From: Verrucomicrobiota bacterium
GTDB taxonomy: Bacteria; Verrucomicrobiota; Verrucomicrobiia; Limisphaerales; UBA8199
Assembly (NCBI GenBank): GCA_029974925.1
Contig: JARKQH010000425.1
Span: forward strand, 1-46,185
Reading direction: 5' to 3'
Length of the DNA stretch: 46,185 bases
Positions within the stretch are counted from its first letter, which is position 1. Every line of letters begins with the position of its first letter. The translations under genes and the position numbers were made by a program. Shown piece by piece: positions 1 to 46,185 of this stretch. A model generated the notes under the pieces. It had not been told where the DNA came from and did no database searches. It was given only the letters and a program-made list of their open reading frames with translations.

Positions 1-437
1 TGGATGCCCAGCCCGTTGGCCGGGTTGACGAACCAATCCGCGTCATTGTTGTTGGCCGCCGAAGTCTGGAACAGCGCCCGGTACCCCGTCGAGCTGGCGG
101 GAAACAGGATGTCCATGATCACCGTGTACTGATTCACATCCGCCGTGCTCCCATTCGCCGCGGCATTCGGGAACATCTTGTAACCGTCCGCCGAGGTCGG
201 CATGGCCGGGAATCTCATGATCTGCGCCACCTGCCCGCCGATATCCGGCACGCCCAGGGAGGTGGTCGTCCCGAAAACCGACTGCGAGGCCGCAATGCCT
301 TGCGGCTGCAGGGCGATGCCGATGGACGCCGAAAAGTCACCATTGAATTCCCATTGGCCGGTGACACCGGCGGCGTGCGACGAAATGCCCAAGCCAAGCG
401 CCAGGGCCACCGTGATAAAGCGAAGGATGAGTTTCAT
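1..437 (-). CDS. Secreted LamG-like protein, N-terminal part (runs off the window)
   Basis: The reading frame opens with ATG at 437-435 and stays open to the window edge, so only the first 145 or so residues are visible. Residues 1-22 form a signal peptide (MKLILRFITVALALG, then a small-residue cleavage region SSHAA). The mature part begins VTGQWEFNGDFSASIG and continues with FGTTTSLGVPDIGGQVAQI and VNQYTVIMDILFPASS. These segments match, in order, the first concanavalin/LamG-like domain of the protein at 2444-6079, so the two are paralogues. LamG domains are beta-sandwiches that usually bind carbohydrate or protein outside the cell; no catalytic domain is visible in the part present. It is divergent from the LuxR-family gene at 1063, which could control it. 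That link is inference only. Confidence 0.85.
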   Translation of the reverse strand, partial: MKLILRFITVALALGLGISSHAAGVTGQWEFNGDFSASIGIALQPQGIAASQSVFGTTTSLGVPDIGGQVAQIMRFPAMPTSADGYKMFPNAAANGSTADVNQYTVIMDILFPASSTGYRALFQTSAANNNDADWFVNPANGLGI

Positions 438-1062
438 AATAATTGGTTCAGGGGGTTGATTTTCTGCGGCCTGCGGATACCGGACATGGCGATCTGTTCG
501 TTCACTGCCTCTACTGCACCGCCATCTGCGTTCTGATTTCCAAGCTCCGTGCCGGCAAGGTGGCTGGCTCACGCTGCGCCCGGTTCCCGGGACCGCCCGC
601 AACCCAATCCCAACACCACGCCCTTCGACACACGGAACTTGCTTTTTGTGCAGCCCATTATGTCTGATTACCTTAGGCCGCAACAATGGCCATTTTGGGC
701 CAGAAGCCGGCCGCCCCCGCCGGCATCGCTCCCCCGGGGGGCCGGCTTCCCGCTCAGCTCCTTGCAACGGGACCTCCCTGCCCGTTGCGTTGCCGTTCCG
801 CCCCCCCAGGCCTCCGAATCCCCACTCAAACGCACCAGCCTGCCCGCCCATGCCCGAGCACCCGATGCGCCCCATGGCCCCCGGCAACGCTCCCTGTCAA
901 GGCCCAAAAGGGCGTCCCGTCTGCGGCGTGGCTCGAGTTTTCCATCCGCGCTCCGGCCGGTTGCGGGCGCCAGGAATCGCGGGCAGGATGCCCCGGTCAC
1001 CGTCCGCCTGGGCGCCCTGCGCCATTGACAACCGCGGCGGGTCTTGTTACCCAACCCACGAA
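438..1062. other. Long intergenic region without a convincing gene
   Basis: This stretch separates the LamG gene from the divergent LuxR-family gene. Open frames exist because the GC content is high, but their translations are Pro/Arg-rich and look non-coding. On the minus strand, a possible promoter has a -10 of CATAAT (plus-strand 657-662) with TTGCGG about 15 bases upstream; it would give the LamG gene a leader of over 200 bases. No RNA family could be recognised by eye. Confidence 0.4.
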
Positions 1063-2382
1063 ATGTCCAAGCACCGTCCAAGCAACCCCCTCCCCCCCGC
1101 AGCTCCTGGCCCGGCCAGGCGTCCTCACTCGGTTTGGGAACGGCGGGTTTTTCGCAACTGCTTCACCCGCCGCGGGAAGACCTGCCGCCTGAAAAACTGG
1201 TCCTTCAAGGTCCAGTACCAGGGCCGGCGCCGGACCTTTTCGCTCGCCGGACGGACCCGGGCGGAGGCGGCGTTGGAGGCGCAACAGATTTACGAGGCAA
1301 TCGTCAATGAGGGTTGGCAGGCTGCCTTGGAGCTGCAGCGGCTGCGACGGCGGGGTGGCGCGGCGGTTCGAGCCGACGCCGGCGCGGTCCCGTTGCTCAA
1401 AAGCGACCTGGCTTATTGGGAACACCGCCTCATCCAGCGGCGCTATCGCGAGGCGCGCCTGAGGGCGGGCGCGGAGTTCTCCGCCCGAATCGAGCATGAA
1501 GGAACGCACGCTTACTTTCCGCTGGGGACGGACGATCCCAAGGGGGCGGCGGCAACGGCGCGCGAGATTTATCAAACGGTGGTGGGCAGCGGTTGGGCCG
1601 CCGCGTTTACACGATTCGAGCGGGAGCTGACCCTGGCGATTTCATGGTCGGACAACCCGCTGGCCATCACTTATGCGACGCTGTTCACCTTTCTCACGAC
1701 GCCGGCGCCCGCCGCGCCGCCGGCCGGCGACCGGCGGCTCAAACCGCTCCTCGTGCTCGAACCCGATGTCACGGCCCACTCGTGCCTGCGCTATTGGCTG
1801 GACCGCCAGCCGGGCTTCACCTGCCGCGCCGTGCACCGCACCGCCGCCGAAGCCCTTGAGGCCATCAAACTGGCGCCGGACGCCCCACCCGTGCTGGTGC
1901 TGCTGAATCGCCTCGCCCCGGATGCCGCCCCATTGGTCGAGGCGCTTCGGTTGCGCTGGCCGGAGCTGCCCGTGTTCCCTTACCGCCTCCACGAGGACAG
2001 CGACCAAATCTTCATCTCCACCTCGGGGGTCAGCGGCGGCTACATCTTTCGCCGGCGGCTGCCCACCGCCCTGTTTGACCCCTTGCAGCCCATCGCGGCG
2101 GTGCCTTCCTTGACCGCCGCGGACGCCGCCCGCCGCATTCGCAACTATTTCCAGAGCTTCTTCGGAGACCCCCCTGCCGCGACGCCGCCGTTGGCGCCGG
2201 TGGCCTTGACCAACCGCGAACAGGAGGTCCTCAACCTCATCAGCCGGGGATGTCTCGACAAGGAAATCGCCCATCTCCTGGACATCAGCATTTGGACCGT
2301 CCACAACCACCTGAAGAACATCTATGACAAGCTGGGGGTTCACAATCGCACCGAGGCGGTGCTCAAGTACCTGCAACGATAG
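1063..2382 (+). CDS. LuxR-family response-regulator-like transcription factor with duplicated N-terminal module
   Basis: The C-terminal 60 residues (about 380-439) are a classic GerE/LuxR helix-turn-helix: LTNREQEVLNLISRG, then KEIAHLLDISIWTVHNHLKN and KLGVHNRTEAV. Residues about 226-345 resemble a receiver domain (LLVLEPDVTAHSCLRYWLD ... EDSDQIF ... GGYIFRRRLP). The usual phospho-accepting Asp is replaced by Asn in VLLNRLAP and the conserved Lys by Arg, so phosphorylation control is doubtful. The N-terminus holds two similar modules of about 50 residues (about 45-95 and 135-185), each with an aromatic/basic strand, an alanine-rich helix ending in IY, and a GW. They recall integrase arm-type DNA-binding domains, which is inference. 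ATG 1063 was chosen because the frame upstream of it, open from 646, reads as non-coding Pro/Arg-rich sequence. The gene sits between two paralogous LamG genes and is followed after 61 bases by the second. Confidence 0.88.
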   Translation: MSKHRPSNPLPPAAPGPARRPHSVWERRVFRNCFTRRGKTCRLKNWSFKVQYQGRRRTFSLAGRTRAEAALEAQQIYEAIVNEGWQAALELQRLRRRGGAAVRADAGAVPLLKSDLAYWEHRLIQRRYREARLRAGAEFSARIEHEGTHAYFPLGTDDPKGAAATAREIYQTVVGSGWAAAFTRFERELTLAISWSDNPLAITYATLFTFLTTPAPAAPPAGDRRLKPLLVLEPDVTAHSCLRYWLDRQPGFTCRAVHRTAAEALEAIKLAPDAPPVLVLLNRLAPDAAPLVEALRLRWPELPVFPYRLHEDSDQIFISTSGVSGGYIFRRRLPTALFDPLQPIAAVPSLTAADAARRIRNYFQSFFGDPPAATPPLAPVALTNREQEVLNLISRGCLDKEIAHLLDISIWTVHNHLKNIYDKLGVHNRTEAVLKYLQR

Positions 2383-2443
2383 CCGAAATTAGCCAGTATT
2401 CCGTGTTTGACCCCCCGTGCGGGCCTGTCAAGCTGAAGGCAAG

Positions 2444-5400
2444 ATGGAAACCTTTGTCCGAACACCGCGACTCGACCGCCCTCCCTTCAGCCGTGCCTCG
2501 TCCTGGCGCCGCTCCAAAGGGGCATTCTCCCGGCGCAACCCCGGAATCCTCCTGTGCCTCGCCTGCCTTTTTGCCGCCGGCCGGCCCGCCCCCGCGGCCG
2601 TCACCGGCCAGTGGGACTTTGACAACGGCGACCTGTCGGCCACCGTGGGCGCGCCGCTCCAATACCGCGGCAGCGCGGCCGCCCAGACCCAGTTCGGAAC
2701 GACCACGACGTTCGGCATCGCCAACATCGGCGGCCAGGTGGCTCAGGTAATGCGTTTCCCCGCCGCCTCGCCCGCCGACGGCTACGTCATGCTGCATGGC
2801 GCCGCGCCCAACGGCGGCGGCGCCATGGTCAATCAATATACCCTCATCCTCGACGTGCTTTTTCCCTCCGCCAGCGGTGGCTTCCGCGCCTTCTGGCAGA
2901 CCGACACCAACAACACCACCGACGCCGACCTCTTTGTCAACGGCGCCAACGGCATCGGCATCAGCAGCGCCTACCACGGCAATCTCTCGGCCGATGGCTG
3001 GCACCGGGTCGCCTTCACCCTCGACCTGACCCGCCGCGAGCTGGGCAAATATATTGATGGCACCAACGTGCTCACCGCGCCCGTGGGCGAATCGCCCCTG
3101 GGCACCAATCTCGTGCAGTACCTCAGCGCCACCAGCGGCGGCGTGGACCAACGTTGGGCGCTCGGACCGGCCGCGCTGTTGTTCACGGACGAAGACGGCG
3201 AGACGGGGGTGGGCTACGTCAACAGCATTCAATTCCATGACCGCGTCCTGTCCGCGGCCGAGATTGCCGCCCTGGGCGCTCCCTCGGCCAGCGGCATTCC
3301 CGGCGGCACCAACACCTCGCCGGCCGGGGTGGTCCAGTATGATTTCAACGGGAACCTGAACGCCTCGACCCCCGGCCTGCCGCTTGAACCGGGCGCGGCC
3401 CTGCCCGCCGCGGCGCCCGGCGTGGTGTTCACCAACGCAACCATCGGCGGGCAGACGGCGCAAGTGGCCGCGTTCACTCGCGGCACGTTTTTCCGCATGG
3501 TCCACGGCCTCGGCGCCAATGGCGGTGGCAATTACCTCAACCAATACACGCTGCTGATGGATGTCATGTTCCCTTCGCGCCCCACCGGCTGGGCGGCGTT
3601 GTGGCAGACCAATCCCGGCAATGCCAACGACGGCGACTGGTTCATCAACCCGGGCGGCGGCCTGGGCATCTCCGGCGTGTACGGCGGCAATGTGCCGGAC
3701 GGCGCCTGGAACCGCCTCGCGCTGGTCGTGGATTCCGTGGCGGGCTCTTTCACCAGCTACCTCAACGGTGTGCCCGTGCAGCAAATCACCGGCGTCACCC
3801 TCGATGGCCGTTGGTCGCTCGACACCTCCGCTCTCCTGTTCGCCGACGAAAACCAGGAGAACGCCGCCGGCTACATCAACAGCGTCCAGTTGCGCGCCGC
3901 CGCGCTCGCGGCGGATGAAATCGCCGCGCTCGGCGGCCCCCAGGCGGCCGGCATCCCCCTGCCGGCGGCGCCGTCGGACCTGCGGGTGACCGGCCCCAAC
4001 GGCGGCGAGCTGCTGCAAGCCGGCACCGCCCAGGCCGTTTCCTGGGGGGCGAACAATCCCTCGGGCTGGGTTCAAATTGACCTGCTGCTCGGGGATGCGC
4101 TTTATCGCACTCTCGGCCAGGCCCTGATGCGCCAGAGCAACTTTTTGTGGAATATTGACCCGTTGCTCGGCGACACCAACACCTATCGCATTCGCCTCAC
4201 CTCGCTGAGTTTCCCCGGCCTGCAGGATGTCTCCGACGCCACCTTCACCGTCACCGGCTCGGGAGTGCCCCCCAACCTCAATTATGGCCGGCCTCTCCAA
4301 CTGAATGGCGGATTCGAGTCGCTGCTCGCCCATTGGGAGGTCATCCGCGGCAACCCCTCGACCCTCACCAGCGCCCAGGGCAAGGGCGCCCCCTTCGCCG
4401 GAACCCGCTTCCTTCATGGCGGCCTCAGCGCCACCGGCGACACGGTCGTGCGCCAGGACATTGACCTGTTGGCGGCGGGATTCAACCCGGCGGACCTCGA
4501 CGGCGGCGCGGCGGTTGAAGCCGAGGCCTGGTTGCGGAACGCCAATCCCCTCGGCAGTTTTGACGACCAGGTCTATTTGCGCGTCGCCTGCCTCGACGCG
4601 GCGCGGCAGGAGCTGGCGGCCGTTCGCACCATGGTGGCCGGCAATAACACATGGGTCCGGCGCACGGCCACCGGCTTGATACCCCCCGGCACCCGCGCCC
4701 TGCGCCTGGAGGTTGTGGGCCGGCATCGCCGCGACGCGGATAACGACTCCATGGCCGACGAGGTCAGTGTGCGGATTCAACGAGCCTGGCCCCTGGTGAA
4801 CCCCCAGATCACCAAGCTGCCCATGCTTCAGGATTACCGGCCGGATGCCATGACGCTGCTCTGGGAAACCGACGGCAACCTCGCGCTCCATGGCGTGGAC
4901 TGGGGCCGGACCAACGTCCAGGAGAACACCCTCACGCAAATCGAAACCGTGATGATTGACAGCACGCATTTTGTCCACCGGGCCACCCTCACCGGCCTGG
5001 CACCCGAAACCCCGTACGGCTATCGCGTGCGCAGCGGCAGTGCCACCTCCCCCACCTTCTCCTTCCGCACCGCGCCCCGCCGCGACACTCCCTTCTCGGT
5101 CGCCTGGTGGGGCGACAGCCAGGTCAACCCCGGCGTCCTGCAGCAACTGGTGTCTCACATGGTCGCCCAGGGCGTGGATTGGATGGGCGTGGCCGGCGAC
5201 CTCGCCAGCAACGGCAATTCGCTGGCCGACTGGCATAATTACTGGTTCCGACCGCTCGAGTTCCAAAACATCGCCCAGACCCGGCCCGCCCTCTTCGCCC
5301 GCGGCAACCACGACGGCGAATTCCCCTTCAGCTATGCTTACAGCGCCCTGCCCGGCAATGAGGCCTGGTTCGCCTTTGACTACGGCAACTCCCGCTTCAT

Positions 5401-6079
5401 CTTCCTTGACACCGAGGCCTCGACCGGCGCGGTCCCCGAACAATACGCCTGGCTCACCAACGAACTGGCCCGGCCCGAGACCCAAAACGCCGCCTTCCGC
5501 GTCGTGTGTTTCCACCGGCTCCCGTATGCCAACCTGTGGAACGGCGGCGGCTACACCGGCGAAACCTGGGTGCGCAACGATTGGGTCCCGCTCTTCCAAC
5601 AATATCATGTTGACCTCGTCATCAACGGCCACGCCCACAACTACAACCGCGGCGTCACCAACGGCGTGGTTTACCTCGTCGTGGGCGGCGGCGGCGGCGC
5701 CCTCGACACCGAGCGCGTCGCTTACTGGCCGCTCTTTACCGTCGAATACTCCCTTTATCATTACGGCCTCATGGCCGTCCGCGGCCCCATGCTCACCTGG
5801 GACGTCTTCAGCAACACCGGCCAGAGGCTTGACAGCTTCACTCTCTCCAGCCGGCTCCCCCGCCTCGAATGGAAAAACTCTCCCGTGCCCGGCGGGAACC
5901 TGCTCCTCGCCCTGAGCGGCAGACCGGAGGAAACCTACATCCTCGAACAGTCCTCCAACCTGGCCGCCTGGACCCCCTGGGCGACCAACACCCTCCCCGC
6001 CACCGGACCGCCCACCGTCACCAACTCCATTCCCGTCACGGCCAATCAGGGCTACTTCCGCGCCCGCCTCGCTCCCTGA
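2444..6079 (+). CDS. Secreted LamG / purple-acid-phosphatase-like metallophosphoesterase
   Basis: A 1211-residue exported protein. After an extended signal peptide (hydrophobic core ILLCLACLFAAG) come two LamG-like domains (about 53-290 and 296-510), an Ig-like domain starting near VTGPNGGE, and a jelly-roll-like region starting at LQLNGGFES. A fibronectin-III-like domain follows, then a calcineurin-type phosphoesterase at about 885-1120. Metal-binding motifs are visible: GDSQ (about 890), GDLASNG (about 918), GNHD (about 955), CFHR (about 1024) and GHAHNYNRG (about 1062). The fibronectin-plus-phosphoesterase order is that of purple acid phosphatases. The last 75 residues (SSNLAAWTPWATNTL ... 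YFRARLAP) are a C-terminal module also seen in the beta-helix protein at 32764-35868. ATG 2444 was chosen over GTG 2417 because AAGG lies five bases upstream of it. It probably releases phosphate from organic phosphate outside the cell; the substrate is unknown. Confidence 0.9.
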   Translation: METFVRTPRLDRPPFSRASSWRRSKGAFSRRNPGILLCLACLFAAGRPAPAAVTGQWDFDNGDLSATVGAPLQYRGSAAAQTQFGTTTTFGIANIGGQVAQVMRFPAASPADGYVMLHGAAPNGGGAMVNQYTLILDVLFPSASGGFRAFWQTDTNNTTDADLFVNGANGIGISSAYHGNLSADGWHRVAFTLDLTRRELGKYIDGTNVLTAPVGESPLGTNLVQYLSATSGGVDQRWALGPAALLFTDEDGETGVGYVNSIQFHDRVLSAAEIAALGAPSASGIPGGTNTSPAGVVQYDFNGNLNASTPGLPLEPGAALPAAAPGVVFTNATIGGQTAQVAAFTRGTFFRMVHGLGANGGGNYLNQYTLLMDVMFPSRPTGWAALWQTNPGNANDGDWFINPGGGLGISGVYGGNVPDGAWNRLALVVDSVAGSFTSYLNGVPVQQITGVTLDGRWSLDTSALLFADENQENAAGYINSVQLRAAALAADEIAALGGPQAAGIPLPAAPSDLRVTGPNGGELLQAGTAQAVSWGANNPSGWVQIDLLLGDALYRTLGQALMRQSNFLWNIDPLLGDTNTYRIRLTSLSFPGLQDVSDATFTVTGSGVPPNLNYGRPLQLNGGFESLLAHWEVIRGNPSTLTSAQGKGAPFAGTRFLHGGLSATGDTVVRQDIDLLAAGFNPADLDGGAAVEAEAWLRNANPLGSFDDQVYLRVACLDAARQELAAVRTMVAGNNTWVRRTATGLIPPGTRALRLEVVGRHRRDADNDSMADEVSVRIQRAWPLVNPQITKLPMLQDYRPDAMTLLWETDGNLALHGVDWGRTNVQENTLTQIETVMIDSTHFVHRATLTGLAPETPYGYRVRSGSATSPTFSFRTAPRRDTPFSVAWWGDSQVNPGVLQQLVSHMVAQGVDWMGVAGDLASNGNSLADWHNYWFRPLEFQNIAQTRPALFARGNHDGEFPFSYAYSALPGNEAWFAFDYGNSRFIFLDTEASTGAVPEQYAWLTNELARPETQNAAFRVVCFHRLPYANLWNGGGYTGETWVRNDWVPLFQQYHVDLVINGHAHNYNRGVTNGVVYLVVGGGGGALDTERVAYWPLFTVEYSLYHYGLMAVRGPMLTWDVFSNTGQRLDSFTLSSRLPRLEWKNSPVPGGNLLLALSGRPEETYILEQSSNLAAWTPWATNTLPATGPPTVTNSIPVTANQGYFRARLAP

Positions 6080-6179
6080 TCCCTTGCCAACCCCGCCGCT
6101 CGGGGAACGGCTCGGGGGATTGCCGCCGCCCGGCCCGCAACGGCCATTCAGCACCGGGCATTCCCAATAGTTCTCCAGC

Positions 6180-6203
6180 ACCCGCTTGACGGGTTTTTTT
6201 TTT
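6180..6203 (+). terminator. Rho-independent terminator after the LamG/phosphoesterase gene
   Basis: A hairpin with 5-bp stem ACCCG/CGGGT and loop CTTGA is followed directly by a run of ten T (6194-6203). It lies 100 bases after the stop codon and closes the transcript before the restriction-modification module. It is the only strong intrinsic terminator recognised in the window. Confidence 0.8.
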
Positions 6204-6286
6204 CGTCACAAGCAGCATCGCTGCCTCGTTTGAGCCATGACGCACCGTGGGTGGCCGTCACCTGCCGCGAGCGCAGCACACGACCC

Positions 6287-6299
6287 GTAGTTTAACTCC
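6287..6299 (+). promoter_or_regulatory. C-protein operator candidate, upstream (activating) site
   Basis: The 13-mer GTAGTTTAACTCC is an odd-centred inverted repeat with one mismatch. It matches 12 of 13 bases with the perfect copy 37 bases downstream at 6324. Its centre is about 44 bases upstream of the C-gene start codon. If transcription starts at that codon, an activator bound here would sit next to RNA polymerase at a promoter with no recognisable -35 box. The role is inferred from known controller-protein systems. Confidence 0.65.
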
Positions 6300-6323
6300 G
6301 TGGTAGAAGCTTTGGTTCGACTG

Positions 6324-6336
6324 GTAGTTTAACTAC
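6324..6336 (+). promoter_or_regulatory. C-protein operator candidate, promoter-proximal (repressing) site
   Basis: GTAGTTTAACTAC is a perfect inverted repeat (GTAGTT, T, AACTAC) and ends one base before the GTG start codon of the C gene. It contains TAGTTT at 6325-6330, correctly placed to be a -10 box for a leaderless transcript starting at 6337. Binding here would block the promoter, giving negative feedback. The function is inferred; the sequence symmetry is directly visible. Confidence 0.68.
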
Positions 6337-6555
6337 GTGATCGAACGATTCCTTGGACGGCGTATCGCGCAGCTCCGCAAGGCCCGTGGGTTGACGCAAG
6401 AAGCATTCGCGGAGAAATGTGGGTATTCCACCGAATTTGTCAGTCTTGTTGAGCGTGGCCTGAACGCCCCCTCAGTCGCTGGGCTGGAGAAGGTGGCCAA
6501 AGCCCTCAAGGTGGAAATCAAGGACCTCTTTGATTTTACGAAAGGGGACAAGTGA
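6337..6555 (+). CDS. Controller (C) protein of the restriction-modification system, XRE-family HTH
   Basis: A 72-residue single-domain helix-turn-helix protein. The signature runs from GRRIAQLRKARGLTQEAFAE through STEFVSLVERGLNAPSVAGL to a short acidic/hydrophobic end (EIKDLFDF). This is the size and pattern of the controller proteins of type II restriction-modification systems, which bind short palindromes, first activate and then repress their own gene, and so delay endonuclease expression until DNA is methylated. The GTG start at 6337 follows immediately after a perfect palindrome and has no ribosome-binding site, so the message is probably leaderless, as known for several C genes. Its stop codon overlaps the GTG start of the endonuclease gene. 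A phage-type repressor is less likely given this context. Confidence 0.9.
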   Translation: MIERFLGRRIAQLRKARGLTQEAFAEKCGYSTEFVSLVERGLNAPSVAGLEKVAKALKVEIKDLFDFTKGDK

Positions 6556-7382
6556 ACGCATACGTCACGCGCCTTCGGAGTCTGCTTGAACGGATTTCTC
6601 AAGATGTGGTGCCTTCCACCCCAGTTGTACAGCAGAAGCCCCGGGTCCCAACTCAGGCTTTCTCGGAGTTCCTCATCAACCGGGAGCTTGGAGACTGGGC
6701 GGAGGAGGTTGTCCGTCGCGGTGTCAACGACTCAGGTTTGCCAGTCGTTGCGCTGCCCTACGGGCGCACCGGGAACCTCGTGGCTGGCGAACCCGGTTTT
6801 GCTGATTTCTTCCTTGACTATCATGAAGAACTTCGCACCTTGGGCAAGCGCCCCGATTTGCTGATTTTCCCCGCCGGCAAGGCTCCTGCCGCTGATTGGA
6901 TGGGGAAGCCCGCCGCCGAATTGGTTTCGGTCGCCAGCCAAGCCGTCGCCGGCTTTGAAGTCAGATGCAGCCAGCAATCTTTGACCGGCACCCGCACTCC
7001 GGCGGACCTGAGTTTCACCCCGAAAATTGAAGACATCCGGAACGTGATGCGGTGGATTGAGCGGCATGGTGTGCCGCACTTTTACGTGCAGGTTATCTTC
7101 GGCGCAGCCTACGCCCTTTCCTTTGAACGCATCCTCGAGCTGCTGGGTGTTGGGCCCAAGGCCGGCGGTTACACCATCGCCCGCGAGCCGCGAAACCAAT
7201 TCAAAGCGACCGTCTATGTTCCGCTCGACAAAGGGGTGTGTCTCTCGACTCGTTTTCAGGACCCGGACCTTGCTGCGTTCAGGAAGCAGCTCTCTTCAGG
7301 TCGGATGCTCTTTGGTGTTAAATTCTCGGGCGGCCTCTTGGAGTTCGACAAGCAGAAGCTCTCCAGCCTGCTCAAAATCTGA
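6552..7382 (+). CDS. Type II restriction endonuclease, AccI-like family
   Basis: A 276-residue protein whose GTG start overlaps the C-gene stop; GGGG five bases upstream serves as ribosome-binding site. A PD-(D/E)xK-like nuclease core is visible: KRPDLLIF at about 99-106, then FEVR at 135-138, with Arg in the usual Lys position. The following segment (SFTPKIEDIRNVMRWIE, then VPHFYVQVIFGAAYALSFE) resembles endonucleases annotated as the AccI family, from memory of that family. AccI itself cuts GTMKAC; the specificity here cannot be read from sequence. Position beside a C gene and a methyltransferase makes the endonuclease role firm even if the family name is wrong. The gene is translationally coupled to the C gene and overlaps the convergent methyltransferase gene by 11 bases. 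Confidence 0.85.
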   Translation: MNAYVTRLRSLLERISQDVVPSTPVVQQKPRVPTQAFSEFLINRELGDWAEEVVRRGVNDSGLPVVALPYGRTGNLVAGEPGFADFFLDYHEELRTLGKRPDLLIFPAGKAPAADWMGKPAAELVSVASQAVAGFEVRCSQQSLTGTRTPADLSFTPKIEDIRNVMRWIERHGVPHFYVQVIFGAAYALSFERILELLGVGPKAGGYTIAREPRNQFKATVYVPLDKGVCLSTRFQDPDLAAFRKQLSSGRMLFGVKFSGGLLEFDKQKLSSLLKI

Positions 7383-9015
7383 CGGCGAGGAGTTCCGGCA
7401 GCATCTGGTCTATGGCCCCTTGTCGTTGGCCATTCTCCAGCCGGTCCAGTGCCAGCATTCGCTCAAACAACTGATCCAGTTCCTGCTCGCTCAGGGAAGG
7501 CATCTCCGGGCATGGCATTGCTTCCACGTCCTTCGGTTCCAGCTTGTGGAGACCATCACCGTAAAAGCGGTTCACCTCGAAGAAACTCCTGCGCCCTGCC
7601 GAACTGTTGAGGAAGAGCGTCATGAGCAGCCGGTGTGCTCTGTAGTCCCTCTTGCCGTACAGGCCGTGAAAGCAAGTCAGGTTCCTGGTGTTGGTTTCGT
7701 TGAGGATGAACTTGACCGATTCCCGCGAGAACACTCCAACCCAAATATCCGCCGGTCCCCGGTTCTCCGGCAGATACCAAACCGGCCGGTGGCTCGGCAG
7801 ATAGCGATCCCGCACCCCTTGTTTTTCCCCCAGGGCCAGATAGGCGCCCACGGCCTCATCCACCTGCTGGGGATTCAACAGGAAACAGCGGCGGTCTTGC
7901 TTGACCAGTTCCGCGAATTTCCTCTCGGTAAAAATCAGCCCGTCAACGTCCGTCGCTTTGGTAATGCACGGTTCGCAATGCTGGCGTCCAAGTCCATGTG
8001 CCGCCAGCTCGGCCGGCGTCAGACAAAAATAGTTGTTGGCCCCTGTGGCGATTCCGCGCAGACACCGGAAATAGTCCCCAACCACTCGCGGCAGGCTGTG
8101 GCCTTTGCTCTGGGCTGGCATGAGGATTTGGTTCAGCCACTTTTCGCCGGGCGCATGCGCCGCCAGGTTCAGGTAAAGGGAGCCTCCCTTCGCGTTCGGG
8201 TGGGGTCTCTCCGCGAGCAAGTCCTCGAGGAAAGAACGCACGTCTTCCACCGACCGTGCCCGCACCGAGTGTATGGCTGCGCCTTGGGGGCGCCCCTTCT
8301 CCAAGAACAAAACACAGGATGTCGTCAGGGCTTGATCGAAGACGTTGTGGCGGGGGTCAAAAACGGCGATCCCGGCGGGTCGAACCGACCGGACGAGCCT
8401 TTCCTTGATTTCGGTGCCAAAATTGGCGTTCAAAAACTCAGCAGGCACGATGACCGAGGCCCGACCTCCGGGAGCCAGGTCCTCCCAGATTTTTAGAAGA
8501 AACAACCCGTACAGGTTTGTCAGGCGGTCGAGATGGGTGCCAAACCGCTCTTCAAAGTACCTCCAATCTGACTCTCCAAAATCCAGATGATGAGCCTTAA
8601 CATAGGGCGGGTTCGCAATAATGCCGTCGAACCAGCCGGCGTCCAACCTCAAATAGTCGCCACAGATGAGCTTCGTTTTAGGCGGCGCACACTGAACCGC
8701 CTCCTTGAAAGTGTGCGGGTCTCGCTCGACGCCCAGGTATTCTGCCGACGCGTGCAACAACCAGCACTGGTGCAGCAAGTGTCCCAAGCCAACCGCCGGA
8801 TCGAGGATTGTCCCGGGCTCCCTCGAAACCACCCATCGGGCGAGGATATCCGCAATTTCCGGTGGCGTGAACACCTGGCCGAGGGATTTTGCACTGCCTC
8901 GACCGGTCCGCTGCGGTTCGGTGCGAGTGAACGGGTCCACCTGTCCCGTGGCCATCTCCACCACCCCTGGCTGGTAATAGAGCGAAAGAAACCGCTGATT
9001 GTCGCGAACTTCCAC
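7372..9015 (-). CDS. Type II DNA N6-adenine methyltransferase
   Basis: A 547-residue gamma-class methyltransferase. Motif X is GQVFTP (residues 46-51), the AdoMet-binding motif I is DPAVGLGHL (72-80), and the catalytic motif IV is NPPY (135-138). That order is typical of N6-adenine enzymes of the TaqI/AccI sort. The C-terminal half should hold the target-recognition domain (for example YFRCLRGIATGANNYFCL near the middle, a pattern common to TaqI-like C-terminal domains). It protects host sites from the endonuclease at 6552. The GTG start at 9015 was chosen because an in-frame TAG lies just upstream, within the operator-like palindrome at 9031-9043. The C and endonuclease genes are convergent with it, the arrangement described for Esp1396I. 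Confidence 0.92.
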   Translation of the reverse strand: MEVRDNQRFLSLYYQPGVVEMATGQVDPFTRTEPQRTGRGSAKSLGQVFTPPEIADILARWVVSREPGTILDPAVGLGHLLHQCWLLHASAEYLGVERDPHTFKEAVQCAPPKTKLICGDYLRLDAGWFDGIIANPPYVKAHHLDFGESDWRYFEERFGTHLDRLTNLYGLFLLKIWEDLAPGGRASVIVPAEFLNANFGTEIKERLVRSVRPAGIAVFDPRHNVFDQALTTSCVLFLEKGRPQGAAIHSVRARSVEDVRSFLEDLLAERPHPNAKGGSLYLNLAAHAPGEKWLNQILMPAQSKGHSLPRVVGDYFRCLRGIATGANNYFCLTPAELAAHGLGRQHCEPCITKATDVDGLIFTERKFAELVKQDRRCFLLNPQQVDEAVGAYLALGEKQGVRDRYLPSHRPVWYLPENRGPADIWVGVFSRESVKFILNETNTRNLTCFHGLYGKRDYRAHRLLMTLFLNSSAGRRSFFEVNRFYGDGLHKLEPKDVEAMPCPEMPSLSEQELDQLFERMLALDRLENGQRQGAIDQMLPELLAVRF

Positions 9016-9030
9016 GCCAATAATCTGAAA

Positions 9031-9043
9031 GCAGTTAAACTAC
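9031..9043 (-). promoter_or_regulatory. C-protein operator candidate at the methyltransferase promoter
   Basis: On the minus strand this reads GTAGTTTAACTGC, 12 of 13 bases identical to the perfect palindrome at 6324-6336. It ends 15 bases upstream of the methyltransferase start codon and contains the same -10-like TAGTTT. A single site at this place predicts simple repression of the methyltransferase gene by the C protein, as established for Esp1396I. Confidence 0.65.
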
Positions 9044-9411
9044 GTGTAAAGGGAAATATGCCCCGCTTGAAAATGGCAAGCCCTTGCCCTGTTGATTACA
9101 TCAGACCTGCTTTCGCCCCGGGAGGGGCGCGACCGTCTTGCGCACGCTGCCCCGCCGCCGCGCCGCCCAAGGACTGAAGGGGCTGCCTCCTGGCTCCTCG
9201 TTGAGTGACTGCGGCGGTCATCCTCTTGGCGGCTTCCCCCTTCTTGTCGGAAAGAGGTCCGGGTCCAAACTACGCGTGCTCACGATCCACCCAGCCTTTC
9301 CCACCACCGGGCATCCGACGCTTGCCATCGCGGCGGGGATGCCTTAGAGGTAAGCGCTGCCGGGCGGTTTTTCTTGCGAGTATCAGCCGGGCTGTAAACC
9401 ATCAAAACGAA
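9044..9411. other. Intergenic region between the restriction-modification module and fabI
   Basis: No gene is supported here. The first 60 bases are AT-richer and belong with the methyltransferase promoter; from about 9115 the composition returns to that of the host chromosome, so this is a likely boundary of the acquired module. No direct repeats or attachment sites could be found by eye. Confidence 0.4.
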
Positions 9412-10182
9412 ATGTCATTGTTAGCAGGCAAATGCGGGATTGTGTTTGGCGTGGCCAACCGCCGTTCGATCGCCTGGGCCATCGCCCAGGCCTGGCACCA
9501 GGCGGGGGCGCGCCTGGCGTTCACCTACCAGGGCGAACGCCTCAAGGAGAATGTCGAGGAACTGGCGGCCACGTTCGGCGCCGACACGCTGATCCTGCCG
9601 TGTGACGTGACGCGCGACGAGGAAATCGCCGCGGTGTTCGACGCGGTGGGCCGGGCGTTTGGGAAACTGCACCTGCTCCTGCACTCGGTGGCCTTTGCGC
9701 CGAAGGCCGCGCTGGAGGGCCGTTTTGTGGACACCAGCCGCGAGGCGTTCCGGATTGCGCACGACGTCAGCGCCTACTCGCTGGTGGCGCTGGCGCGGGC
9801 GGCGGCGCCCTTGATGACCGAGGGCGGGAGCATCATCGGGATGAGCTATTACGGGGCGGAAAAGGTCGTGCCCCACTACAACGTGATGGGCGTGGCCAAG
9901 GCCGCGCTGGAGGCCTGCACGCGCTACCTCGCTTACGACCTCGGCCCGAACAAGATTCGCGTCAACTGCATCAGCGCCGGCCCGGTCAACACGCTGGCCG
10001 CTCGCGGCATCGCCGGCTTCACGCAGATGCTCAAGCATTACGAAGAGCGCTCGCCCCTGAAACGAAACGTGACGGCGGAGGAACTGGGCGCCACCGGCCT
10101 GTTTCTGGCCAGCGACGGCGCGGCGGCCATCACCGGCCAGGTGATCTACGTGGACTGCGGCTACCAGATCATGGGGATGTGA
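9412..10182 (+). CDS. fabI: Enoyl-[acyl-carrier-protein] reductase (NADH), FabI
   Basis: A 256-residue short-chain dehydrogenase with the FabI form of the cofactor site (GVANRRSIAWAIA near the N-terminus). The catalytic region MSYYGAEKVVPHYNVMG followed by AKAALEA matches the Tyr-x6-Tyr-Met-x2-Ala-Lys pattern that sets FabI apart from other members. The ending SDGAAAITGQVIYVDCGYQI is also characteristic. It catalyses the last step of each fatty-acid elongation cycle in the cytoplasm. The ATG at 9412 gives the normal family length; the frame is open further upstream but reads as non-coding. It is convergent with rsmB. Confidence 0.95.
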   Translation: MSLLAGKCGIVFGVANRRSIAWAIAQAWHQAGARLAFTYQGERLKENVEELAATFGADTLILPCDVTRDEEIAAVFDAVGRAFGKLHLLLHSVAFAPKAALEGRFVDTSREAFRIAHDVSAYSLVALARAAAPLMTEGGSIIGMSYYGAEKVVPHYNVMGVAKAALEACTRYLAYDLGPNKIRVNCISAGPVNTLAARGIAGFTQMLKHYEERSPLKRNVTAEELGATGLFLASDGAAAITGQVIYVDCGYQIMGM

Positions 10183-10199
10183 GGGAGGCATTTCCTCCC
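10183..10199. terminator. Stem-loop between convergent fabI and rsmB
   Basis: GGGAGG and CCTCCC form a perfect 6-bp stem with loop CATTT, starting at the base after the fabI stop codon and lying 14 bases from the rsmB stop codon. There is no T-run on either strand, so it is a possible bidirectional hairpin, not a proven terminator. Confidence 0.4.
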
Positions 10200-10213
10200 G
10201 CGCGGCAAGGCCG

Positions 10214-11545
10214 TCATCCTCCCGGCGGCGCCCGCAGGCGGGCGACATAGGCGCCGTCGGTGGCATCCACGAAGGGCAGCAGCAGTCGCTCCCCCTCCAG
10301 CCGCCAGGCGGGCTGTTCCCCCAGGAACCGTTCAATGACCGCCTGGTTTTCCTCCGGTTCGAGGCTGCACGTGCTGTACACCAGCACGCCGGCGGGCTTG
10401 ACCAGCGCGGCCGCCTGCCGGAGCAACTCAAGCTGGGTTGCGGCAAGCCGGGGGATGTCCTCGGGCCGGAGGCGCCAGCGCAAGTCCACCCGCCGCCGCA
10501 TCACGCCCGTATTCGAGCAGGGCGCGTCCACCAGGATGCGGTCGAAGCGGTGGATCATCGGGAAGGCGGCGCCGGGAATCCGGGCGCCGGTCGGTTCCAC
10601 CGCTTCGGCGAGGGCCGCAATGTTCACCCCCAGCCGCGCGCAGTTCTGCCGAATCAGCTCCCGCCGCTCGGGATTCGAGTCGAACGCGACCAGCCGGCCC
10701 TCATTGCGCATGCGCTGGGCCGCGTAGGCCAGCTTCCCCCCCGGCGCGGCGCAAAGATCCAGAATCTGCTCGCCGGGCTGCGGGTCCAGGATGGCGACCG
10801 CCAGCAGGGTGCTGGGGTCCTGCACATAAAACCCGCCCTCCTGAAAGCTCGCCAGGCGGGCCAGCGGCGGCGCCGACTTCAACTCGAACATCAGGTTCTC
10901 CTCGAGCCAGTCCCGGTGGAGGAAATCGTACTCCACATTTTCCTCGCGCCAGCGGGCGAGGAGCGAGCCCGGGTCGGTCTTGAGGGTATTGACGCGGGCG
11001 CAGGTGGGCGGCGGGGTGTTGTTCCATGCCATGAGCGCAAGGGCGTGCTCGCGCCCCCACTGTTGGGCCCATCGCTGCCACAGCCACTCCGGATGCGACC
11101 AGCCCCGCGCCGGCTCCTGCTCCTTCAATTCCCGAAGTTGGCGCCGGATTTCCTCCGCCTCCCGGAGGCACCCCCGGAGCAGCGCGTTGACAAACCCCGC
11201 TTGCGGGCCCAGGCCGTGCCGGCGCGCCAGCTCGACGGTTTCATTGACCGCCGCATGCGGCGGGATGCGGTCCAGCCAGAAAATCTGGTACAAGCCCAGG
11301 CGCAGCAGCACTTGCAGCCGCTGCTTCTGGGTGCGCCCCGCCGTCCGCCGCGCCACCAGCCAGTCCAGCGGCGCCTCCCAGCGCACCACGCCGTAGGTCA
11401 GCTCCTGGCACAAGGCCCGGTCCGCCGCCGCCAGCGCCGCGCCGCCCAGTTCCGTCTCGAGCAGGTCTTCCACATACATCCCGCTCGAGCGCCGCAGCAG
11501 GACGCGCATCGCAATTTCTCTTGGATTTTGCCGGTCCACGCCCAA
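10214..11545 (-). CDS. rsmB: 16S rRNA (cytosine-967-C5) methyltransferase RsmB
   Basis: A 443-residue protein with an N-terminal NusB-like RNA-binding domain (NPREIAMRVLLR ... LPPHAAVNETVELAR-like segment) and a C-terminal Rossmann methyltransferase. The AdoMet site is DLCAAPGGK. The two RsmB/RsmF cysteines are in VDAPCSNTGVMRRR and YSTCSLEPEEN. It methylates C967 of 16S rRNA. The start is uncertain: TTG at 11545 gives the full frame, GTG at 11539 is almost equivalent, and neither has a clear ribosome-binding site. It is divergent from the greA-like gene, leaving only about 41 bases for both promoters. Confidence 0.93.
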   Translation of the reverse strand: MGVDRQNPREIAMRVLLRRSSGMYVEDLLETELGGAALAAADRALCQELTYGVVRWEAPLDWLVARRTAGRTQKQRLQVLLRLGLYQIFWLDRIPPHAAVNETVELARRHGLGPQAGFVNALLRGCLREAEEIRRQLRELKEQEPARGWSHPEWLWQRWAQQWGREHALALMAWNNTPPPTCARVNTLKTDPGSLLARWREENVEYDFLHRDWLEENLMFELKSAPPLARLASFQEGGFYVQDPSTLLAVAILDPQPGEQILDLCAAPGGKLAYAAQRMRNEGRLVAFDSNPERRELIRQNCARLGVNIAALAEAVEPTGARIPGAAFPMIHRFDRILVDAPCSNTGVMRRRVDLRWRLRPEDIPRLAATQLELLRQAAALVKPAGVLVYSTCSLEPEENQAVIERFLGEQPAWRLEGERLLLPFVDATDGAYVARLRAPPGG

Positions 11546-11586
11546 TAATGATATCTTTGTTGGGGGATGCGAGCGAGAAACGATTT

Positions 11587-13491
11587 ATGAGAGAAGAGTT
11601 TGAGAAGATGGTGGCGGCGGGCAAGCTGGACCGCCAACACGTGGACGCCCTGGTGGCCCTGACCCAGAGCGGCTACTGCATGCACCGGAGCTGGGGTTTT
11701 GGCCGCATCCGGACGATGGACACCGTGTTTGCGCGGTTCACGATTGATTTCGCCAACAAGCCCGGCCACACGATGGACCTGGCCTTTGCCGCCACCTCCC
11801 TCAAGCCCATCCCCAAGGAACATATCCTCGCCCGGAAGGCTTATGACCTGGAGGGGTTGCGCCAGTTGGCGGCTGTGAACCACCTCGAACTGATCCGCAT
11901 CGTGCTCAACAGCTTCAACGGCCGCGCCACCGCCGACCAGATTCAGCAGGTGCTCGTCCCGGACGTCATCACCGCCGATTGGCGCAAATGGTGGGAGGCC
12001 GCCAAACGCGAGCTCAAGAAAGACGGACATTTCCAGGTCCCCACCAAAAAGACCGACCCGATCGTTTACGAAGTGGCGGAGGTCTCGTTGCAGGACCGGT
12101 TGCTGGGCAGTTTTCGCGCAGCCAAGGGCTTGAAGGCGCGCGTGGCGGTGGCGGCGGAGTTGCTGCGAAACCTGGAGGACCTGGGGGATAAAGCGGCGGC
12201 GGCCCGGGAAGTCGTCGCCGCCCTGAACGCGGAGATTCCCAGCTACCAGCGCACCCAGCCCGCGGTCGCCCTCGAGGCGATTTTCATCCGGGACGACGTG
12301 CGGGAGGCGGTGGGGCTGGCGCCGGAGCCGGACGAACTGACCCCGGCCGCCATCTGGCTGCACGACACCAAGCCGGGGGCGGTGCTCGAGACCCTGCCGG
12401 CGGCCAAACACCGGCGCGCCCTCGAGTCATTCAAGGCGGCCAATCCCGAGCACTGGCATGAAGTGCTCCTGCAGAGCCTCAACAGCCTGCCGGCCAAACT
12501 GTGCCATGAATGCGCCGGCCTGCTGATCCATGAGGGCAAGCTCGAGGCGCTCAAGGAAATGCTGGCCCGCTGGATCAGCCAGCATACCGCCAGCGCCGAA
12601 CTGCTCCTCTGGCTCGCCAAAGACCGCAACGATTCCTTCGCCGACATTCTCGGCCCCGAGGTCTTCCGCGCCATGCTCACCGCCATGGAGCGCGACCAGT
12701 TCAACGAAAAACGGTCCAACCGCCTCCGCGATTTCATCCTCGACGACCAGGACCTGCTGGTCGAGCTGATCGAGTCCGCGGACCTGGAGGTGATCAAAGA
12801 CCTCACCCGCGCCCTGCAATACTCGCCGTGCTTTGATGACATGGACAAACGGTCGCTCCTGGCCCGCATTGTCAAGAGCTACCCCACCATCCAGTCGTTG
12901 ATCTCCGGCGAACAATCCCGCCACGAAACCCACTTCTTCGTCTCGTGGGAGAGTCTCGAGCGGCGCAAGGAGGAATACCGCGAGCTGGTCGAAAAGAAGA
13001 TTCCCGCCAACTCGAAGGAAATCGCCCTGGCCCGCAGCTACGGCGACCTGCGCGAAAACCACGAATACAAGGCGGCCAAGGAAATGCAGAAACTGCTCAT
13101 GCGCCGCAAGGCGGAATTGGAAAACCAACTCGTCCGCGCCCGCGGCATGGATTTTGCCAACCCGCGCACCGATGTCGTCGCCATCGGCACGCGCGTCAAG
13201 GCCACCGACCTCGAAGCCAACCAACCGGAACAATTCATCATCCTCGGCGCCTGGGATTCCGACCCGGAACGCGGCATTGTCAGTTACCTCTCGCCGATCG
13301 CGCAGGCCCTGCTGAACCGAACCGTCGGCGAACAGGTCGAATTCGAGGTCCACGGCGTCCGGCACCATCACCGGATTGAGGCCATCGAGCCCTACCAGGC
13401 CGCACCCGCCACCCTCCAGCCCCCGCCAGCGGCCCCCGCCCAGTCCGCGTCGCCAACCGAGAGCGTCGCCGGCCCGTCGGCCGCCAACTGA
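11587..13491 (+). CDS. greA: Long-form transcription elongation factor GreA (large N-terminal extension)
   Basis: The last 160 residues carry the GreA/GreB fold. The coiled-coil tip contains ARSYGDLRENHEYKAAKEMQ, with the acidic D and E residues that stimulate RNA cleavage, and the C-terminal FKBP-like domain contains VVAIGTRVKATD and VGEQVEFEVHGV. About 470 residues precede it, whereas the E. coli protein has only 158 in all. Long GreA proteins are known from Chlamydia, so this fits a PVC lineage. It helps stalled RNA polymerase by inducing transcript cleavage; the extension's role is unknown. The start at ATG 11587 is a choice over ATG 11548, which would leave almost no space to rsmB. The last eight residues (VAGPSAAN) and the stop codon lie in a repeat also present at the end of the PIN gene. 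Confidence 0.9.
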   Translation: MREEFEKMVAAGKLDRQHVDALVALTQSGYCMHRSWGFGRIRTMDTVFARFTIDFANKPGHTMDLAFAATSLKPIPKEHILARKAYDLEGLRQLAAVNHLELIRIVLNSFNGRATADQIQQVLVPDVITADWRKWWEAAKRELKKDGHFQVPTKKTDPIVYEVAEVSLQDRLLGSFRAAKGLKARVAVAAELLRNLEDLGDKAAAAREVVAALNAEIPSYQRTQPAVALEAIFIRDDVREAVGLAPEPDELTPAAIWLHDTKPGAVLETLPAAKHRRALESFKAANPEHWHEVLLQSLNSLPAKLCHECAGLLIHEGKLEALKEMLARWISQHTASAELLLWLAKDRNDSFADILGPEVFRAMLTAMERDQFNEKRSNRLRDFILDDQDLLVELIESADLEVIKDLTRALQYSPCFDDMDKRSLLARIVKSYPTIQSLISGEQSRHETHFFVSWESLERRKEEYRELVEKKIPANSKEIALARSYGDLRENHEYKAAKEMQKLLMRRKAELENQLVRARGMDFANPRTDVVAIGTRVKATDLEANQPEQFIILGAWDSDPERGIVSYLSPIAQALLNRTVGEQVEFEVHGVRHHHRIEAIEPYQAAPATLQPPPAAPAQSASPTESVAGPSAAN

Positions 13492-13513
13492 TGACAGCCC
13501 CGGCGGCCGGCCC
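13465..13513 (+). repeat. GC-rich stem-loop repeat, copy 1 (contains the greA stop codon)
   Basis: This 49-bp element matches 14583-14628 throughout except for a 3-base TGA insertion. It can fold as GGCCGCC pairing with GGCGGCC across a 16-base loop, or as GCCGGCC with GGCCGGC. It resembles REP-type elements and may act in transcription termination or mRNA protection. It supplies the last eight codons and stop of greA. Confidence 0.75.
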
Positions 13514-13532
13514 CGCCCTGGCAGGTTGAGCC

Positions 13533-13736
13533 CACCACCATCTGTGGGATCATTAAATCCACGATTTTCCGCCGCTCTGCGATTCGCCGTGCAAGCGTCC
13601 GCTTCTTGATCGCGGTCTCAATCGGCTGCGGCCGCGTCCACCCCCCCCCGGCACCCTCAATCGGGTCAAACCCAACGACATGCCCGCGGGCCGCCAGCTT
13701 TCGCGCAAAGCCACCGAGCCAGTTTGGCATTTCCAA
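13533..13736 (-). pseudogene. Decayed fragment resembling the N-terminus of 6-phosphogluconate dehydrogenase
   Basis: On the minus strand a frame reads GGFARKLAARGHVVGFD and, further on, RRKIVDLMIPQMVVGSTCQ. These resemble the cofactor-binding N-terminus (G-x-NMARRLARRGHxVVGFD) and the following PRxVWLMVPAG segment of bacterial 6-phosphogluconate dehydrogenases. The initial glycine motif is damaged and the rest of the enzyme is missing, since the frame then runs into the greA repeat. It is best read as a relic; chance similarity is possible because the match is judged from memory. Confidence 0.4.
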
Positions 13737-13839
13737 CAGCGTGGCTTTTCACCAACTCCCCGGCAGTGAGCTTGTGCTTGCCCGCAGGATTATGGCCAAG
13801 ATTGCCAATGCTAGACATGTTGTGCTAATTTCCAACGGC

Positions 13840-14109
13840 ATGAAAACGCAGGCACTCAATGTCAACCTGACCGCTGAACTCCGGCGTTACATCAAGGACC
13901 AGGTCCGCACTGGCCGTTATCAGAACGAGAATGAGGTCGTGCGCGATGCCATTCGCCAGATGCAACAGCGGGAGATCGAGCAATTCGAGCGGCTCTTTGG
14001 GGGCTACCCCGGCGCGCCGCAGGGCGAGCCTGCCGCCGAAGATGACCAGGCCATCAGGGCCGCCATCCAACGCCACCGTGAAGCCACCGCCGCGGACCAG
14101 ACTTCATGA
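13840..14109 (+). CDS. ParD/CopG-like antitoxin
   Basis: An 89-residue protein with a ribbon-helix-helix N-terminus: the strand QALNVNLTAELRRYI, then a helix-turn-helix VRTGRYQNENEVVRDAIRQM, as in ParD-type antitoxins. The acidic, alanine-rich C-terminus (EPAAEDDQAIRAA) is the part expected to bind the toxin. Its stop overlaps the ATG of the PIN gene, the usual translational coupling of toxin-antitoxin operons. ATG 13840 was chosen because the ParD similarity begins there. A weak promoter, TTGCCA (13802) and CTAATT (13825) 17 bases apart, lies just upstream. ParD partners are usually ParE toxins, so the PIN partner is unusual but known for this toxin subfamily. Confidence 0.85.
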   Translation: MKTQALNVNLTAELRRYIKDQVRTGRYQNENEVVRDAIRQMQQREIEQFERLFGGYPGAPQGEPAAEDDQAIRAAIQRHREATAADQTS

Positions 14110-14609
14110 CCACCGTGGTCCTCGATACGAACACGGTTGTCAGCGCGATTTTCTGGCCCCATAGCACGGCCCGCCGTTGTCTGGCCGGACTTGCCCGGCG
14201 GCAATACGGCATCGCGGTTTCCGCCGGGCTGTTCGCCGAGTACGAAGCGGTGGCTGCGGAGTTTCAGCCCCGGTTTCCTGCCTGCAACAGCGCCGGCGCC
14301 CTCGCCTGGCTTCGGCTCAGGGCCATTTGGGTCGAGCCGTCGCCGCTGGGCAAACAGCGCAGCCGGGATTCCAGGGACGATCCCTTTCTCGCGTGCGCCT
14401 TGGCGGCGCGGGCAACCCATCTGGTCACCCGCGACAAAGACTTGCTGGCGCTCGGCAAGCCATTCGGGATCCAAATCATCACCCCTGCAAATTTTCTGGG
14501 CTGGCTGCGAGAACGAGGCGGCCCGACCGCTCGAGTTCAGCCGACGCCCGGCCACAGGGCGCCTCTCCGACGCCGACACGAGGTCGCCGGCCCGTCGGCC
14601 GCCAACTGA
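14106..14609 (+). CDS. PIN-domain toxin (putative ribonuclease)
   Basis: A 167-residue PIN protein of the COG1569 sort. Acidic active-site residues are visible in VVLDTNTVVSAIFWP (Asp near residue 7), EYEAVAAE, DSRDDPFLACALAA and THLVTRDKDLL. Such toxins cleave RNA using bound magnesium or manganese and are held inactive by the antitoxin encoded just upstream, whose stop codon overlaps this start. The domain ends near FLGWL at about residue 138; the remaining 29 residues are a basic, Pro-rich tail ending in VAGPSAAN, encoded by the same repeat that ends greA. The native stop codon was probably lost or displaced by the repeat. Activity cannot be judged from sequence. Confidence 0.88.
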   Translation: MTTVVLDTNTVVSAIFWPHSTARRCLAGLARRQYGIAVSAGLFAEYEAVAAEFQPRFPACNSAGALAWLRLRAIWVEPSPLGKQRSRDSRDDPFLACALAARATHLVTRDKDLLALGKPFGIQIITPANFLGWLRERGGPTARVQPTPGHRAPLRRRHEVAGPSAAN

Positions 14610-14628
14610 CAGCCCCGGCGGCCGGCCC
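14583..14628 (+). repeat. GC-rich stem-loop repeat, copy 2 (contains the PIN-toxin stop codon)
   Basis: This 46-bp copy matches 13465-13513. GGCCGCC (14597-14603) pairs with GGCGGCC (14617-14623), and GCCGGCC (14586-14592) with GGCCGGC (14620-14626). Both copies are in the same orientation and are read in the same frame by the gene they end. Confidence 0.75.
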
Positions 14629-14706
14629 TGCACGAACCGCCGGAAGCCGGCTCACTGAACCGTCCGGAATCCACGGTCGGGCTGGTTTTCCGCTTGCGGA
14701 AAAAGC

Positions 14707-14735
14707 TGGCAAAACCGGGGGGCTTCGTTATAGTT
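14707..14735 (+). promoter_or_regulatory. Sigma-70-like promoter for the coiled-coil protein gene
   Basis: CTGGCA (14707-14712) and TATAGT (14730-14735) are separated by 17 bases. Transcription would start about 30 bases before the ATG at 14771. The surrounding stretch is AT-richer than its neighbours. Confidence 0.5.
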
Positions 14736-14770
14736 TCACATGTAGTCCATAACCCGCGCGACACTGGCGT

Positions 14771-15538
14771 ATGATATTTCATTCGGCTCATTTGCGGCCT
14801 GTGGCCGCCACCCTGCTGGCCTCAACGGCCCTCCTCATCCTCGGCATGGGGTCTCCCGCCGCCATGGGCGCGGAAGCCAACCCCCAGGAATTGCGGGAAA
14901 AGGCGGAGACCTTGCAGCGCGAAGCCCGCGAGCTGAAGGCCGGGGGCAAGCACGAGCAGGCTCAGGAAGTCTTGCGCAAAGCCATGGAGCTTCGGGCGGA
15001 AGCCGACCGGCTGCAGCGTGGCGGCGGCCCGGCCGAGGAATCGCGCCGTCCCCGACCCGAGGAGCTCAAGCAACGGCTCGAGCAGGCTCGCGCCCAGTTG
15101 AAAGCGGCGCGCGAGGCGGGCCGGGAAGAGGAAGTGGCCCGGCTGGAACGCCAGGTGGCGCGAATGGAAGCCGTGCTCGAACGGTCTGACCGGCCGGCCC
15201 CGGAGTGGATGCGGCCCCCGCGGGAGGGCGGACCTGGGCGCGGTTTCCCTGGGGCGCCCATGGACCGACCCGAGCTGCAGCAACTGCGGCACCTCGAGGC
15301 GGCCATCGGAAACCTGCACGCGGCCGGTCTGCACGAGCCGGCGGAACGTCTGGCCCAACAGGCCCAGGAGATGAGGCAAAAGTTGGGAATGGGCGAACGG
15401 CCCGACCTCGCCCCCCGCCCGATGGAAGGCGAACTCGAGCGCTTGCGCATGGAGGTCCAGGAACTGCGGCGGATGGTGCGCGACCTGGGGGAGCGATTGG
15501 ATCAATTGACCCGCGAGCGCCGGCAACCGCCCGCTTGA
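14771..15538 (+). CDS. Secreted coiled-coil protein of unknown function
   Basis: A 255-residue protein with a signal peptide (core LLASTALLILGMGSPAAMG). The remainder is rich in Glu, Arg, Ala and Leu with heptad-like spacing: helical segments at about 35-80 (ELREKAETLQREARELKAGG), 95-135 and 215-250, separated by a Pro/Gly-rich loop (MRPPREGGPGRGFPGAPM). No enzymatic motif is visible. Proteins of this build are frequent in Planctomycetes and Verrucomicrobia, often without known function; a periplasmic structural or metal-responsive role is possible but unsupported. A reasonable promoter stands 36-64 bases upstream, suggesting a single-gene transcript. Confidence 0.82.
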   Translation: MIFHSAHLRPVAATLLASTALLILGMGSPAAMGAEANPQELREKAETLQREARELKAGGKHEQAQEVLRKAMELRAEADRLQRGGGPAEESRRPRPEELKQRLEQARAQLKAAREAGREEEVARLERQVARMEAVLERSDRPAPEWMRPPREGGPGRGFPGAPMDRPELQQLRHLEAAIGNLHAAGLHEPAERLAQQAQEMRQKLGMGERPDLAPRPMEGELERLRMEVQELRRMVRDLGERLDQLTRERRQPPA

Positions 15539-15624
15539 TTTTATAGCAACCAGAAAACCGGAAACAAACTTGACCCTATGAAACGTGACTGCACCCCTCT
15601 TCTTGTCGGAATCGCCGCGGCGGT

Positions 15625-16026
15625 TTACGCCGGGTCCGTCTTGAGCATGGGTGAGGCGCGTTGCACCAACTGAACACAGAGCCCCCACGGGTCCCGGAGC
15701 ATGGCAATGACATCGCCGGCGGGCGTGGCCGCCGGCGGTTCCACCACGCGGGCGCCGGCCCGCGCCAGCCGCTCGCAGTCGGATGCCGGATTCTCCGACA
15801 CAAACGCCAGGTGCAGGTGCAGCGGATCCATTGCCGCATAGTCCGGGACCGTCACGCGCGGGTTGCGATACAGTTCCAACATCACCGCGCCGCGGTGTTC
15901 CAGCAGGAAACGGGCGTGCACCGGCGCGCCGCCGGCGCGGGCGATGCGAAAGCCCAGATGCCTGACATACCAGTCCGCCATGGCGGCCGGGTCCGCCACC
16001 TGCAGCGCGAAGTGTTCGATGCGCAT
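15625..16026 (-). CDS. VOC-family (glyoxalase/bleomycin-resistance-like) protein
   Basis: A 133-residue protein with the paired beta-alpha-beta-beta-beta layout of the vicinal oxygen chelate fold. The first half starts RIEHFALQVADPAAMADWY and the second LHLHLAFVSENPASDCERL; the ending MLRDPWGLCVQLVQR is typical. Candidate metal ligands are His5, Glu51 (MLELYR) and a His in LHLHLAF. Members range from lyases and dioxygenases to resistance proteins, so the reaction cannot be named. It lies 16 bases downstream of the DUF1080 gene on the same strand and may be co-transcribed with it. Confidence 0.88.
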   Translation of the reverse strand: MRIEHFALQVADPAAMADWYVRHLGFRIARAGGAPVHARFLLEHRGAVMLELYRNPRVTVPDYAAMDPLHLHLAFVSENPASDCERLARAGARVVEPPAATPAGDVIAMLRDPWGLCVQLVQRASPMLKTDPA

Positions 16027-16042
16027 GTTCTCCGGCGGCAGC

Positions 16043-16849
16043 TCACAACGGCCGAAGCCAGATGTTGCGGAACCGGACCGGGCAGCCGTGTCCGCCCAGC
16101 GCCAGCGGGCCAGTGGCGGTTTTCTGAAGGTATTGCGGCAGGACGCGGTGGTTGGTTTCGCCGTGAATCGTCTCGTTGAGATGAACCAGCACGCCGTTGT
16201 GCAGCACCGTCACCCGCGCCGGCGCCACGAGTTTGTCTCCGTCGAACTGGGGCGCGGTGAAGAAAATGTCAAAGCTTTGCCACTGGCCGGGCGGGCGCGT
16301 GGCATTCACGCGCGGGGGAGTTTGGCCGTAAATCGCCGCGCACTGGCCGTCGGGATAAATTTTCTCGTTGAACGAGTCGAAAATCTGGATTTCGAAGCGG
16401 CCCATGAGCATCACGCCGTTGTTGCCGCGGTTATACCACGGGCCTTCGAAACCGGCTGGCCCCATCCATTCGACGTGCAGTTGCACGCTCCCAAAATTCT
16501 CGCGGGTGCGGAACAGGCCGTTGCCTGACACGAGCTCGCCACCTTCGATTCTCCACCCCTCCGCCGCTTCCCATTTCGACAGGTCCGCCCCGTTAAAAAG
16601 CACGAGGGCATCGCTGGGCACCGGGGCGGGCGGCGGCACCGGACCCGGGTCCACCCGCCGCGGCGCCGGCCGGTCCGGGTCGTGCACCAGCCATTCGCAC
16701 CACGGCAGCTTCGGCGTGTCTTTGTAGCCATAGACTCCGGAACCATCCCGGGCTTTCACGAGGTCCGACGGCGAGGCCGCCGGCAGGAGGCAGCTTCCGG
16801 CCAGCAGGAGAAACCCGGCCCAAATCACAACGGTGTTGCTTCGGTTCAT
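16043..16849 (-). CDS. Secreted DUF1080 (3-keto-disaccharide hydrolase-like) protein
   Basis: A 268-residue exported protein. After a signal peptide (VVIWAGFLLLAGSCLLPA) comes the DUF1080 beta-sandwich: LFNGADLSKWE, then GELVSGNGLFRTRENFGSVQ, then WYNRGNNGVMLMGRFEIQI and IYGQTPPRVNATRPPGQWQS, ending LGGHGCPVRFRNIWLRPL. The fold is laminin-G-like, and some members cleave 3-keto-glycosides; the family is greatly expanded in Planctomycetes and Verrucomicrobia. ATG 16849 was chosen over the longer frame from 16885 because it places the signal peptide at the N-terminus. A promoter candidate lies 13-41 bases upstream. Confidence 0.92.
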   Translation of the reverse strand: MNRSNTVVIWAGFLLLAGSCLLPAASPSDLVKARDGSGVYGYKDTPKLPWCEWLVHDPDRPAPRRVDPGPVPPPAPVPSDALVLFNGADLSKWEAAEGWRIEGGELVSGNGLFRTRENFGSVQLHVEWMGPAGFEGPWYNRGNNGVMLMGRFEIQIFDSFNEKIYPDGQCAAIYGQTPPRVNATRPPGQWQSFDIFFTAPQFDGDKLVAPARVTVLHNGVLVHLNETIHGETNHRVLPQYLQKTATGPLALGGHGCPVRFRNIWLRPL

Positions 16850-16861
16850 ATCTCGGGTCGA

Positions 16862-16890
16862 ATTAGACTCCGACTTCGACGCCAACGCAA
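16862..16890 (-). promoter_or_regulatory. Promoter candidate for the DUF1080 gene
   Basis: On the minus strand TTGCGT and TCTAAT are separated by 17 bases. The -10 box matches five of six consensus bases. A second TCTAAT on the plus strand at 17007-17012 could serve the divergent monooxygenase gene, but has no good -35 box. Confidence 0.45.
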
Positions 16891-17054
16891 GGTTTTGGGA
16901 CAGGTTCTCCCGCGGCCCCGGCCCGCAGGCGGGGGCCGCCTTCGCCCGCGCGCACCGGCGGCGCGCCCTTAATGCGGAAATCGGGCTGGCTTTTTCCGAA
17001 AGCTCGTCTAATATGAATCACAAACCACGGTTTTGCAGTTGGGAAAGGCATGTT

Positions 17055-18320
17055 ATGCGCGAAATACGCACGGAAGTTCTGGTAGTGGGCGCCGGCCCGG
17101 TGGGGCTGTGCACCGCCCTGCTGCTGGCGGAAGCGGGCCTCGAGACCGTCATCATTGACCGGGAACAACGAACCGCCGCGCGCAGCTATGCTTGCGCTTT
17201 GCACCCCGCGTCGCTGGAACTGCTGGACCGGCTCGGGGTCACTCCAGCGCTGCTGGACCTGGGGCGGCGGATACCGAAAGTGGGCTTTTACGAAGGGACG
17301 GCGCGCCGGGCGGAGCTGGATTTCAGCCGGTGCGGAGGCCGGTTTCCGTTTCTGCTGCTGCTGCCGCAAAGCGAACTGGAAAGCGCGCTGGAGCAGCGGC
17401 TGCGTCAAACCGGCACGGCGGTGACCTGGAATTGCCGGTTTGCCGACGTGACGAAAGAAGGCGAGGACGAGCTCCTGGCGCAGTTGGAGGAACTGGGCGG
17501 CACTTCGACCGGCTACATTGTGCCGCACTGGGAGCTGACGGTTAAGAACCGCCTGGCCTGCCGGACGCAATTTGTGGTCGGGGCCGACGGCGTGCATTCG
17601 CTGGTGCGCGAGCGCGCCGGCATCGGCCTGGTGCACGGGGCCGGGGTGGAGCGGTTCGCCGCTTACGAATTCCTGTCCGACCAGGCCGGAGAGGATGAAA
17701 TCCGGGTCGTCCTCGAGGGGCAAACCACCAATGTCCTCTGGCCGCTGCCGGAGCGGCGGTTTCGCTGGACCTTCCAACTCACCCAGGGGGAACTCGCGGC
17801 CGAGTTTCCCGAAAAGGAGCGCCGGGCGGTGCGGGTGGCGCACCTCGCGGTGGACGAGCGGATTCGTCAACACGTGCAGCGCCTGGCGGCGAAACGGGCG
17901 CCCTGGTTTCAGGCCACGGTGAAGGAGATTGCGTGGTGCACCGAGGTGGCGTTCGAGCACCAAGTGGCGCGGGAATTCGGCCGGGACCGCTGCTGGCTGG
18001 CCGGGGACGCCGCCCATCAGACCGGCCCGGCCGGGGTGCAAAGCATGAACGCCGGTTTTGCCGAGGCCGAGACCCTGGTGCGCCACCTGCGCGCCTGCCT
18101 GCGCGACGATGCCCCCCTGGCCCGACTCACCGCTTATAGTGACCAGCAGGTGGCGGCCTGGCGCGGCCTGCTCGGCCTGGCGGGCGGGCTCAAACCGCGC
18201 GCGGACACGGATGCCTGGGTGCGCGACCATGCCGCCCGGCTGCTGCCCTGCCTTCCGGCCACCGGCGCGGCGCTGGCGGGGCTGGCAAACCAGCTAAAAC
18301 TGGACTTGGATCCGGGTTGA
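17055..18320 (+). CDS. FAD-dependent aromatic-ring-type monooxygenase
   Basis: A 421-residue flavoprotein of the UbiH/PheA class. The FAD-binding N-terminus is VLVVGAGPVGLCTALLLAEA with an acidic end of the second strand (VIIDRE). The DG motif is VGADGVHSLVRERAG and the second FAD motif is CWLAGDAAHQTGPAGVQSMN. Such enzymes insert one oxygen into aromatic or quinone-like substrates using NAD(P)H; the substrate is not readable. ATG 17055 was chosen over ATG 17013 because GGAAAGG lies seven bases upstream. The stop codon is embedded in the TTGACA box of the tRNA-Glu promoter. Confidence 0.92.
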   Translation: MREIRTEVLVVGAGPVGLCTALLLAEAGLETVIIDREQRTAARSYACALHPASLELLDRLGVTPALLDLGRRIPKVGFYEGTARRAELDFSRCGGRFPFLLLLPQSELESALEQRLRQTGTAVTWNCRFADVTKEGEDELLAQLEELGGTSTGYIVPHWELTVKNRLACRTQFVVGADGVHSLVRERAGIGLVHGAGVERFAAYEFLSDQAGEDEIRVVLEGQTTNVLWPLPERRFRWTFQLTQGELAAEFPEKERRAVRVAHLAVDERIRQHVQRLAAKRAPWFQATVKEIAWCTEVAFEHQVAREFGRDRCWLAGDAAHQTGPAGVQSMNAGFAEAETLVRHLRACLRDDAPLARLTAYSDQQVAAWRGLLGLAGGLKPRADTDAWVRDHAARLLPCLPATGAALAGLANQLKLDLDPG

Positions 18321-18344
18321 CATCCGCCGCCGAGCGGTTAGGCT
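18317..18344 (+). promoter_or_regulatory. Promoter of tRNA-Glu
   Basis: A perfect TTGACA at 18317-18322 and TAGGCT at 18339-18344 are separated by 16 bases. Transcription would start about 10 bases before the tRNA. The -35 box overlaps the stop codon of the upstream gene. Confidence 0.55.
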
Positions 18345-18361
18345 GTAAGCAGTTGCCGGTC

Positions 18362-18437
18362 GGCGCGTTCGTCTATCGGTTTAGGACACGGCCCTCTCAA
18401 GGCTGAAAGACGGGTTCGATTCCCGTACGCGCTGCCA
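18362..18437 (+). tRNA. tRNA-Glu (anticodon CTC)
   Basis: The 76-base sequence folds as a cloverleaf. The acceptor stem is GGCGCGT/ACGCGCT with one G-T pair, the D arm is TCTATCGGTTTAGGA, and the anticodon arm is CGGCC-CTCTCAA-GGCTG with anticodon CTC. The T arm is CGGGTTCGATTCCCG. CCA is encoded. Confidence 0.95.
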
Positions 18438-18558
18438 TCTCCACCGGCCCGGAAGTCGAGTCGGAGCGCCCGGAACACCTGACATCGTGCGTAACATGCG
18501 GTTGCCCCTTAAAAGTTCCGCGCCCGCCGGCGCGCGGGGATGCGGCCGCCCCTGAGCC

Positions 18559-18933
18559 ATGCCTCCTTTTCAAATCATCTTTAATCCCACCAGCGCGGCC
18601 GAACTGGCGCGCATGCCCAAGGAACTTCAACTCCAGATTCTCGGCGAGTTCCGCGGGTTGCCCCAACAGGTCCTGCACACCGACCTGGACACCTTCGGCA
18701 AGCTCGAACGGGCCGGCCGCACCCTGCACCGGTTCCGGGTCGGCGACTACCGGGTTTATTTCGAGCGGCATGAGTTGGGCGTGGTGGTGCATCGCATCCT
18801 CAGCCGCCACACGCTCAAGGATTTCCTGTTCCGTTCCGGCCTGAAAACCCCGGAAGACGAAGCGCTCCAGCAGAATCCCAAGTTTTGGGAAATGATCGAA
18901 GCGGCCCGGAGCGCGGCGTCCGCCAAATCCTAG
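18559..18933 (+). CDS. RelE/ParE-like small protein without adjacent antitoxin
   Basis: A 124-residue protein whose N-terminal 90 residues follow the RelE/ParE toxin pattern: FQIIFNPTSAAELARMPKEL, then RAGRTLHRFRVGDYRVYFE, then VVVHRILSRHTLKDFLF. RelE proteins cleave mRNA on the ribosome; ParE proteins poison gyrase. The C-terminal 35 residues (EDEALQQNPKFWEMIEAARS) extend beyond the usual RelE length. No antitoxin gene is next to it: upstream is tRNA-Glu and downstream a lipoprotein gene. It may be a solitary toxin, or a domesticated protein with another task. Confidence 0.8.
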   Translation: MPPFQIIFNPTSAAELARMPKELQLQILGEFRGLPQQVLHTDLDTFGKLERAGRTLHRFRVGDYRVYFERHELGVVVHRILSRHTLKDFLFRSGLKTPEDEALQQNPKFWEMIEAARSAASAKS

Positions 18934-18954
18934 GCCGCCCCGGTGGCTGGCGGA

Positions 18955-20154
18955 ATGGATTGCGCCCGGCTTCTCCTCTGCCTGACGGCGGGCATGGCGC
19001 TGGCGGGATTGACCGGCGGGTGCGGCGCTGGTCGCCCGGCACGCGGTGACGCGAACGAAACCGTGCCGGTTTTCGTCAAGCAGACTCCTCCCCCTTCCCC
19101 CGCCCAAACCGCCCCGTCCCCGGAAACGCAACGGCTTTTTGCGCCTCCGGAAACCGTCCGGGCTCCGGCGCTCAACCTCCCGCCGGCCCCGCCGTCCACC
19201 CCGGCGCCGGCTTCAGCCTCCGCCGCTCCCGAGCCGGCCTCCCCGCCGGGAAGGTTCATCGGTTGGTCAACCAACGGCCCGGCCGTTTTTGCCAATTACC
19301 TCGTCGAGGGCGCCCCTCGTCCGGCGGGCGCGCCCTCCACGGCGGCCACCAACTCCGTGTTCCATCATTATCTGCCGGATTCGCTCAGCCACCTGATCTG
19401 GACCAACTTCATCGCCCATACCAACGGACGGAACACGCGGATTTGGAGTGTGCGTTCGCATCCGCCGGGGTGGCCAAACCGGCCGCCCGTGGTGCAATGG
19501 AACACCAACGGCTTGATGTGGGGCATGAAAGGTCTGACCGGGTTGAGCCCTTGCTGGGAGATGGAAGTCAATTCCGGACAGGTGCCCGTCACGGCGTTGA
19601 CCCGCCGCCACGGCTATACCCGCGGCCATTCGATGGGGCCGGACGGGTTCCGCACGTCGTTTGCCGGCAAGCGGGTGTGGTTCCTCGACGCCGCCAACCG
19701 TATCGTCGAAGTCAAAGTGGCGCGCGAAGTGGTCCGGGTTTACAAGGTGCACAAGCGCGAGGACTACACCCTTCTGCTGTTTGACCGCGACCTGCCGCCG
19801 GGCATCGAACCGCTGCGCGTAACGGACGAGATTGACACCTGGAAGCGCCTCGGCATGCCCGCCCTGCCTTACAACAGCCCGGCGCCACGCCCGGTCTTTC
19901 TGACCGAACAGGGAGGCCACGTCAGCGCCGGCATTCCCGGGTTCATCGTCCCCACCGGCAAAGGCGGCGATTCCGGCTCGCCAAACCTCCTGCCGCTGCC
20001 GGGCGAGCTGGTGTTTTTCGGGGGGCGCATGACGACTGGACCCACCGCGGACATGCAGCGCGACATGGATGAATTGTGCCGGCTCGAAGGACTCGACCCG
20101 GCCCGCTACCCAATGCAGTGGGTGGACCTGTCGGCCTATCCGACCTCGTTCTAA
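18955..20154 (+). CDS. Probable lipoprotein with trypsin-like serine protease domain
   Basis: A 399-residue exported protein. The N-terminus has a hydrophobic stretch ending in LTGGC, a lipobox-like site (Cys23). A Pro/Ala-rich linker follows to about residue 100. The globular domain has the elements of a chymotrypsin-fold protease in order: candidate His at about 219 or 224 (RRHGYTRGHSMG), Asp at about 277 (LLLFDRDLP) and nucleophile Ser at about 339 in GGDSGSPNLL. The GDSGSP motif is the strongest evidence. The overall sequence is unlike standard trypsins, and distant homologues may lack activity. ATG 18955 was preferred to GTG 18943, which has less space after the upstream stop; GGTGG eight bases before it may be the ribosome-binding site. 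The HEAT-repeat gene follows after 16 bases. Confidence 0.72.
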   Translation: MDCARLLLCLTAGMALAGLTGGCGAGRPARGDANETVPVFVKQTPPPSPAQTAPSPETQRLFAPPETVRAPALNLPPAPPSTPAPASASAAPEPASPPGRFIGWSTNGPAVFANYLVEGAPRPAGAPSTAATNSVFHHYLPDSLSHLIWTNFIAHTNGRNTRIWSVRSHPPGWPNRPPVVQWNTNGLMWGMKGLTGLSPCWEMEVNSGQVPVTALTRRHGYTRGHSMGPDGFRTSFAGKRVWFLDAANRIVEVKVAREVVRVYKVHKREDYTLLLFDRDLPPGIEPLRVTDEIDTWKRLGMPALPYNSPAPRPVFLTEQGGHVSAGIPGFIVPTGKGGDSGSPNLLPLPGELVFFGGRMTTGPTADMQRDMDELCRLEGLDPARYPMQWVDLSAYPTSF

Positions 20155-20170
20155 CCGTCTCAAGGCTTTC

Positions 20171-21349
20171 ATGCGCTCGCGCAAATTCTTGTTTCCGGGC
20201 CTCGGCTTCCTCGCGGTTTGCCTCGCCCTCGGCCTTCTGGCGTGGAGGTCTTTGCCTCCCTGCCCGGCCCACCAGGGACGGCTGCTGGACCAATGGGCCC
20301 TGGACCTGCTTTCACCCGATCCCCCGACCCGGGAACGGGCCGCCGCGGCGGTGAAGACCCTGGGAACCAACGGAGTGCCCCGGCTGATCACCCTGCTGGA
20401 GGCCCGGGATACTCCCTGGAAAAAGTACGGTTGGAACTACGGACTGAAATTGCCCCTGCCAATCCGGCGCCGGGTGCTCGGCCGTTTCGCTCCGCCGGGC
20501 GCCTCCACCCGACGCCTGGCGGCGGCGCAGGCGCTGACCTTGCTGGGCGCGGAGGCCCGCACTGCCGCCCCCGCGCTGGCGCGAGCCCTCGAGGACCCGG
20601 TGATGGAGGTGCATTGGCAGGCCGTGGCGGCGCTGGGCAGCATCGGAAGCGACGCGGTGCCGGCAACCGTCCGCAGCCTGCAATCCACCAATGCGGTGGT
20701 TCGTCGAGGCGCGGCGCACGCCCTCGGTCAAATCCAGGCGGGTTGGGACCCCGCCCTGCCGGCGCTGCTGGAGGCCCTTGACGACAACGACCCCCAGGTC
20801 CGGGCCGCGGCCGCCGACAGTCTTGCGACTCTGGCCCGAAGCGGTAGCCGGGTCCAGGCCCGCCTGGTTGAAGTCCTCGAGCACGGTCATGGCGCCGGCC
20901 AGGAAGCCGCGGCAAAAGTCGTCGCCGGCATCGAACAGGGATTGCGTGGAGCCATTCCAGCGTTGCGCAAGCTGGCCCGCGAGGGGGCCCCGGCGCCCCG
21001 ACGCCAGGCCATCGAAACCCTCGGCGTGCTCCGCGCCGCCGACCCCGAATCGGTTGCGCTCTTCTCCCGCGGCTTGGAGGACCCGGACCCGCAGATTCGC
21101 CTGGCCTCCGTCAAGGCGCTGGCCCAAGTCAGTGCGCGCGCCGGACCCCCCGTCGAAAAACTGGCGGCGCTGCTAAGTGATCCCTCCGCGGAAATTCGCC
21201 AATGGACCGCTCTCACGCTCGGACGGATGGGGCCCGGGGCCCGGCCGGCAACCGCCCGCCTCGAATCGGCGCTCCAGGACGAAGCCGAGCCCGTGCGCAC
21301 GGCCGCCAGAGAAGCGCTCGATAAAATCCAAAGCCGGCCGCCGGAGTAA
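20171..21349 (+). CDS. Membrane-anchored HEAT-repeat protein
   Basis: A 392-residue protein. Residues about 5-25 (FLFPGLGFLAVCLALGLLAW) form a signal-anchor. The rest is a string of HEAT/PBS-lyase-like helical repeats, each about 33-38 residues, for example PALARALEDPVMEVHWQAVA, PALLEALDDNDPQVRAAAAD and FSRGLEDPDPQIRLASVKAL. HEAT arrays bind other proteins and carry no enzymatic activity. The gene follows the lipoprotein gene after 16 bases and is probably in one operon with it, so it may act at the membrane with that protease-like protein. This link is inference. Confidence 0.88.
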   Translation: MRSRKFLFPGLGFLAVCLALGLLAWRSLPPCPAHQGRLLDQWALDLLSPDPPTRERAAAAVKTLGTNGVPRLITLLEARDTPWKKYGWNYGLKLPLPIRRRVLGRFAPPGASTRRLAAAQALTLLGAEARTAAPALARALEDPVMEVHWQAVAALGSIGSDAVPATVRSLQSTNAVVRRGAAHALGQIQAGWDPALPALLEALDDNDPQVRAAAADSLATLARSGSRVQARLVEVLEHGHGAGQEAAAKVVAGIEQGLRGAIPALRKLAREGAPAPRRQAIETLGVLRAADPESVALFSRGLEDPDPQIRLASVKALAQVSARAGPPVEKLAALLSDPSAEIRQWTALTLGRMGPGARPATARLESALQDEAEPVRTAAREALDKIQSRPPE

Positions 21350-21385
21350 GCGCCGCGCCATTTCGCACACGGCGCCATTCGCAAA

Positions 21386-21413
21386 TTGACATGCTGGCGC
21401 CGCCGCATAGTAT
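21386..21413 (+). promoter_or_regulatory. Promoter of tRNA-Gly
   Basis: A perfect TTGACA at 21386-21391 and TAGTAT at 21408-21413 are 16 bases apart, the same spacing as in front of tRNA-Glu. Transcription would start a few bases before the tRNA. Confidence 0.6.
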
Positions 21414-21421
21414 TGGACAGG

Positions 21422-21497
<76 letters not shown>

Positions 21498-21587
21498 CCC
21501 CCCCCATTCCGCAGCCCCAACGAGAATCTTTAAGTCGAATGGGTCGCTTTCAACGACGCTTGAACCCGCTTCCCCAACCTGGCTTCA

Positions 21588-21605
21588 GAACCCCGGACGG
21601 GGTTC
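21588..21605. terminator. Perfect stem-loop downstream of the heparinase-like gene
   Basis: GAACCCC and GGGGTTC form a perfect 7-bp stem with loop GGAC, 58 bases beyond the stop of the minus-strand gene. There is no T-run, so terminator function is only a possibility. Confidence 0.3.
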
Positions 21606-21663
21606 CAGATAGCAGCCCGGGGTAAGAATGTGGAACGGTGGGGTTCAGGGCGGCAGGCCGGGT

Positions 21664-24494
21664 TCAGGGAGCCGCCGGGGAGCGGGCGGGGAGGATGGGG
21701 GTAACCGCCTTGCCGAGATGGCGCAGTTCGCGCAGGTGGCCGGGGGAGCCGGACTCGAGGGTGGCGGAGGGGCCGGCAAACGAGATTTCGAGGAGGTCGG
21801 CCGCGGGGTCGGCAACGATTCGCCAATCGTCTCGCCGGAAGCTTTGGGCCCGGCACAGGGCGAGACGTTGAAGCGCGCCGTCAATTCCCATTCGAGCCAG
21901 GCAGATTTCACCGGCAAAGGCCAGGCTGGGCACGAGTTCGGCGAAGCGCAGTTCGACCCCAGCGTGGGGCTCGTCTGCCGCGAGCAAGAGGTCGGTGCGC
22001 CCGTCGGCGAGGGTGATTTCGAGCGCCACACAGCCGTTGGTGCAGACGCCGCCCGCGTCATGGCGCACCTCGAGCCGGCGCGCCTGCCGGACAAGGGATT
22101 CAGCCTCGAACACCTCGAGGGTGCTCAGGAAAGCCGACTGGAGCGGCAAGGTCCCCTGGCGGCGGATCATCAGCGCCGGATTCCAGAATTCGCCGTGCTC
22201 GAGGCCAATGTAAGGCATGATCCGCGCCTCGGCCGTGGCCGCTTGCGCCCCGGTCGAAAAGTCGCGGTAGCGCATGACCAGCGGCGTGCGGCCGGCGGCG
22301 GCGGGCTCGAGGGTCCAGGTGGCGGACCAGCCGGGTGAGGGCCGGGCATCCTGCCGAAAGTTCCGCATGAGCGCGCCGTGGCCAAAGGGCTCGACGGGCT
22401 CGGTTTCGAGGCCGGAGGTTGTCATTTGCCCCTTGGGGCCGTGGACGAATTTGGCGTGGTCCCGCCCGCCGGCCACGCGGAAGAGGTCGGCGACGTAGAA
22501 ATCCTCCGGCGAAATGTCCACCAGCAGCGCCGTGCGTTCAAACCGGCTGACCCCCGCCAGCCGCGGAGCGGACGCGCGCATCAGGTGAATTTGGACGCCA
22601 TCCGCCCACAGCGTGCAGTCCCCGGCGCCAGCGGCGGGGCTGCGCCCGTCCACGACCACGGTGTTATGAGCCGCCGGGCTGAGATACCACGCGACTTCCG
22701 GCGTGGACCAGCCGCCGTGCTGCACGGGCGGATAGCCGAAGTCGGGCAGCAGGTCGCGGCCCCGGGCGAAGAGGCCGAGGGTCATCAGATCGGCGTGGCC
22801 GTGGGCGCCGCCGGAGTCATAGTCAAGCCACAAAGCCCGCCCCCCGCCGCCCGTCCCGGACCGCAGAATGCCCAGATGCCACCGGGATTTGTGAACGCTC
22901 GACAGTTCGGGCCGCGGCCCCTGTCTGGCAATCACCTCGGCGACGCCGCGACGCAGGGCTTCAGGGTCGGGCGCCATCAGATCGTGGGGCAGGCCCTCGA
23001 GCGTGTCCCCATTTTCCCGGTGGAGAATCTGGACGTAGGCGGGGTCGCCGGTCGTTTGGTAGAGCTGCCAGAAGAAGGTGAACAGCGAGGGCTCGAGCCG
23101 GGGCTGGTCCAGGCGGGTGAAGGACGCGCCCACACACCGCGGCGCCGGCTGAGCGAACGCGCCGCAGTCGCCGGAGTTGGGGTAGAATTGGTCGAGGCAG
23201 AGGGTGTCAATATGGAACCGCCAGGTTTGGCGCAAGGTGGGCACGCGCTCGAACAACCGGCCGAGGAATTGGGGGTCGGAGTCTGCCAATCGGGCCAGCA
23301 AGGAGGCCAGGCCGCTGATGGTGTAGGCCGCGTAACCGGCCAGGCCCTTCTCGCCGGTCACGCCGTCCACGGCGGTCGCCGGGCGGACAAAACGCTCGAG
23401 GTCATTTTCGACTTCGGTGCGGTTGCCGGGCCAGCCGAGCACGCAGTGGATGATGGTGTAGGCGATTTCGCGGCGAGGAAAGTTGCTGTGCATTTTGGCC
23501 GGGCTTTGAAGGGCATCCCGCAGGATGCGGTCTTCGATATTGCGCTGGATGTCGGTGAAGGAGGTTTTGGGATTGGCCAGGCCGTGAGCGGTGGCTTTGG
23601 CGGAGAGAAACGCCGGCAGGGCGGGGTCGTGGCGAATGCCTTCGAAGACCTGGTCGTAGGCCAGCACCATTTCGCGCGTTTCTTCGCACGCGTCGTGCCA
23701 GACCGAAACGTATCCGGCGGGCTGGCGGCGCTCATAGACGTAGCCTTGCGCCGCGTAATCGAAGGACGGATACACATCGGCCACGCGGTCCAGGAGGATG
23801 CCGGCCTTGCGGGCGCAGGCGGGGTCGCCGGTCAGCACCCAGGCGGTGGCCAGGGCCTGGATGCCGTCGCGGATGAGTTGCTTGAACTGGCCATAAACAA
23901 GGTAGGCGCCGATGAAACGCCAGCGGCGGTCGCCGGCGACATACCCCTCGCCGTCATCCACGCCAAAACCTCGGAGAGGATCGTTCGGGCCGGGATGTTC
24001 GGCGTTGAAAAGGAGGGTGCGGTCGGCCCCCGGGCGGGGTCGAACAGGCCCTCGCGATTCAGGCCTGAGCGATAGTAGGCGCCAAAGTCATTCTTGGGGA
24101 AGAACTCGCGGCAGTGGGGGCACCGCACCTTCCAAGGGTGCTGCCGCGCGTTGATTTCCCAGGTGTACATGGGGACGCCGCGCTTGCAGCTCGGGCAGTC
24201 CCCGTTGGACCACACCATCCACGAACGGCTGATCGAAGGGCCGAACATGAGGCTCCAGAGCGTGTCATCGGATTGTTCCAGCCACCAGGCGGCGCGTTCG
24301 AGCGCTTGGCGGCGCAACCGTTCGCCTTCGGGATGGCGCGCCAGGTTCTGGCGAATGCGGGTGAGGCGTTCGGGGGGAAAGAAGGCCGAATGCTCTTTGA
24401 AGACCGGCCCGGGGGCGGGAGCCGCCAGGGCGAAGGCGGAAAGCCACACCTGAACGAGGGGGAGCCAGAGCCACGTCGCGGCCGGAGTTTTCAC
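21664..24494 (-). pseudogene. Heparinase II/III-like polysaccharide lyase, interrupted by one frameshift
   Basis: Two overlapping minus-strand frames together encode one protein of about 943 residues. The N-terminal frame starts with GTG at 24494, has a signal peptide (LWLPLVQVWLSAFALA) and a zinc-ribbon-like pair of motifs (CPSCKRG and CPHCREFF). It then switches near the run of five C at 24027-24031 (G on the coding strand). One extra G restores FDPARGADRTLLFNAEHPG and joins it to FGVDDGEGYVAGDRRWRF in the second frame, which ends at 21664. The second part has the long alpha-helical domain and the heparinase C-terminal motif HGHADLMTLGLFARGRDLL. Such enzymes cleave acidic polysaccharides in the periplasm or outside. 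The break could be a genuine mutation or a homopolymer sequencing error; the downstream frame shows no other damage. Confidence 0.85.
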
Positions 24495-24606
24495 GCGGCC
24501 AACGTAGCCGTGGGCGGGGTCGGAGACAAGGGTGGCGCGAGGGGGTGGCGGGAGCGGGGCGGCCGCCCGAAGGGGGTGGCGGCGTCCGCCGGGCGCCCGG
24601 CTTACG

Positions 24607-24637
24607 GGTATTGCCATCCTGTCACCTTGGTATTACC
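24607..24637 (+). promoter_or_regulatory. Paired operator candidate for the CopG/PIN operon
   Basis: GGTATTGCC (24607-24615) and GGTATTACC (24629-24637) lie 22 bases apart, about two helical turns, and the second is a perfect odd-centred inverted repeat. They end 9 bases before the antitoxin ATG. Ribbon-helix-helix antitoxins commonly bind such paired short sites to repress their own operon. Confidence 0.5.
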
Positions 24638-24646
24638 CTGCACGGC

Positions 24647-24877
24647 ATGAAAACGATTACGGTGAAGGTGCCGGGGCCGTTGGCGGCCTGGCTGACCCGC
24701 CAATCGCGGCGGCTGCGGCGGTCGAAGTCGTCGTTGATCCGCCAGGCGCTGGAGGAGCAGCGGAGTCAATCGGCCAAGCCCTCGTGCCTGGAACTGATGG
24801 AGGACCTTTGCGGAACGGTCCGCGGTCCGCGGGACCTTTCGACCAACCCGAGGCACCTGGACGGATTCGGGCAATGA
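24647..24877 (+). CDS. CopG/ribbon-helix-helix antitoxin
   Basis: A 76-residue protein. The N-terminal strand MKTITVKVPGPLAAWL and the following helices (QSRRLRRSKSSLIRQALEEQ) form a ribbon-helix-helix DNA-binding domain. The C-terminal part (LELMEDLCGTVRGPRDLSTN, then HLDGFGQ) matches the toxin-binding tails common in antitoxins of VapC-type PIN proteins. Its stop codon overlaps the ATG of the PIN gene. Two short repeats upstream are likely its operator. Confidence 0.87.
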   Translation: MKTITVKVPGPLAAWLTRQSRRLRRSKSSLIRQALEEQRSQSAKPSCLELMEDLCGTVRGPRDLSTNPRHLDGFGQ

Positions 24878-25287
24878 CGCGCACTCTGCTGGACACGGGG
24901 CCGCTGGTGGCGGTGTTGAATCGCAACGACCAGTATCATGATTGGGCGAAGGTCCGGATGGGAGCGCTTGCGCCGCCGTTGTTGACCTGCGAGCCGGTGC
25001 TGACGGAGGCCTGTTATCTCATCCAGCGCCATGGGGGTTCGCCGGCCGAGTTGTTAAGGAAAGTCCAGGAGGGGGTGATTGAGGTCGCCCTGACGTTGAA
25101 GACGGAGGCGGGGGCCGTGGAGGCCCTGATGCGACGCTACCAGGACGTCCCGATGTCGCTGGCCGACGCCTCTCTGGTGAGGCTTTCGGAACTGCACCCG
25201 GCCTGCCAGGTTTTCACGCTGAACAGTCACTTTCGGCGGTACCGGCGCCACGGGCGGCGGGTCATCCCCTTGCTCGCGCCGGGATAG
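24874..25287 (+). CDS. VapC-like PIN-domain toxin
   Basis: A 137-residue PIN protein with the conserved acidic residues in the expected order: TLLDTGPLVAVLNRND (Asp near residue 7), CEPVLTEACYLI (Glu), and MSLADASLVRLSE (Asp), followed by VFTLNSHFRRYRRHG in place of the usual TxDxDF segment. The last acidic position is therefore Asn or missing. VapC toxins are magnesium-dependent ribonucleases cutting tRNA or rRNA. The gene overlaps the CopG antitoxin stop by four bases. It belongs to a different PIN subfamily from the toxin at 14106. Confidence 0.88.
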   Translation: MTRTLLDTGPLVAVLNRNDQYHDWAKVRMGALAPPLLTCEPVLTEACYLIQRHGGSPAELLRKVQEGVIEVALTLKTEAGAVEALMRRYQDVPMSLADASLVRLSELHPACQVFTLNSHFRRYRRHGRRVIPLLAPG

Positions 25288-25426
25288 TCAAACAACCGTT
25301 GCGCCAAGGGCCGCCCCCCGGCGGGACGTCCGGGCCGGCAGCCCTCACGCCACGGCGGCACCCCTTCGGCCGCACCCGGCAGCTTTTGAATTAGACAATC
25401 CGGGGAGCGGGCGACACATTTGAGAT

Positions 25427-26005
25427 ATGGTTGCGGTCAATTCAACGATGCTGGCTTTGGGAACCCCAGCGCCGGATTTCCAGTTGCCGGACCCGGGCGG
25501 GCGGCGGGTGGCGCTGTCGGATTTCCGCGGGGCGCCGGCCTTGGTGGTGGTCTTCATGTGCAATCACTGTCCTTACGTGAAGCATATTCGGGACGGTCTG
25601 GCGCAACTGGCGCGGGATTACGCCTCCCGGGGCGTGAAGGTGGTGGGGATCAACTCGAATGACGCGAAGCATTACCCGGCCGACAGCCCGGCGCGGATGG
25701 CCGAGGAGGCCAGGGCGGCGGGGTACACCTTTCCGTACCTGTATGACGAGACCCAGGAAGTTGCCAAAGCCTACCGGGCGGCCTGCACGCCGGATTTCTA
25801 CCTGTTCGATGCCGGGCAGCGGCTAGTGTATCGGGGGCAATTTGACGACAGCCGGCCCGGAAACGGCATTCCGGTAACGGGGAAGGACCTCCGCGCCGCG
25901 ATTGACGCGGTGCTGGCGGGACGGCCGGTTTCACCTCACCAAAAACCGAGCATCGGGTGCAACATCAAGTGGAAGCCGGGCAACGAGCCGGACTGGTTCG
26001 CTTGA
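25427..26005 (+). CDS. Thioredoxin-like (AhpC/TSA-type) redox protein
   Basis: A 192-residue thioredoxin-fold protein: APDFQLPDPGGRRVALSDFR, then VVVFMCNHCPYVKHIRDGL, then GVKVVGINSNDAKHYPADSP and CTPDFYLFDAGQRLVYRGQF. The CNHC pair is a CxxC redox site placed after the first strand as in redoxins; the TPDFYLF segment holds the cis-proline of the fold. Members with this pattern are called thioredoxin family proteins and their partners are unknown. No signal peptide is seen, so it should be cytoplasmic. The ATG at 25427 fits the family length. Next on the strand is priA after 76 bases. Confidence 0.92.
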   Translation: MVAVNSTMLALGTPAPDFQLPDPGGRRVALSDFRGAPALVVVFMCNHCPYVKHIRDGLAQLARDYASRGVKVVGINSNDAKHYPADSPARMAEEARAAGYTFPYLYDETQEVAKAYRAACTPDFYLFDAGQRLVYRGQFDDSRPGNGIPVTGKDLRAAIDAVLAGRPVSPHQKPSIGCNIKWKPGNEPDWFA

Positions 26006-26081
26006 ACCGGGCCGCGCCGGGCCGCGCGGCCTCCACCCGCCCGGCTGGCCGGTGCGCGCCCCGGCGCGCGAACGGACGCCC

Positions 26082-28370
26082 ATGATCGCCCGCGTCACAC
26101 TCGAAATCGCGCTCCGCAAGGAGTTCGATTATTTCATTCCGCCCGAACTGGCGGGCCGGGTGGACGTGGGCAGCCGCGTGCAGGTTCCGTTTGGGCCGCG
26201 CAAGGTGCTGGGTTGCGTTACTGCCGTTGCCGAGGAGTCCGACCGTCCCAATCTGAAACCGATTCTGAAGGTGTTGGGGAGCCAGACGCTTGTCACCCCC
26301 AAGGTCCTGCGCCTGGCGCGGTGGATTGCGGACTACTACTGTTGCGCGCCGGAAGTGGCCTTGAAATCCGTGCTGCCGGAGGCGGTGCGGCAGGAGAAGC
26401 CGGGGTGGCGGGAGCGCCTGTTCGTGCGCGTGCTGCCGGGGCATGGCGAGACGCCCCGGCTGCCCAAAAGGCAACAGGAGGTCTATGACCTGCTGCGGAG
26501 CCGGCGCGAGCTGCCGTTGACCGAATTGCTGGAGCGGGCCCAAACGACGGCTGCCACGGTGCGGCGGCTTGAGGACAAGGGGTTGGTGGCCATTTCGGCC
26601 GAGGTGTCCGAGCGGGACCCCTACGCCCGCGAGCACATCCTCCCCACCCAACCCCTGCCGTTGAACCCGGCTCAGGCCCGGGCGCTTGCGGCCATTACCG
26701 CTGCGATGGACCAATCGCCTGGCGGTCCGGCCCCGCCGCAGAGTGTCCCGGGGACGGCGGCCGCCGGGGCCGCCGCCGGGCGCGGGCCGGGGGGGAAAGT
26801 CTTCCTCCTGCACGGCGTGACCGGCAGCGGCAAAACCGAGGTGTATTTGCAGGCGCTGGCGCACGCCTTGGAGCAGGGCAAAGGCGCCATCGTGCTGGTG
26901 CCTGAAATCTCGCTCACGCCGCAGACGGTTGAGCGGTTCAAAGCCCGCTTTAGCTCGGGCCGCCTCCAGACGCTGGTGGCGGTCTTGCACAGCCATTTAT
27001 CCAGCGGCGAGCGCCACGACGAATGGCACAAAATCCGGCAGGGCCGCGCCCGGATTGTGATTGGCGCGCGCTCGGCGATTTTCGCGCCGGTCGAGCCGCT
27101 GGGGTTGATCATCGTGGACGAGGAGCACGAGCACACCTACAAGCAGGAGGAAGCGCCGCGGTATCACGCGCGGGATGTGGCCGTCATGCGCGGGCAGATG
27201 GAAGGGGCGACAGTGGTCCTCGGCTCGGCGACGCCGTCCCTGGAGAGCTATTACAACTGCCGGCGGGGCAAGTTCACGCTGCTGGAGCTGCTCGAGCGGG
27301 CGGATGACAAGAAGATGCCCGTCGTGCGGGTGGTGGACATGCGCCAGACGGTGCGCAAAGGGAAGATGGTGCCGATCTTTTCGCCCCAGCTCCACGAAGG
27401 CATTGCCCGGCGGCTCGTACGCAAGGAGCAGGTGATTCTGTTCCTCAACCGCCGCGGGTACTCGACCTCGCTGGAATGCCCCCGCTGCGGGTATGTCGCC
27501 GGCTGCCCCAATTGCAGTCTGTCGCTGACCTATCACCGGCAGGAGCAGAAACTGGCCTGCCATCTCTGCGGCCACACCGCCCCCGTGCCCGCCCTCTGCC
27601 CGAATGACGCGTGCCGCAACCCGGACATTCGTTACGCCGGCCTGGGCACGCAGAAGGTCGAGGACACCCTCCACAAACTGTTTCCCCACGCCCGCGTCGT
27701 GCGCATGGATTCCGATGCGCTCAAACGGAAGGGGGATTACCGCCGGATTTTCAGCGACTTCCGGGCCGGGAAGATTGACATCCTTTTGGGCACGCAAATG
27801 ATTGCCAAGGGGCTGCATTTTCCGAATGTGACCCTGGTGGGCATCATTTATGCCGACTTGACTTTGCACCAGCCGGATTTTCGCGCCGGCGAGCGCACCT
27901 TCCAGTTGCTGACGCAGGTGGCGGGCCGCGCCGGCCGGGGGGATGTCGAGGGCGAGGTGGTTGTCCAGACCTTCACGCCGTCTCACCCGGCCATCCAGTT
28001 CGCGCGCCGGCACGATTATGTCGGCTTTTACGAGCAGGAGCTGGAGATGCGCAAGCCGTTGAGCTATCCGCCCTTCAGCCGCGTCGCCATGCTCACGCTC
28101 AAGGGACGCAACGAGGACAAGGTGCGATTCTCGGCTGAACACCTGAAGCGGGAGCTGAACCAACGGCTGGCGGACTTTGAGGGCCTGATTGTGGTGGGCC
28201 CGGCTCCGTCGCCGCTGCCGCGCGCCGAGACCTTTTACCGGTATCAAATCATGCTGCGGACGCCGCGCATGAGCGCCTTGAGCCTGCGGCTGGCGGACAT
28301 TCTGCGGACGCTCGCCTTGCCGGAAGAAGTGACGCTGGCGGTGAACGTGGACCCCGCGGGCCTGGATTAG
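26082..28370 (+). CDS. priA: Primosomal protein N' (replication-restart helicase PriA)
   Basis: A 762-residue helicase with the full PriA plan. The N-terminal 3'-DNA-binding domain begins RVTLEIALRKEFDYFIPPEL. Walker A is HGVTGSGKTEVY (about 245) and the DEEH box is IIVDEEHEHTYKQE. The zinc-binding insert has eight cysteines in CPRCGYVAGCPNCSLS, LACHLCGH and CPNDACRN. The C-terminal motifs GTQMIAKGLHFPNVTLVG and QVAGRAGRG follow. It reloads the replicative helicase at stalled forks. ATG 26082 was chosen because family similarity starts there; the open frame upstream continues into the preceding gene region but is not PriA-like. An Ala/Gly/Pro-rich insert before Walker A is probably a flexible linker. 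Confidence 0.96.
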   Translation: MIARVTLEIALRKEFDYFIPPELAGRVDVGSRVQVPFGPRKVLGCVTAVAEESDRPNLKPILKVLGSQTLVTPKVLRLARWIADYYCCAPEVALKSVLPEAVRQEKPGWRERLFVRVLPGHGETPRLPKRQQEVYDLLRSRRELPLTELLERAQTTAATVRRLEDKGLVAISAEVSERDPYAREHILPTQPLPLNPAQARALAAITAAMDQSPGGPAPPQSVPGTAAAGAAAGRGPGGKVFLLHGVTGSGKTEVYLQALAHALEQGKGAIVLVPEISLTPQTVERFKARFSSGRLQTLVAVLHSHLSSGERHDEWHKIRQGRARIVIGARSAIFAPVEPLGLIIVDEEHEHTYKQEEAPRYHARDVAVMRGQMEGATVVLGSATPSLESYYNCRRGKFTLLELLERADDKKMPVVRVVDMRQTVRKGKMVPIFSPQLHEGIARRLVRKEQVILFLNRRGYSTSLECPRCGYVAGCPNCSLSLTYHRQEQKLACHLCGHTAPVPALCPNDACRNPDIRYAGLGTQKVEDTLHKLFPHARVVRMDSDALKRKGDYRRIFSDFRAGKIDILLGTQMIAKGLHFPNVTLVGIIYADLTLHQPDFRAGERTFQLLTQVAGRAGRGDVEGEVVVQTFTPSHPAIQFARRHDYVGFYEQELEMRKPLSYPPFSRVAMLTLKGRNEDKVRFSAEHLKRELNQRLADFEGLIVVGPAPSPLPRAETFYRYQIMLRTPRMSALSLRLADILRTLALPEEVTLAVNVDPAGLD

Positions 28371-28488
28371 GGCGAGCGGGCCGGACCGGCGAGCCAGGGT
28401 TTCATGGGGTGCAACACGTTGATTGGCCGTGTGCCCGGTGTGGCCAAAGCGCTCCCCCCCCGGGAGACAAATTGAGAGGTGAATCCCC

Positions 28489-28516
28489 TTGACTTCGAAA
28501 GAAGCTGATTTATCCA
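28489..28516 (+). promoter_or_regulatory. Promoter candidate for the transglutaminase operon
   Basis: TTGACT (28489-28494) and TATCCA (28511-28516) are 16 bases apart, in an AT-richer stretch after priA. The leader to the ATG at 28614 would be about 90 bases. Confidence 0.35.
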
Positions 28517-28613
28517 AGGGATCGTGACGGCTTTACCATGCGCCCGCGGCGCAGCTCGCCGGACGTTCCCCACAGCGAGCAGCAGGAGGTTGTTATCCAG
28601 TTGGCAGACGGGT

Positions 28614-30011
28614 ATGAACCGCTTTTGGAAATGGGTCTTATTGCTGGCATTGGTGCGCCTGACGGGGGTGGAGGCAGGCAGCGCGGACGCCGCGCAACCC
28701 CCTGCGCCAGCCCGGTCGCCAACCGCCACAGTGGTTCCCGGTTCGGAAGTCAAGGCGACGGTGGTGCTGGTGACGCGGATTATTCATCGCGCCGGGCCGC
28801 CCCTCAAGTCGGCGCGGATTCAGATGCACGCTCCGGTGGACCTGCCGCATCAGGACATCCACGAGCTGGAGGTGGAAGGCCATCCGAAATCCGCGACCGA
28901 CCGCTGGGGCTGTCCGGTGCTGGTTTACGAGCGGGCGGAGCTGGCGCCGGGGGCGAACCTGGTGGGCCGCTGGGCGGCGTGGGCCACGACGCGGCGGTTC
29001 CAATGGGACGTCAAGGCGGCGGTGGAGGGCAACGGATGCGGGCTGTCTGATGCGGAGCGGGAGCTGAACCTGCGCGACGGCCGGCCCCTGCAGTTGAACG
29101 ACCCGGTCGTGGCGGCGGCGGCCGCGGAGGCGGCGCGCGGCAGGTCGAACGCGGTCGAGGTGCTGGATGGCGTGTTTGGCCTGATCATGGATCGCTTGAG
29201 CTACGACCGGGATGGCAAGTGGCAGCCGGCGCCCGAGGTGCTGGCGAGCGGGAAGGGAAGCTGCAGCGAATACACGTATTGCTTCATCGCGCTGAGCCGC
29301 AAGAACGGCATTCCGGCGCGCTACGTGGGCGGCATCGTCGGGCGGGCCGGCGAGGTGTTTCACCTGGACCGCGTGTTTCACCGGTTTCCGCAGGCCTGCC
29401 TGCCGGGCCACGGATGGGTGGATTTTGACCCGACGCGAAACGAGCGGGCAAACAACAAGCGGCTGTACTTTGGCCAGACGCCGGGCCCGATGCTGTTGCT
29501 GAGCATCGGGGACGGAGGCGAAGGTTCGCTGACCGGCCCGGACTACCTGGAGTCGCATTCCTGGGCCGACCGGAATGCCCGGGCTTCGTCGCTGCGACAG
29601 GCGTGGTGGTTCACGCCGCCGCCGCCCGAGGTGCGGACTCAGGTCGCGGCCTTCCGGCAGCAGCTCGACGCGGCCGGCAGCGAGGAAGCGCGGGCGGGGT
29701 TGGTGAACCGGGCGCTGGCGATCGGGCATCCGTTTGTGCTGCCGTGGCTGGATGATTTGTTGTATGCGACGGGCGTCCGGGTGGAGGCGGCCCGGGCCTG
29801 CCTGAAGATTGGCGGACAGGGAGTCCTGGGGGCGGTGGTGAATTGTCTGGGCCGGCTGGAGGATGCGGACGGCGACCGCCAGATTGGGCGTTTGCTGGAG
29901 GAGTTCACCGGCGAGCAATTCGGCAGCGACCGGACCCGCTGGAACGAATGGCTCAAAGCCCTCACGCCCCGGACCCCGCTGCCGGGAGACACCCCGGACC
30001 GCAAGCCATGA
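28614..30011 (+). CDS. Secreted transglutaminase-like protein
   Basis: A 465-residue exported protein. The signal peptide is WKWVLLLALVRLTGVEA. The transglutaminase core has Cys in GKGSCSEYTYCFIALSRKNG (about residue 217), the RYVGG segment after it, His in VFHRFPQA (about 255) and Asp in GHGWVDFDPT (about 271), the usual Cys-His-Asp triad. Bacterial members act as cysteine peptidases or amide-forming enzymes. The C-terminal 130 residues look helical and end in WNEWLKAL. ATG 28614 was chosen because the signal peptide begins there. The stop codon overlaps the ATG of the PhoPQ-related gene, so the two are translationally coupled. Confidence 0.9.
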   Translation: MNRFWKWVLLLALVRLTGVEAGSADAAQPPAPARSPTATVVPGSEVKATVVLVTRIIHRAGPPLKSARIQMHAPVDLPHQDIHELEVEGHPKSATDRWGCPVLVYERAELAPGANLVGRWAAWATTRRFQWDVKAAVEGNGCGLSDAERELNLRDGRPLQLNDPVVAAAAAEAARGRSNAVEVLDGVFGLIMDRLSYDRDGKWQPAPEVLASGKGSCSEYTYCFIALSRKNGIPARYVGGIVGRAGEVFHLDRVFHRFPQACLPGHGWVDFDPTRNERANNKRLYFGQTPGPMLLLSIGDGGEGSLTGPDYLESHSWADRNARASSLRQAWWFTPPPPEVRTQVAAFRQQLDAAGSEEARAGLVNRALAIGHPFVLPWLDDLLYATGVRVEAARACLKIGGQGVLGAVVNCLGRLEDADGDRQIGRLLEEFTGEQFGSDRTRWNEWLKALTPRTPLPGDTPDRKP

Positions 30012-31369
30012 GGAGGCCGAACCGACAGCGGTTTGCCCGGGCCCCCCTGCTGTGGGCGGCCGCCCTGGCGGTGGGCGCAGGGTGTGTTTCGGGCGCGGAA
30101 GGGCCGGCCGACCCGCCGTTCAACTTCGAAGAAGCCTCGCGCCACGTAGCCAAACCGCGGGAATTGTGGCCGGTCGTTCGGCAACACTGCGTTCCCCTTG
30201 AATTCAAGGTGCTGAAGGACGAGGTGGTGACCAGCGACACCGATCCCGCCCGGAAACTGCGCAAAGTCACGGCGCATTTCTGGTCGCAGGAGCTGGCGGG
30301 CAGGAAGTGGGGGCATCCGTGCACGATTCTGATGCCCGCGGACCCGGCGCTGAACCAGGCGCCGGAGCGGAAAGGCAAAGTGGTCATCATCGGTTCGCCG
30401 GGGCGGGATTATTATCCCATTCACGTGGCAAAATACGGCGAGCCGATTGCGACGCGGACGGGGTACCCGACCCTGGTGCTGAGCAATCCCGGAAGTTATG
30501 CGGACGGCAGCGACATCGAGCAGGACATTGGCATTCTGGCCAAACTGGCGCGGGAAACCGGCACCAATTACTACAACATGAACTGCCAGCTCGCCGTGGT
30601 GTACATCCAAGCGATGAACGCGCTGCAGCAGTTTCTCGGCTTGGACACCCTGCGGGCTGTGGTGGGCGGGCATTCCAAACGGGGCCGGAGCGCGACGGTG
30701 GCGGCGGCGATGGACCCGCGGGTGGCGTCGGTGATCATCATGGGGAACGAAGGGGTGTATCGGACGGATCGGATCGAACCGCACCTGTCCTTTCATCACG
30801 CGTTTTTCCAGGACCAGGTCGAGGGGCCGGTCTTTTACCTGGGCGCAACCAACGAGGACGGGTATCGCATGTTCAACGTCAACCTCCTGCAGGAGCGGTT
30901 GCGCCGGCCGATGACCCTCGAGCTCATTCCCAACTACCACCACTCCAATTTTTCCGAGATTCAATACATGGATTTTCTGATGTGGGTGGCCCACATCTTT
31001 GACGGGCGGCCGGTCACGCAAATCACGGAGGTGTCCCACCGGCGTGAGGGCAACAGCACCGTGTTCCGCGCCCGGATCAGCGGAGAAGCGAAGGTGCAGA
31101 TTGTCCGGGCGTGGTACGCGTTCACCGACGACCCGGCGTGGCGCGACGTGATGTGGTATCACGTTTTGATGCGGCCGGCGGGGGAGGCGTACGAAGGGCG
31201 CCTGCCGGGCAAGATGCCGGATGCGTTTTTGGTGGAAGTGGGGGATATTGCGCAGGGCATTGCCGGCTACGTGTCGAGCCTGCCCTATAAACTGACCGAT
31301 GCGCCGGTGGTCGAGCGGGTTTCGCGCGGCCCGTATCCGAAGCTCTGGTCGCCGAAGGGTGAGCCATGA
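30008..31369 (+). CDS. PhoPQ-activated pathogenicity-related-like alpha/beta hydrolase
   Basis: A 453-residue exported protein with signal peptide (LLWAAALAVGAGCVSGA). The hydrolase domain includes KVVIIGSPGRDYY, LAVVYIQAMNALQQFLGL and the nucleophile elbow VVGGHSKRGRSATVAAAMDP, with Ser near residue 223. VFYLGATNEDGYRMF and LELIPNYHHSNFSE supply the likely acid and His positions. GxSKRG is characteristic of the PhoPQ-related family (PF10142), whose substrates are not settled. The start codon overlaps the transglutaminase stop. Directly after its stop codon the same frame continues into the end of a different hydrolase (see the relic at 31370). Confidence 0.88.
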   Translation: MRRPNRQRFARAPLLWAAALAVGAGCVSGAEGPADPPFNFEEASRHVAKPRELWPVVRQHCVPLEFKVLKDEVVTSDTDPARKLRKVTAHFWSQELAGRKWGHPCTILMPADPALNQAPERKGKVVIIGSPGRDYYPIHVAKYGEPIATRTGYPTLVLSNPGSYADGSDIEQDIGILAKLARETGTNYYNMNCQLAVVYIQAMNALQQFLGLDTLRAVVGGHSKRGRSATVAAAMDPRVASVIIMGNEGVYRTDRIEPHLSFHHAFFQDQVEGPVFYLGATNEDGYRMFNVNLLQERLRRPMTLELIPNYHHSNFSEIQYMDFLMWVAHIFDGRPVTQITEVSHRREGNSTVFRARISGEAKVQIVRAWYAFTDDPAWRDVMWYHVLMRPAGEAYEGRLPGKMPDAFLVEVGDIAQGIAGYVSSLPYKLTDAPVVERVSRGPYPKLWSPKGEP

Positions 31370-31543
31370 GCGGCGGGGCGAATCGCCGGCCGGCAGGTCT
31401 TCCACAGCGGCTCGAACGGGACCGGCTTTCGTTGCTACTGCGAATTTGATCCCCGGCGCGGGACGGGCCTGGTCATCATGTGCAACGGTGTTGGCGGGCA
31501 GCCGCTCTGGGCCGAGCTTCTCGAAACCGCCGGAGACGAGTGA
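31370..31543 (+). pseudogene. C-terminal relic of a beta-lactamase-family serine hydrolase
   Basis: Starting at the first codon after the PhoPQ-related stop, the same frame reads [20 protein letters not shown] and then [20 protein letters not shown], ending in a TGA at 31541-31543. The HSGSNxGF and GTGLVIMxN elements are those of the last strands of class C beta-lactamase/penicillin-binding-protein-like hydrolases. There is no start codon or catalytic SxxK region, so only the tail of a former gene remains. Confidence 0.65.
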
Positions 31544-31601
31544 TTTGGACGAGTGATTTGGGCATTGCGCCGGCCCGGGAATTACGGTGGATTGAACGGA
31601 T

Positions 31602-32675
31602 ATGAATCGTCGTTTGTTTCTTGGCCGCCTGGGCGCCGGCGCCGCCCTGGCGATGTTGGGACCGGGGTGCCGCACGGTGTCAGGTCCGGCGGCGGCAGCC
31701 GGCGGCGTCCAGCCCATCCGCGGGAGCTGGATCAGCATATGGTGGGACGACCGCCGTCATGCGTATTGGAACGATGCCTGCCTGGGCTTTACCGCGGAGC
31801 AATGGCAGCAGGCGGTCAAAGACGTGGCGGAGCTTGGGTTTGAATACCTGGTGCTGCTCGCCATTGCCAAGGGAGGCAAGGCCTTCTATGACACCCCGTT
31901 GCTCCCGAAGCTGGAGATGGCTTGCCCGGACCCGATTGAGGCGCTGCTCAAAGGCGGCGACAAGTATGGGGTGAAGTTTTTTCTCAGCAGCGATTGGTAC
32001 GCCGAGTGGGACGAGCGGGCGCTGCTGGATGCCAGCCGGATGGCCTGCCGGTTCCAGATGATGGAGGAAATCGCGGCGCGGTACAGCCGGCACCGGAGCT
32101 TTTACGGCTGGTATTGGCCAAACGAAGCCTGTCTCACGCCCTACTTTACCGAATCGTTCATCCGGCATGTGAACCAGTGCAGCGCGGAGGCGCGACGGCT
32201 CACCCCCAAGGCCCGGACCCTTACCGCCCCGTATGGAACGCATCAGGCCGTGGCCGATGACCGGTTTGTGCGGCAGTTGGAAATGCTGGACGTGGACGTC
32301 ATTGCCTACCAGGACGAGGTGGGCTGCCTGCGGATGGATGCGGCCCGGAGCGCCGAGTGTTTTGCCCGCCTTCGTCAGGCGCATGACCGCGTTCCGCAGC
32401 GGGCGTTGTGGGCGGATGTCGAGACCTTCGCCTGGGAGGGCCCGCCCAACCGGCAGACCAGTCCGCTGATCCCCGCTCCGTTCGAACGCGTCCAGGCGCA
32501 ACTCGAAGCAGTTTCCCCCTACGTGGACAAGATTCTGATTTACCAGTACCAAGGTCTGATGAATCGGCCCGGGACCCGCGCCTTCGCCGGGCACCCGGAT
32601 TCAACCCGGCTCTACACCGACTACGTGGCGTGGCTTAAACGGAGCGGCGCCAGCCGGCTCCGCAGGCGGACCTAG
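31602..32675 (+). CDS. Exported DUF4434-like (glycoside-hydrolase-fold) protein
   Basis: A 357-residue protein with a Tat-like, lipoprotein-like N-terminus: NRRLFLGRLGAGAALAMLGP followed by GC at about residue 23. The rest fits a TIM-barrel of the DUF4434 type: RGSWISIWWDDRRHAYW, WQQAVKDVAELGFEYLVLLA, SFYGWYWPNEACLTPYF and VDVIAYQDEVGCLRMDA, ending VDKILIYQYQGLMNRPGTRA. Glu in WPNEA and Asp/Glu in YQDEVG are candidate catalytic residues. Substrate is unknown. It follows the hydrolase relic after 58 bases and is convergent with the beta-helix gene. Confidence 0.85.
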   Translation: MNRRLFLGRLGAGAALAMLGPGCRTVSGPAAAAGGVQPIRGSWISIWWDDRRHAYWNDACLGFTAEQWQQAVKDVAELGFEYLVLLAIAKGGKAFYDTPLLPKLEMACPDPIEALLKGGDKYGVKFFLSSDWYAEWDERALLDASRMACRFQMMEEIAARYSRHRSFYGWYWPNEACLTPYFTESFIRHVNQCSAEARRLTPKARTLTAPYGTHQAVADDRFVRQLEMLDVDVIAYQDEVGCLRMDAARSAECFARLRQAHDRVPQRALWADVETFAWEGPPNRQTSPLIPAPFERVQAQLEAVSPYVDKILIYQYQGLMNRPGTRAFAGHPDSTRLYTDYVAWLKRSGASRLRRRT

Positions 32676-32690
32676 CCGGGCGCCGCCCGG
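32676..32690. terminator. Stem-loop between convergent DUF4434 and beta-helix genes
   Basis: CCGGGC and GCCCGG form a perfect 6-bp stem with loop GCC, starting at the base after the stop codon. No T-run follows, so termination is only suspected. Confidence 0.35.
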
Positions 32691-32763
32691 GGCCCCAAAC
32701 GATGGAGAAAGGCGAGGGGCGGATTCCCGCCGCGGTCAGGTTGGGTGCGGCCCGGGACGGGGT

Positions 32764-35700
32764 TCAAGGCGCGTACAGGCGGTAGAACCGCTGGGGAAAT
32801 TGGGCGGCATTGGTGTCGCAGAAATAAAGGGGGCCGCTGCCGAGCGTGTTGGTGGCCAGGGAGGTCCAGTTCAACAGGTCGGCCGAGCCTTGCACGATGA
32901 CAACCTGGCCGGAAGAGCCTGAACAGTTGAACTCGAACCGGTTCGAGCGGTACCCGAGGACGCCATCGTTGACAATGATTTGCGGTCGCGAGGGAATAAA
33001 TTCGTAGGCGCCAATGTCGAAGGCGGCGATGCCGTCGCCGTTGCCATCCACCGGCCGGGCCCTGCCGTCATAATCCGCCGAGGGGGCGTCAGCGGGGGTG
33101 CCGGCGTCAATGCAGGGGGAGCTGGCCGCGAGGTGGAAATCCCCCGCCGCGGCATTGACGAACCGTGGGTCGCGATGGAGATCGGAGGGGCCGGGGTTGA
33201 GCGAACCGCTCACCGCGCCGTAGTCATAGCTTGCGTTGCCGAACAGGCAGTTGTGGCGGAGCGTTTGGGTGGCGGCTCCCTGGTACAGGCAGATGCCCGA
33301 GGAATTGGAAACGATGACGTTGTTGGCGATGACCAGGGCGTTGCTCATTGAACTGGTGTTGGCGATGTAGAGGCCGCCGCCGTATTCGGTGAACGAGCCG
33401 GTGGCGCGGTTGCCAACCACGGTGTTGTTGGCGACCACCAGGGGGGCGGTGGCGCTGTTGATGACCGAACAATTGATCCCGGCGCCCAGGGGCATGAGGG
33501 AGCTGCCGGTGTTGCTGATCACCAGGTTGTTTTGGATCACTCCCCCGTCGAAAGCGCTGAACAGGTAAATGCCCGCCCCGGTGTCCGCCACGTTTTCCTG
33601 AATCAGGTTGCTGTCGAGCACCACGTAAGAACACGAGTTCAGCGTGATGGCGCCGTGCGCCGCGCCCCAATAGGTGATCGGGGCGTCATACATGCCATTG
33701 CGCCGGATGGTGTTGTTCTTGATGCGGGGCCGCGAGTAGTACATCGCGTGGATGGCCGCTCCCTGTTCCGCCCGGTTCTCGGAAATGACGTTGCCCAGAA
33801 TGTCCGGCCATGAGAACTGGCAGGCGATGCCGCCGCCGTAGCCGGTCCAGGTGTCGAGGTTTTCATTTTGGGTGATGGTGTTGCCGGTGATCCGGGCATG
33901 GCCCAGGTAACAATAGATGCCCGCGCCGCGGGAATCTCCGGACACCACCGGGTTGCCCAGGGAGTTGGAGCGGATCAGGTTGTTGGCAATGACCGGCGAG
34001 CTGACCTGACAGCAGATGCCGCCGCCGAATCCGTGCGGATGCTCCGCGGGCGCGGGCGGGGGGTTGAGACTGCCCGCGGTGTAAAGGCCGCCGCGCTGCA
34101 CCGTGAAGCCGTCCAGGGCAGCGACCTGGTACCCGCCGTGCTGAAAGAGCACCACGGTGGGAATCCCGCCGCCGTCGAGAATGGTGGGATGGGCCGCGGG
34201 GTCGCGGGCGGCGCGAACCGCCTCGTTTCCGGCGAACCCGCCGTAGAGATGCACAAACGGCGGCACCGTGACTCGACCGGTGTAAGTCCCTTCCGCCACC
34301 CACACCTCTCCGCCGGTCACCAGGTTTGCCGCCAGCGCGTCAATCGCCCCTTGCACCGTGCGTTTCGCGCCGGCCCAGGTGAGCCCGTCGTTTGCATCAT
34401 CGCCCCCGGGGCGGACGCGAATCACCGGCGCCGGGAGATTCCACGTCACGCCGCTGGACTCGTCGGCGCCAATGTCCACCGTGCCGCCCTGGATTCGATT
34501 CTCGCCCTCGATGTCCGGCCAGCCGGAAACCACGGCGGCGTTCAGTCCGGCATTCACACAGGGCGAACCCGGCTGCAAATGGAAATCGCCGATGGCGAAA
34601 TTGGCGAATTGGGGCTCGCTGGAAATATTGCCGTTGGTGCCGGTGGGGTTGGCCAGGCCGACGTAATCCAGGGTTTGCCCCTGCGCCACGTTTCCATAAA
34701 CGTTGTTGTGGGCGAGAACTGCCGCGAGGTCCGCCTGGTTCAGGCCCGCCAGGTTAAACGCGATGAGGTTGTTGCAGTTGGTCGGCCGGGTGTTGCTCCA
34801 CAGCAGCCCGTCGCCGTTGTTGGCGACGATGGTGTTGTTCAGGACCCGGCCCGCTTCGGGATGGATGATCAGGTCGCACAGCGCCAGGCCGGCGCCATGC
34901 ATCGCGCCGTTGGCGGCCACCACGTTGTTGAAAATGAGCGGCGCGCACGCGGCCCCCGGGACCGGCTGGCCATCGGGATCCGAGTTGGAGGCGTAAATCC
35001 CGCCGCCCATTCCGAAACTGCCCTCCGTGCGGGCGGCGGTGTTGGCCACGATGAGGTTGTTCGCAATCCACGGCCGCGAATGCAGGAGGAGCTCGCCGCC
35101 CGGATCGCTGATCTTCCGGCAGTGCACGAGAATGCCGCCGCCGTTTCGGCCGGCCGAGTTGCGGGCGATCAAGTTGTGCGCGATGAGCGGGGAGGCGCCC
35201 ACCACGGCGATGCCCCCCCCGCTGGCATCGGTGGCGTAGCCGCTGTTGTAAACGATGAGGTTGTTGGTAATGATGGGATGGTGGGTGAGATTGCTGATGA
35301 CGCTCACCACTTTGAAGCCCCAGACGCAAATGCCCGCGCCGGCGGCGGCCGCGCTGTTGAACCGGATGTTGTTGTTGGCAATGACCGGTCCCGCGCCGAC
35401 CGTCGAGATGCCGCCGCCGTAGAACGTGGTCCCGCCGGTGATCACCATCCCATCCACGCGCGTATCCGGGCCGGCATTGGTGATGGTGACCATCGGACCG
35501 TTCGTGCCATGCGCATTGAGGATGGAGAGATTCGTCGTCCAATTGCGTTGCGTCAGCGCCGTTTCGTCACCGGCGAATCCACCGTAGAGGCTGACGCCGG
35601 GCGGAATCACGACGCACTCCGCGTAGGTGCCGCGGGCCACCCACACCTCATCGCCCGCCGCGCTGGCGGCCAGCGCGTTGCGGACGGTTCGCTTCGCCAG

Positions 35701-35868
35701 CGCCCAACTGGAACCATTGTTGACGTCATTGCCATCGGGTTTCACGCGGTAAACGGCCCCCTCGCCAGTGCCCCGGTGCGCCAGCAACGCCAGGATCATC
35801 ACGGTCAACAGGGGGCCGCGCCCAGTCCGTCCAGCCTGATTCGAAAGATGCGAGCCTTGGGTTTTCAT
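32764..35868 (-). CDS. Secreted right-handed parallel beta-helix protein
   Basis: A 1034-residue exported protein. After a signal peptide (LLTVMILALLAHRGTGEG) come two similar beta-helix modules, each opened by a DUF1565-like segment: YRVKPDGNDVNNGSSWALAK (about residue 39) and IRVRPGGDDANDGLTWAGAK (about 480). Both run on to a VWVA.GTY motif and LYGGFAGNE or LYGGFAGDE. The rest is dense with helix-coil signatures such as ITGNTITQNE, VIANNLIRSN and VLDSNLIQENVADTGAGIYL. Such folds belong to pectate lyases and other polysaccharide-acting or adhesive proteins; no catalytic set can be named. The C-terminal module (ADLLNWTSLATNTLGSGPLY ... FPQRFYRLYAP) is shared with the LamG/phosphoesterase protein. 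ATG 35868 has AAGG seven bases upstream; the longer frame upstream does not look coding. Confidence 0.9.
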   Translation of the reverse strand: MKTQGSHLSNQAGRTGRGPLLTVMILALLAHRGTGEGAVYRVKPDGNDVNNGSSWALAKRTVRNALAASAAGDEVWVARGTYAECVVIPPGVSLYGGFAGDETALTQRNWTTNLSILNAHGTNGPMVTITNAGPDTRVDGMVITGGTTFYGGGISTVGAGPVIANNNIRFNSAAAAGAGICVWGFKVVSVISNLTHHPIITNNLIVYNSGYATDASGGGIAVVGASPLIAHNLIARNSAGRNGGGILVHCRKISDPGGELLLHSRPWIANNLIVANTAARTEGSFGMGGGIYASNSDPDGQPVPGAACAPLIFNNVVAANGAMHGAGLALCDLIIHPEAGRVLNNTIVANNGDGLLWSNTRPTNCNNLIAFNLAGLNQADLAAVLAHNNVYGNVAQGQTLDYVGLANPTGTNGNISSEPQFANFAIGDFHLQPGSPCVNAGLNAAVVSGWPDIEGENRIQGGTVDIGADESSGVTWNLPAPVIRVRPGGDDANDGLTWAGAKRTVQGAIDALAANLVTGGEVWVAEGTYTGRVTVPPFVHLYGGFAGNEAVRAARDPAAHPTILDGGGIPTVVLFQHGGYQVAALDGFTVQRGGLYTAGSLNPPPAPAEHPHGFGGGICCQVSSPVIANNLIRSNSLGNPVVSGDSRGAGIYCYLGHARITGNTITQNENLDTWTGYGGGIACQFSWPDILGNVISENRAEQGAAIHAMYYSRPRIKNNTIRRNGMYDAPITYWGAAHGAITLNSCSYVVLDSNLIQENVADTGAGIYLFSAFDGGVIQNNLVISNTGSSLMPLGAGINCSVINSATAPLVVANNTVVGNRATGSFTEYGGGLYIANTSSMSNALVIANNVIVSNSSGICLYQGAATQTLRHNCLFGNASYDYGAVSGSLNPGPSDLHRDPRFVNAAAGDFHLAASSPCIDAGTPADAPSADYDGRARPVDGNGDGIAAFDIGAYEFIPSRPQIIVNDGVLGYRSNRFEFNCSGSSGQVVIVQGSADLLNWTSLATNTLGSGPLYFCDTNAAQFPQRFYRLYAP

Positions 35869-35952
35869 AAGCGCCTTTTTACGTTGGTGGGCCACGCTGC
35901 AATCGCCGGGGTTGTTCAAGTGATTAACCGGCTCACGGGGCTGATCTGCCCC

Positions 35953-35982
35953 AGTAAACAACCGGGCAGGCCCTGGTGTCAA
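35953..35982 (-). promoter_or_regulatory. Promoter candidate for the beta-helix gene
   Basis: On the minus strand a perfect TTGACA (35982-35977) and TTTACT (35958-35953) are 18 bases apart. The leader to ATG 35868 would be about 80 bases. The remaining intergenic sequence up to 36263 shows no gene and no clear promoter for the divergent gene. Confidence 0.48.
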
Positions 35983-36263
35983 GCGTAAAATCGCCTGGAC
36001 CCGCACTTGCCTTGGCCTGTGGCCTGAACAGGGGTTGTTCACAAGGCCGCCGGCCTGGGGGAAGGCATGAGCCCAAAGCATTTGCGACGCGCCAGCCGGT
36101 TGCGCGCACGGAGCCGGGTTCAGCCGGGGGACGGAAATGCCTTGGCGGAAGCCTCGAACGGGGTTAAACATCATTGCGGCTGGGAAAGGCTGGGGCGGAG
36201 CGGCGCGAGATTTCCGCGGCCGCGGCGCGCCGGAACCAAGACCAGCGGTTCGAGGCACTCAAG

Positions 36264-37670
36264 ATGAGTTCAAAACGCAGCGCCCTGGAGAGGGCTGGCC
36301 ATCCGCGTGACACGCGGTTTGGCTGGCGAGGTGGAATTGCCCTCCGGGGGCTGAAGGTGTTGATGCTGTTGCTGCTGTTGGGGGCGTCGCACGGCTTCGG
36401 CGCAGCCCGAAGCTCGAATCGTTATCTGCTGGTGTTTGAGACGTCGAACGCCATGCAACGGCGGCTGCCTGCCACCCTCGAGGCTGTGGCGGCGCTGCTG
36501 GGGGGCGGGTTTCGGGGCCAGCTTCGGGACGGCGATACCGTGGGGGTATGGACCTTCAATGAGACCCTGGAGACGGGGCGGCTGCCGCTGCAACACTGGT
36601 CGTCGGTCACCAGCGGCGAGGTTACCCGCGAAATTGTGGGTTTTCTGAAAAGCCAAAAGCATCGGGGTGGCGCCCGTTTCGAGCTGGTGCGCCCCGGGCT
36701 GGAACAGGTGATTCAGGCTTCGGAATTGATCACGGTGATTCTGTTTACGTCGGGCCAGGAGGCCATGGCGGGGACCCCGTTCGATCAGAAGATCAACGAC
36801 GTCTATGCGGCCTGGCGCGAGGTGCAGCAGAAGGAGCGAAAGCCCTTTGTGACCGTGTTGCGGGCCCGGCAAGGGAAGATTGTTTTTGGCTCGGCCAGCC
36901 CGGCGCCCTGGCCCGTTGAGATTCCGTCGCTGCCCGCGCCCAAGCCAGCCAAGACCGTCAGCGCCGAGCCGCCCAAGGCGGAACCGCCCAAGCCGGTCGT
37001 GGTCGGGCCCCCCCTCATCGTCACTGGCAAGAAACCGCCGGTCCAGGACACGACGACACCGCCCCCCCCAACGACGCCAGCCCCCGCGACGACCCTGGTC
37101 CCGAGCGAGGCGCCGGCTCAGCCAGTGACGGACCCGGCAGTCAAACCGGCTCCCGAAACGCCGTCTCCCACGGCGGCGCCAGCCACGGCTCAGCCCGGTG
37201 CCGTGCCGGCGCCCGCTCCGTCGCCGGCAGTGAGTTCCACCCCCGCCCAACCCGCGCCAACACCGGCCCCGGCGACGCCGCCCCCGGCTGAAGCGCCAGC
37301 GGCGGCTCCGGCTCCCGTCCCGGTACCGGTTCCCGTGCCTGAAGCAAAGCCGGTTACGGCGCCACCTCCGGCCGCTCCGTCTCCGGCGCCGGTTGCGCCA
37401 ACCGTGCCGCCGTCGCCGGCCGCCGCGCCGGCGGAAACCCCGGCACCCACGGCCGCGACCGTGACGGAGGCCGGCCCGCCGGAAGCGGCCCAAGTGGGGC
37501 CGGCGGTGGCGGTGGCGGCGCCCGGCGGGGGCAGTCGCACGGCCGCCCGGCTGTTGATCCCGGCCTTGATCTTGTTGACGGCTGTTCTGCTGATAGCTCT
37601 GTGGTGGCTGCGGCGCTCGCGCCGCGGCACCGGGGCGAGCCTGATCACCCGCTCGCTGGACCGCAAATGA
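36264..37670 (+). CDS. Membrane protein with degenerate VWA-like domain and Pro/Ala-rich linker
   Basis: A 468-residue protein. An N-terminal hydrophobic stretch (VLMLLLLLGASHGFGA) precedes a VWA-like domain at about 45-210: YLLVFETSNAMQRRLPATLE, GDTVGVWTFNETLE and ELITVILFTSGQEAM. The MIDAS motif should read DxSxS but here is FETSNAM, so the first metal ligand is missing. A linker of about 200 residues follows, mostly Pro, Ala, Thr and Val, and then a transmembrane helix near the end (LLIPALILLTAVLLIALWWL) with a short basic tail. The domain probably lies outside and is held by the helix. Partners are unknown. The GH5 gene follows after eight bases. Confidence 0.82.
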   Translation: MSSKRSALERAGHPRDTRFGWRGGIALRGLKVLMLLLLLGASHGFGAARSSNRYLLVFETSNAMQRRLPATLEAVAALLGGGFRGQLRDGDTVGVWTFNETLETGRLPLQHWSSVTSGEVTREIVGFLKSQKHRGGARFELVRPGLEQVIQASELITVILFTSGQEAMAGTPFDQKINDVYAAWREVQQKERKPFVTVLRARQGKIVFGSASPAPWPVEIPSLPAPKPAKTVSAEPPKAEPPKPVVVGPPLIVTGKKPPVQDTTTPPPPTTPAPATTLVPSEAPAQPVTDPAVKPAPETPSPTAAPATAQPGAVPAPAPSPAVSSTPAQPAPTPAPATPPPAEAPAAAPAPVPVPVPVPEAKPVTAPPPAAPSPAPVAPTVPPSPAAAPAETPAPTAATVTEAGPPEAAQVGPAVAVAAPGGGSRTAARLLIPALILLTAVLLIALWWLRRSRRGTGASLITRSLDRK

Positions 37671-37678
37671 CCTGATTT

Positions 37679-38761
37679 ATGCAACTGAATCGTCGAGACT
37701 TCATCCAAAAGACGGGCGCGGCCGCGTGCCTCGCCGCAACCGGATTGACCTGGCCCGCGCCCGCCGCCGAGCCTCCGACCGCGCGCCGGCTGCCGCGCTG
37801 GCGGGGATTCAACCTGCTCGAGAAGTTCGTCAAGCGGGGGGAGAACAACCCGCCATTTGAGGAGCAGGATTTCGCCCTGATGCGGGAGTGGGGATTTGAT
37901 TTCGCGCGGTTGCCGATGTCGTATCAATGCTGGGTCGAGCCGGGCGACTGGCTGAAGCTGCGGGAGGACCAGCTCAAGCACATTGACCAGGCCGTCGAGT
38001 GGGGAGCGCAATACCACGTCCACATCAACCTGAATCTTCACCGCGCTCCGGGTTACTGTGTGAATCCGCCCAAGGAACCGCTGGACCTGTGGACGGACGA
38101 CAAGGCGCTCGAGGCCGCCGCCTTTCATTGGGCGCATTTCGCCAAACGCTATCGCGGCATCGGCAACGAGCGGGTGAGTTTTGACCTGTTGAACGAGCCG
38201 GCGGACATCAAGGCCGCGACCTACGCGCGGGTGGTGCGGCGGCTGGTGGAAGCCATCCGCGCCGAGGACCCGCAACGCCTGATCATCGCGGACGGCCTGC
38301 GGTGGGGCCGCGACCCGGTTCATGAGCTGGTGGAGCTGGGCATCGCCCAAAGCACGCGCGGTTATGATCCCTTCCAACTGACCCACTACCGCGCGAGCTG
38401 GGCCAGCGGCTCGGACAAATGGCCCGAGCCAACCTGGCCCGACACGCGGCCCGGGGCCGACCTTCCCGACAAGGAAGCGTTGCGCCGGAAGCGCATTCAG
38501 CCGTGGAAAGAGCTCGAAAAGAAGGGGGTCGGGGTCCACGTGGGCGAATGGGGGGTGTTCAACAAAACGCCGCACGCCGTCGCCCTGCGGTGGATGCGCG
38601 ACTGTCTGGACCTGTGGAAGGAAGCGGGCTGGGGGTGGGCGTTGTGGAATTTCCGCGGCAGCTTTGGCGTGCTCGACAGCCAGCGGTCGGACGTCGCCTA
38701 CGAGGATTTTCGCGGACACAAGCTCGACCGGAAGATGCTCGAGTTGCTGCGGGAGGGTTGA
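37679..38761 (+). CDS. Glycoside hydrolase family 5-like cellulase/glycosidase, Tat-exported
   Basis: A 360-residue protein with a twin-arginine signal (LNRRDFIQKTGAAACLAATG). The GH5 barrel shows GFNLLEKFVKRGENNPPFEE near strand 1, FDFARLPMSYQCW, HVHINLNLHRAPGY, the acid/base Glu in SFDLLNEPADI (about 172) and the nucleophile Glu in VHVGEWGVFNKTPH (about 290). The end GWGWALWNFRGSFGVLDS holds the usual Trp of the active site. It hydrolyses beta-glycosidic bonds in polysaccharides; the exact substrate is not readable. It is eight bases downstream of the VWA-like gene and probably co-transcribed. Confidence 0.93.
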   Translation: MQLNRRDFIQKTGAAACLAATGLTWPAPAAEPPTARRLPRWRGFNLLEKFVKRGENNPPFEEQDFALMREWGFDFARLPMSYQCWVEPGDWLKLREDQLKHIDQAVEWGAQYHVHINLNLHRAPGYCVNPPKEPLDLWTDDKALEAAAFHWAHFAKRYRGIGNERVSFDLLNEPADIKAATYARVVRRLVEAIRAEDPQRLIIADGLRWGRDPVHELVELGIAQSTRGYDPFQLTHYRASWASGSDKWPEPTWPDTRPGADLPDKEALRRKRIQPWKELEKKGVGVHVGEWGVFNKTPHAVALRWMRDCLDLWKEAGWGWALWNFRGSFGVLDSQRSDVAYEDFRGHKLDRKMLELLREG

Positions 38762-38817
38762 GGGCGCGCCAAAACCGATTGCGCAACCCTCCCTAAATGA
38801 ATTAGGATGATGAGGAT

Positions 38818-39051
38818 ATGAATTCGCCACCCGTCAACGATGAGGAGAGGATTGACAAGACGGTCGGCCGGCGGCGGCAGGTTCCGGCGGGTTTCGACGC
38901 CGGCATGAAGCTGCAGTCGCTGGCGGTGGATTTGCATCGCGCCTTCAAGCACCGTTGGGCGCCCAAAGGGGTCTATCGTTTCAAAACTCACGAGGAGGCT
39001 GATGCATGGATGATGAAAATGCTGGCGCGCAGCCAGATGCCCCGGAGTTAG
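38818..39051 (+). CDS. Small protein of unknown function
   Basis: A 77-residue basic protein, preceded by GAGG at good distance from the ATG. Residues 25-70 are the likely folded part (MKLQSLAVDLHRAFKHRWAP and GVYRFKTHEEADAWMMKMLA). The GVYRFKTHEEADAWM pattern resembles short proteins that precede nucleotidyltransferase-type genes in other bacteria, some of which are antitoxin-like; this is from memory. No partner gene is present: the next gene is convergent pbpC. It could be an orphan. Confidence 0.65.
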   Translation: MNSPPVNDEERIDKTVGRRRQVPAGFDAGMKLQSLAVDLHRAFKHRWAPKGVYRFKTHEEADAWMMKMLARSQMPRS

Positions 39052-39200
39052 CCCCCCGGCCTCCCCAACAGGCTGACTGGGTGGCCCTTTGCCGCGGACT
39101 TGGTTTTCCTCCGCTTCTGGTTTGCCGAGCGCGGTGAGGACCCTCCGCGAACGTAAGATTTCTTCAAGCTGAGGAGCGCGTCCATCCGGGCGCCGCCCGC

Positions 39201-41528
39201 CTACTTCGCACGGACCTCGAACCAGGTTTCAGCTCGCGCGCCGGTGGCGGGGTCGTGGAGCTGCAACCGATGGGTGCCTTGCACGAGCAAGGCATACACC
39301 CGGCCGGCGGCCTGTTCGAACGCGAGCGTTTCACTCCGCCAATCCGGCCGGCCCGCCCCCGCCGCGCGCAACGGCAGCCGGCGCCCCGCGTCGGGCAGGT
39401 CCGGGTCCAGATGAATCACCGTGCCGGGCGGGGGGAACAGAATGCGCGGGGAGGAGCTGTTTGAGTCAGCCACAGCGGTGTCGCCCAGCCAATTGTCCCC
39501 GGTGCCCAGCCAGGGTGCGTATTCCGCAGGCAACCGGACCCGCCCTTGGGAGTCATAATCCCCGGGGGCTTCGAACGGCGGCAAGTGAGCGGCGTGAAAT
39601 TTTTCAACCAGGCGCGGCCGGCCGGGGCTGGGCGCCGAAGCCAGGCGTTTGCCGGTGAGGGGATGGATGGGCGCTTCAACGACTGTTTCGGGCGTGGGAT
39701 ACCAGGTCGTTCCGTGGCGCTGATGGAGGTGTTCGAACACCTCATGCAGAATGGGCGCCGCGCCGGTCACGCCCGACACGCCGCGCATGGGGGAGCCGTC
39801 GAAGTTGCCCGCCCACACCCCCACGGTGAACTCCGGCGTGTAGCCGAAGGCCCAGTTGTCCCGGAAACCCGAGCTGGTGCCCGTCTTGCAGGCCACGGGA
39901 AAATCAAAGCGCAGGGCCGATTCCGGCCCGAAAGCCAAGGTCCGGGCGGCATTATCGCTGAGAATGTCGGCCAGAAGAAACGCGGCGGCGGGATCAAAGA
40001 CGCGGAGCGGGGGTGGCTTGGCTGCGGCGGCGGGGCGACCGGGAACCGCCGGGGCCCGCAGCAAGGCAAAAGGCTGATATTGGCCGAGGCGGGCGAGGCA
40101 GGCATAGGCGTTGGCCAGTTCGAGCAGCCGCGCTTCGGCATTGCCGAGGGTGAGCCCCAGTCCGTACTCCTCGGCAGGCCGCGTCAGCGTTGTCAGTCCG
40201 CAATCCGTCAGGCGCGCTTTCAGCACCGCCGGCCCGCCGAGGGACGCGAGCACCTTGACGGCCGAAACATTCAGCGAATTGCCCAGCGCCAGCCGGTAGC
40301 GCATGGGCCCGTGAAAACGCTGGTCATAGTTGAGCGGCGCGAACACGCCGGTGGCGGTGGCAAATTCCGTGGGGAGGTCGGGCACGATTGACGCGGGCGT
40401 GGCGCCTTGCTCGAAGGCGATGAGATAGGTGAAGGGTTTGAACGTGGAGCCGGCGGAGCGGGGCGCCCACGCGCCGTTAACCTGACCCTGGCGCGGGGAG
40501 AAATAATCCGCGGAGCCCACCAGGGCCAGCACTTCGCCCGACCGGTTCTCAATGACCACCACCGCGGCGTGTTGAACATTCTCCTCAGCCAGGCGCGCCA
40601 ATTGCCGGCGCACGACCCCTTGAATAAACTGATTCAGTTCCAGATCGAGCGAGGTCACCACGCGCCCGCCGGCGGCCGGCGGCTGGGTCCGCGTTTCGCT
40701 CAAAAGCAAATCCACGAAGTGCGGCGCGCGAAAGGCGCGGCCCGGCGGGGCCAGCGCGATGGGTTCGGCGGCCGCGCGCTCGAATTCGGCGCGCGAAAGA
40801 AAACCGCACTCGAGCATTCGGGCCAGAATCCACCGCTGGCGGTGGAGCGCCCGCCCGGGATGCAGGCGCGGGTCGAGGCGGGTCGGCCCCTGCGGCAGCC
40901 CGGCCAGCAGGGCGCATTCCGCCACACTCAAATCCCGCAGGGGTTTGCCAAAGCAGGCTTGCGCCGCCGCCGCGCAACCTGTGTTCAGCCGGCCATAATC
41001 CAGGCGGTTGAGATACTCGAGCAGGATGTGCTGTTTGTCCCAAACCTGCTCGAGCCGGAGGGCCTGCACGGCTTCAATGACTTTGGTGCGAAGCGTTCTC
41101 GGCCGGGGTTCGGCCAGTTTGATGAGCTGCTGGGTAATGGTGGAGCCGCCCGACACCACCCGGCGATGTCGCAGGAATTGCAGCCCGGCGCGCAGGGACG
41201 CACGCCAGTCCACCCCGCCGTGCGACCAAAAACGGCGGTCTTCGGCGGCCAGCGTGGCGTGGATAAGGGCCTGGGGCACGTCGGCGTAACCCGCCGGGCG
41301 GGCAAACGTGCCGCCTTCCGACCGCGCGATTCGCAACGGGGCTCCGTTGCGGTCCACCATCTCGACTTGAGCGGCAGGCGGCACCCACAGCGCCCGCGGC
41401 AGCGGCACCCACCGGAGCGCGTACCAGGCGCCAACAGCCAGCGCCGCGGTGCTCAACGCCATCGCCGCGCCGGCCTTGAGCAGCAGCCGGCGGCGAGGGT
41501 TGGCGGCAAACAGGCGGAATCGGAACAT
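39201..41528 (-). CDS. pbpC: Penicillin-binding protein 1C
   Basis: A 775-residue bifunctional class A penicillin-binding protein. A membrane anchor (AAMALSTAALAVGAWYALRW) is followed by the GT51 transglycosylase, with catalytic Glu in LAAEDRRFWSHGGVD (about 96) and GGSTITQQLIK (127-137). The transpeptidase domain has SAGSTFKPF (active Ser, about 355), GNSLNVSAVK and KTGTSSGFRDNWAFG (about 545). The C-terminal 90 residues form the PbpC-specific domain, starting ILFPPPGTVIHLDPDLP. It polymerises and crosslinks peptidoglycan. The start codon lies four bases from the stop of the alpha-2-macroglobulin gene, so the two are one operon. Confidence 0.95.
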   Translation of the reverse strand: MFRFRLFAANPRRRLLLKAGAAMALSTAALAVGAWYALRWVPLPRALWVPPAAQVEMVDRNGAPLRIARSEGGTFARPAGYADVPQALIHATLAAEDRRFWSHGGVDWRASLRAGLQFLRHRRVVSGGSTITQQLIKLAEPRPRTLRTKVIEAVQALRLEQVWDKQHILLEYLNRLDYGRLNTGCAAAAQACFGKPLRDLSVAECALLAGLPQGPTRLDPRLHPGRALHRQRWILARMLECGFLSRAEFERAAAEPIALAPPGRAFRAPHFVDLLLSETRTQPPAAGGRVVTSLDLELNQFIQGVVRRQLARLAEENVQHAAVVVIENRSGEVLALVGSADYFSPRQGQVNGAWAPRSAGSTFKPFTYLIAFEQGATPASIVPDLPTEFATATGVFAPLNYDQRFHGPMRYRLALGNSLNVSAVKVLASLGGPAVLKARLTDCGLTTLTRPAEEYGLGLTLGNAEARLLELANAYACLARLGQYQPFALLRAPAVPGRPAAAAKPPPLRVFDPAAAFLLADILSDNAARTLAFGPESALRFDFPVACKTGTSSGFRDNWAFGYTPEFTVGVWAGNFDGSPMRGVSGVTGAAPILHEVFEHLHQRHGTTWYPTPETVVEAPIHPLTGKRLASAPSPGRPRLVEKFHAAHLPPFEAPGDYDSQGRVRLPAEYAPWLGTGDNWLGDTAVADSNSSSPRILFPPPGTVIHLDPDLPDAGRRLPLRAAGAGRPDWRSETLAFEQAAGRVYALLVQGTHRLQLHDPATGARAETWFEVRAK

Positions 41529-41532
41529 GGCT

Positions 41533-44500
41533 TCAATCCCCGCTGGTGGAGACGGTCTGCGTGTCGCTCAAGCCGAACCGCTCGGGACGGTACATCTCTT
41601 CAACCTTGGCGGCCGGGGCGATGACTGTGCCCGCCGCCCGTACCCGCGCGACATACCGGATGAGGTAATGGCCCGCGGGAACCCGGTCGCAGAAAAACAG
41701 GACGCGGTCGGCGCGGATTTCACGAAAATCACTCCACCACTCGTCCGCATCGTCGGCGTCCGTCCAGGGGAGCTGGCGGCTCAACGCGGCGGTTTGTTGG
41801 GTCTTGAATTCCGGGTTCAGAGCCTCGAGCACGCCGGGCAAGGGGTCCTCGACCGCCACGTACTCGGCAGCCTCCGGCGCCGAAAGCCGCAAGGTAACCA
41901 GGACCCGGTCGCCCACCCGCGCCTTTTCGAAAGGCAACGGCAGGTTGTCGTCCCCGAGCCGGGCATATTTGCGTTCGATGCCCAGCCCGTGGTTCTGGCG
42001 GGCGACCAGCGCGCCCGGAAGGCGGGCCTCGACCCGAACCTGGATGTAGGGAGGGGGGCTGGCCGCGGTCCGGAGCCAGAGGGGCTGGTCCGCCCGATTC
42101 GAGGAAAGGAGGAAGACATGGGTGGAGATGTTGTGGCCGGATGGCAGCTCGAAGCGTTGCTCGTCGCCACCCCAATCCAAAGAGCCGGTGACGGCCCCGC
42201 CATCGCCATCCGCGGCGAGGTAATGCCACAGGGCAAGCAAAGTCCAGGCGTCGCCCTGGGTGGTGCTCCAATGACCGCTCCGGCGGTCTTTTTCCAGGCT
42301 CTGATAAAGGGCCTCGGCCTCCGAGCTACCGGGCGCGCACGCCTGCCAGGCGAGCAGCCGGATGGCCTTTTCGCGGACGGGCGAGGCAAAAGGACTGGCA
42401 GAGGGTCCCTGCCCGCCCCTGGCTTGGAGGAGGGCGTGAGCCTGGGCGGATTGCGATTCGCCCCATGCCATTGCCAGGGCTAGCAGCGCCCGGTCTTCCG
42501 ACGACAGTTTTTCGACCGTCTCCGCCAGGCGGGTGTGGAGGGCGGGCAAGGGCTTGCCCCCGAGAGCCAGAGCGCACAAGGCGAGGAGCCGCGTGCCGGG
42601 GTCGTGCGGACCGCCCTGCAGCAGCGACTGTCGCAGGTAATTCAACAGGCCGAGGAACTCCTGTTCGGGGACATTCACACCCGCTTTCCGCGCCTGGCCC
42701 AGCACGAGGGCGCCGTAAGCGCTCGCCCACAGCATGGGTTCCCGCCCGCCCGGCCAGTAGGCCAGGCCGCCTTCGGGGGTTTGCATGGCCAGCAGCCGGT
42801 CAATGCCTGCGCGGACGGCCCCCGCCGCGTCACCCGTCTCCCGGCCCGTGAAGGCGGCCAGCGCCGGGGTTCGATGCACCAGGACCCAGGGCAGCAGGCT
42901 GGAGGCGGTTTGTTCAGCGCACCCATAGGGATATTGGAGCAAGTGGCGGACCGCTTCGCCCAACGTCACCAGGCGGGTGTTGGCCACGTGAACCGTCACC
43001 GTGCCGCTGCCGGCCAGAAGTTGCGGGTTGATTGATGCCAGCAGATTGGTCCGACCGCCGCCCCGGAGGCTGGCCACCTCGCGCAACAGCGGAGCGGCGC
43101 TGTGCACCTGGAGGGTGCTCATCACCGTATCGGAGAATTCGTTTGCGGCTCCCTCGACCCGCGCCCGCCACGTCCATGAGGCCGGCCCCGGAGCAATGAG
43201 AATGAGCGGAAGGTCCACCACGGCCGAGCCGCGGGCGGGCACGGAGATGCTGGCGGTGGCGCCGGCGGGGTCGGCGGCCCGGGCGTGAGAGTCGAGTTCG
43301 ATTGAAACGCGCACCGCTTGGGCGGCGTCGGTTTGGTTCAGCAGCAGGGCGCGGCCCTGGAGGCGGTCGCCCACATGCCCAAACTGGGGCAGGGAGGGTT
43401 CGAGAATCAGCGGTTTGCTGACGGTGAAACCGGCGGTTCCCTGGCCGAACTGGCTGCGGGCCGTGTGGGCCACCGCCATGACCCGGTAACGGGTGAGGCT
43501 GTCGGGCACCGTGAACCGGGCTGTGGCCTGGCCGTCCGGGCCGGTGCGCGCGTCCCCCAGCCAGAACGCGCAGGCGAGGAAGTTTCGCCGGGCGCGTTCT
43601 TTGCCGCCGCCGCCGCCGAGGTAGCCTTTGTTATGGAACGTCCGCTCTTCGGGGTCCTCCGGCAGCAGCAAGGGCAGGCTCAGGGCGGATGACACTTCCA
43701 ACGCGGCGGGAGCGAGCAGCAGCGCGTGCAAATCCGGCGCCGTAAAGTCCGTCAGCGCCAGCACCCCTTCATCCACCGCATAGACCACCACTTCGGCGCC
43801 GGCGACGGGCGCGCCGCCGGCGTCGCCCACCCGGACGGTCACGCTGGCGGCCTCTCCGGGCCGGTAATCGGCGGCCGAGGGGATGAGTTCGAGGCGCAAC
43901 CGGCTGGCGGGGTCCTCCACCCGCAATTGGCAGAAGCCCAGCCGATACTCCGGCGCGCGCGCCTGGCGGGAGCTGGCGTCTCCGCCGCGCAAGAGGGTGA
44001 CCGAAACGAACACATTGGGGACATCCGCCGCCTCGAGCGGCACGCGAATCGCGGGGGCGTTGCCTTCGAGTTGAGTCACAAACGAGCGCCGGACATGGTC
44101 GCGCTCGACGGTGACCCACGCCGTGCCGCTGATCGGCGTTTTGACCAGCACCGTGGCGGTTTCGCCCGGGGCGTAAACCGCCTTGTCCGGCGCGAGCTTG
44201 ATTTCCACCTCATTGCGGTAATTCCATGCGAGGCGCGCGGGGGCTGTCACCTCGAAAGCGACCGAGCAGGCGACCGGATTGCCGGCGCCATCCTGAGCGG
44301 TGACCTCGAGCAGATACTCGCCCGCACCGGGCGCGACCCAGCCCGGGAGGGGGCAGCCTTCGTAAGCGGCGTTCGCGTCATCGCGCTTGAAGGGCGGCGC
44401 CACTTCCACCGCCCGCTCCTCGACTTTCTCGAGGGACGGTTCGCTGCGGTAACGCACCGTGCGCCCCGCCGCCTGCATTCTGACCGAGTCCCATTTCACG

Positions 44501-46185
44501 CGATACAAGGTGACGCGGGCGGCCACCCGGTTGGTCCAGGGTGAACCGTCCCCGGCCACGGCGGCCACCTCGAGGGGAAGGGGGGAGCCGGCCTCGAGCA
44601 CACGGTCAAAGCGGCGGACGCCCAGATAGAATTCGGAGCTGTGGCAGGTGAATTGAGTCAGGCGTGAAAGAGTCTGCTGGTTCAGGTCGGTGATTTCGAC
44701 CAGGAACGTGGCCTCGCGCGGTTGCGGCGCTTCGCGCGACAGCGGTACTTCCGCCGCCACCACCAGGTTGCTTCCGTCCCGCAGCTCGCCCTCGCCATTG
44801 GCGGCGAACCCGCCCGCCCCTCGACCCCAGCGCGATTCCTGCCAGCAACGGACGAATTGAAACGCCCCAAAGCCCGGCGGCTGGAACCCGGCATCGGAGG
44901 CGTTCAACCACCATCGCACCTTGGCGCGGGTCAGCGGTTTGCCGAAAAAATAACGGGCGGCGACGGTTACCTTGGGCTTCTCTCCCGCCAGCCAAACGGG
45001 CCGGCCGGCCAGCTCGATTTCGAAGGCGGGCGTTTGGAAGTCGGCCACCTGAAAGGGGCGAAACTGTTCGCGGCCGGGGAGCCGGAGGGTCGCGAGGTAC
45101 TCGCCTCGCGGACCCGACGGCAGAACAATGGCCGCCTCGCAGGCGCCCAGGTCATTGAGCAGGATGTTGGTTTCGAAAAAGATTTGCCGACGGGAGTCGG
45201 CGCAGGCCAGGGCGCCGGTGACACCCGCCGGGATGCGCAAGCCCGCTTCCTCGAGGTCTCGAACGATGGCTTTCAAATGGACGGTTTCGCCGGGCCGATA
45301 GACTTCCCGGTCGGAAAAGAACGCCACCCGCCGCTGCTCGCTTTGCTGGCCGGGCTGCCAGCGCGCTTCTTCGAAAGCCCACAGCGGCACGGCGTTTTGC
45401 TCGAGGCCGACGGCGTGGAAATCCTCGCCCTGCTGCACGGCCAGCCATCGAGCCTGGGCGTGGGATTTCAGAACCGCCACGCCCCGGGCATCCGTCACCA
45501 TCTCCCGCAGGTTTTCATTCTCGTCGGAACAGAGCCGGACGCGGGCGTTTTGGACCGGCCGGCCCGACTGGCAGGAGAACACGAACACCTGGATTTCCTC
45601 TCCGCCGGTCTTCCACACCAGGCCAAGGTCGGTGAGTTGGATGATGGCCTGGGCGCCCAGCGGCGGCTCGGGCGGCCAGACCTCCGACAGCCGTTCGGCC
45701 TCCAGGAACACCACGCCGGTCTTTCGCCCTTGCAGCAGCCGGTCCCAATCCAGTTTGATTTCGCAGGCGGCATCGGGCTGGTTCGCGCCCTCGAGTTCTG
45801 CCGAAAAAACGGTCCGGCCGGGAACCAGTTCATAATTCTGCCGCCGATACCCCTCCGGCCAGGTGAAGGACGAGTGGTAGGCCTGGTAACCGCGCAGGGC
45901 GTGAATGAAGGTCTCCGGGTCGAGCCGTTTGGCCCGGAGCCGCACCTTCGGCACATTGACTGCCAAAAGCGAAAAAGACCGTCCCCCGCCCGCGTATTGC
46001 TCGGTGATAAACGCCGGGAAATAAAGGCGGGGAGCGACGGGCGGCACTTCGACACGCAAGGCGACCGGCTCGGACAATTGAAACGCTTCGTCGGCGGGAA
46101 AACCGCGGAGGAGGGTCACGGAGTAAGTCGTGTCGCGCCGCCAGTCGCCCGCGAGGCGGAGGGACCGGCCGGTGACCCGCGCTTC
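41533..46185 (-). CDS. Bacterial alpha-2-macroglobulin (partial at its N-terminus)
   Basis: About 1550 residues are visible, and the frame is open beyond the window edge: upstream of the GTG at 46119 the sequence still reads like a macroglobulin domain (RLAGDWRRDTTYS), so that GTG is not the real start. Macroglobulin and bait-region-like domains are followed by the complement-like thioester domain, with YPYGCAEQTASSLLPW at about 42890-42930. CAEQ is the reactive thioester motif. Such periplasmic proteins trap proteases that enter the cell envelope. The gene is followed by pbpC, a pairing seen in many bacteria and proposed to protect and repair the wall together. Segment KEYGYLGGGGGKERA-like glycine runs mark a bait-type flexible region. 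Confidence 0.93.
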   Translation of the reverse strand, partial: EARVTGRSLRLAGDWRRDTTYSVTLLRGFPADEAFQLSEPVALRVEVPPVAPRLYFPAFITEQYAGGGRSFSLLAVNVPKVRLRAKRLDPETFIHALRGYQAYHSSFTWPEGYRRQNYELVPGRTVFSAELEGANQPDAACEIKLDWDRLLQGRKTGVVFLEAERLSEVWPPEPPLGAQAIIQLTDLGLVWKTGGEEIQVFVFSCQSGRPVQNARVRLCSDENENLREMVTDARGVAVLKSHAQARWLAVQQGEDFHAVGLEQNAVPLWAFEEARWQPGQQSEQRRVAFFSDREVYRPGETVHLKAIVRDLEEAGLRIPAGVTGALACADSRRQIFFETNILLNDLGACEAAIVLPSGPRGEYLATLRLPGREQFRPFQVADFQTPAFEIELAGRPVWLAGEKPKVTVAARYFFGKPLTRAKVRWWLNASDAGFQPPGFGAFQFVRCWQESRWGRGAGGFAANGEGELRDGSNLVVAAEVPLSREAPQPREATFLVEITDLNQQTLSRLTQFTCHSSEFYLGVRRFDRVLEAGSPLPLEVAAVAGDGSPWTNRVAARVTLYRVKWDSVRMQAAGRTVRYRSEPSLEKVEERAVEVAPPFKRDDANAAYEGCPLPGWVAPGAGEYLLEVTAQDGAGNPVACSVAFEVTAPARLAWNYRNEVEIKLAPDKAVYAPGETATVLVKTPISGTAWVTVERDHVRRSFVTQLEGNAPAIRVPLEAADVPNVFVSVTLLRGGDASSRQARAPEYRLGFCQLRVEDPASRLRLELIPSAADYRPGEAASVTVRVGDAGGAPVAGAEVVVYAVDEGVLALTDFTAPDLHALLLAPAALEVSSALSLPLLLPEDPEERTFHNKGYLGGGGGKERARRNFLACAFWLGDARTGPDGQATARFTVPDSLTRYRVMAVAHTARSQFGQGTAGFTVSKPLILEPSLPQFGHVGDRLQGRALLLNQTDAAQAVRVSIELDSHARAADPAGATASISVPARGSAVVDLPLILIAPGPASWTWRARVEGAANEFSDTVMSTLQVHSAAPLLREVASLRGGGRTNLLASINPQLLAGSGTVTVHVANTRLVTLGEAVRHLLQYPYGCAEQTASSLLPWVLVHRTPALAAFTGRETGDAAGAVRAGIDRLLAMQTPEGGLAYWPGGREPMLWASAYGALVLGQARKAGVNVPEQEFLGLLNYLRQSLLQGGPHDPGTRLLALCALALGGKPLPALHTRLAETVEKLSSEDRALLALAMAWGESQSAQAHALLQARGGQGPSASPFASPVREKAIRLLAWQACAPGSSEAEALYQSLEKDRRSGHWSTTQGDAWTLLALWHYLAADGDGGAVTGSLDWGGDEQRFELPSGHNISTHVFLLSSNRADQPLWLRTAASPPPYIQVRVEARLPGALVARQNHGLGIERKYARLGDDNLPLPFEKARVGDRVLVTLRLSAPEAAEYVAVEDPLPGVLEALNPEFKTQQTAALSRQLPWTDADDADEWWSDFREIRADRVLFFCDRVPAGHYLIRYVARVRAAGTVIAPAAKVEEMYRPERFGLSDTQTVSTSGD

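Follow-up and report, generated by a model that had tools for sequence, protein, structure and literature searches.

A single gene in the window, as we term the whole 46,185-nucleotide stretch analysed, encodes a regulator composed of two arm-like modules, a receiver domain that lacks its phospho-acceptor aspartate, and a GerE domain. We consider it probable that this orphan regulator of the NarL/FixJ type, which appears to be phosphorylation-incompetent, carries an integrase arm captured together with its cognate site, and that the site, to which we infer that the arm binds, likely serves as an autoregulatory operator. If this is correct, the protein represents a bacterial transcription factor derived from a captured integrase arm domain and its cognate operator and conserved across many families of one Verrucomicrobiota order. 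No published integrase arm fused to a receiver or to a LuxR protein was found in the literature listings, which reached little of the subscription literature.

Domain layout and distribution of the regulator

The gene occupies positions 1063 to 2382 on the forward strand (ATG at 1063, stop codon ending at 2382) and encodes 439 amino acids. A homology search returned 21 relatives that match the protein, most of them over its full length, and the reading frame is therefore taken to be a real gene. The first-pass annotation had called it a LuxR regulator, which is borne out by the GerE domain (LuxR-type helix-turn-helix) at residues 381 to 434 (2203–2364; Pfam E value 1.6e-16). At E ≤ 1, Pfam matches in the window protein were limited to GerE and HTH_10, with GerE alone above the cut-off; neither a Phage_integrase catalytic domain nor the autoinducer-binding domain of quorum-sensing LuxR proteins was detected at this threshold, and no Pfam arm family matched. 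The possibility that the modules belong to a known sensor domain, raised in the same annotation, gained nothing from searches of the domain and profile kind, in which the regulator matched no such domain, and a sequence search of solved structures also gave no match.

Module 1, which is putatively DNA-binding, covers residues 24 to 96 (1132–1350), and module 2, a degenerate copy, covers residues 117 to 196 (1411–1650). Profile-profile comparison of the two scored 75.4 (P = 4.8e-15), where 100 column shuffles reached at most 17.6; the relatedness of the modules noted at first reading thus stands, but their size, put there at about 50 residues, is really about 70 to 80. Module 2 lacks most of the basic residues, with a mean net charge of +1.7 versus +9.8 for module 1. 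A module 1 profile built from 22 regulators, with no recombinases included, scored 91, 88, 67, and 43 bits on four tyrosine recombinases, at their N-termini, and the module 2 profile scored 63, 51, 49, and 21 bits on them. Three of these four proteins pass the Pfam Phage_integrase model, and the fourth (L014) is a 321-amino-acid ORF without a match. These scores vindicate the label "integrase-arm-like" and support, at the level of sequence, the homology of module 1 to the arm domain of tyrosine recombinases (integrases). The N-terminal structure model (pLDDT 88) has the strand and helix order expected of an arm domain, in which a three-stranded sheet packs on a helix. In comparison with the PDB, the arm domains of the lambda Int, HPI, and HAI7 integrases, which the regulator module may resemble in predicted fold, appeared at ranks 1 (3ju0), 2 (3rmp), 5 (1kjk), and 6 (3jtz), all as weak matches (Z 4.7 to 3.6), and Foldseek with this model returned no match at E ≤ 0.001. 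The weak fold matches of module 2 in the PDB include dsRNA-binding domains, and for the full-length model, receiver and GerE matches alone were listed. The tyrosine-recombinase arms of Verrucomicrobiota resemble the regulator module in sequence and have a tandem direct repeat beside the gene; in contrast to these proteins, the regulator has no catalytic part, and its module is duplicated and fused to a receiver and a GerE domain.

The domain at approximately residues 226 to 345 (1738–2097) had been described as a degenerate receiver in which VLLNRLAP replaces the usual Asp, and alignment agrees with this description. Asn282 (codon 1906–1908) occupies the phospho-Asp site, which is Asn in 54 of 57 aligned members, Ser in 2, Thr in 1, and Asp in none. 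Within the same genome, the nearest paralogue (L002) has a canonical receiver (VEDD, LMD, LTVYDD, GYLLK) whose phospho-Asp aligns with Asn282, and no Asp was regained in the alignment against it. Of the 57 members, one has Asp at the second acidic site, 29 have Ser or Thr at the Thr site, and 18 have Lys at the Lys site; the window protein has Arg at both the Thr and the Lys site. The predicted structure aligns to receiver-GerE structures. The best reading of these residues is that the receiver would be phosphorylation-incompetent as far as the usual chemistry goes, and the loss of Asp is old and Asn retained, as the site is so consistently Asn and never Asp. This makes it a clear case of a receiver giving up phosphorylation and then fixing Asn at the phospho-Asp site. 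The regulator shares its GerE domain with NarL/FixJ response regulators but has Asn in place of their phosphorylatable Asp, and a receiver without phospho-Asp is what it has in common with Aspartate-less or pseudo-receiver regulators (RitR, PMC4395418; review, PMC12632262). In these sources, Asn is the second most frequent substitute, at 16%; here, in contrast, it is nearly fixed, with an integrase-type module in front and a tandem site of the gene's own.

A profile search found the module in 102 of 293 genomes of one Verrucomicrobiota order, where its carriers include 59 GerE regulators (58 and the window gene) and 50 recombinases, counts that omit L074, L076, and L092 (receiver match, no GerE match) and eight ORFs without a second domain. 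All 50 recombinases contain a single module; of the 58 regulators besides the window gene, 52 contain two. Of 387 genomes surveyed across the phylum, 19 gave a match; both modules were matched in G000 and G053 alone, both within the same order, and the remaining matching genomes had one module each, the eight examined all being recombinases. Module 1 and the repeat described below are kept across many families of the order, in a tally that omits L012 (broken) and L026 (ambiguous letters). L012 (G006:C315) is a two-module regulator split between two frames that overlap; its genome also has recombinase L016, with the same TCCAAG tandem site. With regard to a phage origin, no relative of the regulator was found among viral_contigs. 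ARAGORN identified whole tRNAs at just 3 of the 50 integrase loci; several integrase 5' regions resemble the end of a tRNA by eye.

A tandem repeat at regulator and recombinase genes

The start of the regulator gene carries a tandem direct repeat which, like its equivalent at recombinase genes, is absent from the first-pass annotation. Copy 1 (TCCAAG, 1066–1071) falls on codons 2 and 3, and copy 2 (TCCAAG, 1077–1082) follows 11 bp on in another frame, both on the forward strand. A TCCAAG pair with at most 2 mismatches is present at the start codon in 52 of 53 two-module regulators, 40 of them perfect, with the copies 11 bp apart in 36 and 10 bp apart in 16. L021, a two-module regulator, is without the site, and L089 has one weak copy. 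In 28 regulators it is copy 1 that sits at the start codon and in 22 it is copy 2, with neither there in 2; the DNA of the repeat thus stays constant while its register to the protein varies, and in 22 regulators copy 1 precedes the start codon. In the 23 genes of the MSKxRP type, the two copies fall in different reading frames, and the codons within the repeat are AAG (23/23), CGT (23/23), CCA (23/23), and TCC (17/18), compared with 12% for CGT, 12% for CCA, and 25% for TCC elsewhere in these genes; p values for this bias are nominal, as the 23 genes are related. The repeat is constrained at the DNA level. In some regulator genes of the L165 type, such as L082 (G165:C20) and L058 (G138:C150), the open frame extends far 5' of the start used here, up to 774 aa, so that annotating the longest frame would put the start in the wrong place and conceal the repeat.

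A promoter-like pair, predicted by consensus match only, lies on the same strand (TTGACA, 1025–1030; N17; TACCCA, 1048–1053), and copy 1 begins 12 bp past it; the mRNA would therefore be almost leaderless, with the repeat over its first ~25 bases. Scanning 12 marine genomes for the site with at most 2 mismatches yielded 26 hits, 24 at regulator genes (two different ones in G194) and 2 elsewhere (G013:C18, G104:C61), and a scan of 13 family genomes with at most 3 mismatches produced 8, of which 3 were at regulator genes. No regulon sharing the site was found in either scan, and the location of the site is essentially exclusive to the regulator gene. Marine genomes have a second tandem pair 78–79 bp upstream of the first. 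At L024–L037, L039, and L040, which have this upstream pair, the region is shared with a divergent secreted-protein gene, and in many of them an inverted repeat, CCGCTTGGCCAAGCGG, lies between the pairs. A gene for a SKICH/Reelin-like protein is divergent at 15 of 16 marine loci, and the 16th (L029) has only 394 bp upstream. The conserved neighbours of the regulators are large secreted proteins, from which we draw no functional claim, as no background rate is computable. In the window, the downstream gene (2417–6079, forward strand) encodes a protein of 1220 aa that combines two LamG-type domains with a purple acid phosphatase part, and LamG proteins also flank relatives L015, L020, L021, and L022.

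For a comparison with the recombinases, tandem 9-mers with a period of 9–13 were scored in the 200 nt before the module. Perfect repeats (9/9) were found in 36 of 50 recombinases and 31 of 59 regulators, and repeats of at least 8/9 in 42 and 44, respectively, compared with 0.3–0.4% and 7–8% in dinucleotide shuffles and ~1% and ~13% in within-gene windows. Eight further recombinases from outside the order gave 6 perfect repeats, 1 at 8/9, and 1 without. The recombinase repeat lies 30 to 200 nt 5' of the module, not always on the start codon, and its units vary (GTGGCCAAG, GTGGAACAG, CCGGACAG, GTGGCAGC, and others). Site likeness increases with arm likeness among recombinases (Spearman 0.29; 4 of 2000 permutations as high), and L013 and L016, the recombinases that adjoin the regulators on the module tree (which omits 13 near-identical marine regulators), have TCCAAG as the regulators do. 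At two further places, L178 (G006:C563:21092-21111) and L179 (G007:C635:1335-1354), TGTCCAAGAAGTGTCCAAGC occurs with no intact integrase or regulator beside it in the ORF list; the frame across it at L178 resembles the first residues of an integrase (VQEVSK) and is perhaps the remnant of a lost element.

Nine intact regulators show one module. L105, with module 1 alone, keeps the TCCAAG pair with one mismatch, and none of the eight with module 2 alone (L131, L141, L147, L150, L236, L238, L243, and L244) has an intact pair, copy 2 having decayed beside an intact copy 1 in L236 and L147 showing chance-level likenesses. In these proteins the site goes with module 1, and module 2 can do without it. 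We set aside a one-to-one filling of the tandem site by the two modules, as single-module recombinases already have tandem sites. Also against such filling are the module 2-only regulators, which lack an intact pair, and the module 2 residue equivalent to Lys49, which is Arg in 43 of 53 regulators, while both DNA copies usually have T.

Covariation of residue 49 with base X of the repeat

On strand beta-2 (WSVKIQ) of module 1, residue 49 (Lys49 in the window protein, codon 1207–1209) tracks base X of the repeat. Among 53 regulators, 50 have Lys there and three have Arg (L015, L083, and L090), each of these three with a GCCAAG copy. In 58 recombinases the residue is Arg in 51, Lys in 3 (L013, L016, and L189), Gln in 3, and Ala in 1; the three with Lys have GTGTCC, and most of those with Arg have G. 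For scoring, repeat units were aligned blind to base X, and 88 of 111 genes were scored, with L085 misplaced. The combinations were R-GG in 30, R-other in 5, K-TT in 2, Q-CC in 3, and A-GT in 1 for the recombinases, and K-TT in 43, K-other in 1 (the misplaced site), and R with one G copy in 3 for the regulators. The pairing of residue 49 with base 6 ranked 1 of 730 column pairs over all genes and 4 of 720 in recombinases alone. As V48 and I50 alternate with S47, K49, and Q51, residue 49 would face away from the helices.

The rule R-G, K-T, Q-C was fixed in writing ahead of a search focused on another family. Among the 24 strictly new recombinases (L187–L194 were known before the rule), 11 of 14 scorable ones followed it (R-G 6/8, K-T 1/1, Q-C 4/5), with a Fisher p of 0.0097 for R versus the rest in these 14, counted by hand before the test and at a score cut-off of 8 that was not set beforehand. 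At a cut-off of 12, the whole out-of-sample set gave R-G in 8/8 and G with a non-R residue in 0/5. L204 (family f147) has Lys49 and AAGTGTCCAAG twice. Exceptions to the code are R with C or A in L124, L192, L233, L246, L228, and one copy of L146, and Q-A in L237. On the tree, the residue switched between K and R 7 times, at least 3 of them on supported branches, and the site changes alongside; three independent switches on supported branches are too few for significance. The tree-test agreement of 71/71 is flattering, as six site readings were set by hand (L013, L023, L058, L067, L069, and L085), rows L193, L191, L146, and L124 were removed by hand, the 13 near-identical marine regulators were omitted, and only T and G bases were admitted, which excluded the counterexample L192. 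With one residue, one base, and natural switches in both recombinases and regulators, the specificity of an arm domain becomes directly testable, and a route would open to predicting the arm-type sites of uncharacterised mobile elements.

A proposed autoregulatory circuit and its alternatives

We propose that capture from a tyrosine-recombinase gene would have brought the 5' end of that gene along, the tandem direct repeat being the module's arm-type site. We infer the direction of capture, from integrase to regulator, because the arm is widespread in recombinases within and beyond the order and the tandem site is general there. Module 1, a three-stranded sheet with helices, would sit in the major groove at each AAGTG-X-CCAAG copy, where residue 49 on beta-2 would read base X, Lys with T and Arg with G. 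Set one helical turn (10 or 11 bp) apart, the two copies would most likely be filled by module 1 of two protomers, since single-module integrases already have tandem sites. Module 1 on both copies would block the regulator's own promoter, and because the repeat spans both the start codon and the predicted start of transcription, the regulator should on binding repress transcription of its own gene. PMC2951348 describes IntS as negatively regulating intS of KplE1 through sites that overlap the promoter, and reports that the promoter overlaps attL in 61.5% of tRNA-associated integrase genes. The likeness lies in a protein whose sites overlap its own promoter beside the gene start, here by prediction; the product in our case is a regulator rather than a recombinase, and its repression would be expected by analogy. 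A regulator that acquired the 5' end of a self-repressing integrase gene would have been under its own control from the outset. For the degenerate module 2 and the receiver, the probable role is to keep the protein together or to respond to a signal other than phosphate, and GerE would act on other promoters. As no phosphate would be taken by the usual chemistry, the protein level set by the feedback loop may be the main control, and a change in expression level is given as one way of controlling a pseudo-receiver protein in PMC12632262.

The repeat might instead act in the mRNA, with the regulator protein or the ribosome recognising the 5' end of a near-leaderless transcript in translational feedback. 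Its position on the start codon and the dsRNA-binding domains among the weak fold matches of module 2 would fit, but the recombinase repeat, 30 to 200 nt before the module, is not always at the start codon, the second marine pair lies 78–79 bp upstream, and the top fold matches of module 1 are DNA-binding arm domains, which together render this improbable. We regard it as distinctly improbable that GerE or another protein binds the repeat while the arm-like modules make protein contacts only. GerE is a proven DNA-binding type and module 2 has shed most of its basic residues; however, recombinases without GerE have an equivalent repeat, all eight regulators that kept the receiver and GerE but lost module 1 are without an intact pair, and it is residue 49 of module 1 that tracks base X.

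The remaining two alternatives deny the repeat any role of its own. That it does no more than encode a conserved N-terminal peptide, MSKxRPS, is scarcely credible even though the MSK-x-RP peptide is conserved in 23 genes, given the invariant CGT and CCA codons, the two copies in different frames, and the 22 regulators in which copy 1 precedes the start codon. The loss of one module in several members might suggest an ordinary atypical response regulator whose N-terminal modules and repeat are functionless relics of a gene fusion, but module 1 and the repeat are kept across many families, with constraint at the DNA level, and we consider this account very improbable. The proposed captured arm with its operator also has a parallel in the ALOG plant transcription factors, which, according to PMC3537659, were made from a tyrosine-recombinase DNA-binding domain; in their case it is another domain, an XerC/D-like N-terminal one with a zinc ribbon, in plants, and the accessible part of that paper describes no captured cognate site.

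A broader reading, which we hold to be doubtful, is that the arm module would read its site by a simple code at residue 49 (K-T, R-G, Q-C) and that regulators and mobile elements would control each other in trans. Such a code would make arm-type sites predictable from protein sequence. Mutual control in trans is conceivable because recombinases L013, L016, L189, and L204 bear the regulators' TCCAAG tandem site; if it occurs, the host regulator could work against incoming integrase genes, either as a captured repressor or as an immunity factor. Recombinases L132, L136, L142, L149, and L211 have Glu in place of Arg56 (GRE rather than GRR) and CCGGACAG repeats that are not of the GTGG type, which may mark a second code position.

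What the first reader, a model, noticed from the sequence alone, without database searches (positions are those of the whole stretch)
6287..9043. Three matching palindromes predict the regulatory logic of a C-controlled type II restriction-modification module
A 13-mer of the form GTAGTT-T-AACTAC occurs at 6324 (perfect), 6287 (one mismatch) and, inverted, at 9031 (one mismatch). Two copies precede the C-endonuclease operon and one precedes the convergent methyltransferase. This is the layout established for Esp1396I-like systems, where C activates and then represses its own operon and represses the methyltransferase. The palindrome sequence itself may be a new C-protein specificity. The match of sites to promoters is seen; the roles are inferred.
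Basis: partly seen in the sequence, partly recalled or inferred. Interest (0 to 1): 0.72.

Follow-up and report, generated by a model that had tools for sequence, protein, structure and literature searches.

The report
Controller-protein switch in AccI-like restriction system
Three copies of one DNA palindrome mark the switches of a bacterial DNA-cutting defence system, and because eight related systems in other bacteria keep all three in the same places, they are almost certainly the sites where its small controller protein sets when the cutter and the protective methylase are made.

Summary
Confirmed and strengthened. GTAGTTTAACTAC lies at 6324 (exact), 6287 and 9031 (one mismatch each); the 5.73-Mb genome has no other site with one mismatch or fewer. 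The genes are a 72-aa C protein (GTG start directly after the 6324 copy), a shortened AccI-family endonuclease (PF09545) and a convergent gamma-class N6-adenine methylase. Eight relatives (seven from the same order or class, one Acidobacteria MAG) carry the same genes and all three operators: two 36-37 bp apart, the proximal one touching the C start codon, the third always in the -35/-10 spacer of the methylase promoter. A WOR-3 module with the same enzyme families but canonical C recognition residues lacks the palindrome and has a near-canonical C-box. Best reading: C activates C-R from the distal site, represses it from the proximal site, and represses M from the third. Binding and all regulatory effects are inferred, not shown. 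It works like Esp1396I but differs in operator sequence, spacing and position of the proximal site (on -10/start codon, not -35), and lacks the extra helices of the widely spaced Csp231I class. New variant of a known kind.

The parts
6287..6299 (+). Distal operator OL, GTAGTTTAACTCC, followed by the conserved CGTGG; centre 44 bp before the C start codon
   Evidence: present in 9 of 9 loci 36-37 bp from OR
6324..6336 (+). Proximal operator OR, GTAGTTTAACTAC, abutting the C start codon
   Evidence: abuts the start codon in 9 of 9 loci, GTG in 7 and ATG in 2
6325..6330 (+). Putative -10 of the C-R promoter, TAGTTT, inside OR and preceded by TGG (extended -10-like); no recognisable -35
   Evidence: inference, no transcription start was mapped
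6337..6555 (+). C gene: 72-aa XRE/Cro-type controller protein, GTG start, five helices
   Evidence: PF01381; C.AhdI best by profile; model pLDDT 90.5, C.AhdI Z 13.6, rmsd 0.8 over 65 residues
6552..7382 (+). R gene: 276-aa AccI-family endonuclease, GTG start overlapping the C stop by 4 bases; lacks about 95 central positions of the AccI profile; PD...EVR active-site residues present
   Evidence: PF09545 E 8e-54; gap between profile positions 142 and 237; invariant P101, D102, E136; model pLDDT 88.3; nearest folds are Hjc-type resolvases, weak
7372..9015 (-). M gene: 547-aa gamma-class N6-adenine methyltransferase (NPPY, TaqI-like), convergent with R, ends overlap by 11 bases
   Evidence: PF02384 and PF07669; M.TaqI E 9e-13; sequence
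9031..9043 (-). Methylase operator OM, GTAGTTTAACTGC, inside the -35/-10 spacer of the M promoter
   Evidence: same place in 9 of 9 loci
9045..9050 (-). Putative -35 of the M promoter, TTTACA (TTGACA, TTGACC or TTGACT in relatives), one base before OM
9020..9027 (-). Putative -10 region of the M promoter (CAGATT at spacer 17 or GATTAT at spacer 19)
   Evidence: inference

Best explanation
This is a C-protein-controlled type II restriction-modification module with an AccI-like endonuclease. On entry into a new cell, M is made at once from a promoter with a good -35. The C-R promoter has no recognisable -35 and is weak. As C dimers build up, one binds the distal site (centre about -44 if transcription starts at the start codon) and helps RNA polymerase start the C-R message, which is probably leaderless. 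At higher C levels a second dimer binds the proximal palindrome, which covers the -10 region and touches the start codon, and shuts the operon down. A dimer on the third palindrome, in the spacer of the M promoter, represses M. Shown here: the genes, the sites, their uniqueness in the genome, and their conservation in place across nine loci. Inferred: that C binds them, and each regulatory effect.
For: Sites unique in the genome. Nine loci with this C family have the same genes and all three sites (27 of 27 within 2 mismatches of GTAGTTWAACTAC). Three of these (Acidobacteria locus L027, G296, G492) were found through the endonuclease, not through the operator. The tandem pattern occurs in 7 of about 630 genomes of the order and class, each time at such a module, and the reversed control pattern never. 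OR abuts the C start codon in 9 of 9 even when the codon is ATG; OM always begins one base after the -35. M promoters match TTGACA in 5-6 of 6 bases, C promoters in at most 4 at any usable spacing. Natural contrast: the WOR-3 module L028 has the same enzyme families and layout, but C residues HRTYIS...NRN as in C.AhdI/C.BclI, no GTAG palindrome, and CACTTATAGTC upstream, one base off the canonical GACT-tat-AGTC. Two phage contigs encode C-like regulators with VETVSHIERG / IETISHIERG helices, close to the window's TEFVSLVERG, and have a perfect GTAGTTAAACTAC upstream. Of 25 other AccI-family loci only one has a site within 2 mismatches.
Against: No binding, transcription-start or activity data exist. 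The core of OL matches the palindrome less well than OR or OM in most loci, which does not by itself fit 'OL binds first'; with flanks counted the order varies. The C -10 is a weak match. Five of the nine loci were collected by the tandem-operator pattern, so their OL and OR are not independent evidence (their OM, gene content and start-codon contact are).
Confidence: 0.82

Rival explanations
1. C is only a repressor: it damps its own operon from both sites and M from the third, with no activation step.
For: OL's core is the weakest site in most loci, and OR on the -10 would by itself repress. The phage relatives have just one site, which suits simple autorepression.
Against: Strict 36-37 bp spacing puts OL at about -43/-44, a usual activator position, and the C-R promoter lacks a -35 in all nine loci while the M promoters have one. 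Studied C systems with two operators activate from OL (PMC4041747, PMC4824078).
Confidence: 0.13
2. OR works as an elongation roadblock, as in Kpn2I: transcription starts upstream of OR and C bound at the start codon stops the polymerase. (This could go together with activation from OL.)
For: OR touches the start codon. Kpn2I's C site lies at the start of its own gene and acts as a roadblock (PMC6237814). In L027 a TATAGT lies just upstream of OR.
Against: Eight of nine loci have TGG before OR, giving an extended -10-like TGGTAGTTW 6 bases before the start codon, and there is no room for a ribosome site between OR and the codon. Both point to a leaderless start at the start codon.
Confidence: 0.15
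3. The palindromes are bound by a host regulator, not by the module's C protein.
For: No binding experiment excludes it.
Against: The genome has no other good copies. The sites go with the module between phyla (L027) and are replaced when the C recognition residues differ (L028).
Confidence: 0.02
4. Chance repeats with no function.
For: None beyond the short length.
Against: Shuffle test, genome uniqueness and conservation in nine loci.
Confidence: 0.005

Closest known systems
Esp1396I (C.Esp1396I; OL, OR, OM)
   Same: C-R operon convergent with M; two operators before C-R and one before M; small C protein of the same fold (Z 12.0)
   Different: Operators are GACT-type and adjacent within 35 bp with OR on the -35 (PMC4041747, PMC3758141); here GTAGTTWAACTAC, 36-37 bp apart, OR on the -10 and start codon. 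Enzymes here are AccI-like.
Csp231I / EcoO109I (Sorokin motif 8)
   Same: Two widely spaced palindromes upstream of C (15-bp sites with an 18-bp spacer in Csp231I, so 33 bp centre to centre; 7 bp more in EcoO109I; PMC4321490, PMC3115060)
   Different: Operator CTAAG-N5-CTTAG; C has two extra C-terminal helices; no C binding found at the M promoter (PMC4824078). Here C has 72 residues and five helices, and M has its own operator.
Kpn2I
   Same: C site at the start of the C gene
   Different: No obvious paired inverted repeats, acts as a roadblock (PMC6237814); here clear palindromes, one of them well upstream
AccI restriction enzyme family (PF09545)
   Same: R belongs to the family by curated score (183.5 against a cut-off of 22)
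   Different: About 95 central positions are missing; most full-length relatives found here have R and M in tandem without a C gene of this type
Phage XRE regulators on L093/L185 and L186
   Same: 44-48% identical regulator and the same palindrome upstream of its gene
   Different: A single site, and no endonuclease of this module beside it

Membership tests
C-protein-controlled type II R-M systems | Small HTH controller of the C-protein fold | tested here: met
   (C.AhdI Z 13.6, rmsd 0.8)
C-protein-controlled type II R-M systems | C gene precedes the endonuclease gene in one operon | tested here: met
   C stop and R start overlap by 4 bases; co-transcription itself not measured
C-protein-controlled type II R-M systems | Inverted-repeat operators before C, conserved in relatives | tested here: met
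   Nine loci
C-protein-controlled type II R-M systems | Leaderless C message (common, not universal) | tested here: inconclusive
   OR abuts the start codon and leaves no room for a ribosome site, but no start was mapped
C-protein-controlled type II R-M systems | C activates at low level and represses at high level | not testable with these tools
   Needs reporters or in vitro transcription
Esp1396I-type | Convergent M with its own C operator in its promoter | tested here: met
   OM in the -35/-10 spacer in 9 of 9 loci
Esp1396I-type | GACT-type boxes with OL and OR adjacent within 35 bp | tested here: not met
   GTAGTTWAACTAC, 36-37 bp apart
Esp1396I-type | DNA-contacting residues R35, T36, Y37, R46 (PMC4041747) | tested here: inconclusive
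   By alignment to C.AhdI and C.BclI the window family has T/V, E, F and N at the matching places, but the direct alignment to C.Esp1396I was not printed
Csp231I/EcoO109I (motif 8) | CTAAG-N5-CTTAG operators | tested here: not met
Csp231I/EcoO109I (motif 8) | Two extra C-terminal helices | tested here: not met
   72 aa, five helices
AccI endonuclease family | PF09545 over the curated cut-off | tested here: met
   183.5 bits against 22
AccI endonuclease family | Cuts GTMKAC | not testable with these tools
   GTMKAC is absent from the window and rare in the genome, but also rare in some relatives without the family
Sorokin's ten C-motif classes | Operator equals one of the ten listed motifs | not tested
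   The paper is not held; only motif 8 and the GACT class could be read in other papers

The most novel reading that the evidence does not exclude
A separate class of controller proteins with its own operator (CACGTAGTTWAACTACGTG-like), in which the repressing operator is fused to the -10 and the start codon of a leaderless message, and two short C dimers 36-37 bp apart (about 3.5 turns) act without the side-by-side contact of Esp1396I or the extra helices of Csp231I; its DNA specificity is shared with phage regulators, so module and prophage may affect each other.
Probability: 0.35. Interest if true: 0.6.

Novelty: new variant of a known kind. Interest (0 to 1): 0.47.

Why it matters
It gives a complete, testable three-operator switch for an AccI-like system, with a different operator and geometry from the studied classes. 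A natural pair (same enzyme families, two C proteins with different recognition residues and different operators) makes the recognition code of C proteins directly testable. The operator shared with phage regulators offers a second case for cross-talk between a restriction controller and prophages, like that shown for a C protein and the Rac prophage (PMC11014345).

Tried and rejected
Exact tandem pattern in viral contigs: no match. Plasmid collection with R: no match; with C: only regulators under 51% identical, of which the Geobacillus one has a different palindrome, ACGAAGTAATACTTCGT. Avoidance of GTMKAC as proof of the endonuclease's target: rejected, because some relatives with no AccI-family gene are as depleted. 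Predicting which operator binds tightest: no stable order among 21 sites. Sorokin 2009 and Bogdanova 2009 are not held. The fold search with the R model gave only weak resolvase matches.

Full report
Observation. The three 13-mers are present at the stated places and with the stated mismatches. They exceed chance in the window (9 matches with up to 3 mismatches on both strands, expected 0.91, maximum 4 in 100 shuffles) and are the only copies with one mismatch or fewer in the 5.73-Mb genome.

Genes. C (6337-6555) is a 72-aa XRE/Cro-type protein; a profile of its relatives finds C.AhdI first and C.BclI second among solved structures, and the predicted model (pLDDT 90.5) superposes on C.AhdI with Z 13.6 and 0.8 A over 65 residues (other XRE proteins score similarly, so the fold alone does not single out C proteins). 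R (6552-7382) is an AccI-family enzyme (PF09545, E 8e-54) that lacks roughly profile positions 143-236 but keeps residues invariant in the family, including P101, D102 and E136. M (7372-9015, minus) is a gamma-class N6-adenine methylase, nearest solved relative M.TaqI. C and R overlap by 4 bases, and R and M by 11 bases tail to tail. The module has 58% G+C against 66-67% on both sides, which suggests acquisition from elsewhere (inference).

Relatives. A search with R found an Acidobacteria MAG locus (L027: C 68%, R 61%, M 48% identical) and a WOR-3 locus (L028) with the same layout. A family search in the phylum found G296. A tandem-operator pattern in the order and class found four further order members and one class member, each of which proved to hold C, R and convergent M. 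G492, found through R and missed by the pattern, has all three sites as well. In all nine loci of this C family there are three operators within two mismatches of GTAGTTWAACTAC: OL and OR 36-37 bp apart, OR ending at the base before the C start codon (GTG in seven, ATG in two), and OM one base after the -35 of M. In five loci OL and OR were what the search asked for and so are not independent; OM, gene content and the start-codon contact were not searched for. In L027, G296 and G492, found through R, all nine sites are there.

Operator. Half-sites from 21 operators give CACGTAGTT as the consensus, with G, A, G and T at core positions 1, 3, 4 and 6 nearly invariant. OL always carries CGTGG on its right side although no start codon is there, so that flank probably belongs to the site (inference). 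Predicted strengths do not order OL, OR and OM reliably.

Promoters. M promoters have -35 hexamers matching TTGACA in 5-6 of 6 positions at one fixed place, and mostly an extended -10 (TGG before the hexamer) 17 bp downstream, with OM filling the spacer; in the window itself the -10 is weak or at spacer 19. C promoters have no comparable -35 (at most 4 of 6 over five spacings) and an extended-10-like TGGTAGTTW inside OR in eight of nine loci. If transcription starts at the start codon, OL is centred at -43 or -44. That is the pattern expected of a promoter that needs an activator at OL and is shut by OR, and of a strong M promoter that C represses.

Specificity contrast. The WOR-3 module has the same enzyme families in the same layout, but its C has HRTYIS...NRN at the recognition helix and the following loop, as C.BclI (HRTYIS...DRN) and C.AhdI (DRSYVG...QRN) do, and it has CACTTATAGTC upstream instead of the GTAG palindrome. 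The window family has (T/V)EF(V/I)SL...(L/I/V)N(A/S)P there. Two phage contigs encode regulators with VETVSH/IETISH...HGP and have a perfect GTAGTTAAACTAC upstream. So operator and recognition residues change together. This is the best computed evidence that C itself reads the palindrome; it is still correlation.

Comparison with known systems. The logic equals that of Esp1396I, where C activates from OL, represses from OR and also binds OM before a convergent M (PMC4041747). The geometry does not: Esp1396I's two sites are adjacent in 35 bp and OR covers the -35 (PMC3758141). Wide spacing is known from Csp231I (33 bp centre to centre) but with CTAAG-N5-CTTAG, two extra C-terminal helices, a proposed looped tetramer, and no C binding at M (PMC3115060, PMC4321490, PMC4824078). 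A C site at the gene start is known from Kpn2I, where it acts as a roadblock (PMC6237814); this is kept as a rival for the action of OR. Leaderless C messages are common in such systems (PMC4824078).

Novelty. The 13-mer (with either centre base) is in no held paper. The ten motif classes of Sorokin 2009 could not be read in full, so the operator may coincide with one of them. With that reservation it is a new variant of a known kind.

Limits. Nothing here measures binding or transcription. Avoidance of GTMKAC, which would have supported an AccI-like target, is strong in the window and genome but also present in some relatives without any AccI-family gene, so it is not used as evidence.

Noticed in passing
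window 1-46185; whole genome G000: GTMKAC has no occurrence in the window (about 15-17 expected) and CAGCTG none (about 13 expected); genome-wide there are 28 GTAGAC (both strands) and 37 GTCGAC in 5.73 Mb. Some relatives without AccI-family genes are equally depleted.
   Followed up: partly
L185 (same contig as L093) and L186, upstream of the C-like gene: Phage contigs (L186 with terminase and portal genes) carry C-like regulators with a perfect GTAGTTAAACTAC (extended CGTAGTTAAACTACGTG) upstream; possible cross-talk with the R-M controller.
   Followed up: partly
L042 3439-4092 (G296): An extra 217-aa ORF lies between C and R, weakly similar to SwaI endonuclease (PF22081, below cut-off): perhaps a second enzyme under the same controller.
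   Followed up: no
window R and M against L027 and the order members: R of the window is closest to the Acidobacteria locus (61% against 34-36%), while M is closer to the order members (54-57% against 47%): the enzymes may have different histories.
   Followed up: no
G000:C25 1385-2191 (L025, L043): A second, distant AccI-family endonuclease (27% identical) with its own methylase, with no C gene of this type detected.
   Followed up: no
L050 1967-3651 (G439): M is split into pieces by apparent frameshifts while C, R and all three operators are intact; may be an assembly error.
   Followed up: no
L266 2960-3159 (G492): A second fragment of R lies next to the intact one.
   Followed up: no
L264 3417-3433 (Geobacillus plasmid pEF60063-2): A 51% identical C-like protein between a Dam-type methylase and an endonuclease has a different perfect palindrome, ACGAAGTAATACTTCGT, upstream.
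   Followed up: no
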